Assembly (NCBI RefSeq): GCF_017873855.1
Contig: NZ_JAGGKR010000001.1
Coordinates: forward strand, 1,240,001 to 1,304,000
Direction of reading: 5' to 3'
Origin: Methanolinea mesophila
GTDB lineage: Archaea; Halobacteriota; Methanomicrobia; Methanomicrobiales; Methanospirillaceae
DNA length: 64,000 nt
Notes under the pieces: model-generated
Databases searched by the model: none
Seen by the model: the letters and a program-made list of their open reading frames with translations, nothing else
What the model was told of the DNA's origin: nothing
In this document: positions 1-64,000 of the stretch, piece by piece
Layout: every line of letters starts with the position of its first letter
Position numbering within the stretch: position 1 is the first letter of the stretch
Translations under genes and position numbers: made by a program

Positions 1-658
1 GGATCGTCTCCAGCAGCCTCCTGTTCATGTGGAGCAGGTCCCAGGGATACACCGCGTCCTGCCAGTCATCCGCGGGGACCGCACGGAGGGTGCCCCCCTG
101 CCGGATCATCTCGTTGTAGGCGTCGGTAAGGTCATTGGTACATATATAATCGAGGAAATCAGGCGTCAGCGATGCAATCCCGGTCGATATGGTAAAACTC
201 TCGGTTTTTTCAGGTTTTTCCGTGATCCCGGTGATGGTCCCGTCCTGCATCGAAACCACCCCGAAGTTCGAGGGGTAAGGATGCTGTTTGACCAGCATCG
301 CGTTGACCTCCCCTGCGACCCTCCGGATCGAGGTCCCGTCGATGTAATTATCCCCCGGAAGCACGAGAAAGTCCTCGTTTATGAGTTCCGCTGCACACTT
401 CAGCGCATCCGCCGTTCCCAGCTGCTTGTGCTGGATCACCACCTTGACCGGGAGCTCCATCCTGTTCAGGTGCCGGAGCACGTGTTCCTGCCGGTACCCC
501 ACCACCACGATGATGTCACGGATCCCGCTCTCCAGAAGTGCGTGGACAGGGTAATCGAGGATAGGCGCATTGGCCACCGGGATCAATGCCTTCGGCCTGT
601 TCCTGGTGAGCGGCCTCACCCTCTTCCCCTCTCCCGCCGCAAGTATTACCGCCTGCAT
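1..658 (-). CDS. Sugar-1-phosphate nucleotidylyltransferase (3' end cut by window)
   Basis: Transfers a nucleotidyl group from an NTP to a sugar 1-phosphate, feeding nucleotide-sugar and surface-glycan synthesis. Translation from the ATG at 658 gives the NTP-binding loop LAAGEGKRVRPLT, then RPKALIPV, the GTADAL segment and an LPGD metal/nucleotide motif, all typical of the NTP_transferase fold. About 219 codons are visible with no stop, so the C-terminal part, possibly a left-handed beta-helix acyltransferase domain, lies outside the window. It starts 6 bases after the stop of a paralogue (665-1864), and both follow a sugar-phosphate mutase, so the three probably form one operon. The exact sugar cannot be read from the sequence. 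Confidence 0.85.
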   Translation of the reverse strand, partial: MQAVILAAGEGKRVRPLTRNRPKALIPVANAPILDYPVHALLESGIRDIIVVVGYRQEHVLRHLNRMELPVKVVIQHKQLGTADALKCAAELINEDFLVLPGDNYIDGTSIRRVAGEVNAMLVKQHPYPSNFGVVSMQDGTITGITEKPEKTESFTISTGIASLTPDFLDYICTNDLTDAYNEMIRQGGTLRAVPADDWQDAVYPWDLLHMNRRLLETI

Positions 659-664
659 CCTTAC

Positions 665-1864
665 CTACCTCACTCGCGTGTTGTTTTCGACCGTTCCCTC
701 GACCAGGGTATGGGGAGCGACCGAGACGCCGCTCCCGATCACCGCCCCCGGGTTCACGGAACAGTTAATCCCGAATTTCACCCCGTCACCGATGATGGCC
801 CCCATCTTTACCCGGCCCGTGGAGATCCCTCCCGCTTTCACCGGGTTGTGATCGTGCCGGAGGTTCGCAACCTTGGTCCCCGCCCCGAAATTGCAGCCGC
901 TCCCGATCACGCTGTCGCCGATATAATTGAAGTGGGGGACTTTCGTGTTCTCCAGGAGGATCGAGTTCTTCAGCTCCACCGCGTGACCGACGTGGCACCC
1001 GTCCCCGATGGCGGTTGCCCCCCGCAGGTACGCATGGGGGCCGATACGGCAGTTCTTCCCGATCAGGCAGGGGCCCTCGATATAGGTCCCCGACCGGATT
1101 ACCGTTCCCTCGCCCACCTGGACCGGCCCGGACAGGTATACCCCTTCCTCTATCGTCCCCTTGTTCCCGGCCGGTAATCCTGAAAGGTAGGACTCGTTCG
1201 CCGCCAGAAGGTCCCAGGGGTGCCCGAGGTCCCTCCAGGTGTGGAGGTGGTGCCCCGTCAGCGTGCCTTCCCCGATATAGTGCCCGAGCGCGTCGGTGAG
1301 CTCCAGTTCCCCCCGGGAGGAATGCCGGACTTTCTCCAGCAGCGGAAAGATCTCCCGATCGAAAAGGTACGCACCCGCGTTGATCATGTTCCCCCGGGGT
1401 TCCCTCGACTTCTCCTCAAGGCCGGTGATCCTGTCTCCTTTCATGGTCACCACCCCGTAATCCTCGGGCCGGTCGGTGGTCGAGACTCCCATGGCGGGGG
1501 CGTCCCGGGCCATGAGTGCGGCGATATCGTCCGCGGAGAGGATCATGTCGCCGTTGAGCATCAGGAAACGGTCAGAAACGAGGTCCTTTGCGGTGTTCAG
1601 CGCATCTGCAGTCCCCTTTTGCCGCCGCTGGCTGACGTACCTGATGGAGATGCCCCGGTCCTTGCCGTCCCCGAACCACGACCGGATCGACTGTTCTTCG
1701 TAGCCCACCACCATGACCAGTTCGGATACCCCCGCGGCGACCACCGCATCGACAAGGTGAGCAAGCATGGGACGGTTGCCGATAGGGAGCATCACCTTGG
1801 GGCGGTGTGCGGTGAGGGGGCGCATCCTTTTCCCCTCGCCTGCCGCCAGGATCACGCATTGCAT
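665..1864 (-). CDS. Bifunctional sugar-1-P nucleotidylyltransferase / beta-helix acetyltransferase (GlmU-like)
   Basis: A 399-residue protein with an N-terminal nucleotidyltransferase domain (about 1-230; loop LAAGEGKRMRPLT, then GTADALN and LNGDM) and a C-terminal left-handed beta-helix (about 245-390) of hexapeptide-like repeats such as IGKNCRIGPHAYLRG. This is the arrangement of archaeal GlmU-like enzymes that acetylate GlcN-1-P and make UDP-GlcNAc (family knowledge). The upstream phosphoglucosamine/phosphomannomutase-type gene ends 3 bases before it, which fits a GlcN-6-P to UDP-GlcNAc route. The next gene is a paralogue of its N-terminal half. UDP-GlcNAc as the product is an inference; dTDP- or UDP-glucose is the alternative. 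Confidence 0.85.
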   Translation of the reverse strand: MQCVILAAGEGKRMRPLTAHRPKVMLPIGNRPMLAHLVDAVVAAGVSELVMVVGYEEQSIRSWFGDGKDRGISIRYVSQRRQKGTADALNTAKDLVSDRFLMLNGDMILSADDIAALMARDAPAMGVSTTDRPEDYGVVTMKGDRITGLEEKSREPRGNMINAGAYLFDREIFPLLEKVRHSSRGELELTDALGHYIGEGTLTGHHLHTWRDLGHPWDLLAANESYLSGLPAGNKGTIEEGVYLSGPVQVGEGTVIRSGTYIEGPCLIGKNCRIGPHAYLRGATAIGDGCHVGHAVELKNSILLENTKVPHFNYIGDSVIGSGCNFGAGTKVANLRHDHNPVKAGGISTGRVKMGAIIGDGVKFGINCSVNPGAVIGSGVSVAPHTLVEGTVENNTRVR

Positions 1865-1867
1865 ACT

Positions 1868-3136
1868 CTACTCTTTCCTCCCGCCTAAATGCAGTTTTCC
1901 CTCGCGAAGGAGCGCCCTGCCCTTCTCCATGTAGAATTTCGCCCGCTCCATGGTCTTTCCCTCGGCGGTGATCCTGACCTTCTGCTCGGTGCCCGAGGCC
2001 CGGACGAGGAACCACCCGTCCTCGCCCTGCACCCTGATCCCGTCGGTCGGGTTCGTAGCTCCCATGAGGGAAAGAACCTCACGGGGGCGCTCGACCCGGA
2101 CCGATTCCCTGATCATCGGGTATCCCGGGATATCATCGAGTTCGGCCGCGATATCCCACTCTCCGGCCATCTCGCAGAAAAGAGCGGCTGCATACGGCCC
2201 GTCCGGGCAGAGGGAGTGCCGGGGGAATATCCATGCTCCCGACGGCTCACCGCCGAAGTCCCCGAAGCTCCGCAGCTCCCGGGAGACATAACTATCTCCC
2301 ACCGGGGTCCTCCTCACCTCGGCGACCTCCTCCACCGCCATGGACGCGTCCACGGTGGTCACCACCCTCTTTGCATCCAGGTACCGAGCAAAAAGAATGA
2401 GCATCCGGTCACCGGTGATATACCTGCCCCGGGCATCGAACGCCATCATCCGGTCCGCATCGCCGTCGTGCACCACGGCTCCTGCCGCGCCGCTGTTTCT
2501 GACGAGCGGGGGGATATGGAGGAGGTGTTCCTCCAGCGGTTCGGAAGGTCTCCCGAACCGGCCCTGAGGGTTACAGTTGACGCACTCCGCCCGCACTCCG
2601 AGGGCGGAGAGGAGAGCGGGAGAGACCGTGCATCCTGCCCCGTTCCCACAGTCGAGCACCATCTTCTGTCCGTCCGGGACGTGTCGTCCCGCGATGACCG
2701 CTCGCGAATAAGGTGTGCGTGCATCGCGGGGAAGGAGGCGGCCCTGTTCTTTCCACCCGGCGTAGGATTCTCCGGTGAGTTTCTGTTCCAGGAGGTCCTG
2801 CCGGTCGGTCGAGAACGAGGACCCGTCAGGGTTGAAGAGTTTGATGCCGTTGTCCTGCTCGGGGTTATGGGATGCGGTGACCATGCAGCCGGTATCAAGG
2901 TCCCGCGCACAAAACGCCACCGCCGGAGTGGGAACGATCCCGCAGGAATGGACCGTCCCCCCCGCCGCGAGAATCCCTGAAACAAGCGCATTTGCGAGAA
3001 GCGGGCCGGTTGCACGGGTATCCCTGCCGAGCGCCACTGCCGCGCCCCCCTCCCCGAGAACCCTCCCCACCCGGAGGGCCAGGGTGACCAGGTCACCGTC
3101 GTAGCGCCTCCGGATCCCCGAAGAACCGAAAAGCAT
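1868..3136 (-). CDS. Phosphoglucosamine mutase / phosphomannomutase family protein
   Basis: Alpha-D-phosphohexomutase of 422 residues that interconverts 6-phospho and 1-phospho sugars. The catalytic phosphoserine loop TASHNPEQDNGIK places the active serine at about residue 89. The metal loop DGDADR lies near 223-228 and the sugar-phosphate loop RASGTEQKVRI is close to the C-terminus. The N-terminal FGSSGIR segment is also typical. It is the first gene of a likely operon with two nucleotidylyltransferases, which argues for GlmM-type activity on glucosamine phosphate. The sequence alone does not exclude phosphomannomutase activity. Confidence 0.87.
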   Translation of the reverse strand: MLFGSSGIRRRYDGDLVTLALRVGRVLGEGGAAVALGRDTRATGPLLANALVSGILAAGGTVHSCGIVPTPAVAFCARDLDTGCMVTASHNPEQDNGIKLFNPDGSSFSTDRQDLLEQKLTGESYAGWKEQGRLLPRDARTPYSRAVIAGRHVPDGQKMVLDCGNGAGCTVSPALLSALGVRAECVNCNPQGRFGRPSEPLEEHLLHIPPLVRNSGAAGAVVHDGDADRMMAFDARGRYITGDRMLILFARYLDAKRVVTTVDASMAVEEVAEVRRTPVGDSYVSRELRSFGDFGGEPSGAWIFPRHSLCPDGPYAAALFCEMAGEWDIAAELDDIPGYPMIRESVRVERPREVLSLMGATNPTDGIRVQGEDGWFLVRASGTEQKVRITAEGKTMERAKFYMEKGRALLREGKLHLGGRKE

Positions 3137-3167
3137 GTGGAATTAGTGGAAGGGGAGAGAAAAAGAA

Positions 3168-3776
3168 CTATCGCTGCCCGAAGGGGCACCAGTGGGGGAT
3201 ATTCTCGAGTGCGGCGACTCCCGCCGTTGAGGGGCCGAGAAAGAGGACCCGTCCGGTATTCCCGGAGGCTTCCAGAAGGTCGCCCGCCCCCGGGGCGATC
3301 ATTCCTTCGCCGGTGACCAGAACTCTGTCCGCATCGCCGGCGTGTCGTATTCTGTGTCTTTCGTGCTCGCCGGAAAGCACCCCGCAATCACCCAGTACGA
3401 AGACGGAGGATGCACCGATCTCCTCCCTGAGCCCGGCGAGGCAACGGGCGTGACAATCCGGGTCGCAGGAACGCATCACCCGCGATATACAGAAAAACCC
3501 CGCCAGGGCGTTCGTAATCGCCGCTGCCGCCGCACGCTGGGCGGGTTTTTCGAGTGCCGCGCCGAACATGAACCCCGCCCTCGTGGTCGCCCGGGTGGGG
3601 TTGTCGGTGACGAACTCCGCCGCCCGCCCGGCAAATACCGCCTCCATGCAGGCTCCGCGTTCGTACTGGCAGTACTTCCGTTCGGGATCCACCCGGAGCA
3701 CTACCGTCCCGTCCTCGCACCCCGAACCCTTCGCCGTTTCTTCGAGTTTTTTTACCGCATCGACCAGCAGATCCAT
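3168..3776 (-). CDS. Conserved Cys-rich protein of unknown function
   Basis: A 202-residue soluble protein starting at ATG 3776, just after a GGTGAAGAG ribosome-binding site. The frame stays open further upstream, but that stretch overlaps the neighbouring gene. About ten cysteines are present, including CQYERGAC near the N-terminus, a central CDPDCHARC and a C-terminal WCPFG. The second half (VLVTGEGMI, then VLFLGPSTAG) resembles the Rossmann-like end of DUF364 putative heavy-metal-chelation proteins, but the similarity is loose and the call is tentative. It sits 22 bases after the cyclase-family gene, probably co-transcribed. The cysteine pattern suggests metal or Fe-S binding. Confidence 0.6.
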   Translation of the reverse strand: MDLLVDAVKKLEETAKGSGCEDGTVVLRVDPERKYCQYERGACMEAVFAGRAAEFVTDNPTRATTRAGFMFGAALEKPAQRAAAAAITNALAGFFCISRVMRSCDPDCHARCLAGLREEIGASSVFVLGDCGVLSGEHERHRIRHAGDADRVLVTGEGMIAPGAGDLLEASGNTGRVLFLGPSTAGVAALENIPHWCPFGQR

Positions 3777-3798
3777 CTCTTCACCCTCCCGTATCCCG

Positions 3799-4416
3799 TT
3801 ATTCTCCCTCGTCCTTCCATAGCATGACCCTGCAGGGAGCCCCATCGAGCCCGGAGAGTTTCAGGGGCAGGGCGGCGACAGTGTAATCCCCCTCGGGGAC
3901 CGCGTCAAGGTCCAGGAGCTCGACCACCACCACGCCATGCGACAGGAGCTCGAGGTGCACCTCGCCGGTACCTGAGAATGATTCGATCGAAGGGCTGTCG
4001 ATCCCGACCATGACCACCCCGTTTCCTGTGATCATCCGGGCGGCCTCCGGGGTGAGCGCGGGATAATCCGATGAGAATTCCTTCTTACCGGAGAACTCCG
4101 TCTTCAGCAGGACCCTCTCCGCCCCTTCGATCCGCCCCTCGAGGTCCCGGGCCCCGATCTCGCTTCCTGAGTCCCTCATGTCCAGGACTCTGCATTTCCC
4201 TATGAGCTGGCCGGGGGGGATCTTCTCCACCGAGCGCTCGTCCTTGAGGTAGTGAGAGGGTGCGTCGATGTGGGTCCCCGAATGCGAGCTCATGCACAAT
4301 TCCGAGAGCAGGTACCTGCCCCGGTCTTCCTGGCAGAACCGGGGGATAAAATCTCCCGGATAGACCACCACCCCGGGAGCCAGGTCCCTGGTGGCATCGA
4401 ACCATTTTACGCTCAT
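3799..4416 (-). CDS. Cyclase family protein (kynurenine formamidase-like metal hydrolase)
   Basis: A 205-residue member of the cyclase family (PF04199), metal-dependent hydrolases that include arylformamidase. The signature HSGTHIDAPSHY near residues 45-56 supplies the metal-binding His/Asp set. The protein opens with a WFDATRDLAPG segment and ends with a conserved region containing LPLKLSGLDGAPCRV. Its start overlaps the pcm stop by four bases (ATGA), so the two are translationally coupled. Archaeal members are not functionally fixed; a cyclic amide or formamide substrate is an inference from the family. Confidence 0.8.
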   Translation of the reverse strand: MSVKWFDATRDLAPGVVVYPGDFIPRFCQEDRGRYLLSELCMSSHSGTHIDAPSHYLKDERSVEKIPPGQLIGKCRVLDMRDSGSEIGARDLEGRIEGAERVLLKTEFSGKKEFSSDYPALTPEAARMITGNGVVMVGIDSPSIESFSGTGEVHLELLSHGVVVVELLDLDAVPEGDYTVAALPLKLSGLDGAPCRVMLWKDEGE

Positions 4417-5063
4417 AATTTCCAGCCGTATTTTCCAAGGAGGGGAACGAATACCACTCCACCATGTGATTCGCGGGTGAACTGTTCTCCCTTACGGATC
4501 AGCCTCACCAGATCCTGGAGGTCGCGGGACCCCACCGGGGCCACAAGCCGTCCTCCATCCGCGAGCTGATCCATCAGCGGCCGGGGGACCTCGGGGGTGG
4601 ACGCCGTGACCAGTATGGCGTTGTACGGCGCCCCCAACGGGTACCCCTCGGTCCCGTCGGTGACCTCCACCTGAACATTCAAAATTCCCAGGTGCTCCAG
4701 GTTTTTTTTTGCCTGGTCCGCGACTTCGGGGATCCGCTCGATCGTGACCACTTCGCGGGCGAGTCTACCGAGGATCGCTGCCTGGTAGCCTGACCCCGTC
4801 CCGATCTCGAGTACCCGGTCTTCCGGCGATATCTCCAGGAGTTCCGTCATCCGGGCGACGATATAAGGCTGCGAAATCGTCTGGCCCTGCCCGATGGGGA
4901 GGGGCGAGTCCTGGTACGCCGCCGCACGGTACGGCTCGGGGACGAAGAGATGTCGCGGAAGCTCCCTCATGACGGTGAGCACCCGCTCGTCGCGGACTCC
5001 CCGTGCTGCGATCTGGTAGTCCACCATCCGGATCCGTTCCGGTTTCCGGGAATCCTCATTCAT
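4413..5063 (-). CDS. pcm: Protein-L-isoaspartate O-methyltransferase
   Basis: SAM-dependent repair enzyme that methylates the abnormal isoaspartyl residues of damaged proteins. The 216-residue length is standard. The family motif GQGQTISQPYIVARM is present at about 75-90, followed by SAM motif I, LEIGTGSGYQAA, and the C-terminal KYGWKL ending. It overlaps the cyclase-family gene by four bases. The start at 5063 is the first ATG and leaves a short gap to the SUF genes, so it probably has its own promoter. Confidence 0.93.
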   Translation of the reverse strand: MNEDSRKPERIRMVDYQIAARGVRDERVLTVMRELPRHLFVPEPYRAAAYQDSPLPIGQGQTISQPYIVARMTELLEISPEDRVLEIGTGSGYQAAILGRLAREVVTIERIPEVADQAKKNLEHLGILNVQVEVTDGTEGYPLGAPYNAILVTASTPEVPRPLMDQLADGGRLVAPVGSRDLQDLVRLIRKGEQFTRESHGGVVFVPLLGKYGWKL

Positions 5064-5127
5064 CGGAGTACCTTTGCGTGCACCATCTGGTGCTCCACGC
5101 TTAAAAACGATCCGCCAGGAGCGGGGG

Positions 5128-6246
5128 TCAGAACCCGCTCTTTTCCGCGGCGTCGATGGCCGAGTCGATCTGCGTCTGGAGGACTTCGGGGAGGCCCGCG
5201 ATCTTCACGTCGAGGAATCCCCGGATGATGGTGGAAGTGGCGACTTCCTCTGAGAGCCCCCTCGACATGAGGTACTCGATCTCGTCCCTGGCGATCTTCC
5301 CCACCGCCGCCTCGTGGGAGAGCTCGGTGTCCACCACGTCCCCCTGTATCTCGGGGATCGCGTGGATGGTCCCGTCCTTGAGGATCAGGCCCTTGCACTC
5401 GATATGTCCCCTGGTGTCCTTCGTCTTGCCGTGGATCATCCCCCGGGAGATGATGTGCCCCCCGGTAGTGATCGCCCGGGTGATCAGTTCGGCACTGGCA
5501 CCGGGGGCGCCGAGTACCACCACCGATCCCAGGTCGAGGTGCGACCCTGGCAAGCCCACCACGATGCTGCTGAAACGGGCGACCGAGTTCTTCCCCTTCA
5601 GGGTCGCCAGGGGGGCCATCTGGATCTTCCTTACCGGCTGCATGCAGACGTAGTTCGAGATGAACACCCCGTCTTCCTCGACAATCGCGGCGCTCCGGGG
5701 GAATACGCTGATCTCCTCGCCCCAGTAATGAATCATGGTCGAGGTGACCCGCGCTCCCTTGCCGATATAGAACTCAGTGACCCCGAGGTGCGAACCTGCC
5801 TGGGTATGGCTCGCGCTTGCGCATCCCGAGATGATATGGAGTTCCGCTCCCTCCTCCGCGACCACGATGTTGTGCACGTGCTGGACCGGGGCACCTGCAA
5901 GAAAGAGACATGCCTGGAGCGGGTATACGGTTTTACTCCCTTTCCGGGCGATAATTGCAAAGCCCTTGGGGTCGTGCTCCTGACCGGCGACGTACCGGGT
6001 ATACTGGTCCTTGTCCCGCGGGACCGCATTCCAGGAGTAGTCCCGAAGCCACTCGTACTTTTCGAGGGCCTCCTTGATGGTGAGAACCTCCACCCCCTTT
6101 TCCGTCGAGGCCACCTGTTTGATCTCCTGGTCGATCTGGAAGAAACTCCCCGACCGGTTCTTCATCTCCACCTCGAGCCCGGTGAGTGCGAGCCGTTCCC
6201 GGTCCTCCGGGGAGAGGTCATTCATCCGCTCTATATCTTCTGGCAT
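5128..6246 (-). CDS. sufB: SufB/SufD family Fe-S cluster assembly protein
   Basis: Scaffold subunit of the archaeal SufBC system, which assembles Fe-S clusters on a beta-helix core together with the ATPase SufC. The product is 372 residues from ATG 6246, chosen because GGAG lies 8 bases upstream; it overlaps the end of sufC by 16 bases. Characteristic features are the repetitive beta-helix middle (VVVLGAPGASAEL, then TKDTRGHIECKGL) and the C-terminal ELSHEAAVGKIARDEIEYL, which carries the SufB/D H/E residues, followed by YLMSRGLSEEVA. Archaea often keep only one SufB/D gene beside sufC, as seen here. Confidence 0.9.
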   Translation of the reverse strand: MPEDIERMNDLSPEDRERLALTGLEVEMKNRSGSFFQIDQEIKQVASTEKGVEVLTIKEALEKYEWLRDYSWNAVPRDKDQYTRYVAGQEHDPKGFAIIARKGSKTVYPLQACLFLAGAPVQHVHNIVVAEEGAELHIISGCASASHTQAGSHLGVTEFYIGKGARVTSTMIHYWGEEISVFPRSAAIVEEDGVFISNYVCMQPVRKIQMAPLATLKGKNSVARFSSIVVGLPGSHLDLGSVVVLGAPGASAELITRAITTGGHIISRGMIHGKTKDTRGHIECKGLILKDGTIHAIPEIQGDVVDTELSHEAAVGKIARDEIEYLMSRGLSEEVATSTIIRGFLDVKIAGLPEVLQTQIDSAIDAAEKSGF

Positions 6247-6962
6247 GCAATGCACTCCTTGTATCCCGAGGTCTTGATCACTTTCAATATCTCCCTCGGG
6301 TTCCCGTGGCACCGGAAGACACCGTCGCACATCACGTGCCCGAAGTCCGCATCGAGGTAGTCGAGGATGTACCCGGTGTGGGTGATCACCAGCCCGCTCT
6401 TCTTCCGGTTGACGATATGGACGTCCTTTTCCAGGAGCTTCGCGATGGCACTCCCGATCAGGGTGATGTTTTCCAGGTCGACCCCGCTCTCGGGCTCGTC
6501 GAGCATCACGAAGTCCGGGTTCTGCACCATCAGCTGGAGCACCTCGCTCCGCTTAATCTCGCCGCCGGAAAAGCCCTCGTTGATGGCCCGGCCGAGGAAC
6601 GAGTCCATATTGAGGTATTTCGCGAGATCTTCCACCCTGTCCGAGGCTCCCTTCGAGGTCACTTCAAGCAGCTTGCCCAGCTTGAGCCCTGCAATGGTGG
6701 GTGGGCGCTGGTAGAGCATTCCCATCCCCATCACCGCCCGCTCGTGGATCGGGAGCCGTGTCACGTCCTTTCCCCTGAAAAGTATCTTCCCCTCGGTTAT
6801 CGTGAGGCCGGAAAATCCCATGATGGTACGGAGCAGGGTTGTCTTGCCTGAACCGTTGGGTCCCATGAGCACATGGGTCTCCCCCTCGCCGATGTGGAGA
6901 TTGATATCGTGGAGCACTTCCCTGCCCCCGATCTCCACATGCAGATCCTCGATGTCCAGCAT
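6231..6962 (-). CDS. sufC: Fe-S cluster assembly ATPase SufC
   Basis: ABC-type ATPase powering the SufB scaffold. From ATG 6962 it is 243 residues (MLDIEDLHVEIG...), with Walker A GPNGSGKT, an ABC signature FSGGEIKR and Walker B FVMLDEPESGVD. The E-S-G-V-D continuation is typical of SufC. The frame runs open to 7016 but the extra residues match no SufC N-terminus. Its 3' end overlaps sufB, so the pair is a coupled operon. An AT-rich stretch about 30-40 bases upstream (near 6995) may be the promoter. Confidence 0.93.
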   Translation of the reverse strand: MLDIEDLHVEIGGREVLHDINLHIGEGETHVLMGPNGSGKTTLLRTIMGFSGLTITEGKILFRGKDVTRLPIHERAVMGMGMLYQRPPTIAGLKLGKLLEVTSKGASDRVEDLAKYLNMDSFLGRAINEGFSGGEIKRSEVLQLMVQNPDFVMLDEPESGVDLENITLIGSAIAKLLEKDVHIVNRKKSGLVITHTGYILDYLDADFGHVMCDGVFRCHGNPREILKVIKTSGYKECIACQKI

Positions 6963-7098
6963 GCAAATCGCGCAAGTACATCGGAGCTCAAGAGTGATAA
7001 AACTGGTTTTTGTCAAACGTTTCGGGGGCCGCAGGGGCAGGCCCTCATCGGTAACGAGGGCAAAACATATCCGCTCGCGGGAATATCATTCCTGATTG

Positions 7099-8043
7099 AT
7101 GGCATCCGGAACCGCCAGGCCGGTAAAGGTGACGGACAAACCGGGAAAGGCCCGGATACGGAAGGGGACCAGGGAGGCACGGTCCGCGTACGCCGTCCCG
7201 GACTCCCCGGGGATACTTCCCCTGGTGAACCGGATCATCTGCGGTGACGCCCGGGATGTCCTCTCTTCGCTCCCGGATGAAAGCGTGGACATGGTGATCA
7301 CCTCGCCGCCCTACAACTTCGGCCATGCCTATGCCCAGGACCCCGAGGGCGACACGCGGGACTGGAACGACTATTTCGAGAGGCTCCGCGGCATCTGGGC
7401 GGAGTGCGTCCGGGTGACCAAGCCCGGGGGGCGGATCGCAGTCAATGTACAGCCGCTCTTCTCCGATTACATCCCCACCCACCACGTCATCTCCGGGCAG
7501 CTGCAGGAGCTCGGGATGCTCTGGAAGGCGGAGATACTCTGGGAGAAGAACAACTACAACGCGAAATACACCGCCTGGGGGAGCTGGTGTTCCCCATCCA
7601 TGCCCTACCTGAAATATACCTGGGAGTTTATCGAGGTCTTCGACAAGATAAGCCATAAGAAGTCCGGAGAGCGGGCCCGGATCGATATCACCGACCTGGA
7701 GTTCAAGGAATGGGTCTACGGGAAGTGGACGTTCCCCCCCGAACTCCGGATGAAGGAGTACGGACACCCGGCGATGTTCCCCGAGGAACTCCCCCGCAGG
7801 CTCCTGAAGCTGTTCACCTACCGGGGGGACGTGATCGTCGACCCGTTCAACGGCGCCGGAACGACCAGTCTTGCGGCGTGGAAACTCGGGAGGAGGTTCA
7901 TCGGGATTGACACGTCGCTCGCCTACTGCCGGACCGCGATGCACCGGATGGAGGGGGTGCAGCCTCCCGGGGATTCCCCCCTGCCGATGCCGGCCCCGGA
8001 ACTGATCACCTGGGGCGAAGGCCCTGGATCCGGACAGGCCTGA
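7099..8043 (+). CDS. Solitary DNA methyltransferase (N4-cytosine/N6-adenine, beta class)
   Basis: Modification methylase with the catalytic motif TSPPYN (motif IV) ahead of the SAM motif FNGAGT (motif I), the order of the beta class. SPPY is more usual for N4-cytosine enzymes, though N6-adenine enzymes also use it. The GDARDVL segment before motif IV and the EELPRRLLKLF segment before motif I are standard. ATG 7099 gives 314 residues; a GTG at 7225 begins exactly at the conserved NRIICGDA segment and is a credible alternative. No restriction endonuclease gene lies on either side, so this looks like an orphan methylase; the target site cannot be deduced. Confidence 0.85.
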   Translation: MASGTARPVKVTDKPGKARIRKGTREARSAYAVPDSPGILPLVNRIICGDARDVLSSLPDESVDMVITSPPYNFGHAYAQDPEGDTRDWNDYFERLRGIWAECVRVTKPGGRIAVNVQPLFSDYIPTHHVISGQLQELGMLWKAEILWEKNNYNAKYTAWGSWCSPSMPYLKYTWEFIEVFDKISHKKSGERARIDITDLEFKEWVYGKWTFPPELRMKEYGHPAMFPEELPRRLLKLFTYRGDVIVDPFNGAGTTSLAAWKLGRRFIGIDTSLAYCRTAMHRMEGVQPPGDSPLPMPAPELITWGEGPGSGQA

Positions 8044-8088
8044 TCAGTCCCGGTCCCCGGGAATAATTCCCGTCTGGTATTCTTTCCA

Positions 8089-8111
8089 CCCCCTGATTTT
8101 TCACCAGGGGG
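8089..8111. terminator. Hairpin between convergent genes
   Basis: Perfect 7-base inverted repeat CCCCCTG / CAGGGGG around a T-rich 9-base loop, in the 80-base gap between the methyltransferase and the convergent lipoprotein gene. Position and symmetry fit a bidirectional transcript end. Archaeal termination relies mainly on oligo-T, so the role is inferred. Confidence 0.5.
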
Positions 8112-8123
8112 GGACAGGGGATG

Positions 8124-9245
8124 TCAGGCCTGAATGCCGGTACCTCCGGATAGGTCCCGGTAGAGTCCTTCACGGTCGTACAGCCGGGACATGATGGTAT
8201 TATGGATCTCCACCGCCCGGTTATACTCCTCTGCTATCGCCCGGTAACGTTCGAGGACCGCGTTGTACTCCCCGACGAGCCGGTTATATTCCTCGACACG
8301 GGCGTTATAGGCCGAGACGCTGCCCCCTCTCCGCAGGCTCCGGAGTATAGCGTCCATGCCGTCGATCCGGGCGGACAGCTCTTCCATGTCCCGCTCCGTC
8401 CGGTTAAGCTCCGGACCCGACTCCTCCATTCGCCCGATCGCCTCATTTCTTGCGTCCCAGATGTATCCGGTCTCGTTGCAGCGGGCATACAGGGTCCCCC
8501 CGGTGCTCACCGGGATCACCCGGGGTGCGGAGGTCAGGGTGGTCCCTCCTTCGAGTTCAAAGACTGCAACACCCACCAGGGAGAACTTTGTGGTCTCCAC
8601 GTACGCGAACCCGGTGTCCCCGTACAACCCCTCCGTCGCTCCCACTCCCACTGCCATGTGCTTCTCGTCCGGGAAATAAAGGAGAGAGACGCGATATCCC
8701 TCGCGGCTAAGCAGCGCCGCGAGAAGTATGCTCTTGTCGTCGCAGTCGCCCGCCCCCTGCACCAGCGTCTCGACCGGGTAAAGGGGGGCGTTAACCTCTC
8801 CGGTACGGTAGGGGATCTGCTGGACGAACGAGGCGAGGAGCTCCAGGTATTCATCCTCATCGAGATCCTGTTCGTCTCGTATCACCCGGAATTCGCCGAG
8901 AACCCTGTCGTATGCCGGTATTTCTGCAGGGTCGAGGATCATCGCCCGGTAGAGGCCTGCCGTCCATTCGTCTTCCCCTACGGATTCGTCGTAAATCGTG
9001 GCCGTTTTATCCTGGGCGGCGGCCGCCTCGTATATCCCCCGGTCGACCGGAAAGGCGAGGGTATACTCGCCGCGCTCAAACCGGAACGGGTATTCCGGCG
9101 TGGCAAGGTCTCCCCGGCCGGACTCCGGTGAAAGTGCCGGATACACCACAGGGGGGTGGAAGAAGGGGAGACTCCCCGTGCACCCGGAGAGTACTACCGT
9201 CGCAAGGACCGTCGATGCAAGAACGAAAAGTATGGCCGGCCTCAT
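8124..9245 (-). CDS. Lipoprotein with transglutaminase-like domain and C-terminal coiled coil
   Basis: A 373-residue exported lipoprotein: an N-terminal hydrophobic segment ends in the lipobox LSGC (Cys22). The middle (about 120-215) matches a transglutaminase-like cysteine protease fold: GDCDDKS with the putative nucleophile Cys168, and KHMAVGVG with His196. The last 100 residues (ELNRTERDMEELSARID, then repeated YNR/EYN units) predict a long coiled coil. It follows a HAD phosphatase by 2 bases, after a glutamine amidotransferase, so the three share an operon. Surface protein or peptide processing is plausible; the substrate is unknown. Confidence 0.8.
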   Translation of the reverse strand: MRPAILFVLASTVLATVVLSGCTGSLPFFHPPVVYPALSPESGRGDLATPEYPFRFERGEYTLAFPVDRGIYEAAAAQDKTATIYDESVGEDEWTAGLYRAMILDPAEIPAYDRVLGEFRVIRDEQDLDEDEYLELLASFVQQIPYRTGEVNAPLYPVETLVQGAGDCDDKSILLAALLSREGYRVSLLYFPDEKHMAVGVGATEGLYGDTGFAYVETTKFSLVGVAVFELEGGTTLTSAPRVIPVSTGGTLYARCNETGYIWDARNEAIGRMEESGPELNRTERDMEELSARIDGMDAILRSLRRGGSVSAYNARVEEYNRLVGEYNAVLERYRAIAEEYNRAVEIHNTIMSRLYDREGLYRDLSGGTGIQA

Positions 9246-9246
9246 T

Positions 9247-10014
9247 TCAAAGCATTTTTTCCAGACCCGCGAAGGTATCGATGATGGCCGTGGGGGTCAC
9301 CGGGGACGCGCGGGTGACTTCGGGGCGGAACTTGCCCGTGCGGACGAGTATCCCCTTCATGCCGCACGAGATCGCCCCACCGATATCGGTCTCTATGTCG
9401 TCCCCGATCATTGCGACGCGTCCCGCTGGGAGGCCGACGGCCTCGAGTGCCAGGCGGAAGAACTCCGGCGAGGGTTTCCCCATGACCAGGGCAGGTTTCC
9501 TGGTCGCGAATTCCAGCGCCTGGACGAAGGGGCCCGCCGAGAGGGCCAGGCCGTCTGGAGCCATCCAGTACCGGTCCTTCTCGAGCGCGACTATCCCGGC
9601 GCCGTCCATCACGAACCGGAAGGCCTGGTTCATCCGGGCGTAGGAAAAGTTATCGCCGGCGTCCCCCACCACCACCTGTTCCACATCCCGGTCCACCGGA
9701 GAGTACCCGGCATCCAGGAACTCCGTATCGACATCGCCGGTGGTGACCAGGTGTACCCGGGGAGCGCCCTGTTGTGCAAGCCATGCGATCGCGGCTACCG
9801 CCGGGGTAAAGATCTCCTCCGGCGCGACCGAAAACCCCATCCCCTGCAACTTCCGGCATATGGTCCGTCTTGATTTCCTCGTGGTATTGGAGACGAACCG
9901 GAATGGGATATTTTTCTCCCGGATGACCTCCAGCATCCCGGCGGCGCCCGGCGTACCTTCATCGCCCACGTAGAGCACCCCGTCCAGGTCGATCAGCAGT
10001 CCCTCTATTGCCAT
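9247..10014 (-). CDS. HAD-superfamily IIA phosphatase (NagD-like)
   Basis: A 255-residue phosphatase with motif I DLDGVLY, motif II SNTT, motif III region GKPSPEFF and motif IV MIGDDIETDIGGA, the order and spacing of HAD subfamily IIA (NagD/phosphoglycolate phosphatase-like). The cap insertion between motifs II and III contains the LVTTGDVDTE segment. It overlaps the upstream amidotransferase gene by 10 bases and precedes the lipoprotein gene by 2. The substrate is not evident from sequence. Confidence 0.88.
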   Translation of the reverse strand: MAIEGLLIDLDGVLYVGDEGTPGAAGMLEVIREKNIPFRFVSNTTRKSRRTICRKLQGMGFSVAPEEIFTPAVAAIAWLAQQGAPRVHLVTTGDVDTEFLDAGYSPVDRDVEQVVVGDAGDNFSYARMNQAFRFVMDGAGIVALEKDRYWMAPDGLALSAGPFVQALEFATRKPALVMGKPSPEFFRLALEAVGLPAGRVAMIGDDIETDIGGAISCGMKGILVRTGKFRPEVTRASPVTPTAIIDTFAGLEKML

Positions 10015-10673
10015 CGCCCGTTCTCCATCGAGGCGAACCTGTTCACAGTCTCCCTGCAGAGCGAGATGCTCCGATCCAGGTATATCCGGGTATCCGACAG
10101 GATTTTCTCTCTCTGCGGTTCATCCAGGGTCTTTCCCCACCGGGCGATGATCTCTCCGGTGACTTCCATGTGAAACTGTACCCCCAGTGCGGAACCGAGC
10201 GAGAACATCTGGTGGGGGACCCGCTCCCCTTTCACCATCAGCCGGGCGCTTCCGGGGAGGTCGAAGGTGTCCCGGTGCCACTGGAACACGAAGAAGTCTT
10301 CCGGAACAGGTTTTCCGGGGAGAGGTACGAGCGAGCTGACCCGGTTCCACCCCTTCTCCTCGATGCCGGGATAGACGCGACAGCCCATCGCCGAGGCTAT
10401 CATCTGGGCACCCAGGCAGAGCCCGAGTACAGGACGATTGTCCGCGATGCATCTCCGTATCAGCGCCTTCTCCTGGGAAAGGAACGGGTACTCCTTCTCG
10501 TCGTTCACGCTCATCACTCCCCCGAGGATGACGAGCCGGTCGGGAAGGATCGCGGGATCGACCTCTCCGGTGCGGTAGAGGGGAACGACCTCCGCCTCGT
10601 GCCCACCCTCCTTCAGGATATCAAGGATTACCCCTGGCGGTTCCTGTTCCCCATGCTGGAAGATGGTGATCAT
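10005..10673 (-). CDS. Class I glutamine amidotransferase-like protein
   Basis: GATase1-fold protein of 222 residues from ATG 10673, with the nucleophile elbow GLCLGAQMI and the C-terminal catalytic-type histidine in GVQFHMEVT. The VILGGVMSVND segment is typical of free-standing GMP-synthase-like amidotransferases (COG0518). The reading frame extends to 10745, but the added residues do not match the family start MITIFQHG. It is the first gene of a likely operon with a HAD phosphatase and a lipoprotein; the reaction served by the released ammonia, or a peptidase role, is unknown. Confidence 0.82.
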   Translation of the reverse strand: MITIFQHGEQEPPGVILDILKEGGHEAEVVPLYRTGEVDPAILPDRLVILGGVMSVNDEKEYPFLSQEKALIRRCIADNRPVLGLCLGAQMIASAMGCRVYPGIEEKGWNRVSSLVPLPGKPVPEDFFVFQWHRDTFDLPGSARLMVKGERVPHQMFSLGSALGVQFHMEVTGEIIARWGKTLDEPQREKILSDTRIYLDRSISLCRETVNRFASMENGRWQ

Positions 10674-10790
10674 AACAGGATCGTTATCTTCAGGGAGTAT
10701 AATCGCTTTCCGGGCCGGACGCACTGATCCACTTTCACTCCGCACCCGAACCCTGTATATCTGCAGGGCAGGAACTATTGACCTGATCAG

Positions 10791-11873
10791 ATGAACTCAC
10801 CCCTGGCCTACGACGCGATCAGCAGGCAATGGCAGGAAAGGGCGGACGCAGGAAGGGATTACACCGTAATCCGGAACGATAATATCTTCCGGAGCAGTTT
10901 TTCCGACTCCTACATCTTCGAATCCGATTTCCGGAGCGCGGGGACACTGCTCGCATCGCTGGTGGACCGTTACGGGGGGATCCCGGTGGAGGACGCGGTT
11001 CCTGGCACGGTAGAGGAGACCGGCGAGGGGACGTGTTACCGGATCGATACCCGGATCCCCCTGCAGGTACCGGCATACGGGGAGACGAGAGTGAAGGAGC
11101 GGCTTCTCTCCGAGCTGACCCTGATATGGGGGATCGGGAACAAGACCGAAGGCGAGCTGAAGAAACGGGGATACCGGAGGATACCGGACCTGGTCCACCA
11201 CCGGAAATACCAGCGGAGAGCGGCCGAATGCCTGTCCGTCATATCCGATGCGGATCCCGAAACCCTCACCCGCTGGGTCTCCCGTAAGAGTTCCCCTGCG
11301 CACCCCCTCTCCATGCTCGCTTCCGGGCTTTTCCCCCCGGAGCGGCTGGTATTCCTTGACCTGGAAACGCTGGGATTCTTCTCCCGGCCGATCATCCTCT
11401 TTGGGATCGGGAGGTTTTCGGGGCAGGAGCTCGTGGTGTCCCAGTACCTCCTCCGGGGGATCGAGGAAGAACTGCCTTCCCTCCTCCGGGCCTCGGAACT
11501 CCTCGGACCGGGGACGGTGGCGGTCACCTACAACGGCAAGTCGTTCGACATTCCCTACCTCAGGGAGCGACTTGCATTCTACGGGGAGTTTCCTCCCCTT
11601 TCAGGGGTACATTTCGATCTCCTGCACCACTCGCGGAGGAGGTGGAAGGACCGTTTCCCCGACTGCAGGCTCTCTACGCTGGAGAAGCGGCTTTTCGGGG
11701 TGCGCCGCGAGGAGGACGTGCCGAGCGCCATGGTCCCCGAGTTCTACGAGACGTACCTGCGCACTGGCAACCCCGGGCCCCTGGTCCCCATCGTGACGCA
11801 CAACTGCCAGGACGTGGTGAGCCTCGCACGGCTCTTCGCCCTGCTCTCGGAGGAGTGCCATGAGTGTGCATGA
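10791..11873 (+). CDS. RNase H-like exonuclease, MrfB/YprB-like
   Basis: A 360-residue nuclease-type protein. The N-terminal half contains a helix-hairpin-helix-like segment (LIWGIGNKTEGELKKRGY, about 111-128). The C-terminal half has an RNase H/3'-5' exonuclease fold: FLDLETLGF (Asp190, Glu192), VTYNGKSFDIPYL and HNCQDVVSLARL supply the acidic residues. This matches the YprB RNase H-like family (PF13482), whose Bacillus member MrfB acts with helicase MrfA in mitomycin C repair (established knowledge). It overlaps the helicase gene by 14 bases. A TATA-like stretch lies near 10754. Participation in DNA repair here is inferred from the pairing. Confidence 0.82.
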   Translation: MNSPLAYDAISRQWQERADAGRDYTVIRNDNIFRSSFSDSYIFESDFRSAGTLLASLVDRYGGIPVEDAVPGTVEETGEGTCYRIDTRIPLQVPAYGETRVKERLLSELTLIWGIGNKTEGELKKRGYRRIPDLVHHRKYQRRAAECLSVISDADPETLTRWVSRKSSPAHPLSMLASGLFPPERLVFLDLETLGFFSRPIILFGIGRFSGQELVVSQYLLRGIEEELPSLLRASELLGPGTVAVTYNGKSFDIPYLRERLAFYGEFPPLSGVHFDLLHHSRRRWKDRFPDCRLSTLEKRLFGVRREEDVPSAMVPEFYETYLRTGNPGPLVPIVTHNCQDVVSLARLFALLSEECHECA

Positions 11874-14193
11874 GCTCCTCCGCGATATCCGGAACGACCC
11901 GGGATTTGCGCCCGCTATCGCCCACGTAGAGAGCATTCCCCCGAGGGTTGCCGATTACGGCCCGGTCCCGGCCATGCTCTCGCCCCCGGCCCGGTCTTAC
12001 CTCGAGCGCAGGTCAATCCGCCCGTACTCCCACCAGTGCCGGAGCATGGAGACGCTCAGGGAGGGAAAACACCTGATCCTCACCACACCCACGGCATCGG
12101 GAAAGACCCTCGCTTTCACCCTCCCCATCTTCGACCGGCTCTGGGAGGACCCCGATGCCTGCGCACTCCTGGTCTACCCCACCAAGGCACTCACCTACGA
12201 CCAGCTGCAGGCCGTCCGGGAGATGGAGGAGGGGACCGGGATCAGCGCCTATCCCGCGGTATACGACGGCGACACCCCACGAGAGAAGCGGCCCCGGATC
12301 CGGGAACTCTCCAGGGTGGTCCTCACCAATCCCTACGAGCTCCACCACATCCTCCCCTGGCACCACCAGTGGGCGAGGTTCTTCTCACACCTCCAGTTCG
12401 TGGTCTTCGACGAGGCGCACCGCTACCGGGGGGTCTTCGGCTCCCAGATGGCGTATCTTATCCGCAGGCTGCGGAGGGTCTGCCGGCACTACGGGTCCGA
12501 CCCGCAATTCGTCCTCTCCACTGCGACCCTGGCAAACCCGGGTGAGTTCGGGGAGCGGTTGTGCGGGGTCCCGTTCCAGGTGGAGAGCCGGGACGGGTCG
12601 CCCGCAGGGCCCCGGCAGTTCATCCTGTACAACCCCTTTTACGCGGGAGTGGAAGGGCACTCGGTCCACCGCGAGACCGCGGACCTGGTCGCCGCCTGCG
12701 TCCGTCACGGGTTGCAGACGCTCTGTTTCACCGGTTCGCGGAAGATCGCCGAACTGGTGTCCACCTGGACCAGGGAGGCGCTCCCCCCCGGGCCGAGCGG
12801 GGCCGCGGGAGCGCCGGGCAGAGGGATCGCCGCATACCGGGCGGGGTACCTCCCGGAGGAGCGGCGGGAGATAGAGCGCAGTCTCAAGAACGGCCTGTTG
12901 CAGGCGGTGGTCTCCACGAACGCCCTGGAGGTGGGGATCGACGTGGGCTCCCTCGATGCGGTGATCCTTTCAGGGTACCCGGGCACGATGATCTCCACCT
13001 GGCAGCAGGCCGGCAGGGCGGGACGTTCCGGGCAGGAGTCGGCGGCGCTGATGGTGGGGTTCGCCAATCCCCTTGACCAGTATTTCATGCGCCACCCCGG
13101 GTCGTTCTTTTCGGCCGGGCACGAACATGCCATCATCGACCTGGAAAACCCCTACATTCTCTCAGGGCAGGTGCTCTGTGCGGCCGCGGAACTGCCCCTC
13201 TCCCCCGAGACCGACGGGGCACTCTTCGGCCCCCATCTCGAAGGAATTCTGACCGCCCACCGGGACTGTTCCCTCGTCCGCCCCACCCGGAGGGGGTGGG
13301 TCTACTCCGGAAGCAAGAGGCCCGCGGAGCTGGTCGGGATGGGCGACGGGGGCCGGGAGAGTTATCAGGTCGTATGCGACGGGTCGGTCCTGGAGACCAT
13401 GGACCGGGCGCAGGCGTTCAGGGAGGCGCACAAGGGGGCAGTCCTGCTCCACCAGGGAGACCAGTATCTGGTGTCGGAGATGGACCTCTCCCACCACCTG
13501 GTCAACGTGGATAAGGTCGAGGTCGATTATTACACCCGCCCCCTGAAGTCGGTGGAGATAGAGGTCGTCCGGACCATCGAGCAGAGAAACGAGAACGGGA
13601 TCGATCTCGCCTTCGGGGAGGTCAGGGTTACGGAACAGTACTATGCGTACCGGATCATGCAGTACGACGCGATCCTCGGGGTGGAACCTCTGGAACTCCC
13701 CGCACTTAGTTTTGTCACCAAGTCCCTCTGGTTCGAGGTACCCGAACGGATCGAGCGGCAGGTGCGGACCTCCGGGGGCGACCTCGGCGGCGGGATGCAC
13801 GGGGTGGAACACGCGTTCATCGCAATGATGCCGTTCCATGTGCTCTGCGACCGTTGGGATATCGGGGGGCTCTCCACCCCGTTCCACCCCGGGTTCGGGG
13901 CACCGGTGATCTTCGTATACGACGGGTACGAGGGGGGTATCGGGCTCTCTGAAAAAGCGTACCGGATCTTTTTCGATATCTGCGACACCACCCGCCGGCT
14001 GGTCCGGGACTGCGGGTGCGAGGAGGGGTGCCCTGCCTGCATCCTCTCTCCCAAATGCGGCAACGATAACCAGCCCCTTGACAAGCGGGCCGCCATGGTC
14101 ATCCTGGAGGGGCTTCTACACCGTGACGACCCCGCCCTCCAAGGAACCGCGGGATCGTCCGGAAACGAGGTCGTTTCCGGAACTTCTTCCTAA
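11860..14193 (+). CDS. DEAD/DEAH-box helicase with DUF1998 domain, MrfA/YprA-like
   Basis: A 777-residue superfamily 2 helicase: Walker A TPTASGKT (76-83), DEAH box VVFDEAHRYRG (184-187), motif III LSTATLANP, motif V TNALEVGIDVG, motif VI QQAGRAGRSG. The C-terminal region carries the four-cysteine DUF1998 signature CGCEEGCPACILSPKC, the hallmark of the COG1205/MrfA family. It is translationally coupled to the upstream exonuclease gene. Bacillus MrfA uses the cysteine cluster and works with MrfB on interstrand crosslinks (family knowledge); the same role here is inferred. The gene order is the reverse of yprA-yprB. Confidence 0.9.
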   Translation: MSVHELLRDIRNDPGFAPAIAHVESIPPRVADYGPVPAMLSPPARSYLERRSIRPYSHQCRSMETLREGKHLILTTPTASGKTLAFTLPIFDRLWEDPDACALLVYPTKALTYDQLQAVREMEEGTGISAYPAVYDGDTPREKRPRIRELSRVVLTNPYELHHILPWHHQWARFFSHLQFVVFDEAHRYRGVFGSQMAYLIRRLRRVCRHYGSDPQFVLSTATLANPGEFGERLCGVPFQVESRDGSPAGPRQFILYNPFYAGVEGHSVHRETADLVAACVRHGLQTLCFTGSRKIAELVSTWTREALPPGPSGAAGAPGRGIAAYRAGYLPEERREIERSLKNGLLQAVVSTNALEVGIDVGSLDAVILSGYPGTMISTWQQAGRAGRSGQESAALMVGFANPLDQYFMRHPGSFFSAGHEHAIIDLENPYILSGQVLCAAAELPLSPETDGALFGPHLEGILTAHRDCSLVRPTRRGWVYSGSKRPAELVGMGDGGRESYQVVCDGSVLETMDRAQAFREAHKGAVLLHQGDQYLVSEMDLSHHLVNVDKVEVDYYTRPLKSVEIEVVRTIEQRNENGIDLAFGEVRVTEQYYAYRIMQYDAILGVEPLELPALSFVTKSLWFEVPERIERQVRTSGGDLGGGMHGVEHAFIAMMPFHVLCDRWDIGGLSTPFHPGFGAPVIFVYDGYEGGIGLSEKAYRIFFDICDTTRRLVRDCGCEEGCPACILSPKCGNDNQPLDKRAAMVILEGLLHRDDPALQGTAGSSGNEVVSGTSS

Positions 14194-14486
14194 AGATGAG
14201 AGGGTGGGATGATACCACCTAAATCTTTTCGCCCATCTCTTTGCCCGTGATGAGCCTGAAAAGACCCCCCGGTATATCACCCCGCGTCGGTCATCCAAAT
14301 AGCTCAGGCCGGGAGCTCCCGGACTCCGGAACGGCAGGGAGTTTACCATTACAATCTAACGCCTCTCGTGAGCCGAGGCCGCTGCGGGCAGGAAAAACTG
14401 CCCTTCAGATAAGTTTTAAACCAGGTCAAAACCGAATGTCCGGAGGACTCTCCGCGAACACGAAAAAAAGAACCGGGAGTTCCCCG
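14194..14486. other. Intergenic region between convergent genes
   Basis: About 290 bases between the helicase gene and the convergent encapsulin gene. A plus-strand frame crosses it but lacks any recognisable protein pattern or ribosome-binding site. I see no tRNA-like fold. Short A/T-rich runs near 14462-14468 may end transcripts. Confidence 0.4.
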
Positions 14487-15284
14487 TTATTCCCTATCTT
14501 TCAAGACACAGATCGCCCCGGGCTCACGGATAAGCAGGGCGAGGCTCTCGGTGATTGAAAACTCCAGGCTGTCCCCCACCGGGCCGATGTACCCTATGGT
14601 CATGTCCTGGCCGAGAACGATGGAGGCGTACATCTTCCCTGAGGCGATCAGCACCCCGCCGCTCTTCAGAGAGGGGGCCTTGTAGACCCCGGCGGAGACG
14701 ATGCTCTTCAGGTTCTCGAGTTCAGTGCCGGTCCCCTGGATGAATGCCCGATACAGGAGGTTGTACCGCGACGGTGCGAGTGCAAGGCTGTATGGGCCGT
14801 GGAACCCCGCCTCGTCGAGCTTCGTCAGGGCCTGGATGATATCGTCCGCGGCCTTCCCGACGGTATTCCAGGACGCGAGCTTGTGGGAGTTTGCACCCTC
14901 CACGCTCATCAGCCCGGGGCATCCCTCGACTCCTTCGAAGACCAGGGCGTCTTCCTGCCCCGCGCACTCGAGGGCGGCGGCTGCCACCGGCGATGCAGTG
15001 AACGGCAGGCCGGTCTGCTCGTATGCCATAAGGTCCCTGATCCCCAGGCAGAAGGTGGTGTAGAGCATGGTGACCGGGACAAACTGGCTGGTGATCATAC
15101 ATTCGGATACCTGGCAGTCCTCGAGGGGAATTCCCTTCAGTCCCAGCCCGTACGGGCCTTCGATATGAAGGAGCTTCCGCCCGGTCAGGATGCTCTTTGC
15201 CGCGCCCGCCATGGTCGCATCGAGCATCTTCCAGGTCTCGCCCCCGATAGGGGCTTCTTCACGTGCGAGATATTTTGATGCCAT
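14487..15284 (-). CDS. Family 1 encapsulin nanocompartment shell protein
   Basis: Shell protein with the HK97 phage-capsid fold that self-assembles into a protein compartment (linocin M18/encapsulin family). It is 265 residues, the family's usual length. It begins MASKYLAREEAPIGGETW, followed by IEGPYGLGLKGIPL (the VEGPxGW-type motif), GFHGPYSLALAP and YNLLYRA, and ends with FSITESLALLIREPGAICVL, where IxESxAxRIxxP-type residues are recognisable. A very strong ribosome-binding site (GGAGAGGAGG) precedes ATG 15284. It lies 15 bases after a ferritin-like gene whose C-terminus carries the encapsulation peptide, so cargo and shell are co-expressed. The contents are therefore probably iron. Confidence 0.93.
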   Translation of the reverse strand: MASKYLAREEAPIGGETWKMLDATMAGAAKSILTGRKLLHIEGPYGLGLKGIPLEDCQVSECMITSQFVPVTMLYTTFCLGIRDLMAYEQTGLPFTASPVAAAALECAGQEDALVFEGVEGCPGLMSVEGANSHKLASWNTVGKAADDIIQALTKLDEAGFHGPYSLALAPSRYNLLYRAFIQGTGTELENLKSIVSAGVYKAPSLKSGGVLIASGKMYASIVLGQDMTIGYIGPVGDSLEFSITESLALLIREPGAICVLKDRE

Positions 15285-15299
15285 AATTTCCTCCTCTCC

Positions 15300-15665
15300 T
15301 TATTCCTTCATGGACCCGATGGTCAGGTCCGATGACTCTTCGGCCGGTACTGCGGGCTCTTTCCCTGACACGCGGGCGATCATCGCCTCGACCTCCGCGG
15401 TGCCGTCTGCATAGAACCCCGCTTCGTCCGGGGCGAGTTCAATAAGCAGACGGATGAACTCGCCGGCGTGGACACGTTCTTCGTCCGCGATGTCCATGAG
15501 CACCGCCTTTGCGAGGGGGTCGTCGGTAGACTCCGCGAGCTGGGTGTAAACCTGGATCGCCTCGTACTCGTCTGCGACGCTAATTCGTATCGCCCTGACA
15601 AGCTCGCTTTTTGTGAGTTTTCTCTCACTGTTTTTTCCCGAAAATGGGGTTGAAAATTCCACCAT
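15300..15665 (-). CDS. Encapsulated ferritin-like protein (EncFtn-type cargo)
   Basis: Cargo ferroxidase of 121 residues. Two helices carry Glu33, Tyr40, Glu63 and His66, with the same spacings (E-x6-Y and E-x2-H) as the di-iron ligands of Rhodospirillum rubrum EncFtn (E32, Y39, E62, H65, from family knowledge). A disordered linker leads to the C-terminal SSDLTIGSMKE, which matches the LTIGSLx encapsulin-targeting peptide. ATG 15665 has GGAG 9 bases upstream. The shell gene follows at once. In described systems such proteins oxidise Fe(II) and load the compartment with mineral; oxidative-stress protection in an anaerobe is a reasonable inference. Confidence 0.92.
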   Translation of the reverse strand: MVEFSTPFSGKNSERKLTKSELVRAIRISVADEYEAIQVYTQLAESTDDPLAKAVLMDIADEERVHAGEFIRLLIELAPDEAGFYADGTAEVEAMIARVSGKEPAVPAEESSDLTIGSMKE

Positions 15666-15951
15666 ATGTCATTGCTCCAATTTATTTTTCCAAACGGCTC
15701 CGCCGTTTTTTATGGGTCCTGCATTTTTGGAATACAGGAATCGCGGTGAGTGTTAAAAGGGGATCCTCACGAACCCTCTACCCGTAATATACCCTATGGG
15801 ACATATATACGTATGCCTCAAGCAGCCCTGAAAATGCCCGGGAAACTCCCTTCCGGCCATAAATTAGATATTACCGCCGCCGGGGTTCCTGCAGAGTACC
15901 CCCGGCCTTTCCGATTCGTTTTTATTTTCCGCAGGCTTTCCGGGATACTGT
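15666..15951. other. Intergenic region upstream of the encapsulin operon
   Basis: 286 bases between the encapsulin operon start and the end of the DUF2284 gene. The near part holds the palindrome and TATA-like sequence. The remainder contains a TATATATACGT stretch near 15803 and a short plus-strand frame with no protein signature. No further gene is supported. Confidence 0.4.
15692..15708. promoter_or_regulatory. Palindrome in the encapsulin operon promoter
   Basis: Perfect inverted repeat AAACGGC-TCC-GCCGTTT located 27-43 bases upstream of the ferritin-like start. On the minus strand a TATA-like CATAAAAAAC overlaps its far arm (15706-15715), which would put the transcription start near 15680. 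A protein bound here would block polymerase entry, so this is a candidate repressor operator; an RNA hairpin is the alternative. Confidence 0.45.
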
Positions 15952-16593
15952 CTATTCCAGCAAAACCAGCCCGATGGAGGTGATGTTACCATGTACCACC
16001 TTCCCGTACTCGAGGTCCTTGCAGGGGATTGTGCGGAGCATCCACCCTGCCCGGGCGGCGGTGGCAAAGACGTCCATACCGGCGGCTTCCATGCTGGGAC
16101 GGACCAGATCCATGTGCCGGCACCTCCTGCGGGAGCTCTCGTCCACCACCCCCTCGCACTCCTCCGCGATGCACTCCTCGCAGTAGATGCAGGGATACCC
16201 GCCGAACCCGAAAGCCTTGTAAAAGCCGTCGTAAAATGCAGTTTTTTCCAGGAGGTGCACGGTCGTGTTCACCCAGAGGATAAGGTCCCTGTAAAACCCG
16301 TGGAAGTCCTCGGGAATATCCTCCGGGCCGAAAGACTCATGACCGGGGACCCCCTCGAAACGGAGCAGAATCGCCGTCTGGTACTCGTTCACCATGGCCC
16401 GCGTTTCCCGGGGAGAAGGAGCGTACGGCGGGCATGAAAGGTGTTTTGCATACCCCTTGCATCCGAAACGACACTTGAACCGCACCCATTCTGCGATCAC
16501 CACGTCTTTTGCGGGAATTGCCCTGACCTGGACTCCCCTGTCGGAGGCTATCCCGGTCAGCTTCCCGATCTCATGCTCGAGCACCGGCACCAT
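15952..16593 (-). CDS. DUF2284 predicted metal-binding protein
   Basis: A 213-residue soluble protein with the DUF2284 cysteine pattern. The N-terminal CRFGCKGYAKHLSCPPYAPS is followed by a central CIYCEECIAEECEG and a conserved C-terminal region (ATAARAGW, then GLVLLE). The clustered cysteines suggest Fe-S or other metal binding. The family is widespread in anaerobes and has no established reaction. The gene stands alone between two intergenic regions of 200-290 bases. Confidence 0.85.
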   Translation of the reverse strand: MVPVLEHEIGKLTGIASDRGVQVRAIPAKDVVIAEWVRFKCRFGCKGYAKHLSCPPYAPSPRETRAMVNEYQTAILLRFEGVPGHESFGPEDIPEDFHGFYRDLILWVNTTVHLLEKTAFYDGFYKAFGFGGYPCIYCEECIAEECEGVVDESSRRRCRHMDLVRPSMEAAGMDVFATAARAGWMLRTIPCKDLEYGKVVHGNITSIGLVLLE

Positions 16594-16792
16594 CGTGAGA
16601 CCTCTCGATGGAGGGTCTTTTCACCGGGAACGATAATGGTTTCCCGGTTTCTCACCCGACAGGTTTCCGCCAGTGAGCCAATCCGGGATATTTTTCGTCT
16701 TCACCCCATTGCAGGGGATATTGACCGCGAATCGAAAGGAAACAGACCAGGGGCCGGGTCTCTGGTAAAAAAGTGAGTGTGAAGAGCGCGCG

Positions 16793-17233
16793 TCATCCGC
16801 TTCGTTCTTCGCAGTTGTAACGCCCGAGGATCTCCTTGATGATCCTCCTCGAACTGCAGAGAGGGTATTCCTCCGAAGGGCCTATCCTGACCAGGTCGAT
16901 TCCCGCGAGCCCCCTCTCCTCGAGCCCCCCGCGGATCTTCTGCTCATCGAAGTGCTGGTTGAACCCGAAGGTGATTACTGCCGGCCGGATCTCCTCGATT
17001 GGCCGGAACATATCCTCCCGGTCCCCCAGGACCACATGGTCTGCTACCCGCAGCGACTGCATGATCTTCAGCCGCTGGTCCTCGGAGATGATGGGGCGGG
17101 GCTTGTGCCGGACATTCGCGTCGCGGGCGACGATCACCCAGAGTTCGTCCCCGAGCTTCCGCGATTCCTCCAGATAGTAAATATGCCCCGGATGGAGGAG
17201 GTCGAAGGTGCCGGTGGCCACCACCCGCTTCAT
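16793..17233 (-). CDS. ribL: Archaeal FAD synthase RibL
   Basis: Nucleotidyltransferase of 146 residues that makes FAD from FMN and ATP. The start MKRVVATGTFDLLHPGH carries the HxGH motif (His14, His17) at the usual place, and the ISEDQRLKIM segment supplies the second nucleotide motif. Two C-terminal cysteines (CSSRRIIKEILGRYNC) match those reported as conserved in Methanocaldococcus RibL. The start overlaps the JAMM-gene stop by four bases. The open frame extends upstream to 17317, but those residues lie inside the neighbouring gene. ribK and ribB are encoded elsewhere in this window (44083-45419). Confidence 0.88.
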   Translation of the reverse strand: MKRVVATGTFDLLHPGHIYYLEESRKLGDELWVIVARDANVRHKPRPIISEDQRLKIMQSLRVADHVVLGDREDMFRPIEEIRPAVITFGFNQHFDEQKIRGGLEERGLAGIDLVRIGPSEEYPLCSSRRIIKEILGRYNCEERSG

Positions 17234-17604
17234 TCCACCACCTCGAGATCCACGGGGGTACCGTCTGCGGAGAAAAAGCGCCAGTCGCCGGCCTCGTACG
17301 GGAATCCGACGATACAATGGAAACGTCCTCCGACCCGGGGGAAGAACGAGAGGTCCGCATCCGAGGGGATCATGACCCCGTTCGGGTGGGAATGCGCACT
17401 TCCGGCGATGTGAGTGTCAAGCGGCATCATGTCGAGAAAGAGGCGTGCGCTGTGCTCGTTGCTCGTGGTCCCGGGGAGAAGGTTGAGCTCCCTGATGACC
17501 CCTTCCTCTTCCCGGAGCACTCCTGCAAACTCGTGCGGGTGTTGTTCTTTCCCGATAGAGAGGAGCAGGTCCAGAAGGTCGCGTGAAATTCCCCGTATGT
17601 GCAT
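17230..17604 (-). CDS. JAMM/MPN+ domain protein
   Basis: A 124-residue free-standing JAMM metalloprotease. Glu25 and the motif AHSHPNGVMIPSDADLS (His71, His73, Ser81, Asp84) give the full zinc-binding/catalytic set, so it should be active. Archaeal JAMM proteins can remove ubiquitin-like SAMP modifiers or process sulfur carriers; here the only context is translational coupling to ribL. A TATA-like CAATATAAC lies about 15 bases upstream. The substrate is unknown. Confidence 0.87.
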   Translation of the reverse strand: MHIRGISRDLLDLLLSIGKEQHPHEFAGVLREEEGVIRELNLLPGTTSNEHSARLFLDMMPLDTHIAGSAHSHPNGVMIPSDADLSFFPRVGGRFHCIVGFPYEAGDWRFFSADGTPVDLEVVE

Positions 17605-17657
17605 TGCCGGGAGTTATATTGTGCGGAATGCATGATAACCGTGGCGGGGAGGGCCTG

Positions 17658-19070
17658 TCAGAACGGCCCGTCCTGCTCGAAGCTCCGGCCGAACCGTATG
17701 GCAAGCTCCGCTTTGTAGAGTTCCTTTCCCAGGTACGCTGCATGATCGAGGAGGGAGACGTTTCCCCGGGCGAGTATGGTGTAAAAGACATCGGACCACG
17801 TGTCCCCGCGGATGGCCTTCCCGTCGAGCTCGGCCACGATCTGCCCGTCTGCTACCCCTATCCTGAAGTTTCCCCGGGGGTCGTAGACGATATCCCGGGG
17901 CATCGGCGAAGCCGGGTCGACCTGCCGGTACGTGACCGGCGGTTCCCTTCTCCTCCTTTTCTCCTTGATCACCAGCAGGTCGACCCCGAGGTCCTTGGGG
18001 TACGGCCGGTTCCGTGAAAGGGCCATCATCTCCGTGGCCCTCCGCATCTCTTCCACCGCCCCCCGGGTCTTGTCGGAGTGCTCGCTGGTAAAGATCACCG
18101 CTGCCCCCGCCTCCATTGCCAGGCCGGCGAGGAGGGCGTTCATCCCCACGGAATCGGCATCGAACAGCTCCACCACGTTCCCGGCCCCGAAGAAGAGGGG
18201 ATAGCCGTATTCCTTCATGCACCGGAGAGATTCGAGCAGCCCCGAGCCCGCGGGCTGCAGGAGCGGATCGGCGAGGATGACCTCGATCCCTGCCTTTTCT
18301 GCCAGTGTTATCGTGTGTTCGAGCCCCGCCCTCCCCGGCACCACCACAGCCCCTGCTCCCGCGTCCGCGACCGCCCGCCCCGCCCGGTCCATGTTCTCCT
18401 CCTGGAGGGAGAGCACCAGATCCGCACGGGGAAGTGCGGCCTCGATCAGGTTCGGATCCTGTGAATCGACGGCCAGTGGGGCATCGATCCCCTCCAGGTC
18501 CGCGAAGACCCTGCGGACCTCTTCCGGTGTCGCGTCGAACCCAAAGCCGAGGTCCACGATGTCGGCTCCGGAGGCGAGGTACTCCCGAACCTTCTCACGG
18601 ATGCCGTCCACCCGGTGGGCATCCATTATCTCGGCGAGGACCTTGATCCGTGCGTCGCCGCCGATCTTCACACCCCTGATCAGGTACCGGAAATTCGCTT
18701 CCTGTTCTGCAAAATCCAGCGTGATATACGCCTCTTTCTTTCTCATCCCGGCGATGAAATCATCGGCCGGCGTATCCCTGGACAGGGTGATCGAGTCGAG
18801 AAGAGGGAGGACGAGCGCGAGGTCCGCGGCATGCCGGGGACCGCGAAACACCGGGATCCCGGTCTCCTTTTCCACCGCTGCGAACGATGCGGTGGACATG
18901 CCTGAAACCAGAACCATGTCATAGTGCGTTCCCTGCAGGAGGTCCTTCAGTTGCGAAGGGGTGAGGAAGGACGCGATCTCCCCGGTGACGATTACGTCGG
19001 CATCGAGCCCGGCTGCCGCCGATTTGACGATGGAGTACGTAATTCTGCCGGTGGGAAGGAGAATACGCAT
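17658..19070 (-). CDS. Dihydropteroate synthase-like protein (TIGR00284 type)
   Basis: A 470-residue protein starting MRILLPTGRIT at 19070. Upstream codons of the same frame overlap the divergent promoter and are excluded. The N-terminal ~150 residues form a DUF6513-like domain (VIVTGEIASFLTP); the middle is a TIM-barrel pterin-binding domain with DIVDLGFGFDATPEE and AVDSQDPNLIEAAL; the C-terminus is a small extra domain. Such proteins are known from methanogens and methylotrophs, where a role in methanopterin-type cofactor synthesis has been proposed, not proven. Its promoter lies in the 40-base gap shared with the divergent PHP gene. Confidence 0.82.
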   Translation of the reverse strand: MRILLPTGRITYSIVKSAAAGLDADVIVTGEIASFLTPSQLKDLLQGTHYDMVLVSGMSTASFAAVEKETGIPVFRGPRHAADLALVLPLLDSITLSRDTPADDFIAGMRKKEAYITLDFAEQEANFRYLIRGVKIGGDARIKVLAEIMDAHRVDGIREKVREYLASGADIVDLGFGFDATPEEVRRVFADLEGIDAPLAVDSQDPNLIEAALPRADLVLSLQEENMDRAGRAVADAGAGAVVVPGRAGLEHTITLAEKAGIEVILADPLLQPAGSGLLESLRCMKEYGYPLFFGAGNVVELFDADSVGMNALLAGLAMEAGAAVIFTSEHSDKTRGAVEEMRRATEMMALSRNRPYPKDLGVDLLVIKEKRRRREPPVTYRQVDPASPMPRDIVYDPRGNFRIGVADGQIVAELDGKAIRGDTWSDVFYTILARGNVSLLDHAAYLGKELYKAELAIRFGRSFEQDGPF

Positions 19071-19089
19071 AAGTTCCCTTAATATCGGA

Positions 19090-19102
19090 GAGATATAAAG
19101 AT
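19090..19102 (-). promoter_or_regulatory. TATA box in divergent gap (DHPS-like / PHP genes)
   Basis: AGATATAAAGAT on the plus strand (CTTTATATCT on the minus) lies 20-30 bases upstream of the DHPS-like start, giving a near-leaderless minus-strand transcript. It is too close to the PHP start at 19111 to be that gene's only promoter. Confidence 0.45.
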
Positions 19103-19110
19103 AGATCACC

Positions 19111-19779
19111 ATGCTCGCCTGCGACCTGCATATCCACACCCGTGCGTCAAGGGATGGAGAGAGCAGCGTAGAGGCTATAATCCGCAGTGCCGAAGCGGCC
19201 GGCCTGGACGCGATCGCGATCACCGATCACGACACTACCGAGGGAGTTGCGGCGGCACGTGCCGTCAGTACAAGGCTGGTGATAATTCCGGGGATAGAGG
19301 TGTCCACCCGGCAGGGACACCTCCTCGTCCTGGGCGTGGAGAAGGTCTTCCCCCGGGGGATGGACGTGATAGAGACCATCCGGATGGCGAAAAACGAGGG
19401 CGCCCTGGTGATTCTCCCCCATCCCTACCATATGTGGCGTCACGGGGTAGCACGGAAGTTCCGTACCGCGCTCTGGGAGGTGGACGCGATCGAGACCTTC
19501 AACAGCCGGTACATCGTGGGCTCGGCAAATATGAAGGCCGCCAAGATGGCCCGGAGGCTTGGCAAGCCCGCCGTGGGGGGGTCCGATGCCCACAACGCCC
19601 GTTTTGTCGGGTTCGGGAGGACTCTGGTGGACGCCGAGCCGGATACGGCCTCCATCCTCGCGGCGATCCGGAACGGAAAGACCATCGCCGGGGGGAGGAT
19701 GACCCCCCTGCGAACCTATACCAGGCAGTCGCTCTCCAATACATGGAAAAAGATCGCGAGGCGGGTGCACCCCCGGTAA
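19111..19779 (+). CDS. PHP-domain metal-dependent phosphoesterase
   Basis: A 222-residue polymerase-and-histidinol-phosphatase domain protein. The metal ligands are visible in DLHIHTRASRDG, ITDHDTTEG, PGIEVST, ILPHPYHMW and GGSDAHN. The substrate is unknown; relatives hydrolyse nucleoside bisphosphates or act as nucleases. The truA start lies inside its last 37 bases, so the two genes are co-transcribed. Confidence 0.87.
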   Translation: MLACDLHIHTRASRDGESSVEAIIRSAEAAGLDAIAITDHDTTEGVAAARAVSTRLVIIPGIEVSTRQGHLLVLGVEKVFPRGMDVIETIRMAKNEGALVILPHPYHMWRHGVARKFRTALWEVDAIETFNSRYIVGSANMKAAKMARRLGKPAVGGSDAHNARFVGFGRTLVDAEPDTASILAAIRNGKTIAGGRMTPLRTYTRQSLSNTWKKIARRVHPR

Positions 19780-20570
19780 GGCTGGCGTTCCGGTTCGGGT
19801 ACCTCGGGGACCGGTTCGGAGGATCCCAGGTCCAGGCAGAGGAGCGGACGGTCGAGGGCGAGTTCATCGCCGCGTGTATCCGTTGCGAGCTGTTTACCGA
19901 TTTTCGCGAGGCCCGTTTCCAGACGGGGGGGAGGACGGATCGGGGGGTCCATGCCCGCGGTCAGGTCGCGGCATTCACTACCCACGCACCGGACCGGGCG
20001 ATAAAGGCATTGAACTGGCAGCTGCCCCCCGATATCTGGGTGAACGGATACGCGGAGGTCGAGCCCCCGTTCAACCCCCGGTACGCCGCAAGGAGCCGGA
20101 CCTACCGGTACTATTTCCCCCCCCGGGGACTCGACCTGCACTCGATGGCCGATGCGGCTCAGATTTTCCTGGGGACTCACGACTTCTCTGCATTTGCCCG
20201 GATCCAGGGAAAAGACCCACGACGAACGGTACATTCCATCAGGGTGGCAGCCGAGGATGGTCTTGCATTCATCGAGGTCCGTGGAGAGAGTTTCCTCTGG
20301 CACATGGTCCGCTACATGGCCGCCTCCCTGCTCCTGGCAGGGCAGGCAAGGATCAGCCGCGATGATATCGCCCGCCATCTCGAGACCGGGGAAAAGTGCT
20401 GCCATACCCCGGCACCGGCATTCGGGCTGGTGTTGTGGGATGTGGACTGCGGGATAGTGTTCGCCCCGATCCCCCCCGACTCAAGGACGGAACGACACCT
20501 CGGGCAGCTCCGCGATCGGCACGCGGTCATGGAGAGGATCTGCTCGGTATTCGAGGAGTCTATCGGGTAA
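19743..20570 (+). CDS. truA: tRNA pseudouridine synthase A
   Basis: Makes pseudouridine in the tRNA anticodon stem-loop (positions 38-40). From ATG 19743 it is 275 residues. The catalytic motif GGRTDRGVHARGQ gives Asp66, and downstream SRTYRYYF and the FLWHMVRYM segment complete the TruA pattern. The ATG overlaps the PHP gene by 37 bases. The frame is open far upstream, but that region is the PHP gene read out of frame. Confidence 0.9.
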   Translation: MEKDREAGAPPVRLAFRFGYLGDRFGGSQVQAEERTVEGEFIAACIRCELFTDFREARFQTGGRTDRGVHARGQVAAFTTHAPDRAIKALNWQLPPDIWVNGYAEVEPPFNPRYAARSRTYRYYFPPRGLDLHSMADAAQIFLGTHDFSAFARIQGKDPRRTVHSIRVAAEDGLAFIEVRGESFLWHMVRYMAASLLLAGQARISRDDIARHLETGEKCCHTPAPAFGLVLWDVDCGIVFAPIPPDSRTERHLGQLRDRHAVMERICSVFEESIG

Positions 20571-20610
20571 GGCGGGAACACCCGTGCCACCCCCCCGACA
20601 CAACATATTT

Positions 20611-22092
20611 TCACCCGTTTCCGTGGAACCGGGCCATAAATGCCTCCGCGGTCTCGACGTGCTTCCGGATGGTCGCCTCCTCCATCCGTTCCAGCATGGG
20701 AACCAGCACTCTCATGCGGGGGTTCCTGCGGAACACTTCCCGGTACCGGGCGATGAACCGCCAAAAAAGCCCGTCCCAGATATCGCACCATCTTCCTTCG
20801 GGATAATTCGCCATTCGGGTGAGGTAGTGCGAGGAACTGATGTAGGGCTTGGTGGTGATCAGCCCCCCGTCCGCGTACTGGGACATCCCATAGACGTTCG
20901 GGACCATTACCCAGTCATAGGCGTCGATAAAGTTCTCCATGAACCAGCGATAGACCTCGTCGGGATGGATCTCGCAAAGGAGCATGAAATTCCCGAGTAC
21001 CATCAGGCGCTCGATGTGGTGGGCGTAGGCTCTCTCCCGCACGTTGCGCACGACGGTATCCACCGGCAGGATTCCTGTGGTCCCTTCATACAATGAGGCG
21101 GGCATGCTCCGGGCGACCCCCCAGAAGTTCGACCGCCGGGCAGTCTCCCCTTCCGTGAGATATACCCCCCGCATGAACTCCCTCCAGCCGATGATCTGCC
21201 GGATGAACCCCTCGAGCGAGTTTATCGGGACAGGGTAGATCTCCGCGAACTGGAGCGCCCTGGTCACGACCTGGTCGGGGGTGAGGAGGCCGGTATTGAG
21301 GAGCGGGGAGATCAGGGAATGGCATATGAAAGGGTTGTCAAAAGAGATGGCGTCCTGGTAGGGGCCGAAGCAGGAGAGCCTGTCCGCCAGGAACCGTTCC
21401 AGCCAGACGTCGGCATCCTTGTGCCGCACCGGGTAGATGAAACCCTGGATCTGCCCGGGGTTGTCCGGGAATTCGTTCCGGACGTATTCTTCCGCCTCAC
21501 GGGTCCACCTGTTCTCAGCAGGTGGCGTGACCTTGGCGAGTTTCAGCCCCTCGGGGACGGTCTTCCTGTTCTCGGTATCATAGGTCCACCTCCCCCCGGC
21601 CGGTTTTCCGTCGACCATCAGGATCCCCAGTCTTTTGCGCTGTTCCCGGTAGAACTCGGTCATGGAGTAGTGCGCCGCGTCCGAGAAGAACTCCTCGATC
21701 AGGTTCCGCGGAGTCAGGAAACCGGGGGATTCCTGGTAAGAGACCCGGATACCCAGGTTCCGCGACCACTGTGCGAGGATTCGTTCCAGGGTGTGGTCGC
21801 AGGGGTCCGCGAGCCGGATGGTGGATACCCCTGCATCGGAGATCGTGGAGAAGAGACGGGGGATGGTCTCGGGCCCGGCATGGGGAATATACTCCACCTG
21901 GTAGCCCTCCCCCTCCAGCCGGGAACGGTAGGCCTGCATCGAGGCCCGGTGGAACACCAGTTTATGCCTGCAGAACCGGAATTCAGAGAAGAACCGATCG
22001 GCCTCCACCAGGTACACGACCCGTTCCGTGTCGAGCGCCGGGTGGCGGGCGAAGAGCTGGTGGGGAAAGACGAGTGTGACCTCACGGCCCAT
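20611..22092 (-). CDS. Cryptochrome/photolyase-family protein lacking most Fe-S cysteines
   Basis: A 493-residue flavoprotein of the prokaryotic PhrB/FeS-BCP photolyase branch (COG3046). The N-terminal Rossmann-type domain starts TLVFPHQLF; the C-terminal FAD domain has INSLEGFIRQIIGWREFMRG, AYAHHIERLMVLGNF and NVYGMSQYADGG. Most members then read YC-x2-C and a later CPF, ligands of a [4Fe-4S] cluster. Here that stretch is shortened to MANYPEGRWCDIWDGLFW, with only Cys436, and the residue expected to be Cys before AYAHH is hydrophobic. The flavin site looks intact, so it probably binds FAD but not the standard cluster. DNA repair activity is not certain. Confidence 0.83.
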   Translation of the reverse strand: MGREVTLVFPHQLFARHPALDTERVVYLVEADRFFSEFRFCRHKLVFHRASMQAYRSRLEGEGYQVEYIPHAGPETIPRLFSTISDAGVSTIRLADPCDHTLERILAQWSRNLGIRVSYQESPGFLTPRNLIEEFFSDAAHYSMTEFYREQRKRLGILMVDGKPAGGRWTYDTENRKTVPEGLKLAKVTPPAENRWTREAEEYVRNEFPDNPGQIQGFIYPVRHKDADVWLERFLADRLSCFGPYQDAISFDNPFICHSLISPLLNTGLLTPDQVVTRALQFAEIYPVPINSLEGFIRQIIGWREFMRGVYLTEGETARRSNFWGVARSMPASLYEGTTGILPVDTVVRNVRERAYAHHIERLMVLGNFMLLCEIHPDEVYRWFMENFIDAYDWVMVPNVYGMSQYADGGLITTKPYISSSHYLTRMANYPEGRWCDIWDGLFWRFIARYREVFRRNPRMRVLVPMLERMEEATIRKHVETAEAFMARFHGNG

Positions 22093-22152
22093 GCGGCCGC
22101 GCCTCCTTCCCTTTCCACCGATCCATCATTCTCTAATTGTCCTGATTCGCAC

Positions 22153-22163
22153 ACTATAAAAGA
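22153..22163 (+). promoter_or_regulatory. TATA box of the YkgJ-family gene
   Basis: ACTATAAAAGA lies about 30-38 bases upstream of ATG 22192, the right spacing for a short-leader archaeal transcript. It sits in the 99-base divergent gap with the photolyase-family gene. Confidence 0.55.
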
Positions 22164-22191
22164 TCGCTCACCCCAGTGTTCTTCTGACACC

Positions 22192-22683
22192 ATGGGAAAT
22201 TCGTCCTGCTCCCGGTGCGGGAAGTGCTGTATCAGCCTGGGAAAACACATGAGCCTCGCGGCAAGCCTCTCCCCCCGGTCGCACTACCTCAGGGTCGGGG
22301 TCACCGGCGAGATTCTCCCGGTCACCGTACCGCCGGACTGCGCCGATCTCTTCGCGAAAAGGGACCCGGAACATTACGACCCTTCGTGGTGCCCGTTCCT
22401 CAGGCGCGTGGAAGAAGGTACGTTCCTTTGCACGATCTACCCGGCGAGGCCGGGGATCTGCCGCCAGTTCAGGTGCTTCACCCTTTCCGTCACCGATGCC
22501 TCCGGGAAGGTTGTCGGGCGGGTTGTCGGGCGAAAAACCCTGGAGAGTACCGATCCTGCCCTGATCCATGTCTGGAACGAACAGGTGAAAGGGATCCAGG
22601 ACTCAGACCTGGTCGTCTGGCGGGAGAAGGCGGAGAAAATCCTGAAAGATGCGGGTTTCGGGGTGAGGTCCTGGGAAGATTAA
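22192..22683 (+). CDS. YkgJ-family cysteine-cluster protein
   Basis: A 163-residue protein with the YkgJ (PF03692) pattern: SCSRCGKCC at the N-terminus, then WCPFL, FLCTIYPARPGICRQFRC. The eight-cysteine set is thought to bind Zn or an Fe-S cluster; function is unknown across the family. ATG 22192 is chosen because it starts at the cysteine motif and follows a TATA box; the same frame is open for hundreds of bases upstream, but only as the antisense of the photolyase-family gene. Confidence 0.85.
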   Translation: MGNSSCSRCGKCCISLGKHMSLAASLSPRSHYLRVGVTGEILPVTVPPDCADLFAKRDPEHYDPSWCPFLRRVEEGTFLCTIYPARPGICRQFRCFTLSVTDASGKVVGRVVGRKTLESTDPALIHVWNEQVKGIQDSDLVVWREKAEKILKDAGFGVRSWED

Positions 22684-22722
22684 CCCCGGAAAACGGACAG
22701 TCAGGTATATCAGAATATTGTT

Positions 22723-23322
22723 CTATCCGGGGAAGATCTCCACTCCGGTGGGAAGAAGCGCCTTGACCAGGCGGGAAGAGGCACGCTCCGTCGTCAGGAT
22801 CGTCAGGGAGAGATCTGCAGAATCTCCCTCCGCTCCCAGATACACCGCATCGACCTGGTACCCGGTATGCGAGAGCACGAACCCGAGTGAACGTGTCTCC
22901 GCGGTCCCCCGAGCGATTGTATGCGGTTCCCCGGGGGCGAACTGTTCAGGAGTCCTCTCCAGCACGACCTTAAGGGTCTCTCCCGCGTCGACCACCACCA
23001 TTGGGACCCCGGCGATGAGGACCTGCTGGCCGGGGGGGATCACCACCGAGTAGGTGGTGGAATAGGGATACGTCGCACCGGGGACCGGCGGGAGGCCGAT
23101 ATCGATCACCATGGTGCCGTACGCAGCGACGGCGATGGCGAGCACGATTACCAGCCCCACTGCGAGCGCCGTGAGGGCGGGGTGGCTTCCGGTGGTGGCG
23201 TATTGTACCGGCATTCCTTCGCTATCCGTTTCGAATCCGGCCGGCCCGCGCTCTCCGCGTTCTTCTTTATCGTCCTTCCCCGGACCTGCCTCGCGCTCGT
23301 TCTCCCGGGTAACCTGATCCAT
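22723..23322 (-). CDS. Membrane-anchored protein of unknown function
   Basis: A 199-residue protein with a charged N-terminal tail (about 1-45), one transmembrane helix (ALTALAVGLVIVLAIAVAAY, about 50-70) and an extracytoplasmic beta-rich domain of about 125 residues. I do not recognise the family. It resembles the many single-pass pilin-like or surface-anchored unknowns of Methanomicrobiales. It lies between the convergent YkgJ gene and the divergent por operon, apparently monocistronic. Confidence 0.65.
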   Translation of the reverse strand: MDQVTRENEREAGPGKDDKEERGERGPAGFETDSEGMPVQYATTGSHPALTALAVGLVIVLAIAVAAYGTMVIDIGLPPVPGATYPYSTTYSVVIPPGQQVLIAGVPMVVVDAGETLKVVLERTPEQFAPGEPHTIARGTAETRSLGFVLSHTGYQVDAVYLGAEGDSADLSLTILTTERASSRLVKALLPTGVEIFPG

Positions 23323-23418
23323 TTCCCCGATCTCTCTCAGGTATGAAGGGGCTGCTTCCTAAAAATATGCATTGGTTCATTCGAATCCCGAAAAAAACCC
23401 CGAAAATGAACAAAATCC

Positions 23419-23430
23419 CATTAATATACT
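23419..23430 (+). promoter_or_regulatory. Promoter of the por operon
   Basis: CATTAATATACT about 41-50 bases upstream of porB fits a BRE/TATA element in an otherwise A-rich 147-base divergent gap. The implied leader is about 20 bases. Confidence 0.5.
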
Positions 23431-23469
23431 CTTATTACACATGGCCAAGATATAGTACTGTTTGATCGA

Positions 23470-24351
23470 ATGACGGAAATCCCGAAAGAGGAGTATATTT
23501 TAAAATGCACCTCGGCATGCGCCGGCTGCAGCACGTCGCTCATCCTGCGGTACGTGCTCAAGGCCGCGGGCCGGGACACGGTGCTGGTGATCCCTGCCTG
23601 CTGTACCAGCGTGATCCAGGGCATCTATCCCAATACCGCGATGAACATTCCCATTTACAACGTGGCGTTCGCCGCGGCGGCCGCATGTGCATCCGGCATG
23701 AGCGAGGCATTCAGCGCGGCAGGGAAGAAGACCAACGTGATCGTCTATGCCGGGGACGGGGGCACCGTGGATATCGGGATACAGTCCCTTTCGGGTGCCT
23801 TCGAGCGGGGGACCGATTTCCTCTATATCTGTTACGACAACGAGGCGTACGGAAACACGGGCATGCAGCGTTCGGGTGCGACCCCGATCGGGGCGAGGAC
23901 CACGACCACCCCGGGAGGAAAGATCCACGCCAAGAAGGACCTCGACGGGATCGTTGCCGCCCACAACCCGCCCTATATGGCCACGGCGTGCAGTGCCTAT
24001 CCCCAGGACCTGTTCAAGAAGGTGCAGAAAGCCCTGTCCATCCGGGGGCCGAAGTTCATCCATATCCTCGCGCCCTGCCCTCCGGGATGGCGGTTCTCTT
24101 CGGAGAAGACCATCGAGATGGGCAAACTCGCGGTGAAATCGGGGATGTGGCTGCTCTACGAGCGTGAGTACGGCGCGGTGACCATCAACGGCCCCTCGAA
24201 GGCGGCCATGATCAAACCGGTCCCGGTGGAGGACTACCTCGCCCCCCAGGGCCGGTTCAAGGGGATCAGCAAGGAAGCGCTCGCGATGCTCAAATCGCAG
24301 GCGGAAAAATCTGCAAAACGGCTGAAACTGGAGGCTGACGGCGTATGCTGA
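23470..24351 (+). CDS. porB: Pyruvate:ferredoxin oxidoreductase, beta (TPP-binding) subunit
   Basis: Thiamine-diphosphate subunit of the reversible pyruvate/acetyl-CoA ferredoxin oxidoreductase, the main carbon-assimilating enzyme of methanogens. It is 293 residues: CAGC plus nearby and C-terminal cysteines (CPPGW) for the proximal cluster, the TPP motif AGDGGTVDIGIQSL, and YDNEAYGNTGMQRSGATP, a PorB hallmark. It overlaps porA by 7 bases. The gene order beta-alpha-gamma-delta differs from the gamma-delta-alpha-beta order of several other methanogens. Confidence 0.92.
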   Translation: MTEIPKEEYILKCTSACAGCSTSLILRYVLKAAGRDTVLVIPACCTSVIQGIYPNTAMNIPIYNVAFAAAAACASGMSEAFSAAGKKTNVIVYAGDGGTVDIGIQSLSGAFERGTDFLYICYDNEAYGNTGMQRSGATPIGARTTTTPGGKIHAKKDLDGIVAAHNPPYMATACSAYPQDLFKKVQKALSIRGPKFIHILAPCPPGWRFSSEKTIEMGKLAVKSGMWLLYEREYGAVTINGPSKAAMIKPVPVEDYLAPQGRFKGISKEALAMLKSQAEKSAKRLKLEADGVC

Positions 24352-25451
24352 CCATTGCAACGGGGAACAAGGCGGTAGCGGCTGCGGTCAAGGAGGCCAG
24401 GCCTTCGGTGATCGCGGCCTACCCGATCACCCCCCAGACCGAGATCGTGGAACAGATCGCCGATTACGTGACCGGAGGGTCGCTCGACAGCAGGTACATC
24501 CCGGTGGAAAGCGAGCACTCGGCGATGGCTGCCTGTATCGGGGCCAGCGTCACCGGGGCCCGGACCTTCACCGCGACCAGCTCCCACGGGCTGCTCTATA
24601 TGCACGAGATGGTGAACTGGGCCGCGGGGGCACGGCTCCCCATCGTGATGGCGAACGTGAACAGGTCGCTCGGACCGGGCTGGAACGTCTGGGCCGAGCA
24701 TACGGACGCATTCCAGGAACGGGACACGGGGTGGCTGCAGGTCTATGTAGGCACCGTGCAGGAGGCGTACGACGCCACGCTGATGGCGTTCCGCATCGCA
24801 GAGCACGAATCCGTCCTGCTCCCGGTGATGGTCAACCTCGACGGTTTCGTCCTCTCCCATATCATGCAGTCGCTTGAGACCGTGGATCTCGGCGACTTCA
24901 TCCCGCCGCTGCGCCTCCCCCACGCGATCGATATCGAGCATCCCCGGGGGTATGGAACCCTCACCGGGCCGGACGAATATTTCAAGTTCCGGTGGGACAT
25001 CGAACGGTCGATGCGGGACTCGGTCCGGGTCATCGAGGAGACCCAGAAGGAATTTGGAAAGAGGTTCGGAAGGTCCTACGGGTTTACCGAGGACTACCGC
25101 TGCGAGGACGCGGACGTCCTGGTGGTTGCCATGGGGACGCTCGGCAAGGAGGCCGAGGTCGCGGTAGACAACCTCCGGAAAGAAGGGGTGAAGGCGGGTT
25201 CGATGCGTATCCGCTGGCTCCGTCCCTTCCCGGAGCTCGATATCGCCGGGCGCGACGTGGTGGTGATCGACCGTGACTACTCGTTCGGGTGGGGCGGGGT
25301 CATCGCCCGCAGCCTGAAGGCGAAGTACCGTGTCGAGCCGTTCAGCGTGATCGCGGGGCTCGGAGGCCAGGAAGTGACCTTCGACGATATCGCCGGGTTC
25401 GTCCGCGACAGGGAGCCCGGGAAGGAGTATTGGTTCGGGGTGAATGCGTAA
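24345..25451 (+). CDS. porA: Pyruvate:ferredoxin oxidoreductase, alpha subunit
   Basis: Pyruvate-binding alpha subunit of 368 residues. AAYPITPQTEIVEQIADYV is the conserved N-terminal segment, followed by VESEHSAMAACIGAS, TATSSHGLLYMHE and the C-terminal GSMRIRWLRPFPE with VVVIDRDYSFGWGG. Its stop overlaps the porC start by one base. The subunit type is clear; pyruvate rather than another 2-oxoacid is inferred from the PorB motifs and four-gene composition. Confidence 0.92.
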   Translation: MLTIATGNKAVAAAVKEARPSVIAAYPITPQTEIVEQIADYVTGGSLDSRYIPVESEHSAMAACIGASVTGARTFTATSSHGLLYMHEMVNWAAGARLPIVMANVNRSLGPGWNVWAEHTDAFQERDTGWLQVYVGTVQEAYDATLMAFRIAEHESVLLPVMVNLDGFVLSHIMQSLETVDLGDFIPPLRLPHAIDIEHPRGYGTLTGPDEYFKFRWDIERSMRDSVRVIEETQKEFGKRFGRSYGFTEDYRCEDADVLVVAMGTLGKEAEVAVDNLRKEGVKAGSMRIRWLRPFPELDIAGRDVVVIDRDYSFGWGGVIARSLKAKYRVEPFSVIAGLGGQEVTFDDIAGFVRDREPGKEYWFGVNA

Positions 25452-25978
25452 TGTACGAGATACGGATCCATTCCCGTGGCGGCCAGGGCGGGGTTACCGC
25501 CGCCCGGCTGCTCGCACTGGCGGCGTTCCGCGACGGCAAGTATGCCACCGCCTGTCCCTTTTACGGGGCCGAGCGGAGGGGCGCCCCGGTAGTCTCGTTC
25601 GTGCGGATCGACGATCACCCCATCAAGGTCTATTCCCAGATCAGGAACCCCGACCTGGTGGTCGTGCTCGACCCGAGCGTGATGGACGTAGTCGATGTCC
25701 TCAACGGGTTGAAACCCGGCGGTACGGTCTTAGTAAACGCGGCCCATGCCCCGGAATTCCCGGGATACAAGACGAAGGCGGTCGATCTGACCGGGATCGC
25801 TCTGAAACAGAACCTGGTGATCGCGGGGAGCCCGATCCTGAACACCCCGGTGATCGGTGCCCTCGCAAAAATGGGGATCGTCACGGTGAAGTCCGCGAAA
25901 TCGGCCATCTCGGAGATGTTCGCGGACGAGCGGAACGTGAAGGCCGCCGAAGAGGCCTACAAGGAGTTGAAGGTATGA
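25451..25978 (+). CDS. porC: Pyruvate:ferredoxin oxidoreductase, gamma subunit
   Basis: Gamma subunit of 175 residues beginning MYEIRIHSRGGQGGVTAARL, the diagnostic start of the family. CPFYGAERRGAPV and the terminal MFADERNVKAAEEAY follow. ATG 25451 overlaps the porA stop; the frame is open earlier only within porA. It is coupled to porD by a four-base ATGA overlap. Confidence 0.93.
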   Translation: MYEIRIHSRGGQGGVTAARLLALAAFRDGKYATACPFYGAERRGAPVVSFVRIDDHPIKVYSQIRNPDLVVVLDPSVMDVVDVLNGLKPGGTVLVNAAHAPEFPGYKTKAVDLTGIALKQNLVIAGSPILNTPVIGALAKMGIVTVKSAKSAISEMFADERNVKAAEEAYKELKV

Positions 25979-26226
25979 CGGTAAAGGACCGGCTGGCGAT
26001 GAGCAGGCCGAAAGAGGGAGCCTGCGGGAAGACCGGGTCGTGGAGAGTGTTCCGGCCCGTGGTCGACAAGGAGAAATGCAACGCCTGCGGGCTCTGTGCC
26101 ATGTACTGCCCCGAGGGTGCGATCAACGAGGACCTGGAGATCGATCTCGACTTCTGCAAAGGGTGCGGGATCTGTGCCGAAGAGTGCCCGAAGAACGCGA
26201 TCGAGATGAAAAGGGAAGAGAAGTAA
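25975..26226 (+). CDS. porD: Pyruvate:ferredoxin oxidoreductase, delta (ferredoxin) subunit
   Basis: An 83-residue polyferredoxin-type subunit carrying two [4Fe-4S] sites: CNACGLCAMYCPEG and CKGCGICAEECPKN. It passes electrons from the TPP subunit to external ferredoxin. ATG 25975 overlaps porC. It is the last gene of the operon and is followed by a strong T-tract. Confidence 0.94.
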   Translation: MTVKDRLAMSRPKEGACGKTGSWRVFRPVVDKEKCNACGLCAMYCPEGAINEDLEIDLDFCKGCGICAEECPKNAIEMKREEK

Positions 26227-26245
26227 TTTTTTCGTTTTTTTTTTC
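26227..26245 (+). terminator. Oligo-T end of the por operon
   Basis: Two T runs (six and ten T) start at the porD stop codon, interrupted only by CG. Such U-rich tracts are the main archaeal termination signal. Confidence 0.6.
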
Positions 26246-26296
26246 GGTCGGACCATTCACGAGAATTAAGACGCTCCCAGGGGCTGTCGCCCCTGC

Positions 26297-26416
26297 CGCT
26301 GCGGCGAACCCTAACGGGATAGTCGGTTCATCCTGGTTGTCTTGAACTTCGTAGTGCCACCAGCCCACGGTCTTTACCGTGGGGGAGGGCCGGGGAGGGG
26401 CTCGTCCCCTCCTGTT
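26297..26416. repeat. Hairpin element copy A (IS200/IS605-like end)
   Basis: First of two copies spaced exactly 170 bases apart. It contains CCGCTGC, then AGTCGGTTCA (26322), a perfect hairpin CCCACGG-TCTTTA-CCGTGGG (26364-26383), and a second perfect hairpin GGAGGGG-CTCGT-CCCCTCC (26394-26412). The first hairpin followed by GGGAGG strongly resembles the right end of IS200/IS605-family (IS1341/TnpB) elements. No transposase or tnpB gene is present, so this is probably a remnant. Confidence 0.6.
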
Positions 26417-26466
26417 GCATATCCCGGTCAGCAATTATCACATCTTAAGCCCGGAGTTCCTTCCAA

Positions 26467-26586
26467 CCGCTGCTACGAACTCCCAAGTGACAGTCGGTTC
26501 AATCCGGATATCCTGATCTTTTTTATCTGGCAATCCACGGCCTATCCTGTGGGGGAGGTTCAAGGAGGGGGCTCGCCACCTCCTGT
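26467..26586. repeat. Hairpin element copy B (IS200/IS605-like end)
   Basis: Second copy, in register with copy A without gaps: CCGCTGC (26467), AGTCGGTTCA (26492), CCACGG/CTGTGG hairpin (26535-26552, one G-T pair) and GGAGG/CCTCC hairpin (26564-26583). Substitutions are scattered and the conserved stems have partly decayed, so it is not a recent duplicate. Confidence 0.6.
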
Positions 26587-26667
26587 CGGAGTGTTCGCGT
26601 GAAGGGAACAAAGTCTGGAAAATCTTATAAAAGTGACTAAACAAAAAAAACGGGGATTTTACGGAAT

Positions 26668-27306
26668 TCACTCCTCCGGTTTCCCCTCTTCGAAACACGG
26701 GATACACACTTGTTTTCCTTTCACCGTCCGCGTCTTTGCATCGGCTACCGGCTCCCCGCACCCGGCACAGGTTATTGAGGTGAAGATCCGGGCCTTTATC
26801 GGGGGTTCTATCCGGACCTCCTCAATTTTCAGCACCCGGTCGACCGGCAGGACGAGGAGGTTTTCGGTGACCTCGTGCATCAGACAATAGAACCGGGCGC
26901 TCTCCTGCTCGTCGGCAATCCCCGTGAACACTTTCTTCCGGAGTTCGTCCATTTCGGTCCGCTCGCGCATGTCGTTCTGGCATATCAGGACCCTGACCGC
27001 CCGCCCGCTTTTCCGGTCGAAAAAAGTAAAGACATGTTTTCCATAGTCCCTGATGATCAGGTTTCCTTTCCCGGCGGTACACCCGGTCACGAACTGGACT
27101 GCGTCCACCCCGCAGGCATCGGTCTCCGCGATGGCCACGAGCTCTTCGTCCTTCGGCCTTTCGACCCCGAGCGCCTCCATGGCAGCGATCGCCGCCCGGT
27201 ATCCCATTGCGAGACCGGGGCAGGCATGCCCATGGAACCTGACGGTCTCTTCGAAACTTGCATATCCGGTCATGGAATTTCCCTTATCGTTGTTGTTGTA
27301 GTTCAT
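26668..27306 (-). CDS. FmdE-family protein with C-terminal zinc ribbon
   Basis: A 212-residue FmdE-family (PF02663) protein. The N-terminal motif FHGHACPGLAMGYRA and the DACGVDAVQFVTGCTAGKGNL block are the family signatures; a C-terminal treble-clef-like zinc ribbon follows (CAGCGEPV, then CIPC). ATG 27306 is chosen because GAGGAG lies 8 bases upstream, overlapping the ABC ATPase stop region. FmdE copurifies with molybdenum formylmethanofuran dehydrogenase in some methanogens, but many paralogues sit beside metal-type ABC transporters, as here. A metal or molybdate-related binding role is more likely than enzyme activity. Confidence 0.87.
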   Translation of the reverse strand: MNYNNNDKGNSMTGYASFEETVRFHGHACPGLAMGYRAAIAAMEALGVERPKDEELVAIAETDACGVDAVQFVTGCTAGKGNLIIRDYGKHVFTFFDRKSGRAVRVLICQNDMRERTEMDELRKKVFTGIADEQESARFYCLMHEVTENLLVLPVDRVLKIEEVRIEPPIKARIFTSITCAGCGEPVADAKTRTVKGKQVCIPCFEEGKPEE

Positions 27307-27317
27307 TTCAATTCTCC

Positions 27318-28112
27318 TCATTCTGAGGTAACATTGTCAGCGGGTGCATGGTCTTCAGGATGCCCCGGGATGACGCACCGGACGCCCTCGAGATCCCAGA
27401 TAAGGACGGGAAGGCCGTAGACTTCCTCGATGATTCCGGGTGTCACTACTTCGTGCCCGCCCTGTGCATGCACCGCCCCGTCCTTTAAGAAGATGAAACG
27501 ATCCGCGTAGCGGAGCGCCTGGTTGAGGTCGTGCATGGTCATCACTGCCGCGATCCGGTGTTCGCGGACGATATGCACGATGGTGGTGAGTATCTCCACC
27601 TGGTTTCTCAGGTCAAGGTTGCTCGTCGGTTCGTCGAGCAGGAGGACCTTCGGCTCCTGGACAAGCGAACGGGCAATCGCAACTTTCTGGAGTTCTCCTC
27701 CGCTCATCTCGTCGATGTACGCCAGCCTGAGAGGTTCCATCGAGAGGCGGCAAAATACCGCATCCACGATCTTCAGGTCTTTCTCGGTGACGTCCCACCC
27801 GATATGGGGCCGCCTTCCCAGCAGGACCGCGTCGAACGCGGTGAGACGCCCGGTCTCAACCCGCTGGGGAACATAGCCGATCCTCCGGGCTATCTCCATA
27901 AGGTCCAGTGCCGCGAGCTTATCCCCGTCGAGCGTGATAACGCCTCCTTTCGGGCGGAGAATGCGGTTCAGGCACTTAAGGAGCGTGGTCTTTCCCACAC
28001 CGTTCGGCCCCAGTATGGCGACGACCTCTCCCTCGCCGAGGGAGAACGCGACCTCCCTGAGCACCTCCCGGTTCCGGTACAGGAACCGGAGTTCGTCGAC
28101 GGAGAGTATCAT
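27318..28112 (-). CDS. ABC transporter ATP-binding protein (FecE/BtuD type)
   Basis: A 264-residue ATPase subunit of an iron-siderophore/cobalamin-type importer: Walker A GPNGVGKT, signature MSGGELQK, Walker B VLLLDEPTSNLD and the switch-histidine segment MTMHDLNQAL. It overlaps the permease gene by four bases and is followed within 11 bases by the FmdE-family gene. Confidence 0.92.
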   Translation of the reverse strand: MILSVDELRFLYRNREVLREVAFSLGEGEVVAILGPNGVGKTTLLKCLNRILRPKGGVITLDGDKLAALDLMEIARRIGYVPQRVETGRLTAFDAVLLGRRPHIGWDVTEKDLKIVDAVFCRLSMEPLRLAYIDEMSGGELQKVAIARSLVQEPKVLLLDEPTSNLDLRNQVEILTTIVHIVREHRIAAVMTMHDLNQALRYADRFIFLKDGAVHAQGGHEVVTPGIIEEVYGLPVLIWDLEGVRCVIPGHPEDHAPADNVTSE

Positions 28113-29179
28113 CGCCGGTACCCCCGGAGGAGGAGGTAGATGAACACCGGGGCGCCGAGGAATGCGGTGATAACCGCCACGGGGAGAACATACGGCGCCA
28201 CGATCAGGCGGGCGAGGGTATCGGAAGCGAGCATAAGGACCGCCCCCATCACGCAGGATCCCGCGATGAGATAGCGCTGATCGTCCCCGATGATCCGCCG
28301 GGCCATATGGGGGCAGACCAGTCCGACAAACCCGATCACTCCCAGGAATGCCACGACCACCGCGGTGACCAGCGCCGCGACCACCATCCCGACAAGCCTG
28401 ACCCTCTCCACGTTGACCCCCAGCCCTTTTGCGGTCTCGTCCCCTGCATCAATGGCATTGTAATTCCAACGGTTCGCGACGAAGAACAGGCTTGCCCCCG
28501 CGACGATGACCGCCATGAGCGCTAATTCGGGCCAGCTCGCCCTCCCCACGTCCCCGAATGTCCAGAATACCACTGCGGCGAGCTGGGTGTCGTTTGCGAA
28601 AAACTGGAGGAACATGGTCCCGGCGGTAAAAAGGGACGCGAGCGCCACCCCGGTGAGGATCATCACCTCGGGGGACGCACCCCTGATCCGGGCGATGAGC
28701 AGGATAATTCCGGTAGCCACCAGGCAGAAGATAAACGCCATGATGGTGGTGACGTAGGGATTGTGTATCGTGACCGCGTCGGCGACCCTTGACTGCATCA
28801 CCCCGGTACCGAGGACGATTACCGAGAACGCAGCCCCGAACGCCCCGGCATTGGATATCCCAAGCGTATACGGGGAGCCCAGTGGATTTCTAAGGATGGA
28901 CTGCATCGCGATCCCGGCCACCGCAAGGCCTATCCCGGCCACGATCGCGGTCAACGCCTGGGGAAGGCGGATGTTCCAGATGATCGCGTCCCATTTTCCG
29001 GAGATGTTCTGTCCGAAAAGGGTCTGTACCACCTCGAGGGGCGATATCGCCACCGCGCCTACTGAGATTGAATAGACAAAGAGCACGAAGAGGAGCACCA
29101 GCCCCCCGATGATCCAGAAGACCTTCCGCCGGACGTAGCGAAGGTAGTCGGCCGGAAGGTCCCCGTCGGCAAAGTGCAT
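28109..29179 (-). CDS. FecCD-type ABC transporter permease
   Basis: A 356-residue inner-membrane permease with about nine to ten hydrophobic helices. Family motifs include RLPQALTAIVAGIGLAVAG, NPLGSPYTLGIS, the GFVGLVCPHMARRI coupling segment and AFLGAPVFIYLL at the C-terminus. It is the permease of the importer formed with the flanking ATPase and binding protein. Transported substrate: iron chelate, cobalamin or another metal complex. Confidence 0.92.
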   Translation of the reverse strand: MHFADGDLPADYLRYVRRKVFWIIGGLVLLFVLFVYSISVGAVAISPLEVVQTLFGQNISGKWDAIIWNIRLPQALTAIVAGIGLAVAGIAMQSILRNPLGSPYTLGISNAGAFGAAFSVIVLGTGVMQSRVADAVTIHNPYVTTIMAFIFCLVATGIILLIARIRGASPEVMILTGVALASLFTAGTMFLQFFANDTQLAAVVFWTFGDVGRASWPELALMAVIVAGASLFFVANRWNYNAIDAGDETAKGLGVNVERVRLVGMVVAALVTAVVVAFLGVIGFVGLVCPHMARRIIGDDQRYLIAGSCVMGAVLMLASDTLARLIVAPYVLPVAVITAFLGAPVFIYLLLRGYRR

Positions 29180-29220
29180 GTTCTACCTCTCCTCTCCCCG
29201 TTCGTGCCCTTTTTTGCTCA

Positions 29221-30393
29221 TCATAGCGGGATCTGCGTGAATCCCAGGTTCCCGTACTGGCTGTTCAACCCGGGGAATACCGGTTTTCCTACAAAGAATG
29301 TGAAGATCTCGTCTGCTTTCCGGTCGGGATCGATATCCGCGAACCGGTCCGGGTAGAGCGTCTTCCCGATATAGTACGCATCCGCGAGCACCGACTCGTA
29401 GTTGGTGCTGTAGAAATTGTAGGGAAGCACCGCGTAGACCCGGCCTGTCCTGACCGCAGTAAGCCCACTAAGAGCGGGATCGTTCTTCAGCTCCCCGAGT
29501 GCACCCTCGTCCTCTATCTGGACGGTCCCTGCGTCGATGAAGATATACTCTGGATCCCAGTCCACCAGGGCCTCTTTGGCGACATCGGCGTGCGCCACAC
29601 CCATCCCTGATGCGACGTTCGTTGCATGAACCCAGAGGAACGGCGGGTATGCGGGTTCGGTTGAGATGATCCCGTGTGCCCCCGCGTAACTTATACCGCC
29701 AATGTAGACTGTTTTCCGTTCGGATTCGGGAATGTCGGCGGTACGGTTCTCCAGGTCCGCGAGTGTCGCTTCTACGTAGGCAATAACCTCTTCGGCACGA
29801 TCCTCTTTCCCGATTGTCCCGCCCATCACACGAAGCGCATTGCGCATCTCTTCCGTTTCAACCGCATCCCGCAGTCCCCCGGAGGGGAATGCCACGACCG
29901 GGATGCCGGTCTTCTCCTGGAGCTTGTCGGCATCCACTGCACTCGTCGCGTATGCCGTCCCGGTCGCGCCGGTCTTGAAAATAATCGCGGGCCCTATCCC
30001 GACAATCTTCTCGGGGTCGTCGTTTCCCCGGAATTCGCCTATCAGGGGGAGTATTTTGAATTGCGGTCCGTACACCAAGGCGTAGGGCCGTCCCTCGATC
30101 GGCTGGTCCTTATTCTCGATGTCGTCGACCCCCACGACCAGGTCCTGGCCCTGCAGATACACGAGGTAGCGGAGACAGCCCGAACCGGAGCAGACCACTC
30201 CTCCAGGGTGCGCCGGCACGGTGACCGTCCGCCCGAAGCCGTCGGTAATGATCCTTGTCCCGCCCTCGGGAGCGGCAGGAAGGCCGGAGGCATCCGTTGC
30301 CCCGGCACCCTGATTAAGGCAGCCTGCACATAACATGCTGACCAGTACGATGGCGATGCAGGAAATTACCAGAAAATTACGTTTTTTCATCAT
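29221..30393 (-). CDS. ABC transporter substrate-binding lipoprotein (FepB/BtuF type)
   Basis: A 390-residue exported binding protein: hydrophobic signal peptide ending at lipobox LCAGC (Cys25), then GFGRTVTVPAHPGGVVCSGSGCLRYL and a two-lobed periplasmic-binding fold (PF01497), ending in a domain with VLADAYYIGKTLYPDRF. It is the first gene of the importer operon; ATG at 30393 or the adjacent one at 30390. A palindrome lies 14 bases upstream. The Cys-x-Gly-Cys segment at the lobe start is unusual and may touch the ligand. Confidence 0.88.
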   Translation of the reverse strand: MMKKRNFLVISCIAIVLVSMLCAGCLNQGAGATDASGLPAAPEGGTRIITDGFGRTVTVPAHPGGVVCSGSGCLRYLVYLQGQDLVVGVDDIENKDQPIEGRPYALVYGPQFKILPLIGEFRGNDDPEKIVGIGPAIIFKTGATGTAYATSAVDADKLQEKTGIPVVAFPSGGLRDAVETEEMRNALRVMGGTIGKEDRAEEVIAYVEATLADLENRTADIPESERKTVYIGGISYAGAHGIISTEPAYPPFLWVHATNVASGMGVAHADVAKEALVDWDPEYIFIDAGTVQIEDEGALGELKNDPALSGLTAVRTGRVYAVLPYNFYSTNYESVLADAYYIGKTLYPDRFADIDPDRKADEIFTFFVGKPVFPGLNSQYGNLGFTQIPL

Positions 30394-30406
30394 TCCACCA
30401 TGAAAT

Positions 30407-30427
30407 ATCGTTCTTAATCTGAACGAT
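30407..30427. promoter_or_regulatory. Palindromic operator candidate of the metal-importer operon
   Basis: Perfect inverted repeat ATCGTTC-N7-GAACGAT centred 24 bases upstream of the binding-protein start. A minus-strand TATA-like element (AAATTTAATATT, about 30447-30458) places the transcription start at the palindrome. Repression by a metal- or cofactor-responsive regulator is the likely meaning. Confidence 0.5.
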
Positions 30428-30635
30428 CATTGAGGTTGTGGCACACAATATTAAATTTTTTTATTTTTGTGTTATCAAATTGACAAAAATTACAGAATTT
30501 TATAATTATTTTTTATTATTTCATGTTTAGTAATAATTATTTGAATTACGCGGACGATATTACTGGCAAGACATTTTTATTGACCGCACCAGGACCCCGG
30601 GAAGAAAAGAAGGTCAAAATAGGGTATGTTGTGGG
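30428..30635. other. AT-rich upstream region
   Basis: Extremely AT-rich stretch (notably 30447-30545) between the importer promoter and the zinc-ribbon gene end, in clear contrast with the GC-rich surroundings. It holds the importer TATA element and A/T runs; no gene is seen. Confidence 0.5.
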
Positions 30636-30995
30636 CTACTCGATCGGGCACTGCGCGACGTATTCCAGGTCGAACTTGTAGAAATGGGTGAACCCGCAGT
30701 TCCTGCACCGCACCGTGAAGTGGTTGCATCCAATCGCCATGTCATGGGGACCGGTGACGTGACAATGCCGGCACTCCGCATCGGACACGAGGGACCAGAG
30801 GTCGTAGCACCCGATCCTCGTAAAACTCCCGGGTTTCGAGACGTCCTCGTTGCGGGGGATGAATATCCTGGTCGCCCCGCAGTTCCCGCACTGCACCTGC
30901 GCCTGGTAGGGCACCGCCTTGATCACCTGGTCCGCGTCCTTGCCGCAGTGGTAGCAATTAGTGCGGTATTTGGTGAAGATGAACCGGTCCTGCAT
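30636..30995 (-). CDS. Small multi-zinc-ribbon protein
   Basis: A 119-residue protein with four Cys-x2-Cys pairs (CYHCGK, CGNCGA, CRHCHV, CRNCGF) plus an isolated GC; two or more zinc ribbons are likely. I do not recognise a named family. On the minus strand, CTTTAAAAGATCC about 20-30 bases before ATG 30995 is a probable TATA box, so the transcript is nearly leaderless. It may bind nucleic acid or act in a complex; no partner is indicated. Confidence 0.75.
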   Translation of the reverse strand: MQDRFIFTKYRTNCYHCGKDADQVIKAVPYQAQVQCGNCGATRIFIPRNEDVSKPGSFTRIGCYDLWSLVSDAECRHCHVTGPHDMAIGCNHFTVRCRNCGFTHFYKFDLEYVAQCPIE

Positions 30996-31115
30996 GGACT
31001 ATAGTATCGGACAGGATCTTTTAAAGATACCCCATGAACTGAGCGGATCTCCGGCCCGGATCCCGATATCCGCGAAAAAAACTGGAAAAAAGGAGACAGG
31101 GAGGTATGGACGGGT

Positions 31116-32777
31116 TTAGAAGTCGCCCATTCCGCCCATGCCGCCCATTCCGCCCATGCCACCCATACCTTCCATACCGGGTGCTCCTCCCGGGGGTGCC
31201 GCGGACTTGGACGAGGCGATCACATCGTCGATCCGGAGGATCATGGTTGCCGCCTCTGCTGCGCTCGCGATTGCCTGGGTCTTGACCCGCAGGGGCTCGA
31301 CCACACCGGCCTTGGCCATGTCCTCGGTCTTGCCCTCGAACACGTTCAGGCCGTAGGTCTTCTTGCCCTTCTCGTGGGCCGCACGGAGCTCGACCAGCAT
31401 ATCGATGGGGTCGAGCCCTGCATTCTCCGCAAGGGTGCGGGGGATGATCTCCAGTGCGTTGGCGAACGCCTCGATGGCGAGCTGGGCCCTGCCGCCGACG
31501 CTTGCCGCATACTCGCGGAGCCGGAGGGAGAGCTCGATCTCGGGTGCACCGCCGCCGGCGACAAGTTTCTTGTCCTCGAAGACCACACCGACGACCCGGA
31601 GTGCGTCCTCGATTGCCCGCTCGAGCTCGTCGACCACGTGCTCGGTTCCTCCGCGGACGATGATGGAGACCGCTTTCGGGTTCTTGCACTGCTCGACGAA
31701 GACCATCTCCTCGCCGGATACCTTCCGCTCCTCGACGATCCCTGCAAACCCGAGCTCGTCGGGGGTGATCGCGTCGATGGAGGAGACCAGTGCGCCGCCG
31801 GTTGCCCGGGCGAGCTTCTCCATGTCGCTCTTCTTTACCCTGCGTACGGCAAAGACGCCTGCCTTGGCCAGGTAGTGCTGGGCGATGTCGTCGATACCCT
31901 TCTGGCAGAAGAGCACCGTGGCACCGGATGCGACGACCTTGTCGACGATGTTCCGGATCATCCGCTCTTCTTCGTCCAGGAATGCCTGGAGCTGCTCGGG
32001 GCTGGTGATGTTGATCTCTGCGTCGACCTCGGTCTTCTTGAACTCCACCGCGGCGTTGAGCAGGAGGATCTTGGCGTCCTTGACCTTCTTGGGCATAGCG
32101 GGGTGCACGCGTTCCTTGTCCACCAGCACGCCCTCGACGATCTCGGAGTCGTCGACCGAGCCGCCGACCTTCTTCTCCACCTTGATGTAGTCCTTGTCAA
32201 CGGTGCCGTCATCGTCTGCCACCATGGTGACCGCCTTGACCACCAGCTCGCAGAGCTTCTCCTTCGAGGCCTCGGAGCCCTTGCCGGTCATCGCGGTCTC
32301 CGCGATCTTGCAGAGCATGCCCTGGTCCTTGCCCTTCAGGGTGATGGCGATATCTTTCAGGATCGCCTGGGCCTTCTCGGCCGCCTGGCGGTACCCGTGG
32401 GCGATCACGGTCGGGTGAACGTCCTGGTCGAGGAGCTCCTCGGCACGCTTCAGGAGTTCGCCGGCGATGACCACCGCGGTGGTGGTGCCGTCCCCGACTT
32501 CATCGTCCTGGGTCTTGGCGACTTCCACCATCATCTTGGCGGCAGGGTGCTCGATGTCCATTTCCTTGAGGATGGTGACACCGTCGTTGGTGATGACCAC
32601 GTCGCCGATGGTGTCCACGAGCATCTTGTCCATGCCCTTGGGCCCAAGGGTAGTCCGTACTGCACTTGCAACCGCTTTTGCCGCGGCGATGTTCATGCCC
32701 TGGGCGTCACGCCCGCGGGTCCTTGAACTTCCTTCTTTAAGAATGAGGATAGGTTGTCCTCCAAGCTGCGCTGACAT
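31116..32777 (-). CDS. thsA: Thermosome subunit (group II chaperonin)
   Basis: ATP-dependent cytosolic chaperonin of 553 residues. Diagnostic segments are [49 protein letters not shown] in the equatorial domain and the flexible C-terminal GGM repeat tail. Its own promoter is the TATATA stretch near 32820, immediately after the upstream regulator's stop. Paralogous subunits, if any, are outside the window. Confidence 0.96.
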
Positions 32778-32816
32778 CGTATTTCACCACTTGTAGCGAT
32801 AAAATTGGTTTGTGGT

Positions 32817-32829
32817 TCTATATAAAAAT
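32817..32829 (-). promoter_or_regulatory. Promoter of the thermosome gene
   Basis: TTTTTATATAGAA on the minus strand lies about 40-50 bases upstream of ATG 32777, at the junction with the preceding gene. A/T-rich TATA with a GC-poor flank fits a strong archaeal promoter. Confidence 0.5.
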
Positions 32830-33749
32830 TATGAATTGTTATCGATCATTTCGATCAGTTCTGACCCGTCTTTCAGGCTCTGAAGGCGCTCTTCCCCGAT
32901 TACCAGCGTTTTTCCGATCTTCTTCTGCTTGTCGTAATCGGTGAGCACGCACATGGCATAGGTCCCGGTCACCGAGGAGATATTCCCGATCAATTCGGCC
33001 CGTTTCACCACTTTCTGGGCCGTCCCGTACCCGGTGAGGATCGTATGCTCCGAGTATTCGATCAATGCCTGGAACGGTGCCCGGTGCATGGCATGCAGCC
33101 GCATCCCTATCCGCTCCAGAAAGTTCATGGGCTGGTCCTCCGGTTGCGGGCCGGCGCCGGCCTCGAAGTGGGACTTGTACTGAAGGAGGTCGATGGACTG
33201 CACGAGCCCGGTGTCGAAGATCTCCTCGATCTTCATGGCGATATCGAGCGTTGTCCCCATCCCGCCCTCGTACTTGCTGATCGTCCGCCGGGAGACGCCG
33301 AGGAGGGTGCCGAGATCCCCGAGGGAGAGGTTTCTCCTCTCCCGGAGCTCGCGAAGGGCTTCGCCGTTGATGTTCACGTAAAGGCCCCCGGGAGACGCGT
33401 AGACCAGCGGGGGGACGCCTTCCACGAAGGCGTCGTAAAAAGTGGAGAGGCTGGTCGCATAGATCCCGTATCGCACGTACACGGCGCCCCGTTCGAGCTC
33501 CGAGTCCCTCGCCCGTTCACCGATGATGAGCGGGGACCCTTTCAGGTAGCGGGCAATGTTGTCCAGGTCCCGGGCTATCTCCTCGCTCACACTGTCGATG
33601 TGCGAGACCACTTTTATCACCAGCAATTCCCCTCTCCTGGCCGCGATAAGATCGAAGCTCCGGGGTCGCATCGAGAACCGCTCGGAGACCCGGAACCCTG
33701 CCATGATAAGGACGCTGACCGCCATCTGGAGGAGTCGTTCCTGTGACAT
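32829..33749 (-). CDS. Archaeal HTH transcriptional regulator (COG1395 type)
   Basis: A 306-residue regulator. The N-terminal ~115 residues form a nuclease-like or sensor domain (SFDLIAARRGELLVIKVVSHIDS); an XRE-type helix-turn-helix follows at about 130-185 (LSLGDLGTLLGVSRRTISKYEGG); the C-terminal ~100 residues are conserved only in this archaeal family. The position next to the thermosome gene is not proof of regulation. The start faces the divergent tiaS gene across a 50-base gap. Confidence 0.85.
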   Translation of the reverse strand: MSQERLLQMAVSVLIMAGFRVSERFSMRPRSFDLIAARRGELLVIKVVSHIDSVSEEIARDLDNIARYLKGSPLIIGERARDSELERGAVYVRYGIYATSLSTFYDAFVEGVPPLVYASPGGLYVNINGEALRELRERRNLSLGDLGTLLGVSRRTISKYEGGMGTTLDIAMKIEEIFDTGLVQSIDLLQYKSHFEAGAGPQPEDQPMNFLERIGMRLHAMHRAPFQALIEYSEHTILTGYGTAQKVVKRAELIGNISSVTGTYAMCVLTDYDKQKKIGKTLVIGEERLQSLKDGSELIEMIDNNS

Positions 33750-33799
33750 TGCCCTTTACGAAGGGATATAGTCCGGGGGAAAATATAAAAGGTAGGGAT

Positions 33800-35050
33800 A
33801 TGCGCATCGGCATCGACGACACCGATTCCCCCCGCGGCATGTGCACCACCTACCTCGGGGCATTGCTCGCACGGAGGCTCGCTTCGGCGGGAATGGTCGT
33901 CCGGGAGCTCCGCCTGGTCCGGCTCAACCCCAACGTGGCGTGGAAGACGCGGGGGAATGCGGCCATCGCGATCACGGTCGACGGGAGCCCGGCCACCGCC
34001 TTCGAGATGGCCTGCAGGGCGGTGGAGGAGTACGCCGACATGGATTGCGAGAATACGAACCCGGGCGTGGTAGTGGCGACCCGTCCGCTGGACCCGGCAT
34101 TTTACGTAAAGGCGGTCCGGGACTTCTGCGAAATCGAAGAAGCGGAACAATTTCTGGTTTCTTCCGGGGCGATATTCCGGGGATACAAGAACAAGAGGGG
34201 ACTGATCGGAGCCGCTGCAGCGGTTGCAAGCGAATTTCCGGATTGTACCTACGAGCTGCTGGCCTACAGGGACGAGGGCCGCTGGGGGACCCCGAGAGCG
34301 GTCGACCGGGAGAGCATCTTTTCTGCGGATTCCCACACGTTCCCCCACACCTGGGACTCGGTGGACCGGGAGAACCGGGTAGTGGTCTGTGTCCCCCACA
34401 GCCCCGACCCGGTGCTCTTCGGGATCCGGGGGGAGCGGCCGGGATGGCTCTCCCTCGCGAGGGAGCACATCATCTCCGAGAAGCCTTCCCTGGAGCAGGT
34501 CTTCGTCACCAACCAGGGAACCGATGCCCACCTCCTGGAGGAGCCCGCCGGCCGGATGAAGGAGGGATGTTCCTATCTTCTCAGGGGCACCGTTGCCGGT
34601 CCGGCAGTGACCGCGAAAGGGGGTCACGTCTCGTTCCCCCTCGAATGCGAGGATGGTACCTGCGTGCAGTGCATGGCCTACGAGCCCACCAAGAACTTCA
34701 GGGAGATAGTGAGGAGCCTGCTCCCCGGCGACCGGCTGGTGGTCGCCGGGAGTTACAAAGGGGGGAGCATCAACCTCGAAAAGCTCAGGGTTGTCGTCGT
34801 CGCGGCCCCGGTGACCTCCCGGCCTCCGGTCTGCGAGCGGTGCGGGAAGAGGATGACCAGCGCCGGGACCGGGAAAGGATTCAAGTGCAGGAGGTGCGGG
34901 GGGAGGAGCCGCGAGGCGGAGACCCGCCAGGTCTCCCGGTCGCTTGCGCCGGGATGGTACGAAGTCCCTCCCATCGCCCGCAGGCACCTGGCCCGGCCCC
35001 TCTGCCGGGGCGACCCCGGGAGCAACTTTATTCCGGGGAGGAGTACCTGA
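33800..35050 (+). CDS. tiaS: tRNA(Ile2) 2-agmatinylcytidine synthetase TiaS
   Basis: Attaches agmatine to C34 of tRNA-Ile2 so that it reads AUA; archaea-specific and usually essential. It is 416 residues from ATG 33800, starting MRIGIDDTDSPRGMCTTYLG, the defining N-terminal motif. An OB-fold region (LLRGTVAGPAVTAKGGHVSF) and a C-terminal zinc ribbon (CERCGKRM, then CRRCGG) complete the standard domain order. The gene ends 5 bases before the deoxyhypusine synthase start. Confidence 0.94.
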   Translation: MRIGIDDTDSPRGMCTTYLGALLARRLASAGMVVRELRLVRLNPNVAWKTRGNAAIAITVDGSPATAFEMACRAVEEYADMDCENTNPGVVVATRPLDPAFYVKAVRDFCEIEEAEQFLVSSGAIFRGYKNKRGLIGAAAAVASEFPDCTYELLAYRDEGRWGTPRAVDRESIFSADSHTFPHTWDSVDRENRVVVCVPHSPDPVLFGIRGERPGWLSLAREHIISEKPSLEQVFVTNQGTDAHLLEEPAGRMKEGCSYLLRGTVAGPAVTAKGGHVSFPLECEDGTCVQCMAYEPTKNFREIVRSLLPGDRLVVAGSYKGGSINLEKLRVVVVAAPVTSRPPVCERCGKRMTSAGTGKGFKCRRCGGRSREAETRQVSRSLAPGWYEVPPIARRHLARPLCRGDPGSNFIPGRST

Positions 35051-35055
35051 TACAC

Positions 35056-35985
35056 ATGCACTGCGGGGACCCGGTGGAACAGGTGGCGCTCCGGCCAGGA
35101 ATGACGGTAGGAGAACTTGTGGACGCCCTTTCACGAGCGGGGGCCTATAACGGCGGGGCGCTGGCGAAGGCGGCCGGAATCTATGAGCGGATGCTCCGCG
35201 ACCCCGAAGCGGTGAAGTTCTTCGGGCTCGCGGGGGCCATGGTCCCTGCGGGGATGGGACGGATCGTCTCCGACCTCATCGACCGGGGGCACATTGACGT
35301 GCTGGTCACCACCGGGGCCAATATGACCCACGACATCATCGAGGCCCTGGGCTGCCGGCATTTCCACGGGACCGCCGAATGCTCGGACATCGAACTCCGC
35401 CACGACGAGATCAACCGTATCTACGACGTCTTCCTGCCGAACGAGGCGTTCATCCGGTTCGAGGAGTTCATGCAGCAGGCGCTCTCCGAACTTCCCTCCG
35501 AGCCGGTGTCCATCGCACAACTCTTACAGCACCTCGGCGAGCGGCTGGACCGGGGGATCCTGGCCTCGGCGGTGAGGGAAGAGGTCCCGGTATTCTGCCC
35601 CGCGGTGGCGGATTCGATGATCGGGCTCCAGTACTGGCTCTTCTCCCAGACCCACAGGGCGACGGTGGACACCTTCTCCGACATGAAGCCCCTGATCGAC
35701 CTCTGCTTCTCGGCGGAGCGGACCGGTGCCATCCTCGTGGGCGGCGGGGTGCCCAAGAACTTCATCCTCCAGAGCATGCTGATGACCCCGAACGGGTTCA
35801 CCTACGCGGTGCAGCTCACCGGGGACCGGCCCGACCTCGGCGGGCTCTCCGGGGCCACCCTGGACGAGGCAAGGTCCTGGGGGAAGATCACCGAGGAGGC
35901 CGAGGCGGTCACGGTGTACGGGGACGCGACCATCACCCTGCCGGTCCTCGTGGCCGCGGTGTGGGAGAGGCTGTCCCATGCCTGA
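35056..35985 (+). CDS. dys: Deoxyhypusine synthase
   Basis: Transfers the aminobutyl group of spermidine (or an analogue) to a lysine of aIF5A. It is 309 residues. The catalytic-lysine motif GGGVPKNFILQ lies near residue 240, and the NAD-binding pattern (VTTGANMTHDIIEALG, then GLQYWLFSQTHR) is intact. ATG 35056 follows the tiaS stop; the frame is open upstream only as out-of-frame tiaS. It overlaps pyrF by 8 bases, so tiaS-dys-pyrF looks like one transcription unit. Confidence 0.93.
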   Translation: MHCGDPVEQVALRPGMTVGELVDALSRAGAYNGGALAKAAGIYERMLRDPEAVKFFGLAGAMVPAGMGRIVSDLIDRGHIDVLVTTGANMTHDIIEALGCRHFHGTAECSDIELRHDEINRIYDVFLPNEAFIRFEEFMQQALSELPSEPVSIAQLLQHLGERLDRGILASAVREEVPVFCPAVADSMIGLQYWLFSQTHRATVDTFSDMKPLIDLCFSAERTGAILVGGGVPKNFILQSMLMTPNGFTYAVQLTGDRPDLGGLSGATLDEARSWGKITEEAEAVTVYGDATITLPVLVAAVWERLSHA

Positions 35986-36613
35986 CCTTATACTGGCCCT
36001 GGACCCCACCGACCGGGAGGAGGCGCTCCGGATCGCCGGTCTCGCCTCCCCCCACCTTGACGCGATCAAGATCGGGTACCCTCTGGTGCTCGGTGCAGGC
36101 CTTTCCATCGCCCGAGAGTTCGAGGCGTTCGGCCTCCCCCTGATCGCCGACTTCAAGGTGGCCGATATTCCCAACACCAACCGGCTGATCGCCGACCAGG
36201 TCTTTGACGCCGGGTTCCACGCGATCATCTGCCAGGGGTTTCCGGGGAGCGATTCGGTCCTCGCCTGCGTGGAGTCCGCCCACGGGTATGGGGGTGAGTG
36301 TTACGTGGTGGCAGAGATGAGCCATCCGGGCGGGACCGAATTCTTCTCCGGCGGCGTCGCCGAGCGGATCGCCCGCCTCGCAGTGGACTGCCACGCGGAC
36401 GGGATCATAGCCCCGGCTACCCGCCCCGACCGGGTCAGGGCGCTGCGGGAGATCGTGGGAACCCGGAAGATCCTCTCCCCCGGGGTGGGAGCCCAGGGCG
36501 GCGATCTCTCGCAGATCGCGGACCTCGTGGACGGGGTGATCGTCGGGCGGGCCATTTATGGCGCCGATGACCCCGCTCTGGCCGCACAATCGTTTTCCCT
36601 GCTCCGCCGATGA
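35978..36613 (+). CDS. pyrF: Orotidine 5'-phosphate decarboxylase
   Basis: Final step of UMP synthesis. It is 211 residues, the archaeal size. DAIKIGYPLVLG, then LIADFKVADIPNTNR, hold the catalytic Lys-Asp network; LSPGVGAQGGDLSQ and GVIVGRAIYGADDPA form the phosphate-binding end. It starts within the last 8 bases of dys. Confidence 0.94.
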   Translation: MPDLILALDPTDREEALRIAGLASPHLDAIKIGYPLVLGAGLSIAREFEAFGLPLIADFKVADIPNTNRLIADQVFDAGFHAIICQGFPGSDSVLACVESAHGYGGECYVVAEMSHPGGTEFFSGGVAERIARLAVDCHADGIIAPATRPDRVRALREIVGTRKILSPGVGAQGGDLSQIADLVDGVIVGRAIYGADDPALAAQSFSLLRR

Positions 36614-36719
36614 TGAGACGACCGGGCTGACACAGGATGATGAGCCCTATGAGTCACCTGAGGCGGAGTCAGGGTAACCAGAGCGACTGTTTTATCGTTT
36701 CGCCTGTCTATTGGATAGC

Positions 36720-37082
36720 ATGGAGTGGAGCGAGGAACAACGGGAACTGGCACGCAGATTCAGGAGACTTGAGGATATTCCGGCAAACGAACGCCGCTAC
36801 AAGTGTTATACCTGTCATCTTGTGGTCGACGAATCCCCCTGCCCGCGGTGCGGCGAGGAGCACCTCACCATCATGTGCCCCCTGGACCACTGCCACTGTT
36901 CCCACGAAGTGCTCTCGAAGATAGAGTACTGCCCCCTCTGCGGGGAACCGGTATGCCCGGAGTGCGGGTCGCACGACGTGGTCCAGATCAGCCGCGTCAC
37001 GGGGTACCTCCAGGAGGTATCCGGATGGAACGCGGGGAAACAGCAGGAACTTAAAGACCGGACCCGCTATACCGTCGCATGA
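36720..37082 (+). CDS. Free-standing anaerobic ribonucleotide reductase C-terminal-like (glycyl-radical/zinc) protein
   Basis: A 120-residue protein from ATG 36720 with several Cys pairs ([25 protein letters not shown]), followed by [20 protein letters not shown] and ending KDRTRYTVA. The CxxC...CxxC plus RVTGY...WNxGKxxExxxR block is what is found at the C-terminus of class III reductase NrdD, where it contains the zinc site and the glycyl-radical glycine. Here it stands alone, without the 500-residue catalytic barrel. It overlaps the CbiZ gene by four bases. It may be a spare radical domain, as YfiD is for pyruvate formate-lyase, or a zinc protein derived from NrdD; neither is shown. Confidence 0.72.
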
Positions 37083-37999
37083 GGTATTATCTCCGCGACG
37101 GGTCGCTTTTTATCAGGGGCCGGTTCCTGGCCGCGAGTACCGGGATACAGGGCGGGGTCCGCCGCGTCTCCACCATTCTTTCTCACACGGTCCGCCCGGA
37201 CTGGGACGGCAAAGAACCCGAGCGGGAGCTTTCCCTGCAGGTCGCACGCGCCGGTCTCCCGCCCGATTATTTCGGGCTTCTTACCGCAGTCCCGATGCGG
37301 AACCTCTGTGTACTCTCCTACGGGACGCTTACCGTTTTTATCACCGCGGGGGTCAGCAATCCGGACCCTGAATTCCATCCGGAAATTTGCCCGGACGAGC
37401 GGGCCCATACAATCAATATCATCCTTCACTCGGGCGAGGGGATGAGCGAGGGGGCGTTGCTGGAGTGCATCATCACCGCCACGGGGGCGAAGGCCGCAGC
37501 CCTTCACTCGCTGGGTTACCCCTTCTCTGGGACCACCACCGACGCGGTGATCGTGGCATGCGAGGGGGAGAACGTCCATCGCTACGCCGGTACGGGCACC
37601 GAACTGGGGAAGCGGATCGCCCGGGCCGTCCTCCACGGGGTCCCCGAGGCCCTGAAGCGCCAGCAGGGGGAGATATCCCGGGATCGCCCCTCGTTCTTCA
37701 TCTTCTCCCGGTACGGCGGGGAGCACTGGGTGGAATGGGTCCCCGAGGACTGTCCTTATTATCCCTGTCACTTCCCCGGCCAGCGGTGCGATTTCTGCTA
37801 CTGCCCGTTCTATCCCTGCCGGGATGAGGGGCTCGGCCAGTGGATGGAAAGCTCCTCGGGCGGGAAGGTGTGGAATTGCAGCCGGTGCACGCTGGTGCAC
37901 GAGCCCGAGGTGACGGAGTATCTAAGGGCCCACCCTGAGGCGTCGCTCGCGGAACTTCGCGCGGTAGAGAAAAGGCTTAAAAAACCCCGGGAATCCTGA
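37079..37999 (+). CDS. cbiZ: Adenosylcobinamide amidohydrolase CbiZ with C-terminal Cys-rich domain
   Basis: Salvages cobinamide by cleaving its side chain to adenosylcobyric acid for B12 synthesis. Residues ~1-215 are CbiZ ([41 protein letters not shown]). Residues ~222-275 are a separate cysteine-rich small domain (PF04071 type) containing [13 protein letters not shown] and [10 protein letters not shown], with a later CSRC. This fusion suits a metal-binding or Fe-S module. The start overlaps the upstream NrdD-tail-like gene, tying the two together. Confidence 0.88.
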
Positions 38000-38115
38000 A
38001 ATCCCTGAAATCTGTCCGAATGAGTCTTATCTCATACGGACACGCCTGAAGTCATTTTTTTCACTTCGTGGCGTTGTTGCCAGGATGCCCTGCAGCACCC
38101 CCGGCGGAAAAAAAA

Positions 38116-38310
38116 TTATTCGCTGATCCCGAGCGCGGTGAGGAGTTCCTCGAGGGGAATCCCGTGTGCCTGCGCCGCCTCGCGGATGGTCTCGCCCCTG
38201 GCGATGGCACACCCGACGCACCCCATCCCGAATTTGAACAACACTTCGGTTGATTCGGGCTTGGCCTTGAGGAGGTCGTAAATCGTGCTGTCTGCTGTGA
38301 CTTTTTCCAT
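38116..38310 (-). CDS. DUF1858 small redox-disulfide protein
   Basis: A 64-residue protein of the DUF1858 family: MEKVTADSTIYDLL, then MGCVGCAIARGETIREAAQ, with the redox-type CxxC. In other organisms this domain accompanies hybrid-cluster and sulfur/nitrosative-stress proteins; here it is a single gene. GTTTAAGTAG about 25-33 bases upstream looks like its TATA box. Confidence 0.87.
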   Translation of the reverse strand: MEKVTADSTIYDLLKAKPESTEVLFKFGMGCVGCAIARGETIREAAQAHGIPLEELLTALGISE

Positions 38311-38431
38311 ATCTTTAGTAATGTACCGATAGGCTACTTAAACCTGCACTTGTGGGCCCCATGGGGATCAGTTTCACCACCCGCTCGAAGCATTATTACC
38401 CGGACGGGAACGAAGTGATCACTGGAGATGT

Positions 38432-39670
38432 ATGAACATGGATTTTTCCGAAACTGCAGAAAGAATCTCCCAGAAATTTGCGCAAAAAGGCTATGAGGCC
38501 GATAAGTCCTCGATCGAGAAGAAACTCCGCCGCCTGGTCCAGGAGTTCGGAGTCCCCCCCGCCGAGGCGGAGCGGACCGTGACCAACGAGCTCTCCAAGC
38601 AGTTCTCCATACCCCCGACGAGCGGGGGCGGCCCCGGGGCCGAGCAGGAGAAGGAGATCAACGGGCTCTCACCCGGAGAATGGGTCACCCTGAACGGAAA
38701 GGTGGTGGCCCTCACCCGCCCGCCGTCGCAGGTGATCGCCCAGACCGGTATTTTTGCCGATCCCACGGGGGCGATACGGTTCGTGGTCTGGGCAAAGGCG
38801 AACGCCACTCCGATGGAGATGGGCAAATGGTACCGGATCGAATCCGCGGTGGTGGACGAATACAAGGGAGTGGCGAACCTGAAGATCCACTCCGGGAGCA
38901 CCGTCAAGGAGATCGAGCCGGGGCCTTCATTCTTCCCCCAGGTCACCCCTGTCAGGGACCTCGCTCCGGGGGTGGGCAGCGTTCGTGCCAAGGTGATCCA
39001 GGAGTGGGAGGTCACTCACGAGCGGATGTTCCAGTCCGGACTTCTCGCCGACGAGAGCGGGACCATCAAGTTCGTGATCTGGCGTGAAGACGGGGTCGAG
39101 AGGCTCGAGGAGGGGAAAGTATACAACATCTTCTACGCCCAGGTGGACGAATACAACGGCCGGCTCTCCCTCAACCTGAATACCGCGACCTGCCTCGCCG
39201 AGGAAGGCGATATCGAGGTCGCATCCGGGGACACCACCGCCACGGGGGCGTTCGTCTCACTCACCCAGGGATCAGGCCTGGTGAAGCGGTGCCCGGTGGA
39301 GGGGTGCAACCGGGTCCTCTCCCGGCAGAACTACTGCCCGGTCCATGAGATCCAGCCGGACTTCAAGTACGACCTCCGGATCAAGGGATGGCTGGACAAC
39401 GGGGAGAAGACCTGGGACGTGCTGGTCCAGAAGGCGAACGTGGAGACGCTCACCGGGATTACCCTGGACCAGGCGGTGGAGATCGCGGAGAACAATCCCC
39501 TGGGGATGGACGAGGTCTTTCTCCGGATGCGGGATACCATTCTCGGGAGGTACCTCACCTGCCGGGGCCGGGAGATCGAGGGACGGATACTGGTCTCGTC
39601 CTGCAGTTTCGAACATTTCTCCCCCGATACACTTGCTGCGCTGCTCAACCGGGCGGGAGGTGAGTCCTGA
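38432..39670 (+). CDS. rpa: Replication protein A, large subunit (ssDNA-binding)
   Basis: A 412-residue archaeal RPA. After a helical N-terminus (about 1-70), two clear OB folds appear: LSPGEWVTLNGKVVALTR...FVVW (about 75-165) and LAPGVGSVRAKVIQEWEV...FVIW (about 178-262). A zinc finger, CPVEGCNRVLSRQNYC (about 288-304), precedes a C-terminal OB-like domain. ATG 38432 has GGAG five bases upstream; a second ATG is two codons later. Its stop overlaps the start of its partner gene by one base. Confidence 0.92.
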   Translation: MNMDFSETAERISQKFAQKGYEADKSSIEKKLRRLVQEFGVPPAEAERTVTNELSKQFSIPPTSGGGPGAEQEKEINGLSPGEWVTLNGKVVALTRPPSQVIAQTGIFADPTGAIRFVVWAKANATPMEMGKWYRIESAVVDEYKGVANLKIHSGSTVKEIEPGPSFFPQVTPVRDLAPGVGSVRAKVIQEWEVTHERMFQSGLLADESGTIKFVIWREDGVERLEEGKVYNIFYAQVDEYNGRLSLNLNTATCLAEEGDIEVASGDTTATGAFVSLTQGSGLVKRCPVEGCNRVLSRQNYCPVHEIQPDFKYDLRIKGWLDNGEKTWDVLVQKANVETLTGITLDQAVEIAENNPLGMDEVFLRMRDTILGRYLTCRGREIEGRILVSSCSFEHFSPDTLAALLNRAGGES

Positions 39671-40260
39671 TGGCGAACGGTGCACGGACCGGCCCCCGGA
39701 GGGACGCCCCCTTCGAGCGCGAGGCGGCGAGGAGAGTCTTCTCCCAGGAACTCAGAGAAGCGCGAATCCATTTCAAGGACGGGGAGGATGAAAAGAGTCC
39801 CACCTACGTCCTCCTCCCCTCGGGAGAGCGGTGCAACCGGGTCTTCCTGGTGGGCACCCTTACGGAGAAGCGGAAACAGGGGGAGCAGAACGTATTCTAC
39901 CGGGGACGGGTGGTGGACCCCACCGGGACGTTCATGATCATGGCCGGGAGCTACCAGCCGGAGGCGATGCAGCAGATCGCCCGCATCGAACCCCCGGCCT
40001 TCGTGGCGATCGTAGGGAAACCGAACGTGTACGAGACGCCCGACGGAACATTCCTGATTACCATCCGGTGCGAGTCGGTGACGGTGGTGGACAAGGAAGT
40101 GCGGGATACCTGGGTTCTCGATGCCGCAGAGCGGACCCTGGACCGCCTGGACCGGTTCGGGACCACGCCGGACTCCGAGCGGGCGAAGAAAGAGTACGGC
40201 ATCGATCCCGCTCTATGGCGGAAGATGGTCTACGATGCCCTGGCCCAGATGAAATTATAA
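39670..40260 (+). CDS. RPA-associated protein (COG3390 type)
   Basis: A 196-residue OB-fold partner of archaeal RPA. FEREAARRVFSQELREA forms the N-terminal helix; RVFLVGTLTEKRKQGEQNVF and GRVVDPTGTFMIMAGSYQP form the single OB fold; a C-terminal helical tail follows. It is translationally coupled to rpa (stop and start overlap in TGATG), as in haloarchaea and Methanosarcinales, where the partners bind each other. Confidence 0.9.
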   Translation: MANGARTGPRRDAPFEREAARRVFSQELREARIHFKDGEDEKSPTYVLLPSGERCNRVFLVGTLTEKRKQGEQNVFYRGRVVDPTGTFMIMAGSYQPEAMQQIARIEPPAFVAIVGKPNVYETPDGTFLITIRCESVTVVDKEVRDTWVLDAAERTLDRLDRFGTTPDSERAKKEYGIDPALWRKMVYDALAQMKL

Positions 40261-40636
40261 CCCTTTTTCACGTGAATTTCGCGGAATACTTCCTTGGATT
40301 TTTCCGGAAGATCGAAGACCTCACCTTGTTTTTTTACGGGATATTTGCGCTCGTCCGGTATGGATGCATGACTACATTTATGCCTTTTAAAAAGAGCCTT
40401 AACTATATCGAGAGAACCGGCGGCCGGGTCCGGGGTGGCATTCCGTTTGATGGCAGGGGTTTTTCCATACCAGTGATGTGCACACGTGAGCGCCACGCTC
40501 CCGGTTACCGGGTTCCTCACGCGGGAGGAAAGGGCGTCTGAAGAAAAACGAAGAGCGGTTCCGGAGGCTGGACCGGAAGATCGAAGACCTCAGATCGGCC
40601 ACCCTGGAGACTGAGAGCCAGGAAGAGACCGGCTCT
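40261..40636. other. Region upstream of the PAS/GAF gene
   Basis: 376 bases. An exact 20-base direct repeat (CCGGAAGATCGAAGACCTCA) occurs at 40304-40323 and again at 40573-40592. TATA-like stretches lie at 40382-40395. From the stop at 40487 onward the PAS frame is open, and a GGGAGG box at 40523-40528 sits 9 bases before an in-frame CTG (40538), so the 3' part may be coding. Confidence 0.5.
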
Positions 40637-42733
40637 TTGATCAGGGAGTGCGGAGAGGTCCTGAAAGAACTGGAAGCGGCGTCACGCGATCTCGGAGAGC
40701 GGGAGCAGCAGCTGGAATCGCACTATCATGCACTCACCGGAGAAAGCCGGAGGTTCTGGGCCCTGTTCTCCGAGACCCCGCTGGGGTACCTGGTCACCGA
40801 CAGGGAGGGAGCGATCGAAGAGGCCAACCCTGCATCGGAAGAACTTCTCGGGATGACCTCCCCCGAACTCCGGGGGACCCTGGTGTTCCGGTACATCCCC
40901 CCGGCCCGGGAGCAGGCTCTCCGTAAGGCCCTTAACAAGAGCGTGACCAGGAAGAAGAGGGAGCGGCTCGAGACGGAACTGGTAAAGAAGAGGGGAGACC
41001 ATCGCCCGGTGGAGATCACCATCGTCCCGGCATCCGTAGATGACTCCGGAACTGAACTCCACTGGACGATCCGGGACGTCTCCCTCGAGAGACGTGCGGA
41101 AGAAGAGACCAGGGAACGTGCCCTCCTTGAAGAGCTCTTCGCCGGTATCTCCCGGAGGTTTATATCCCGCACTTCCGGGGACACCGGGGAGATCTTTGAT
41201 GAGGCGCTCCGGGAACTCGGGACTTACGCCGGCGTGGACCGGTGCGTCCTCCTCATCCTGGACCCCGGTGATGTGACCATCACGGGGGTCTCGGAGTGGT
41301 GCCGGGAGGACACCTCACGCATCGCCGATTTCCTTCTGGGGACATCCCTCGAATCGTTCCCCTGGCTGCTCCCTCAGATCCGGCTCGGCGAAGTGATCGA
41401 AGTACCCCGGATGGAGAAACTCCCTCCCGGGGCCTCGGCAGAACAGCGCTACTGGAAGAACCTGAAGGTGCAGATGGCCCTGGTCATCCCCCTCCTGGTG
41501 AACGAAGAACCCGCCGGGGCGCTATTTCTCGAGCACACCCGGAAAAAGAAGCGCTGGGCGGCGGCACGGGTGGAGATGATCCAGACTGCTGGGTCCCTGT
41601 TCGCCAATATGGTGGCCCGGTTACGTGACGAGGAGGCGCTCAGGGTCAGCGAGGAGCAGTACCGCACACTCTTCGAGAACTTCCTAAACCCGGTCTTCAT
41701 CGCGGGGGATGACGGGCGGTTCACCGATGCAAATGTCGCAGCGATGGACTTCATGGAACGATCGGTAGAGGACATCCGCGAGCACAGTCTCGAAGACTGG
41801 CTCCCCGGCATCAAGGCGATGATGCCCCCCGCACCCGAGCGGCAGATCGTTCCCCGGACCATCGAGACAGAGTACACCGTAAACGGGAAGACCAAGACGC
41901 TTCTGATGAACGTGGTCCCGTTCCCGATCCGGGGAAGAACCCTGCTGTACGGGCTGGGACAGGACATCACCGCCCGGAAGATGGCCGAGAAGGAGGTGGA
42001 AGACGCCCGTGTCTTTGTGGAGGGGATCATCCACGCCGCTTCGCCCTCGATGGTGGTGGTCACCAGCGACATGAGGGTGGCATTTGCAAACAGGTCATTT
42101 TACGACGCGTTCGGGCTTTCCAGCGAGGCAGTCCTGCACCGGGTCTTCTTCGATATCGGGAAGGCCGACTTCGGCGCGGGAGGGCTCAGGGATAAGATCG
42201 CGGAGGTGTTCCGGGGAGGCACACCGCTGGTGAACTTCGAGTTCCAGCACATGAACACACGGGGGGAGCTGAAGGTCCTGAATATATCGGCCAGCCTGAT
42301 CCGGCGGAGCGCCCCCTTCGCCCCCATGGTGGTCATCGTTATCACCGACATCACCGAACGGAAAAAGATGGAAGAAGCGCTCGAGCGAAGCAGGGAGCTC
42401 TACCGGTATATCGCCTCCTTTACCCAGGAAAATCCCTCCCCCATCCTGGAAGTGCGTGAAGACGGGAGTGTCGCCTTCTCGAACGTCGCAGCCGGCCTCG
42501 CCCTCCGGAGGAGGGGGTTCGAGAACCCCGAGCGCTTCTTCCCGATGGACATGCCCTGGATCCTGGCCGAATTGAAGCAGGGAAACAACGGGTTCTTCTT
42601 CCGGGAAGTGCAGCTCGGCGAGACGTACTTCGGTGAGACCATCTACCTCTCGCCCGAGCAGAAGACGGTCCGGATTTATGCCCAGGACCTCACCGCACAG
42701 AGAAAAAAGCGGACAGGGGAGGGAGACCGGTGA
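40637..42733 (+). CDS. PAS/GAF multi-domain sensor protein without kinase domain
   Basis: A 698-residue soluble sensor from TTG 40637. Domain order: coiled-coil lead (1-30), PAS (about 35-150; YLVTDREGAIEEANPASEELLGM), GAF (about 155-330), PAS (about 340-450), PAS (about 460-580; ending VIVITDITERKKMEEALERS) and a degenerate PAS to the end. No His-box, ATPase, GGDEF or methyl-accepting region follows. The frame is open upstream to 40490 and the coiled coil continues there; CTG 40538 with a good Shine-Dalgarno is a possible true start. A response-regulator gene lies 140 bases downstream. Confidence 0.8.
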   Translation: MIRECGEVLKELEAASRDLGEREQQLESHYHALTGESRRFWALFSETPLGYLVTDREGAIEEANPASEELLGMTSPELRGTLVFRYIPPAREQALRKALNKSVTRKKRERLETELVKKRGDHRPVEITIVPASVDDSGTELHWTIRDVSLERRAEEETRERALLEELFAGISRRFISRTSGDTGEIFDEALRELGTYAGVDRCVLLILDPGDVTITGVSEWCREDTSRIADFLLGTSLESFPWLLPQIRLGEVIEVPRMEKLPPGASAEQRYWKNLKVQMALVIPLLVNEEPAGALFLEHTRKKKRWAAARVEMIQTAGSLFANMVARLRDEEALRVSEEQYRTLFENFLNPVFIAGDDGRFTDANVAAMDFMERSVEDIREHSLEDWLPGIKAMMPPAPERQIVPRTIETEYTVNGKTKTLLMNVVPFPIRGRTLLYGLGQDITARKMAEKEVEDARVFVEGIIHAASPSMVVVTSDMRVAFANRSFYDAFGLSSEAVLHRVFFDIGKADFGAGGLRDKIAEVFRGGTPLVNFEFQHMNTRGELKVLNISASLIRRSAPFAPMVVIVITDITERKKMEEALERSRELYRYIASFTQENPSPILEVREDGSVAFSNVAAGLALRRRGFENPERFFPMDMPWILAELKQGNNGFFFREVQLGETYFGETIYLSPEQKTVRIYAQDLTAQRKKRTGEGDR

Positions 42734-42873
42734 CGGGGAACGGTCCTGATGGTGATGGCCCGGGGGGTGTAAACCCAAAATTTTTTATTCTCGGCCCGGC
42801 ATGGATAGATAACCGTCAATCCGGTCAGGTCGCAGCAATGCATTGCGGAAGAACATGAGAGGAATGTGAGAGA

Positions 42874-43320
42874 TTGACACCGGAAGAAGAGAAAGTTGAG
42901 ATACTTTTGATCGAGGATAATCCGGGAGACGTACGGCTTATCAAGGAGGGGTTACGGGACAGCAGGGTGATCAACCATATCCATGTGGTGCAGGACGGGG
43001 AAGAGGCGAGCAATTTCCTCTTCAAAAATAACGGGTATTCCGACGTGCCCACCCCCGATATCATCCTCCTGGACCTCAACCTCCCCAAGAAGGATGGGAG
43101 AACGCTGCTCGCCGAGATAAAGAAGGACGAGCAGCTGCAGAAGATCCCCATCGTGATCCTGACCTCCTCCAAGGCCGAGGCCGATATCGACATGGCGTAC
43201 CAGCTCCATGCCAACAGTTATCTACGAAAACCGCTTGACCTTGCCGAGTTCGTGGCCATGATACAGTCGTTCGAACAGTTCTGGCTGACCCGCGTAATCC
43301 TGCCGAGGAAAGCGAGATAA
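42874..43320 (+). CDS. Single-domain response regulator (Rcp1/CheY-like)
   Basis: A 148-residue receiver domain without output domain: acidic pocket EILLIEDNPGD (Glu14/Asp15), phosphoacceptor Asp67 in IILLDLNLPKKDG, switch Thr/Ser in VILTSSK and Lys119 in YLRKPLD. The extended DLNLPKKDG pattern is that of Rcp1-type regulators that partner PAS/GAF sensor kinases. The start is a TTG at 42874. It probably acts with the PAS/GAF protein upstream plus a kinase encoded elsewhere. Confidence 0.9.
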   Translation: MTPEEEKVEILLIEDNPGDVRLIKEGLRDSRVINHIHVVQDGEEASNFLFKNNGYSDVPTPDIILLDLNLPKKDGRTLLAEIKKDEQLQKIPIVILTSSKAEADIDMAYQLHANSYLRKPLDLAEFVAMIQSFEQFWLTRVILPRKAR

Positions 43321-43614
43321 TCCTCTCCCCGCCTGACCCTTCTTTTTCTTTTTAGTACTGTTGACCTCCCTTACTTCGTGACATTCCCGGAGTTTTCGCC
43401 CAGATCGCCGGGGCAGCCCCGGCACGACATCTCTGGAAAAAGGATAATCCTGGCGTATATCGCTCGCCTTCAATCAATAAAAAGATCCTGAACCACGACA
43501 GTCCGAGCATATCCTAACCGGAGGAAGCCCGGAAGAGAACGGAGAGGAAAGAAGTCGTACTCCTCCACCCCGCGGCGGAGATCAGCCGGGGCGGATCCCG
43601 GTAACACGAAACTG
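43321..43614. other. Intergenic region with hairpin and dispersed repeat
   Basis: Starts with a T-rich terminator-like tract (43339-43356). Holds the hairpin CCGGGGC-A-GCCCCGG (43408-43422) and a segment (about 43448-43500) that resembles 49098-49160: CTGGC, ATATCGCTC, ATAAAAA and ATCCTG occur in the same order. No gene seen. Confidence 0.45.
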
Positions 43615-43839
43615 TCATCCCACGTGGATGACCTGCACCGGGCAGGCCTCCGCCGCGTCGTCCACGCATTCCCGCATCTCCAGCGGGGCGTCTCCCTCGT
43701 CGATGTGGTCGTGTACCCGGTAGGGCGGGGTGACCGTGCTCAAGGTGTCCGAAGGGCTGAGCTGAAAAAATTCGGGACATATATCTTCGCAGGATCCGCA
43801 GCTTATGCATCCGTCACGCTCGATCAGCACTTTCGTCAT
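43615..43839 (-). CDS. Single-cluster [4Fe-4S] ferredoxin
   Basis: A 74-residue ferredoxin starting MTKVLIERDGCISCGSCEDIC, with the fourth ligand in EACPVQ near the C-terminus: one [4Fe-4S] cluster with a central insertion of about 35 residues. ATG 43839 is used because it begins at the domain boundary; the open frame extends a further 11 codons. Small cytoplasmic electron carrier; no operon partner. Confidence 0.87.
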   Translation of the reverse strand: MTKVLIERDGCISCGSCEDICPEFFQLSPSDTLSTVTPPYRVHDHIDEGDAPLEMRECVDDAAEACPVQVIHVG

Positions 43840-44082
43840 CGATAATACTCCATATCGACATCCGGTGAACATGATGAATTATAAAGATATCTGGTGGGCG
43901 CCATTACCCGCGGGGAGAACGCGGGCTCTGTCCTGCAAACCCGGCCTCCTGGCGGACCCCCCGGAACTAACCGTGGAACCGGAGCAAGAGTGAAAAAATT
44001 CGGGAGAATTTCAGGAGATGTTCTCCCGCGATCCACTTTTAGAGGTAGGAATGGGAGGATGGAGGTACAGGAATCTGTGGGA

Positions 44083-44757
44083 TTATGACCGCGATTCCGC
44101 TTCCCAGGCGGAGATCACGTCGGATCCCTCTACAAAGATGATCCCGTGTTTCTTTCCGTAGGCACGGGCGTCCTCCTTGGAGAGTGCGAGCCCGCTCTCG
44201 TTGTCCAGCATCTCGCAGACCACCACTGCGGGGGTGATCCCGGCCATCTCTGCCATGGCGATGGAGAGCTCGGTCTGGCCCCGGCGCTGTGAGAGCAGCC
44301 CCTCCGCGGCGCGGAGCAGGGCGACGTGCCCGGGGGTGCGGAACTCGGCCGCGAAGTTGTGGCCGCCGCCGTTCAGCGACCTCCTCACCTGGCCGGCGAT
44401 GGCGTTGATGGTCACCGCCCGGTCCCGGTCGGTGATCCCGGTGAAGGTGCTCCGGTGGTTCACCCAGAGCGAGAAGGAGGAGTGGTTCCTCCGGTCGTAG
44501 GGGATGTCCCCCTGCTGTTCGACCGCGGAGATCCCGTGGAGGAGGTCCGAGGCGAACGGGAGTCCCAGCCGGGCTGCGGCATCGGGATGGACCGCGGTAC
44601 AGATCAGCCCGCCGCCGTCACGCCGGAGGGTCACGATCTTCTCCGGGGTGACCGCGTCCGCACGGATGATCAGGTCGGTCTCCCGTTCCCGGTCGTCAAA
44701 GTCATAGAGCAGTACAAACTTGCCTTCACGCAGCGCTTCCAGCGCCTCCTTCATCAT
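44083..44757 (-). CDS. ribB: 3,4-dihydroxy-2-butanone 4-phosphate synthase
   Basis: Converts ribulose 5-phosphate to the four-carbon precursor of riboflavin. It is 224 residues. DFDDRERETDLI holds the metal-binding acidic loop, GLICTAVHPDAAARLGLP the substrate region, and RTPGHVALLRAAEG the essential His motif. Its start overlaps the ribK stop by four bases (ATGA). Confidence 0.92.
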   Translation of the reverse strand: MMKEALEALREGKFVLLYDFDDRERETDLIIRADAVTPEKIVTLRRDGGGLICTAVHPDAAARLGLPFASDLLHGISAVEQQGDIPYDRRNHSSFSLWVNHRSTFTGITDRDRAVTINAIAGQVRRSLNGGGHNFAAEFRTPGHVALLRAAEGLLSQRRGQTELSIAMAEMAGITPAVVVCEMLDNESGLALSKEDARAYGKKHGIIFVEGSDVISAWEAESRS

Positions 44758-45419
44758 AATGCCACCTCCACCTGCACTTCATCATTGTCCGCGACGCCCA
44801 GGGTCTCCCTGAGCGCCACCGGTGATACGAGCTCGACGATATCCTCGGGGTAGTGCGTCCTCCCCGGCACCACGATCCCGCAGGGCTGGCCGTCGATCCT
44901 GCAGGGCAGGCATCTTGCCGCTCCGAAGGTCCTCTGGTCCGCGGTAAACCCTTCGATCGGGATCCATTCCAGCATATCCAGTTTCTTCCGGATCTGGACG
45001 CTGGACGGGTTGAGCCTGATATTCAGCGTCCCCGGGTAGGGCTCGAATCCCAGCTTCTCCCTGAACTGGCGGCGGTAGGGCTCGAGACCCATATAATACC
45101 GCCCTTCGCCGAGACCGGTGATCACATTGCCGGTCAGGGTATAGTGCACTCCTTCCCGATCGAATATCCGGCAGTACTCCGAATATTCCCTGCGGAGCTC
45201 CTCTTCTCCGGCGGGAGTGAGCGCGATGTACTGTCCGTCGGGGCGGATGGCCCGGGTCACCATGAGTTTCCGCTCCAGGGACTGGAGCCTGCGGGACGCG
45301 GTCTGGGGACTGGTCCGGAGCTCGGTTCCCAGGCTCTGCGAGGATATCCAGACAGGGCCGCGGCACCCTCCCATGAGGGCTATCGCCTTTAAGCACTGGA
45401 GATCCTCGGGTATGATCAT
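44754..45419 (-). CDS. ribK: CTP-dependent riboflavin kinase with N-terminal HTH
   Basis: Makes FMN using CTP, the archaeal route. The 221-residue product has an N-terminal winged helix (about 10-85: TSPQTASRRLQSLERKLMVTR) followed by the RibK beta-barrel (TGNVITGLGEGRYYMGLEPY, GFEPYPGTLNIRL). The HTH-RibK fusion is known in Euryarchaeota and may let it regulate riboflavin genes. ATG 45419 is preferred over the TTG at 45428 because CCATAAATAG, a TATA box, lies about 30 bases upstream. Confidence 0.92.
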   Translation of the reverse strand: MIIPEDLQCLKAIALMGGCRGPVWISSQSLGTELRTSPQTASRRLQSLERKLMVTRAIRPDGQYIALTPAGEEELRREYSEYCRIFDREGVHYTLTGNVITGLGEGRYYMGLEPYRRQFREKLGFEPYPGTLNIRLNPSSVQIRKKLDMLEWIPIEGFTADQRTFGAARCLPCRIDGQPCGIVVPGRTHYPEDIVELVSPVALRETLGVADNDEVQVEVAL

Positions 45420-45444
45420 ACTTATCAATTCTGGGATGCTTACT

Positions 45445-45456
45445 ATTTATGGATAT
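45445..45456 (-). promoter_or_regulatory. Promoter of ribK-ribB
   Basis: CCATAAATAGTA on the minus strand, 27-37 bases before ATG 45419, spaced for a leaderless transcript. Confidence 0.5.
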
Positions 45457-45518
45457 CTTTCCTGCGCGGGGCCTGCAGGGCTTGGAAAAAAATACGTGAA
45501 ATGTCGAATACCCATTCG

Positions 45519-45531
45519 TTAATTATATTAC
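45519..45531 (+). promoter_or_regulatory. Promoter of the HMG-CoA synthase operon
   Basis: TTAATTATATTAC about 25-37 bases before ATG 45556, at the start of the regulator-led operon. It faces the ribK promoter in a 136-base divergent gap. Confidence 0.5.
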
Positions 45532-45555
45532 CCCCCCACTCCCCACCTATAGGAC

Positions 45556-46266
45556 ATGAAGTCCGGACTGCGCCATCAGCTCGCCGAGAAGATGGCGGGC
45601 GAGATCACGCTTTCCGACTCGCCAGGCAAGGCACTCAAGAAATGGAGGATGAGTTTTGCCATCCCCCAGGCCACGCTTTCCGAGCACCTCGACGTCTCCC
45701 CCTCGGTGATCAGCGATTACGAGAGCGGGAGGAGAAAGAGTCCCGGGACCGCGGTGGTGGGGAAGATCGTAGACTCCATCCTTTCCATTGACGAGGCAAA
45801 CGGTGGAAAATACACCAAAAAATTCGCAAAACTCCTTTATTCTGATTTTGACGACGATGTCATCTATGACATGCACGACTATCCCACCCCGGTGCCCCTG
45901 CAGGCATTCGCCCAGGCGATCGGCTGCACCACCCTGTGCGGGTCGCTCGACCTCTCCATCTTCGGGTACACGGTGATCAACAGCATCAACGCCATCACCC
46001 AGCTCTCCTCGAACGAGTTCAACAGGATCTACGGGTGGAGCACCGAACGGGCCCTGATCTTCACGGATGTCTCCTCGGGCAAGTCGCCCATGGTGGCGAT
46101 CCGGGTCACCCCGTTCAAGCCCCGCTGCGTGGTCCTCCAGGGGATAGAGCCCGCAGGCGTGCATCCCCTCGTGCCCAAGATGGCCGAAAAGGACCGGATA
46201 ACCGTGCTGTGCACCATGACCGACATCGATCGAATCATCAGCGTGCTGAGGGAAGAACCATGGTAG
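45556..46266 (+). CDS. XRE-family transcriptional regulator (COG1709), likely of the mevalonate operon
   Basis: A 236-residue regulator: N-terminal helix-turn-helix (about 22-80; [22 protein letters not shown]) and a C-terminal ligand-type domain of about 150 residues ([15 protein letters not shown], then [23 protein letters not shown]). Its stop overlaps the HMG-CoA synthase start by 7 bases, so it is expressed with the isoprenoid genes, and autoregulation or control of lipid synthesis is the natural inference. Confidence 0.87.
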
Positions 46267-47312
46267 GAATCATGACCTACGGTGTCTACATACCGAGATA
46301 CCGTATCAAAGTGGAAGAGATCGCCAGGATCTGGGGTGCAAACGCGGAGGATATCTCCGGAGGGCTCGGGGTTTACTCCAAGTCCGTCCCCGACCTGGAC
46401 GAGGACACCGCCACCATCGCGGTGGAGGCTGCACGGGCCGCACTGGCCCGGAGAGCCATCGACCCGGCGAAGATCGGGGCGGTGTACGTGGGAAGCGAGT
46501 CCCACCCCTACGCGGTCAAGCCGACCGCATGTACCGTGGGAGAGGCCATCGGCGCCACCCCGAACATGACCGCCGCGGACTACGAGTTCGCCTGCAAGGC
46601 GGGAACTGCGGGGATCCAGACCTGCATGGGGCTCGCCAAGAGCGGCATGATCACCTACGGCCTGGCCGTGGGTTCCGACGTTGCCCAGGGTGCACCGAGC
46701 GATGCCCTGGAGTATACCGCTGCGGCGGGCGGTGCGGCATACGTGATCGGGTGCGACGACCCCATCGCCACCATCCACCACACCTGTTCGTACACCACCG
46801 ACACCCCCGATTTCTGGCGGCGTGAAGGGCAGGACTACCCCCGTCACGGGGGGAGGTTTACCGGGGACCCCGGGTACTTCAAACACGTCCAGGGTGCCGT
46901 GAACCTGATCTTCGAACAGACCGGGAAGGGGCCGAAAGACTACGATTACGCGGTCTTCCACCAGCCGAATGCCAAGTTCCCCCAGCGGGTGGCGAAGATC
47001 CTCAAGTTCACGCCCGAACAGATCAAACCCGGCCTGGTGGTCCCCAGGCTCGGCAACACCTACAGCGGCTCCTCCATGATCGGGCTCGCCGCCACCCTCG
47101 ATATCGCCAGGCCGGGAGACCGCATTTTCGTGGCCTCCTTCGGGTCGGGCGCAGGGAGCGACGCATTCGATATCGAGGTCACCGACGCCATCGGGTCGGA
47201 GAAGTTCTCCCGGGACGCGGCTCCCACGGTGGAGAAACTCCTCGCGAACCCCATCTGGGTCGACTACGCACAGTACGCCAGGCACAAAGGAAAAATAGTG
47301 ATGCAGAAATGA
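46260..47312 (+). CDS. Hydroxymethylglutaryl-CoA synthase
   Basis: Condenses acetyl-CoA with acetoacetyl-CoA for isoprenoid lipids. The product is 350 residues, the archaeal length. Catalytic Cys lies in [13 protein letters not shown] (about 111) and the His motif is in [27 protein letters not shown] is the family start. It overlaps the regulator gene and the thiolase gene (ATGA). The archaeal enzyme forms a complex with the thiolase via a DUF35 protein; all three genes are adjacent here. Confidence 0.94.
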
Positions 47313-48472
47313 GACCGGTAGCAGTGATCGGTGCAGGGTGCACCACCTTCGGAGAGAAGTGGAACACCTCGTTCCGGAACCTCTTTGTCGAGGCGGGAAT
47401 GCTGGCCCTGGAGGACGCGAACCTCTCCGGCGAGCAGATCGACGCCATGTATGTGGGCAATATGAGCGCCGGGCGTTTCGTGGAACAGGAACATATCGGG
47501 GCACTCATCGCAGACTACTCGGGGCTGGCCTCCCACCACATCCCCTCGACCAGGGTCGAGGCCGCCTGTGCCTCCGGAGGGCTCTCCTTCCGCCAGGCGG
47601 TCATCGCGGTCGCCTCCGGGATGGAGGATATCGTGGTGGCGGCAGGCGTGGAGAAGATGACCGACGTGGCCACCGGGGCGAGCGTGGACACCCTTGCGGG
47701 TGCAGCCGACCGGGAGTGGGAAGGGTTTGCCGGGGCGACGTTCCCCGGGCTCTACGCGATGATCGCCACCAATTACACCCACCGGTACGGGCTCACCCGG
47801 GAGCAGCTCGCACAGGTCGCGGTGAAAAACCACTTCAACGGGGCGAGGAACCCTATCGCGCAGTTCCAGCAGGAGATTACCATCGATACGGTGATGAAGT
47901 CCTCCCTGGTCGCTGACCCCCTGCGGCTCTTCGACTGCTCTCCCATCACCGACGGCGCAGCGGCGGTCATCGTGGCCCCCCTGGACCGGGCCCGGGAATT
48001 CACCGACACCCCCATAAAGGTGATCGCGAGCGCCCAGGCGAGCGATACCATCGCGCTCCACGACCGGCGTGACATCAGCACGCTCGACGCGACCGTCGCG
48101 GCAGGGAAGCGGGCCTTCGAGATGGCGAAACTCACCCACAAGGACATCGACATGGTGGAGGTGCATGACTGCTTCACCATCGCGGAGCTCTGCGCCATAG
48201 AGGACCTCGGGTTCTGCCCCAAGGGACAGGCCGGGAAGCTCACCGCAGAGGGGGTCACCGCACTCGACGGCGACCTGCCGGTCAACACCAGCGGCGGACT
48301 GAAGGCCTGCGGCCATCCCGTCGGGGCGACCGGGATCAAGCAGGTCTTCGAGATCGTCCAGCAGCTGCGGGGCGAAGCGGGCAGGCGGCAGATCGACGGC
48401 GCCCGGATAGGGATGACCCACAACGTGGGAGGCACCGGGGCCACGGTCGCGGTACATATCCTGGAGGTGTAA
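47309..48472 (+). CDS. Acetyl-CoA C-acetyltransferase (thiolase)
   Basis: Makes acetoacetyl-CoA for the neighbouring HMG-CoA synthase. A 387-residue SCP2/archaeal-type thiolase with nucleophile Cys in [22 protein letters not shown], and the C-terminal [17 protein letters not shown]. It starts inside the HMG-CoA synthase stop and ends one base before the DUF35 gene. Confidence 0.94.
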
Positions 48473-48473
48473 G

Positions 48474-48866
48474 ATGTCGGTCGCACGATTCTGGAGAAAG
48501 ATCCCCCAGCGCTACAACCTGGTGGGGACCCAGTGCACCACCTGCGGGAGTTACTTCTTCCCGCCGAGGACGTTCTGCCCGGAGTGCAGGAGGGCGGGGG
48601 TCATCGTGGAGCACCGGTTCAAGGGGACCGGCGAAGTGGTCACCCACACCGTGGTGCGGAGCGCGAGCGAGCAGTTTGAACAGATGACCCCCTACGTGCT
48701 GGCCATCGTCCAGCTGGACGAGGGGCCCCGGGTCACCGGCCAGGTGGTCTGCGCCCCTGAAGAGGTGAAGATCGGGATGAGAGTGAAACCGGTCTTCCGC
48801 CGCATCTCCACCGACGGGGAGAGCGGGGTCATCTACTACGGGACCAAGTACATCCCCGACGAATAA
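48474..48866 (+). CDS. DUF35 OB-fold/zinc-ribbon scaffold protein
   Basis: A 130-residue protein: a rubredoxin-like zinc ribbon (CTTCGSYFFPPRTFCPEC) and an OB-fold (GTGEVVTHTVVRSAS, then GQVVCAPEEVKIGMRVKPVF). In methanogens this protein bridges thiolase and HMG-CoA synthase so that acetoacetyl-CoA is channelled between them (established for Methanothermococcus). It is the last gene of the operon and is followed by a T-rich end. Confidence 0.92.
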   Translation: MSVARFWRKIPQRYNLVGTQCTTCGSYFFPPRTFCPECRRAGVIVEHRFKGTGEVVTHTVVRSASEQFEQMTPYVLAIVQLDEGPRVTGQVVCAPEEVKIGMRVKPVFRRISTDGESGVIYYGTKYIPDE

Positions 48867-49191
48867 TTCTTTTAATCTTCTTTTTTCTTTGATTCGGCTT
48901 CAATGAGGAGTGACTCGTTCACGCCTCCCTGAAAAACGCAGGCTCGTCGCGGTATGATCCGAGGCCAGGCCCGGACCGTCGAGTGCCGAGTTATTTTGAG
49001 TGAGTTTTAATTTTTTCTTAATTCGAAGATGTTTCCCGGAGACGAAGCCCCTGCCGCTGCGGCTCCCCCGGGAGATATCTCGCGAAAGTTTAGCCCTGGC
49101 TGATATCGCTCAAATAAAATCGATAAAAAAATCCTGGACCCGTGAGCGCCCAGGCATATCTCATGGTTTTACTCTTCGTTATGGATCCGGT
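48867..49191. other. Intergenic region with dispersed repeat
   Basis: T-rich transcript end (48868-48890), an A/T-rich stretch (49000-49025), then a 17-base segment GCCCCTGCCGCTGCGGC (49047-49063) identical to 26290-26306, and a block (49098-49160) resembling the intergenic region at 43448-43500. No gene seen. Confidence 0.5.
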
Positions 49192-49812
49192 TCACGTCTG
49201 TTCGATCTTCGATCCTCCCTTAAAAAAGAGCATCAGGAATAACGTCGAGCCGATCCCCGTGACGATCCATGGCAACCCGAGCAGGAGTAAGGTCATGGAA
49301 AATACCGGATAGAAATATACGATGCATATCAGGGGTGTGACTAAGAAATTCGCCAGGAAAAACCACTTAACCCACTTCTGCACCCCCCGGTTCGAAAACA
49401 ATGGCACGGCGAACAGCGTCGCCAGGCCAAGTGCGATGTAGCCCAGTGCATCCACGGTCCAGAACAGGGAGTGCGGCGTCTGGTTCAGGACCGGGTTCGC
49501 GTCGGGATAGGGGATCACTGCCGTCAGCTGGACGACGTAGTTGAAACTGACGAAAAGTGCGTATATTACGGAGAAGAGGAGGGCCGCATGGCTCCAGTAC
49601 CTCCTCCCTTCGGGTGTAACGTAGTGAAGTGCGAGAAACGCGAGCATTAAAGGCGTGGCGATGCAGAGTGAAAATCCGTAGATCAGGACTGCATCCCACG
49701 GATAGCGGGGAACGCCGAAAAGCTGTGATATTTGCGCGACCGAAAAACCAACCATCGCAATAAATGCAACGAGAGAGACCCAGAACCCGATCCTGTAAAG
49801 ATTTTTGTCCAT
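49192..49812 (-). CDS. Six-helix membrane protein of unknown function
   Basis: A 206-residue integral membrane protein from ATG 49812 with about six transmembrane helices (for example FWVSLVAFIAMVGFSVA near residue 12 and MTLLLLGLPWIVTGIG near the end). I do not recognise the family. A minus-strand TATATAAACC near 49848-49858 is a likely promoter, in a markedly AT-rich leader. No operon partner. Confidence 0.7.
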   Translation of the reverse strand: MDKNLYRIGFWVSLVAFIAMVGFSVAQISQLFGVPRYPWDAVLIYGFSLCIATPLMLAFLALHYVTPEGRRYWSHAALLFSVIYALFVSFNYVVQLTAVIPYPDANPVLNQTPHSLFWTVDALGYIALGLATLFAVPLFSNRGVQKWVKWFFLANFLVTPLICIVYFYPVFSMTLLLLGLPWIVTGIGSTLFLMLFFKGGSKIEQT

Positions 49813-50035
49813 TACTATACCCCAGATGAGGGTAATTTGGACAGGTTTATATAAATATATTATTTTTTCCATTTGTTTATAGAAATGGATTCATCGATAC
49901 CGATCCGGCTGCCGGAAATTTAAGATGCACGTGAAATATGTCCTGCTTTTCATTACGATAGGGCTGCGCCCGGGATTACCCGCAACCATGATTGCCCCCC
50001 GATTCTCATAGTATCACACAATACGTGACGAAGGC

Positions 50036-50950
50036 ATGACAGAGCGGGAGCAGTGGTGCATGAAAGTCCCCTTGCGCGAGGGGGAGAAGGTCCGGCAGGA
50101 GCTTGCCGGGAAGGACCTCCTGGACCGGAGTCTCCGGCCAAAGGCTCTCGAGGGCTGTCTCCTTATCCCGGTGCTCGCTCCCGGTCCCGGCAACCTGCGT
50201 TGCACATTCCATTCACTCCCGCCCCAGGAAGAGCTCCCCCGGCACGAGCTCGTGGGGGGGATTGCGATCATGCCCGAGCGTGACGTGGGGGCGGCGGAGT
50301 TCCTTCTCCGGGCCCGTCCCGTCATCCACACGGTCCTTTTCCCGGAATCCGAGGTCGAAGGGGAGTTCCGCACCCGGTCCTTCGAGGTCCTCGCCGGGGA
50401 GCCCACCACGAAAACGACGGTGACGGAGTACGGGCACCGGTTCGTGATCGACCTCTCCGCCGCGTACTTCTCCGCCCGGCTCGCAACCGAACGGCAGCGG
50501 GTCCTCGGGCAGGTCGCCCCCGGGGAGTCCGTGCTAGACATGTTCACCGGGGTGGGGCCGTTCGCCATTACCCTGGCAGACGTCGCGTCGTTCGTGGTCG
50601 CCTCGGACCTCAACCCCGGAGCGGTCCTGCTCCTGCTGGAGAATATCCGGCTGAACAGGGTGAAGAACGTGCTCCCGGCCTGCGCCGACGCAGCCCGCCT
50701 TGACCGGGTGCTTCACTGGAAGTTCGACCGTGTAGTCATGAACTATCCCCTGGACCCGGTCCCCTTCCTTCCTCACGCCATGCGGCTCTGCCGGCCGGGT
50801 GGATGGATCCACTGTTACATGCTGCAGTCCGAAGAAGGGGCACTTCTCCCCTCCCTGCACGATTACCCGGTTGCTTCCTGCACCGAACACATGGTGCGTT
50901 CGTATTCCCCAGGCAAGTGGCATGCGGTGTATGATATCAGGCTCGAATGA
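50036..50950 (+). CDS. Trm5/TYW2-family tRNA methyltransferase
   Basis: A 304-residue class I SAM methyltransferase. The YFSARLATERQRV segment, SAM motif VLDMFTGVGPFAI, SDLNPGAVLLLLENIRLN and the MNYPLDP motif (the NLP/MNLP-type catalytic segment) place it with archaeal tRNA(m1G37)/wyosine-pathway enzymes. The N-terminal ~130 residues are the RNA-recognition part. The exact member (Trm5 or a TYW2-like transferase) is undecided. Confidence 0.85.
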   Translation: MTEREQWCMKVPLREGEKVRQELAGKDLLDRSLRPKALEGCLLIPVLAPGPGNLRCTFHSLPPQEELPRHELVGGIAIMPERDVGAAEFLLRARPVIHTVLFPESEVEGEFRTRSFEVLAGEPTTKTTVTEYGHRFVIDLSAAYFSARLATERQRVLGQVAPGESVLDMFTGVGPFAITLADVASFVVASDLNPGAVLLLLENIRLNRVKNVLPACADAARLDRVLHWKFDRVVMNYPLDPVPFLPHAMRLCRPGGWIHCYMLQSEEGALLPSLHDYPVASCTEHMVRSYSPGKWHAVYDIRLE

Positions 50951-51131
50951 GGCTGATCAAGTGACATCTTATTCATACCATTTGAATTGGCCCAGGCGCG
51001 ACCAGAACGCAGGCGTCGCGCCGGCCCCATGAAGCGGGGTGGGGGGTATCATCTCCGGTATACGGTCCATGCTTCCTGGTTATCTCAAATTCAATTGCAT
51101 GGCACAATCAAAAAAATGCTCTTTGGAAAAC

Positions 51132-51578
51132 TTATTCCTGTTCCTGAGTACTTTCAGGTTTCTCTGTCGAATCTCCAATTAAGGTCTTATTGATGACCGT
51201 GCTGATTTTTCCTCCTATCGTCGCGAGCATGATCACGAAAATAGCGATGAATATCCCGCCGTACAGCGCAAATCCTGTGGCAAGTGTCACCGTTCCCGCC
51301 AACGTGTCGAAAATGACGATGGACAGAAAATATACCAGTATGGCACAGGCACCGAATAACCCGCTCCAGAAACCCGACCAGATACCGGTTCCACCATCTC
51401 CTTGGGTAAGTATCCCTGCAATGAGACCTCCGATCAGGGCAATAATGAATGTAAAAATAAAAAAGAATAATAGTACGTTTCCAGGTCTCGCCATTAACAC
51501 GGTGATATAGAACCATACGGCGATGAGACATGCACCGATCGATATCCCGAACCATTTGTTCCTGCGTTCAATCACCAT
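51132..51578 (-). CDS. Small four-helix membrane protein, paralogue 3 of a tandem cluster
   Basis: A 148-residue protein with four transmembrane helices and a charged C-terminal tail (STEKPESTQEQE). Start MVIERRNKWFGISIGACLI at 51578 is preferred because the neighbouring paralogues begin the same way; an ATG three codons upstream is possible. A Gly-rich stretch, LIGGLIAGILTQGDGGTGIWSG, follows helix 2. It resembles DUF5518-like archaeal membrane proteins. Function unknown. Confidence 0.72.
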   Translation of the reverse strand: MVIERRNKWFGISIGACLIAVWFYITVLMARPGNVLLFFFIFTFIIALIGGLIAGILTQGDGGTGIWSGFWSGLFGACAILVYFLSIVIFDTLAGTVTLATGFALYGGIFIAIFVIMLATIGGKISTVINKTLIGDSTEKPESTQEQE

Positions 51579-51590
51579 GGCCGTCATATT

Positions 51591-52010
51591 TTATCGCAGG
51601 GACTTTCCCTGCCCCTCTTTCGATACTTTCAACAATGCCCATCTTGCCACACCTCCAATACCCCCTCCCACCGTTGCGAGAACGATTGCAGCCAGAAAGA
51701 GGTATACTCCTATTACAAGCTCCATTCCTTCTGCAAATCCAGGTACCCCGCGAATCGTGTCGTAAATCAACAATCCCAGTATTGATATCAAAACAATGAG
51801 GCCCCCGGCAATACCGCTTAACAACCCGAACCATATACCGTCCCGCATCTTCCGGGAGAGGTACACCCCTGAAATGAAGCCTCCGAAGACAAAAAGGAGG
51901 ACCATGGTGTAAAATACGATCATCCCGAATAGCGTGCTATACGCGCCTCCCGCGATAATACAGGCACCGATAAGTATCCCAATCCATTTATTCCTGCGTT
52001 CAATCTCCAT
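51591..52010 (-). CDS. Small four-helix membrane protein, paralogue 2
   Basis: A 139-residue membrane protein starting MEIERRNKWIGILIGACII, nearly identical at its N-terminus to paralogue 3 and clearly related to paralogue 1. Helix 2 is followed by GGFISGVYLSRKMRDGIWFG, the counterpart of the Gly/Trp loop in the other copies. Gaps of 12-20 bases join the three genes into one transcript. Confidence 0.73.
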   Translation of the reverse strand: MEIERRNKWIGILIGACIIAGGAYSTLFGMIVFYTMVLLFVFGGFISGVYLSRKMRDGIWFGLLSGIAGGLIVLISILGLLIYDTIRGVPGFAEGMELVIGVYLFLAAIVLATVGGGIGGVARWALLKVSKEGQGKSLR

Positions 52011-52029
52011 TGGTAGTTCCCCCCGGTTC

Positions 52030-52470
52030 TTATTCCGTGGAATTTTCCTGAGTCTCTATTGACTCTTTATACCAGGCCCTCTTCGCCAGTACCCCGAACG
52101 CCCCTCCTGCCGCGGCAAGAACAATTGCAGCAAGGGAGACAAATATCCCTAAAAACAGTGCCATTCCTGCAGCAAATCCTGCAGGCAGTCCGTTAATCGC
52201 ATCAGAAACCAACATCGCCAGGATAGGTATCATAATGAAAAATGCACCGATAATCCCGCTCAACAATCCGTACCAGATACCGTCCCATACTTTGCAGGAG
52301 GTGTATATCCCTGAAAAGAGACCCCCGGCCATAAAAATCAGGGCCGAGTATACCACTAAGAGAAGGTCATTTCCCGGACGGTGTAACAAAATACCGATAT
52401 AAAATCCTGCACCGATAATGATGGCCCCCATTATAACCCCAATCCACGTTTTCCTCTTCTCTTTCTCCAT
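52030..52470 (-). CDS. Small four-helix membrane protein, paralogue 1 (first of operon)
   Basis: A 146-residue membrane protein starting MEKEKRKTWIGVIMGAIII at ATG 52470; the open frame extends 39 codons further but lacks homology there. The loop GGLFSGIYTSCKVWDGIWYG matches the other copies, and the protein ends in a short charged tail. The DNA is less GC-rich than its surroundings, as for the other two copies, hinting at different expression or origin. Confidence 0.73.
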   Translation of the reverse strand: MEKEKRKTWIGVIMGAIIIGAGFYIGILLHRPGNDLLLVVYSALIFMAGGLFSGIYTSCKVWDGIWYGLLSGIIGAFFIMIPILAMLVSDAINGLPAGFAAGMALFLGIFVSLAAIVLAAAGGAFGVLAKRAWYKESIETQENSTE

Positions 52471-52645
52471 CTCAAATGAATATCGATGTAATTGTAATAA
52501 AAATCTATTATAAAATTCTCTTCGTCGTTCCACCCTGACTGACGGCCGGTTTACCACCGGTGTCGGTATCCCGGACGGCGACCGCAACCAATTTGCTTTA
52601 AGAGCATTCCGGTCAAAAGGAAGAACCAGACACCGGATTCAGACC

Positions 52646-53692
52646 ATGGCCCCAGACCTACCCCTCTCCGAACCAACCAGGATCCTGATGTTCATCGCCG
52701 GGATAATCATCGTCCTTGCCGGAATGAAGGCGGCATCTCCTATCATCGCACCGATTGCATTTTCGGTATTCCTGGCGGTCATCTTCGGGATGCTCTTCTC
52801 CTGGCTGGAAAAGAAGGGGCTCTCGACCCGGCTGGCCCTCCTGATGACCCTGGCAACTTTTTTCACTATCATAGCGGTTTTTATTGCCGTGATTGTCGGG
52901 TCTCTCTTCCGGATTCTCGCGGAGATACCGAGCTACCAGCTCGATCTGGAAACCAACCTCGGGATGGCCGCGCCCTACCTCAATGCGGCGGGATTCGATC
53001 CGGCATGGCTATCCCTTCCCAGTCTGGTCCGTTTCCTTGCAACAAGTGCGGGCGGATTAGCGGCCGGGTTTCTTGATCTGGCGATCGTTTTTTTTGTGAT
53101 TATCTTCACCACGGTCTTCCTGATCCTCGAGGCCGGAGGTTTCTCTGCCAAGATCAGGGGCGTTATCGGGACGTACCGCCCCGGGGACGTGGAAAAGTTT
53201 ACACTGCTCGCCCGGAAGAACGTTGATTATATTATCGTCAGGACCGAAGTGAACCTGGCCATGGGTATCGGGACCGCACTCCTGCTCACGGTGATTGGAG
53301 TTGAATACGCCATTTTCTGGGGGTTCCTTGCGTTCCTGCTCGGGTTCATCCCGTATGTCGGTTTCTGGCTCGCCGTTATCCCCCCCATGCTCCTGGCCTG
53401 GTTCCAGATAGGTCCCCTTGCTGCCATTGCGGTGCTGGCCGGGTGTGCGGTGATCAACACCCTGGTCGAATACATTATGTTCCCCCAGATAGCGGGGCGT
53501 TCACTCTCCTTATCCCCCGCCGTGGTGTTCATCTCCCTAATCTTCTGGGGATTTATCCTTGGGGGCATAGGTGTCCTTATCGCCGTTCCCCTGACCCTTG
53601 CCGTCCAGATGGTTGCCGAACTGTTTGAGGAGACCCGGTGGATCGCGATCCTTCTCGGGCCGTCTCCGAAGGATGACCCGGGGACGGCATAA
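52646..53692 (+). CDS. AI-2E/PerM-family membrane permease
   Basis: A 348-residue integral membrane protein of the AI-2E transporter family (PF01594) with about seven to eight helices. The family core is FWGFLAFLLGFIPYVGFWLAVIPPMLLAW, written here only in part: LLGFIPYVGFWLA, followed by NTLVEYIMFPQIAGRSLSLSP. Members export diverse small molecules or sodium; autoinducer transport is not implied in an archaeon. A second paralogue follows. Confidence 0.88.
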   Translation: MAPDLPLSEPTRILMFIAGIIIVLAGMKAASPIIAPIAFSVFLAVIFGMLFSWLEKKGLSTRLALLMTLATFFTIIAVFIAVIVGSLFRILAEIPSYQLDLETNLGMAAPYLNAAGFDPAWLSLPSLVRFLATSAGGLAAGFLDLAIVFFVIIFTTVFLILEAGGFSAKIRGVIGTYRPGDVEKFTLLARKNVDYIIVRTEVNLAMGIGTALLLTVIGVEYAIFWGFLAFLLGFIPYVGFWLAVIPPMLLAWFQIGPLAAIAVLAGCAVINTLVEYIMFPQIAGRSLSLSPAVVFISLIFWGFILGGIGVLIAVPLTLAVQMVAELFEETRWIAILLGPSPKDDPGTA

Positions 53693-53844
53693 GAACGGAT
53701 CCGGTAATGATCTCTTAATATCGAAGATGTTTGGTCCGGACAATCCATGACAGGCCTTGCGGATACCTGCACCCCCGCGATGGATCCCTTTCCACGGATC
53801 ACTCCAGCGCAAGCCTGATTATCATTATATTAGTATTACTGGGT

Positions 53845-54870
53845 ATGCCATCTGAAACCTTCAGATACGACTTATTGACCATCACCCTGATCTTTCTCAT
53901 CCTCGCCACCGTATTTGTCATCTATTATCCTCTCGCAGCAACCATCATCCTCGGCCTGACGGTTGCCATCGTGGTGCATCCTCTCAACCGCAAACTGTCC
54001 GCACGGATGACTCCTGCAAGAGCAGCCGGGCTCACGACCCTCCTGGTTGCGGTGGTGGCGGGATTCGCGCTCTCATTTCTCGCAGCCATCCTGATCGGGG
54101 AAGGCAGTTTAATCTTCAGCATGATCCGGTCAATAACCGTATGGATGTCATCGATCGCTCCCACCGCGATAATTTCCGGGGCTATCGTGGCAGAAACAAT
54201 CGACAGCGTAGTTATCTTCATCAAGGTAGCAATCATTCCGCTTCTGACTTCGGTACCGATCATCCTGTTCCATGCGTTCATTCTCTTTCTCACGGTCTAC
54301 CTTTTCCTGTTGAAAGGCCCTGATATCTCCCGGCAGGTCATGTCGGCCCTGCCGGGACGGCTGGGAGAATCGATCGAGAAGATCTCGGGGCTGGTCGTCA
54401 ACACATTGTACGCGATCTATATCGTCAGCGTCGAAGTGGCGATTATTTCATTCATCCTTTCATTGCCGTTCTATTACCTGCTCGGGTATCCGACGTATCT
54501 CCCGCTGGCGATTATGACCGGACTGGCGATGTTCATCCCGATCTTCGGTCCTCTGTTGATCATGGTATTCCTCGTTTTCTATAACCTCGCGATCGGAGAC
54601 ATCCCGGGTTTGCTGGTTGCCCTGTTCGTCATCTATCCGGTGGCCCTTTGGTTACCGGGCGGCTATATCCGCCCAAGGCTGATGGGAAGGAGGGTCAGTA
54701 TTCATCCTGTGCTGATAATGATAGGGATACTCGGCGGCATCTCGATCATGGGCATCATCGGACTGATCCTGGGACCGTTGTTCATCGCTCTCCTGGTCGC
54801 ATCATACCAGATACTGATCGACCAGCTGACCATGGCCAAGAACCAAAGCAGCGACCAGACCCCTTCCTGA
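53845..54870 (+). CDS. AI-2E/PerM-family membrane permease, second copy
   Basis: A 341-residue relative of the preceding protein with the same topology and core (PLAIMTGLAMFIPIFGPLLI, then GGYIRPRLMGRRVSIHPVLI). ATG 53845 is chosen at the family start; the frame opens earlier at 53731 without homology. About 150 bases separate the two genes. Confidence 0.86.
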   Translation: MPSETFRYDLLTITLIFLILATVFVIYYPLAATIILGLTVAIVVHPLNRKLSARMTPARAAGLTTLLVAVVAGFALSFLAAILIGEGSLIFSMIRSITVWMSSIAPTAIISGAIVAETIDSVVIFIKVAIIPLLTSVPIILFHAFILFLTVYLFLLKGPDISRQVMSALPGRLGESIEKISGLVVNTLYAIYIVSVEVAIISFILSLPFYYLLGYPTYLPLAIMTGLAMFIPIFGPLLIMVFLVFYNLAIGDIPGLLVALFVIYPVALWLPGGYIRPRLMGRRVSIHPVLIMIGILGGISIMGIIGLILGPLFIALLVASYQILIDQLTMAKNQSSDQTPS

Positions 54871-55123
54871 TTTTTTTACAGGGTAGTTCGTGATTGCCAC
54901 ATCGCTACAATCCTCGTGGAAACGGGCTCAGACAAGAGCGTTAAACCGGAGACACGCGGGGATGATATGCCCTTTCCACTATTTTCCTTCATTTCATGAC
55001 AAATTACCGAGAGAATAATTAAATAATAATTTTATAAGGACGGTTTTTGTTCATCTCTCAAACCTGCTCCCAGCCAGCCCGGGGACGGATAGGGTAATTG
55101 TCATCCCCGCCAATATAGATCCC

Positions 55124-56329
55124 ATGGACGAGTACCTCGCCCGTCTCCGTGCGGGAACCCTGAAACTCTATGCCCTGGAGCAGGAGCTTTCCCCGGGGGA
55201 GGCGGTCTGGCTCCGGCGGCGCTATATCGAAGAGGAGACCGGGGTATCCCTGGAGAAGGTCGGGTCCTACACCATCGGTGTGGACCGGGTGGTAAAAAAG
55301 AACTGTGAGAACATGATCGGGTGCGTGCAGGTCCCGGTGGGAGTCGCGGGACCGCTCGCGGTGAAGGGCGAGTACGCGAAAGGGTCCTTCTGGCTCCCGC
55401 TCGCCACTACCGAGGGGGCGCTTGTCGCTTCGGTGAACCGGGGTGCGAGTGCCATTACCCGGGCGGGAGGAGCGGAGGTCCGCGTGCTCCACGACGGCAT
55501 TACCCGTGCCCCGGCGTTTGCTGCCGACTCGGTGGTGCACGCCAAGAACGTGGCCGGATGGGTGGAGTCCCACCGGGCGGAGATCGCCGCGGCCGCCGAG
55601 AGCACCACCTCGCACGGGAAACTCACCGACGTGGTAACCACCATCACCGGCACCACGGTCTTCGTGCGTATGGAGTTCGATTCAAAAGACGCCATGGGAA
55701 TGAACATGGTCACCATCGGGGGCCAGAAAGCGGCCGAACTTATCGCGAAAGAGACCGGCGCCCGACTGGTGACCCTCTCGGGGAACATGTGCACCGACAA
55801 GAAGCCTGCCGCGGTGAACCTTATCCGGGGGAGGGGGAGGAGCGTGGTCGCGGGGGTGCACCTGAACCACGACCAGATCCGGGATATCCTGAAGACCGAC
55901 GCACGGACGCTCGTCGAGGTGAACACCCGGAAGAACCTGGTGGGTTCCGCGACGGCGGTCTCGCTCGGGTTCAACGCCCACGTCGCGAATGTCATCGCCG
56001 CGGCCTATATCGCCTGCGGGCAGGACCCCGCCCACGTGGTCGAAGGGAGCATGGCCATCACCACAATGGACCCCACGGAGCACGGGGTGTACGCGGCGGT
56101 GACGCTCCGCGATCTCCCCCTGGGGACCGTGGGAGGAGGGACCGGGGTGGAGACCCAGGCGGAGTGCCTGAAACTGCTCGGCGTCGCCGGGAGCGGGGAC
56201 CCGCCGGGATACAATGCCAGGAAGTTCGCCGAGATCGTCGCGGCAGGGGTGCTTGCCGGGGAGATCTCCCTGGTCGGGGCCCAGGCGGCCCAGCACCTTG
56301 CCCGTGCGCACCAGCAGCTCGGCAGGTAA
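55124..56329 (+). CDS. hmgA: 3-hydroxy-3-methylglutaryl-CoA reductase
   Basis: Class I (NADPH) HMG-CoA reductase of 401 residues, producing mevalonate for archaeal ether lipids. The substrate glutamate lies in ATTEGALVASVNRG, the nucleotide-binding block in DAMGMNMVTIG, DKKPAAVNLIRGRGRS supplies catalytic Lys/Asp, and GTVGGGTGVETQAE lies near the end. No membrane anchor, as in other archaea. A TTTTATAAGG element near 55030-55039 is a possible promoter, about 90 bases upstream. The HMG-CoA synthase operon is 7 kb away. Confidence 0.95.
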   Translation: MDEYLARLRAGTLKLYALEQELSPGEAVWLRRRYIEEETGVSLEKVGSYTIGVDRVVKKNCENMIGCVQVPVGVAGPLAVKGEYAKGSFWLPLATTEGALVASVNRGASAITRAGGAEVRVLHDGITRAPAFAADSVVHAKNVAGWVESHRAEIAAAAESTTSHGKLTDVVTTITGTTVFVRMEFDSKDAMGMNMVTIGGQKAAELIAKETGARLVTLSGNMCTDKKPAAVNLIRGRGRSVVAGVHLNHDQIRDILKTDARTLVEVNTRKNLVGSATAVSLGFNAHVANVIAAAYIACGQDPAHVVEGSMAITTMDPTEHGVYAAVTLRDLPLGTVGGGTGVETQAECLKLLGVAGSGDPPGYNARKFAEIVAAGVLAGEISLVGAQAAQHLARAHQQLGR

Positions 56330-56427
56330 AACCGGGACCTCTTTTTACTATGAAAATCACCCGGGCATTTTTATCCCGTAACCTGGGATCCTAAGATTTT
56401 TTTCAAGGATAGACCAGGCCCGGGCGG

Positions 56428-56889
56428 TCAGATCCCGAACCACTTCATCATCACGACCGCGTCCTCACCATTGGCATAGTACTTCGCGATCTGGAATACC
56501 TCCCGGTACCCCAGGATCCGGTAAAAACGCTGTGCCGGGAGATTTGCGAGCCGTACTTCCAGTTGTATCCCCGAAGCGCTCTCGATGATGAACTGGTGCT
56601 CGAGACGGCGGACGAGGTCGCGCCCGATCCCTGTCCGCCGGAAACGGGAGGAAACTGCGAGATTACAGATATGCCCGTAGATCTCTTCCCCGGTATCCTC
56701 GAGCCCCCCGGCGACGAACCCCGCGATATCCGTGCCCGTATCGGCAACAAAAAAGGTGGTGGGGGAGTACTCCAGCAGCTCCAGGAACGTGCCCGCAGTC
56801 CAGGGATCGGGGAACGATTCGGCCTCGATATCCACGATTACCGGGATATCTGCCATCCTGGCCCGCCGGATTGTGGCACGACCGGTCAT
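56428..56889 (-). CDS. rimI: RimI-type N-terminal acetyltransferase
   Basis: A 153-residue GNAT acetyltransferase from ATG 56889: IRRARMADIPVIVDIEAESFPDPW, the acetyl-CoA loop RFRRTGIGRDLVRRLE, and the LEVRLANLPAQRFYRILGY block typical of RimI/archaeal Ard1-like enzymes that acetylate protein N-termini. The open frame extends 64 codons upstream but overlaps the divergent gene. Confidence 0.87.
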   Translation of the reverse strand: MTGRATIRRARMADIPVIVDIEAESFPDPWTAGTFLELLEYSPTTFFVADTGTDIAGFVAGGLEDTGEEIYGHICNLAVSSRFRRTGIGRDLVRRLEHQFIIESASGIQLEVRLANLPAQRFYRILGYREVFQIAKYYANGEDAVVMMKWFGI

Positions 56890-56964
56890 GAGTGCTAATG
56901 TATGGGTGTCACTGCTATAATATACTGTCAGGAAAAAAGAATAAAGAGGTTTCACAGGGTTTAT

Positions 56965-58224
56965 ATGGTTCATATTTTCCGTTTTGCGGGCGTCCGGCCG
57001 AGGGAATCCGAAGCGCCGCGGATTGCGGCGGTGCCGTACGATGTGGTCACCACCGAGGAGGCCGCCGCCTGCATCCATGATAACGGCCTGAGTTTCCTGC
57101 GGATAAGCCGGCCGGATGCCCTCCTGCCCGATCTCCCCCCCACCGACGACGAGGTGTACCGGACCGGGAGCCGGAACTTCCAGGAGTTCCTCGCGAAGGG
57201 GCTGATGGTCAGGGACGGGGAGCCATCCATGTACATCTACCGGGTCTCAGCCCCGGGCCAGACCTACATTGGCCTCTGTTGCGGGCTCGATGTCCAGGAC
57301 TACGAGAAGGAGGTGATCCGGCGGCACGAACTCACCCGGTACGACAAGGAAGAGGACCGCACCCGGCACATCGACGCGGTGAACGCCCACACAGGACCGG
57401 TGGTACTTCTCTACCGGGACGCGAACGGGGGGCAGGCCTGCCTCGAGGCCCTTATCGCAGACATGGTGCCGGTCGCCGAAGTGGCGTGGGAGGGAGATAC
57501 CCTGCACCAGGTCTTCCATATCAGCGACCCGGCGGCCCTCTCGCGGCTGGAAGCCCTGTTCGATCCGGTGGAGCGGCTCTACATCGCCGACGGGCACCAC
57601 CGGGCGAAATCCGCGGTGAACGTGTCCAAAAAGAGGAAAGAGGAAGGGAGGTGGTGCGGTGAGTGCGACCACTTCATGGGCGTCCTTTTCGCCCACGACG
57701 GGGTAAAGATCCACGGGTACAGCAGGCTTGTCACCGACCTCGGCGGGTATGCCCCCTGGGCGTTCATGGCCCGGGTGCGCGACCGGTTCGAGGTCCGGCC
57801 CTGCGGGAAGGTGGACGCGTGCGGCTTTCATATCCCGCCAATCCCCGAGCATGCCCGGGGCTACCACGTGATCCACATGTACCTCGCCGGGGAATGGTAC
57901 GAGTGCTCCCGCCCGGTGAGTCCGGGGGAGGGGCCGATCGAGAACCTCGACGTCTCCGTCCTGCAGCGCGAGGTGCTTACCCCGCTCCTCTTCATCACCG
58001 ACCCCCGGGGAGACCCGCGGCTGCAGTACCTGGGAGGCGCCCGCCCTCTCGCGGACCTCGAAGAGATGGTGGACCAGGGGGAGTACGAGGTGGCGTTCGC
58101 GATGCAGCCCGTTAAGGTGGAGACCGTGCTGGAGATCGCCGACAAGGGAGGGATCATGCCCCCCAAGTCCACCTGGTTCGAACCGAAGCTTCTCTCGGGG
58201 CTCGTGGTCCATACCCTGGACTAG
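56965..58224 (+). CDS. DUF1015 family protein
   Basis: A 419-residue soluble protein of the DUF1015 family (COG4198). It starts MVHIFRFAGVRPRESEAPRI and continues VPYDVVTTEEA, the family's leading motif; YIADGHHRAKSAVNV in the middle and a C-terminal LQYLGGARPLADLEEMVDQG, PPKSTWFEPKLLSGLVVH are equally conserved. Relatives are sometimes near serine-biosynthesis genes; the reaction is unknown. hisG follows after 40 bases and may be co-transcribed. Confidence 0.87.
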   Translation: MVHIFRFAGVRPRESEAPRIAAVPYDVVTTEEAAACIHDNGLSFLRISRPDALLPDLPPTDDEVYRTGSRNFQEFLAKGLMVRDGEPSMYIYRVSAPGQTYIGLCCGLDVQDYEKEVIRRHELTRYDKEEDRTRHIDAVNAHTGPVVLLYRDANGGQACLEALIADMVPVAEVAWEGDTLHQVFHISDPAALSRLEALFDPVERLYIADGHHRAKSAVNVSKKRKEEGRWCGECDHFMGVLFAHDGVKIHGYSRLVTDLGGYAPWAFMARVRDRFEVRPCGKVDACGFHIPPIPEHARGYHVIHMYLAGEWYECSRPVSPGEGPIENLDVSVLQREVLTPLLFITDPRGDPRLQYLGGARPLADLEEMVDQGEYEVAFAMQPVKVETVLEIADKGGIMPPKSTWFEPKLLSGLVVHTLD

Positions 58225-58264
58225 ACCGTTACCATTTTTCTCTTTTCAGGTCATCTGATTGTGC

Positions 58265-59137
58265 ATGATAAGTATAGCATTGCCCAAGGGCAGCCTCGAG
58301 GCCCAGACCCTCCAGCTCTTCAAAGAGGCGGACCTGGAGGTGCGCCGGGGTGAACGCGATTACAACCCCCGGATCGACGACGCACGGATAGGGAAGGTGA
58401 AGATCCTCCGGCCGCAGGAGATCCCCAAGTATGTGGAGATGGGGTACTTCGACCTGGGTATTTCCGGGCTCGACTGGGTGAAAGAGACCGCGGCCCGTGT
58501 GCGGGAGGTCTCCGCCCTTCACTACAGCAAGACCGGCGAGGGGAACGTGAAGATCGTGGTGGCGGTCCACCAGAGCGAGGATATCAACGACGTGGGGCAG
58601 ATCCGGCCGAACAGCCGGGTGACCACCGAGTATCCCGAGATCACCAGGGAATACTTCGGCAGGCTGGGGATCCCGGTGGAACTCTTCCACTCCTACGGGG
58701 CGTCTGAAGCGAAGGTGCCGGATCTCATGGACGTGGTCGTAGACCTCACCGAGACCGGGACCACGCTCCGGAAGAACGGCCTGAAGATCATCGGGCAGAT
58801 CATGGAGTCTTACACCATGATCATCGCTAACCGGGAGAGTTTCGAAGACCCCGGGAAGCGGAAGGCCATAGAGGAGATCGTCACCCTGCTCCAGGGGGTG
58901 ATCGAGGCCCGCCACCAGGTGCTCCTCACCATGAACGTCCCGGAAAAGTCGATGGACGTGGTGATCGCGGCTCTTCCGGCCTTGAAGACACCCACGGTCA
59001 GCAGGCTGCACGGGATCGACTACTACAGCATCCAGACGGTGGTCGACAAGGGAATGGTCAACACGCTCATCCCCAACCTTAAAGCCGCCGGTGCGGTGGA
59101 CATCCTGGAAATTCCCATTACAAAGATCGTGCGGTAG
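58265..59137 (+). CDS. hisG: ATP phosphoribosyltransferase (long form)
   Basis: First step of histidine synthesis. At 290 residues it is the long, hexameric form with a C-terminal regulatory domain (about 215-290; LTMNVPEKSMDVVIAALPAL), so histidine feedback is expected. ISIALPKGSLEAQT and DVVVDLTETGTTLRKNGLK (PRPP loop) are diagnostic. ATG 58265 is preferred; a TTG lies two codons upstream. Confidence 0.94.
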   Translation: MISIALPKGSLEAQTLQLFKEADLEVRRGERDYNPRIDDARIGKVKILRPQEIPKYVEMGYFDLGISGLDWVKETAARVREVSALHYSKTGEGNVKIVVAVHQSEDINDVGQIRPNSRVTTEYPEITREYFGRLGIPVELFHSYGASEAKVPDLMDVVVDLTETGTTLRKNGLKIIGQIMESYTMIIANRESFEDPGKRKAIEEIVTLLQGVIEARHQVLLTMNVPEKSMDVVIAALPALKTPTVSRLHGIDYYSIQTVVDKGMVNTLIPNLKAAGAVDILEIPITKIVR

Positions 59138-59744
59138 GGTTCATGGGGCATCGCCCCTACGAAATTTCTTTTTATTTTTCACTTCATCCTGCGTTCTGCC
59201 GGGGCGAGGCCCCGCGAAAATTTTTTTGGATTTTTTCCGACCCGCCTTCGGTACACCCCCAGGCGAAGGGACCCGGATTCCTGCAGGAACTCCCACGATG
59301 AGGGAGCGAGCACTCGCCCGCTCCGCCCGTGCCGGGTTGTCCTGGTTACCGGCGCCGATTGTGCCGTGCCGGATCTTGCCGGGACGAGATAGTGATCTTT
59401 TTTAAAAGGACACGTCCAGGGGGTTTTCCAGGCGGTTGCTCCTGGAACGGGTTCTCGCTGCCTGCGCCCGATTAAAAAACCCGGATCTCAGTACCTCCGG
59501 TTTTCCTTATTCCTATAGAGAATCGGAGGAATAATTTTAAGTATACTCGCGTGAATCCTTTGTTATCAGACCGGGAGTGTGAGGCAGCATCGGTGGTAAC
59601 CACCTGATTCCGGACGAGAACTCCTGCCCGGCAGGAACCCGCCAAGCGCCCATGCTCTCTCTTTTTCTTCAAAAATCCTCTCCTGAATCGCTCTTTTTCG
59701 AAGGAATTCATTCCTGCACCCAATCTTTTCCGGACGTGGACGCG
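59138..59744. other. 600-base region between hisG and the RNase H gene
   Basis: Apart from the two hairpin/T-tract elements, it holds GC-rich sequence with a CTCGCCC/GGGAGCGAG-type symmetry near 59300-59325 and a TTTTTTAAAAGG element at 59399-59410. The plus-strand frame from 59652 is open into the RNase H gene but carries no homology before ATG 59745. No other gene is supported. Confidence 0.4.
59145..59180 (+). terminator. Hairpin plus T-rich tract after hisG
   Basis: GGGGC-ATC-GCCCC (59145-59157) followed by TTTCTTTTTATTTTTC. A second hairpin with T-run, GGGGC-GAG-GCCCC (59201-59213) plus seven T, follows at 59221. Both look like transcript ends. Confidence 0.5.
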
Positions 59745-60275
59745 ATGGACAACAGGATCGATATCATGGTGGACGGGAGCGGCGACGGGCACTCCATCGC
59801 CCTGTTCCCCGGCGAAGAAGTGTACGTGGCCTACGAACGCGGTGCGTCGAACAACGAGGCCGAATTCAACGCGGTAATACTGGCCCTTGAAAACCTCCCC
59901 GCACGGGCACGGGCCCGGATCCGGACCGACAGCCAAGTGGTGGTATGGCACCTCACCCGGAAGAACAAGACCACCCCGCCCGCGTTCTTCAAAAAGAGCC
60001 TGGCGATCCAGGACCTGATCGTGGAAAAAGACCTTTCGGTGGAGATCCGCTGGATCCCCCGGAGCGAGAACGGTGCCGACCGGCACCTGCGCCACTATAT
60101 CCAGAGCCTCTGCGGTGCCGCGGGGAACGAACCGCTCCACCGGAAGGTACGGCGGCTCGAGGCGGAGAACCTCCGGCTCAAGGCGAAGCTCCGGAAAGCG
60201 ATGAAGATGCTGGAGAACCGGCCGGTGATCATCAGGGATGCGGTGCAGCCTTCCTGGGAAATGATGGAGAGCTGA
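59745..60275 (+). CDS. RNase HI-like protein with C-terminal leucine zipper
   Basis: A 176-residue protein. Residues 1-125 form an RNase H fold with all four acidic residues: Asp10 (IMVDGSGDG), Glu38 (ASNNEAEFNAV), Asp62 (RTDSQVVVWHL) and Asp112 (SENGADRHLR). Residues ~130-165 form a coiled coil with heptad leucines (RRLEAENLRLKAKLRKAMKM), suggesting dimerisation. No reverse transcriptase or substrate-binding HBD is present. ATG 59745 starts at the domain. Role probably RNA-DNA hybrid removal. Confidence 0.82.
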   Translation: MDNRIDIMVDGSGDGHSIALFPGEEVYVAYERGASNNEAEFNAVILALENLPARARARIRTDSQVVVWHLTRKNKTTPPAFFKKSLAIQDLIVEKDLSVEIRWIPRSENGADRHLRHYIQSLCGAAGNEPLHRKVRRLEAENLRLKAKLRKAMKMLENRPVIIRDAVQPSWEMMES

Positions 60276-60428
60276 AGAAGGGCGCAATCCGCCCGGTCTC
60301 ATCCCTACAGAGTGTGAACATTTGTCCTGAGGTCCCGATGGACATCCAATAGGTGGACAATTTTCCGGAATATCTTACGTTTTTATAATGCAATCCTTTA
60401 TATTCTGTGATGGGATTAAAGGGGGAAT

Positions 60429-60980
60429 ATGCGAGCGTGCAGGAACCTCTGGTACCCAGCCCTGATCATTATTAGCCTGGCCTTGCTCCTTTCGGGCTGT
60501 ACGAACGCCCCGGAGAACCCTGTACCCGAAGGGACGGGATTTTCGGTGGTCCCGACCGCGGTATACGTTCAGTATCGGAGTCTTGCTGAGGCCCTGAACG
60601 CACTCGACGAGTCGATCTCCCTCCAGAGCAATAGTGCCATGCTTTACCGGATCTACTATATCGAGGGGGACAACGTCAGCTCCGACGGGAAAGCGGAGCA
60701 ATGGATCCTGGGAGTGGCACAGGAGGGAGATCGTTACTTCTTCGTTCATAACCAGGGTGGAAGCAGTATTACTCCTTGGCGGGCATGGCTGCCCTCGCAG
60801 GAAATCGTCCTCGATCAGGTGATCTCCCCGGCAGCCCTTATCCAGGGTTCAACCCTCCTCTACACCGTCAGGATCAATTCCCTGATTCTTACAGACGGAG
60901 TCTATACCCTCACCTATCCGGACCAGGACGGGACTATCGTCACGGTCCGGTTCGATGCAAAGAGCGGGAAACAACTCTGA
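60429..60980 (+). CDS. Small exported lipoprotein of unknown function
   Basis: A 183-residue protein with an N-terminal hydrophobic segment ending in lipobox LSGC (Cys24). The mature part (about 40-183) has the look of a PepSY-like or beta-sandwich domain, but I cannot name the family. GGGGG lies about 8 bases before ATG 60429, and GGGATTAAAGG upstream may contain the promoter. Monocistronic. Confidence 0.72.
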   Translation: MRACRNLWYPALIIISLALLLSGCTNAPENPVPEGTGFSVVPTAVYVQYRSLAEALNALDESISLQSNSAMLYRIYYIEGDNVSSDGKAEQWILGVAQEGDRYFFVHNQGGSSITPWRAWLPSQEIVLDQVISPAALIQGSTLLYTVRINSLILTDGVYTLTYPDQDGTIVTVRFDAKSGKQL

Positions 60981-61451
60981 ATATTATTTTCCGTCCCTGA
61001 ACCGGGGGGTCTTACGCGATTATCCGTCTGACCCTTTGGATTCGCCGGTCCGATTCCTCCTTTCATGCCCGGCACTTTCCCCCGGATGAAAACCCTGGAA
61101 CAGGAATCGCGAAGATATGGTGATTCAGGACTATGTTGGCCACTGTATCGCATGCCGTCCCTGGTACCTCCGGAAAAAGTGTAATCCTGGTGATATCCGG
61201 GTAAAAAGATCCGGACCTGCGATAGTTTACTCAAATCCTTTTGGGGCTCTGCAGCGCCGGGGCGCAGCCCCAGGAACATCTACTATCTCAGATTTGTGAT
61301 CGTACACTACCCCTGGCAAATCCTTGAGAATTGACCATGAATGAAGGAGATCGGGGTGTCGTCAAGAGCCGTATTTCATTCAAATTTATCCGAATCCCCT
61401 GATGACCCCGAGTGGCCCGGATCGTTCCGCAGGAACGGTAAAAAATGGGGG
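60981..61451. other. 470-base gap before the surface-protein gene end
   Basis: Contains a segment GTAATCCTGGTGATATC with nearby TAAAAAGATCC (61180-61212) resembling the repeats at 43440-43490 and 49098-49160, and the hairpin GGGGC-GCA-GCCCC (61259-61271). Short frames on both strands carry no protein signature. Confidence 0.45.
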
Positions 61452-64000
61452 TTATATGAGATGGATATACGCGGTCTGTGTCGGCTGTCCTGCGGGCGGG
61501 GCAGGCGGCGGGGTCCCTATCACCGGTCCAGGGGCATCGATCGCGTTGGCGACCACCCTGAAGAGGACCTCCCCGGGAGGAAGGAGTACCAGGGGATAGC
61601 TGAACTCGCCGGGCTGATTCGCCTCTTCGGGGGTGAGCACCCGGGTCCCTATCTGGATCCACTGCTGGCCCCCGTCATTGGAGACATGGTAGATCTCGGT
61701 CACCTGCAGCACGCCGGTATAGTGCCGGTCCCAGGTCCAGGTGACGTATTCGATGCCCCCCTGGTTCTCGTCCGAGCCGGGGGTCACGTTGGTGATGTTC
61801 AGTTCTCCGGGTGTAATCCCGGTGGTGACCTGCCCGGGAACCGCGGTGATGAAGGTCGCGGGCAGGGGGAGGGTGGATTCCCCGTTGTTGAAGACGATGG
61901 TAGACAACGGGCCGAAGACATTGATGTTCCCGTCCACCAGCACCCGCAGTTTGTAGGTCGCTTCCCAGACCTGGCCAAGCCTGACCGTCCCCACGTCGAA
62001 GAACAAATGATAGGGATTCGCGGGGTTATTCCACTGGCTGCTCTGGTTGATGACCGTATTGACGAAGGTGGTGGTATCGTTGTAGGAGTGGATCCGGGTG
62101 GAGGTCGTACCGTCCCCTATGTAATCGAAGACGCGGTAGGTCTCGTTCATGGCCACCAGTTCGTTGTTCACCTCGACCTGGCCGTAGTCGAGGTCCATCT
62201 GGGTATTGACTCCCGCCTCCGTACGGAGTTCCCCTGCGATGGCGGTGTACACGTCCGCGATGTTCGTGGCGCTCGCTTCGTAGTATTTTCCACCGGTGAA
62301 CAGGGCGAGTTTCTGGAGGACGTCCCTTCCTCCTGAAGATATGGAATTTGCAAAGGCGATGGTATAGATCTTGATCCCCGAGTTCTTCGCATACACTGAC
62401 ATATTCTGGTTAGAGAACTGTCCCGAACCGAGCCCGGGGTAAATGTAATAATTCGTGGTCAGGTCGGAGAACCTGCTGTTGTCGGGGGAATACGCGGAGT
62501 ACCCGGTGCCACGGGCCAGCGGGTCGCCATAGAAGTTGTAGTCGCCGTCCGAGAGGAGGACGATCGCCTTGATGGCTTTCGGACGATTCGTTTCGTTCAG
62601 TCTCTCGATGGAGAGCCGGATCGCTTCCCGCATAGGGGTGGCGTAGTCCGGGACGATCAGGTCGAGCTCTGACTTCACCGACGGGAAGTCGTTGGTCAGG
62701 TTCCTGTCGTATGTGGCATAGCCGTCGTAGGTCCGCGGATAGACGTAGACATTATTGATGTACGACGTGGACAGCCCCGAGTTATACCCTGGACGGGGAA
62801 TGTACCCGTTCATGCCGAACGAGACCAGGCCTGCACGGTCACGGACTTCGCTCAGGTTGTCGAGGAAGACCTTGCCCGCCTCCCTGACGGAGTACATCCG
62901 GTCGGGATTGTCGTAGAGCATGCTCCCCGACCGGTCGGTGGTCAGGATCACGTCGATCGGGTCCGGCTGCAGCGCCCACCCGTCCCCCCGGAGCTGGATG
63001 AATACCTCCACCACGTCGGAGACATTCACCGTCTCAGGGGATACCAGGGCTGTGATGCTCAGATAAGGATAATTCTTCCAGGAGAGGGTGAGCTGGTTGG
63101 TCGCCGAATACCCCGAAGTGGTATTCTCCCAGTGGGCCGTGACCACCGCCTCGCCGGTCGCGGTCGGGTCGTAGAGGGGGTCTGACGAGTTGACGGAAAA
63201 ACCTCCGGGGATGAAGTTCACCACCGCGAACCCGTCGGCATCGGAGAGTGCGCTCGTGGCCGAGAGAGAGGGGCTCGAGGTCACATTGTACGGCTCGTTG
63301 TAGATCGGGGGGCCAAGGCTGAAGGTAACCGGTTCGCCCTCGACCGGGTTACCGTTCTCGTCGATCACCTTGGCACGGAGTTCTCCCGGAGCCCAGGAGA
63401 GCACGTCCCTGCTGGGCATCGATTCCGGCTGGGCGGAGAATTGCATGTCCACGGCCTGCTGGCTTACGAACCAGACCTCTTTTTCCACCTGGAGGGTCTG
63501 GTTCGCCAGGGACTGGGCTGAGACCGTGATATGCCCGATGGAGGTCTTCGGCCCGTAGGTCAGCAGGGCCTGGCCGAACTGGTTCGTGTATACGGTCTGC
63601 TCCTCCCCGGGGATCGAGGTGGTCACCCTGATGGGGGAATTCTGCACCCCGTTTCCGAACCGGTCCTGTACCAGGTATACGATCTGGTAGAGGCTCACCC
63701 CGTCGGCGTACTGCCGGGGAGGCTGGCCGAGGTATCCCTCGGGGTTGAAGAACTGGGTCAGGGAGACGGGGGTCGCGTTCGCCACCGCCTGGATGAAGAA
63801 ATACCGGTCAGGGACGTCGCCGAAGAGCGGGGGGACCGGGTGGGCGAGGACCACGTTGGTCCCCGGAGTGGTGCTCGCGATCAGCTGGACGTTCACCCTC
63901 CCCTGCCCGTCTACCAGGACCTGGATGGCCGTCCCCGGGGGGTTCGCCCCGGTGAAATGGGCCATTCCGGCAGGAGGGGTCGTATCGGGAGATGACACCT
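61452..64000 (-). CDS. Large secreted VWA-domain surface protein (N-terminus outside window)
   Basis: About 849 codons are visible; the gene enters from the right edge, so the start and signal peptide are missing. A GTG at 63998 is merely the first start-type codon. In order from the visible N-terminus: two Ig-like (Big-type) beta domains (about 100-185 and 205-305), a von Willebrand factor A domain (about 345-575) with MIDAS motif TTDRSGSM (355-360), and beta-sandwich modules rich in NxT/S sites. The C-terminus is a proline-rich tail (TPPPAPPAGQPTQ) ending in YIHLI. Cell-surface adhesion or S-layer attachment is likely. Confidence 0.85.
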   Translation of the reverse strand, partial: VSSPDTTPPAGMAHFTGANPPGTAIQVLVDGQGRVNVQLIASTTPGTNVVLAHPVPPLFGDVPDRYFFIQAVANATPVSLTQFFNPEGYLGQPPRQYADGVSLYQIVYLVQDRFGNGVQNSPIRVTTSIPGEEQTVYTNQFGQALLTYGPKTSIGHITVSAQSLANQTLQVEKEVWFVSQQAVDMQFSAQPESMPSRDVLSWAPGELRAKVIDENGNPVEGEPVTFSLGPPIYNEPYNVTSSPSLSATSALSDADGFAVVNFIPGGFSVNSSDPLYDPTATGEAVVTAHWENTTSGYSATNQLTLSWKNYPYLSITALVSPETVNVSDVVEVFIQLRGDGWALQPDPIDVILTTDRSGSMLYDNPDRMYSVREAGKVFLDNLSEVRDRAGLVSFGMNGYIPRPGYNSGLSTSYINNVYVYPRTYDGYATYDRNLTNDFPSVKSELDLIVPDYATPMREAIRLSIERLNETNRPKAIKAIVLLSDGDYNFYGDPLARGTGYSAYSPDNSRFSDLTTNYYIYPGLGSGQFSNQNMSVYAKNSGIKIYTIAFANSISSGGRDVLQKLALFTGGKYYEASATNIADVYTAIAGELRTEAGVNTQMDLDYGQVEVNNELVAMNETYRVFDYIGDGTTSTRIHSYNDTTTFVNTVINQSSQWNNPANPYHLFFDVGTVRLGQVWEATYKLRVLVDGNINVFGPLSTIVFNNGESTLPLPATFITAVPGQVTTGITPGELNITNVTPGSDENQGGIEYVTWTWDRHYTGVLQVTEIYHVSNDGGQQWIQIGTRVLTPEEANQPGEFSYPLVLLPPGEVLFRVVANAIDAPGPVIGTPPPAPPAGQPTQTAYIHLI

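Follow-up and report, generated by a model that had tools for sequence, protein, structure and literature searches.

Most of the tagged ferritin-like cargos of encapsulins that have been characterised are bacterial, and the solved archaeal example is a fusion protein. In the tagged EncFtn proteins described so far, a helical core is followed by a disordered linker and a tail (PMC11202242). The residues E32, Y39, E62 and H65 of R. rubrum EncFtn have a role in iron oxidation backed by mutants or structures, and archaeal fusion proteins carry an aspartate at the outer motif position that is a histidine in bacterial EncFtn (PMC11202242). On the shell side, R34 and D229 have been assigned a role in binding the targeting peptide. 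Contacts of the K. pneumoniae peptide LNIGSLK have been solved and mutated, and D38 of the shell forms a salt bridge with its lysine (PMC10960027). Untagged Flps whose genes lie apart from encapsulin operons have been recognised as a class of their own (PMC6668986). Flp cargos are also recorded in two archaeal phyla (PMC8346489).

The locus described here lies on the minus strand of the window, by which we mean the whole stretch of 64,000 nucleotides analysed. The genome is Methanoregulaceae-like, with Methanolinea and Methanoregula as its nearest named relatives. It encodes McrA, so the host is a methanogen, as the first-pass annotation had supposed. That annotation also proposed that a 265-residue shell gene and a 121-residue cargo gene lie 15 bases apart, and the coordinates of the open reading frames agree. 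We conclude that the two genes very probably specify an encapsulin system of family 1 with a tagged ferritin-like cargo. The cargo would use O2 or H2O2 to oxidise Fe(II) within the shell, where the ferric mineral would be retained, and oxidative defence coupled to iron sequestration is the likeliest role.

The shell and cargo genes

The shell gene (14487..15284, minus strand) encodes 265 amino acids with full-length homology to family 1 encapsulins. It matches Pfam Linocin_M18 (PF04454) over residues 4-249 with an E-value of 1.6e-67 and scores 215 bits against NCBIfam encap_f1 (NF041155), for which the cut-off is 100; the earlier family assignment is thus borne out. A profile built from relatives of the shell matches M. 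xanthus EncA with an E-value of about 7e-46, and EncA is the best relative by sequence in the PDB (about 134 bits, compared with 68.6 for the P. furiosus shell and 65 for that of T. maritima). The sequence profile matches solved HK97-fold encapsulins; an AF2 model of the shell (13 sequences) reaches a pLDDT of only 35.

Both residues with a known role in peptide binding have equivalents in the protein: R34 corresponds to R36 (15177..15179, minus strand) and D229 to D227 (14604..14606, minus strand), neither of which varies across the 33 methanogen shells compared. The position equivalent to D38 is H40 and varies among these relatives. The region of the E-loop, residues 43-84 (15033..15158, minus strand), is unusually short. 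Without exception, the 33 methanogen shells have a spanning segment of 42 residues, compared with 44 in P. furiosus, 48 in T. maritima (the reference used being identical to PDB 3dkt), 56 in Q. thermotolerans and 57 in EncA. The triangulation number is considered to depend on the E-loop, and the P. furiosus encapsulin is T = 3 (PMC11202242). Since that shell has an E-loop of similar length, we rejected the notion that the short loop implies T = 1, and no shell size is predicted.

The cargo gene (15300..15665, minus strand) encodes 121 amino acids. Its product matches NCBIfam EncB_fam (NF058679) over the whole length with 110 bits (cut-off 90) and Pfam EncFtn-like with 27.9 (cut-off 27). Against the older model TIGR04535 (encapsulin-associated ferritin-like protein), it scores 92.9 bits, below the curated cut-off of 125. 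Its closest solved relatives, by both sequence and fold, are the EncFtn domain of P. furiosus (5n5e) and M. xanthus EncC (7s8t). The AF2 model (pLDDT 79) places helices at residues 19-45, 50-77 and 81-100, followed by a disordered linker and tail; it contains the two-helix ferritin-like domain of about 100 residues together with a short H4. When this model was submitted to Foldseek, the best matches were 5n5e, 7s8t, 7s5k and 5da5, with probabilities of about 1.0 but, for this short helical protein, E-values of only 1e-3 to 0.6. The alignment to the EncFtn fold that the first reading had called for is therefore present.

The putative ferroxidase centre consists of E33, Y40, E63 and H66 (15468..15569, minus strand). 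As had been claimed, the spacing of these residues equals that of the R. rubrum set (PMC11202242). The E, Y, E, H set, including the EXXH motif, is retained in all of the 56 cargos that we tabulated, whether tagged or untagged. The outer motif reads D58-x3-E62-E63-x-x-H66, with aspartate. Beyond the helices, residues 101-113 (15327..15365, minus strand) form a linker predicted to be disordered (pLDDT about 37-52), which differs in length and sequence among relatives. It leads to the candidate targeting peptide LTIGSMKE at residues 114-121 (15303..15326, minus strand), the arrangement expected of an EncFtn cargo. This peptide matches the published LTVGSLR of M. xanthus and LNIGSLK of K. pneumoniae, and it shares with the latter the lysine and all three hydrophobic positions (PMC10960027). 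A search of the 2.66 Mb genome with a degenerate codon pattern for the tag gave a single match, precisely at the end of the cargo gene, and thus no second tagged cargo; the reversed control pattern has three matches.

The pair is flanked by a DUF2284 gene and a helicase gene. In its leader, 27-43 bases before the cargo start, is the inverted repeat AAACGGC-GGA-GCCGTTT (15692..15708, minus strand), and many related loci have differing short inverted repeats 25-50 bases before the cargo start. These repeats are possibly a leader hairpin or an operator; of the 25 upstream regions in which a conserved leader hairpin was sought, few reached significance on their own. No matches were obtained when the window was scanned against Rfam and for tRNAs. 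Elsewhere in the window, a nine-base tandem repeat, CGCCCATGC (31124-31179), probably codes for the Gly-Met-rich tail of a minus-strand chaperonin.

Distribution of shell and tag among Methanomicrobiales

The shell gene is present in 47 of the 108 genomes of Methanoregulaceae, intact in 46, and one further family of Methanomicrobiales also has it. No other family of the order yielded the encapsulated form. At the level of the phylum, 25 of 394 genomes score above the encapsulin cut-off: 24 are from the same two families and the other is G186. The match in G186 (L059), the sole gene from elsewhere to exceed the cut-off, encodes a prophage major capsid protein and lies among head genes; we regard it as a false positive of NF041155. 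In relatives, the cargo gene lies directly upstream of every intact shell gene examined, and it follows that the pairing is not due to chance.

The cargo model is far more widespread, matching 157 of the 232 Methanomicrobiales genomes, among them the majority in four families that lack the shell. Its matches in the shell-less families mostly end at about 100-104 residues and are untagged; in the other families of the order, EncFtn usually occurs in this way, with neither tag nor shell. Because untagged EncFtn persists in many shell-less relatives, encapsulation is not needed for the core function of EncFtn, whatever that function is. Of seven untagged proteins encoded in genomes that lack an intact shell, six score above the cut-off of EncB_fam (NF058679). 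The word cargo in the name of that family therefore over-reaches, since it is also given to proteins for which there is no shell. Two other arrangements of untagged genes were seen. In some genomes of another family, two untagged EncFtn paralogues lie a few kilobases apart (L139, L140, L141). At a further locus (L103, G413), the untagged gene adjoins an ArdC-domain gene and a gene that is ParB-like by eye (no Pfam match), neighbours that suggest a mobile element.

Presence of the tag closely follows presence of the shell. The cargo ends in T-I/V-G-S/A/G-L/M-K/R beside every intact shell, and this ending is absent where there is none. Among 99 Methanomicrobiales cargo genes, the tag occurs in all 49 that adjoin an intact shell and in 0 of the 50 others. 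Gaps in draft assemblies could hide some shells from this count, but in all nine untagged cases of the tabulated set (56 cargos) the sequence continues for 1.4 kb or more beyond the cargo on its downstream side. This distribution, together with the likeness to published peptides, upholds the earlier proposal that LTIGSMKE is a targeting peptide, and it ties the peptide evolutionarily to the shell. The untagged proteins, too, retain the ferroxidase residues.

A tree built from the cargo cores shows seven changes, in each of which tag and shell change jointly; with its small number of columns and its many weak forks, it does not settle the order of gains and losses. The best tree contains seven independent pairs, of which the four tested, on well supported branches, all agree (sign test p = 0.125, a value that reflects there being only four pairs). 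One genome (G007), whose locus shares the DUF2284 and helicase neighbours of the window, shows shell and tag decaying together: the shell is a pseudogene of which a broken stretch is left, and the cargo reaches a stop codon that is followed by an eroded tag, TTLNSLK. In a genome of the other family (G473), a frame-broken shell accompanies an interrupted cargo.

In at least three lineages, untagged EncFtn proteins have lysine-rich C-termini (KAPKSKGSKVQKKAGGSRKK, KPQKKGGKTAKK, KPKAAAKPKKATKSAKKK) in place of the targeting peptide, at loci L088 (G419), L100 (G027), L101 (G035), L102 (G460) and L128 (G537). These tails resemble those of Dps. One speculative account, which we consider rather improbable as a whole, is that EncFtn of Methanomicrobiales switches repeatedly between encapsulated and free forms, that the tag decays once the shell is lost, and that in at least three lineages the free protein has a Dps-like lysine-rich tail with which it may bind and protect DNA.

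Role of the system and competing explanations

By analogy with relatives, the two long helices of the cargo would pair across subunits to form di-iron ferroxidase centres. The last eight residues would bind the inner face of the shell as it assembles. Fe(II) that enters the shell would then react with O2 or H2O2 and be stored there as a ferric mineral, a process that would remove both oxidant and free iron when the anaerobe meets oxygen. Encapsulated ferritins have been linked to peroxide stress, and H2O2 can serve as the oxidant (PMC11202242).

Genomic context in a sister genus provides a further indication. In a Methanoregula-like genus, an Fe superoxide dismutase gene lies directly upstream of the pair in 10 genomes. 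The same-strand run there (L110:2210-4654 and nine other genomes) comprises genes for Fe superoxide dismutase, EncFtn, encapsulin, a 127-residue protein and a winged-helix protein; the 127-residue protein has no Pfam match and ends in CCGASCS. This adjacency, found in the sister genus and not in the window, whose genome has its Fe superoxide dismutase gene elsewhere, suggests oxidative defence. We rank oxidative defence with sequestration above plain storage on the strength of this context and of the literature on peroxide stress.

The first-pass annotation had offered storage and oxidative defence as alternatives. The defence half is favoured by the superoxide dismutase beside the pair in the sister genus. 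The storage half is the weaker, because the window's genome also encodes a canonical ferritin elsewhere, and the encapsulin would thus not be the sole iron store. It nonetheless underlies the best of the competing explanations, namely that the system is mainly an iron store for Fe-S and other iron enzymes during anoxic growth and that oxygen defence is secondary. Methanogens have a high demand for iron. Encapsulin cages also hold more iron than ferritins do (PMC11202242, PMC6668986). We nevertheless judge this explanation unlikely, albeit worth serious consideration, given the canonical ferritin, the association with superoxide dismutase and the many related methanogens that live without a shell. 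In addition, ferroxidase chemistry requires an oxidant.

It is also conceivable that the shell assembles and the ferritin works outside it, the C-terminus being kept for another reason, for instance to provide the shell gene with its ribosome-binding site. The last tag codons AAG GAG TGA do serve at the same time as the shell's Shine-Dalgarno site in most relatives (L021-L034 junctions). However, this overlap accounts for the final K-E only, not for T-I-G-S-L, and the window differs from most relatives in that its Shine-Dalgarno-like site, GGAGAGGAGG, lies ahead of the shell ATG in the 15-base intergenic gap (15285..15299, minus strand), yet the tag is kept. As the tag also matches known peptides of unrelated systems, a ferritin acting outside the shell is very improbable.

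Encapsulins and HK97 capsids have a common fold, and the search with the same family model also retrieved the distant L059 among prophage head genes, but the idea that the shell is a prophage capsid remnant paired with a ferritin by accident can safely be rejected, given a score far above the encapsulin cut-off, flanking genes among which no phage head genes were recognised (open reading frames and Pfam), a cargo adjoining the shell at every intact locus and a tag matched to shell presence, the phage-like L059 being the prophage capsid of another genome.

Relation to known systems

The operon type found here is already known and both proteins belong to named families. The system itself stands as the first-pass annotation described it; its supposed rarity, as a separate-gene system in a strict anaerobe, is less secure, since such a cargo is not of an unusual kind in view of T. 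maritima, of the Flp cargos in two archaeal phyla and of the NCBIfam names for both genes. No paper describing methanogen encapsulins was found in the open-licence literature, although the supplementary lists of PMC8346489 may include some of the genomes. The literature searched appears to report neither the joint gains and losses of tag and shell nor the association with superoxide dismutase. The spread of a separate tagged system through a methanogen family, and the lack of both shell and tag in close relatives, provide a natural set of comparisons for what the shell contributes to a ferroxidase.

The most similar described system is that of M. xanthus, in which EncA and the cargos EncB and EncC are likewise encoded as separate shell and ferritin-like proteins with a tag of the LTVGSLR type. 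EncA is the best profile match of the window's shell, and M. xanthus cargo is among the best for its cargo. The window's system differs in that its shell is 15 residues shorter in the E-loop region, it has one cargo rather than several, and its host is an archaeon. The fusion proteins of the P. furiosus and Archaeoglobus type (PFC_05175; 5n5e, 2e0z) are also archaeal, provide the closest solved EncFtn domain and have a similarly short E-loop segment. In P. furiosus, however, the ferritin domain is fused to the shell and carries no tag, and the shell is more distant; in the window, shell and cargo are two separate open reading frames. T. maritima, also an anaerobe, has a separate tagged cargo and shell, with R34 and D229 in common, but it is bacterial, its tag is GGDLGIRK, its shell is more distant and its E-loop segment is longer. 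Finally, the untagged EncFtn-like proteins (s-FLP, N. europaea NE0167; the 'noEncFlp' of PMC6668986) share the EncFtn core and lack a tag, which is also the state in most Methanomicrobiales families other than Methanoregulaceae; 3k6c is among the Foldseek matches of the window's cargo. Compared with these, the protein of the window has in addition a linker and a targeting peptide, and the shell gene stands next to it.
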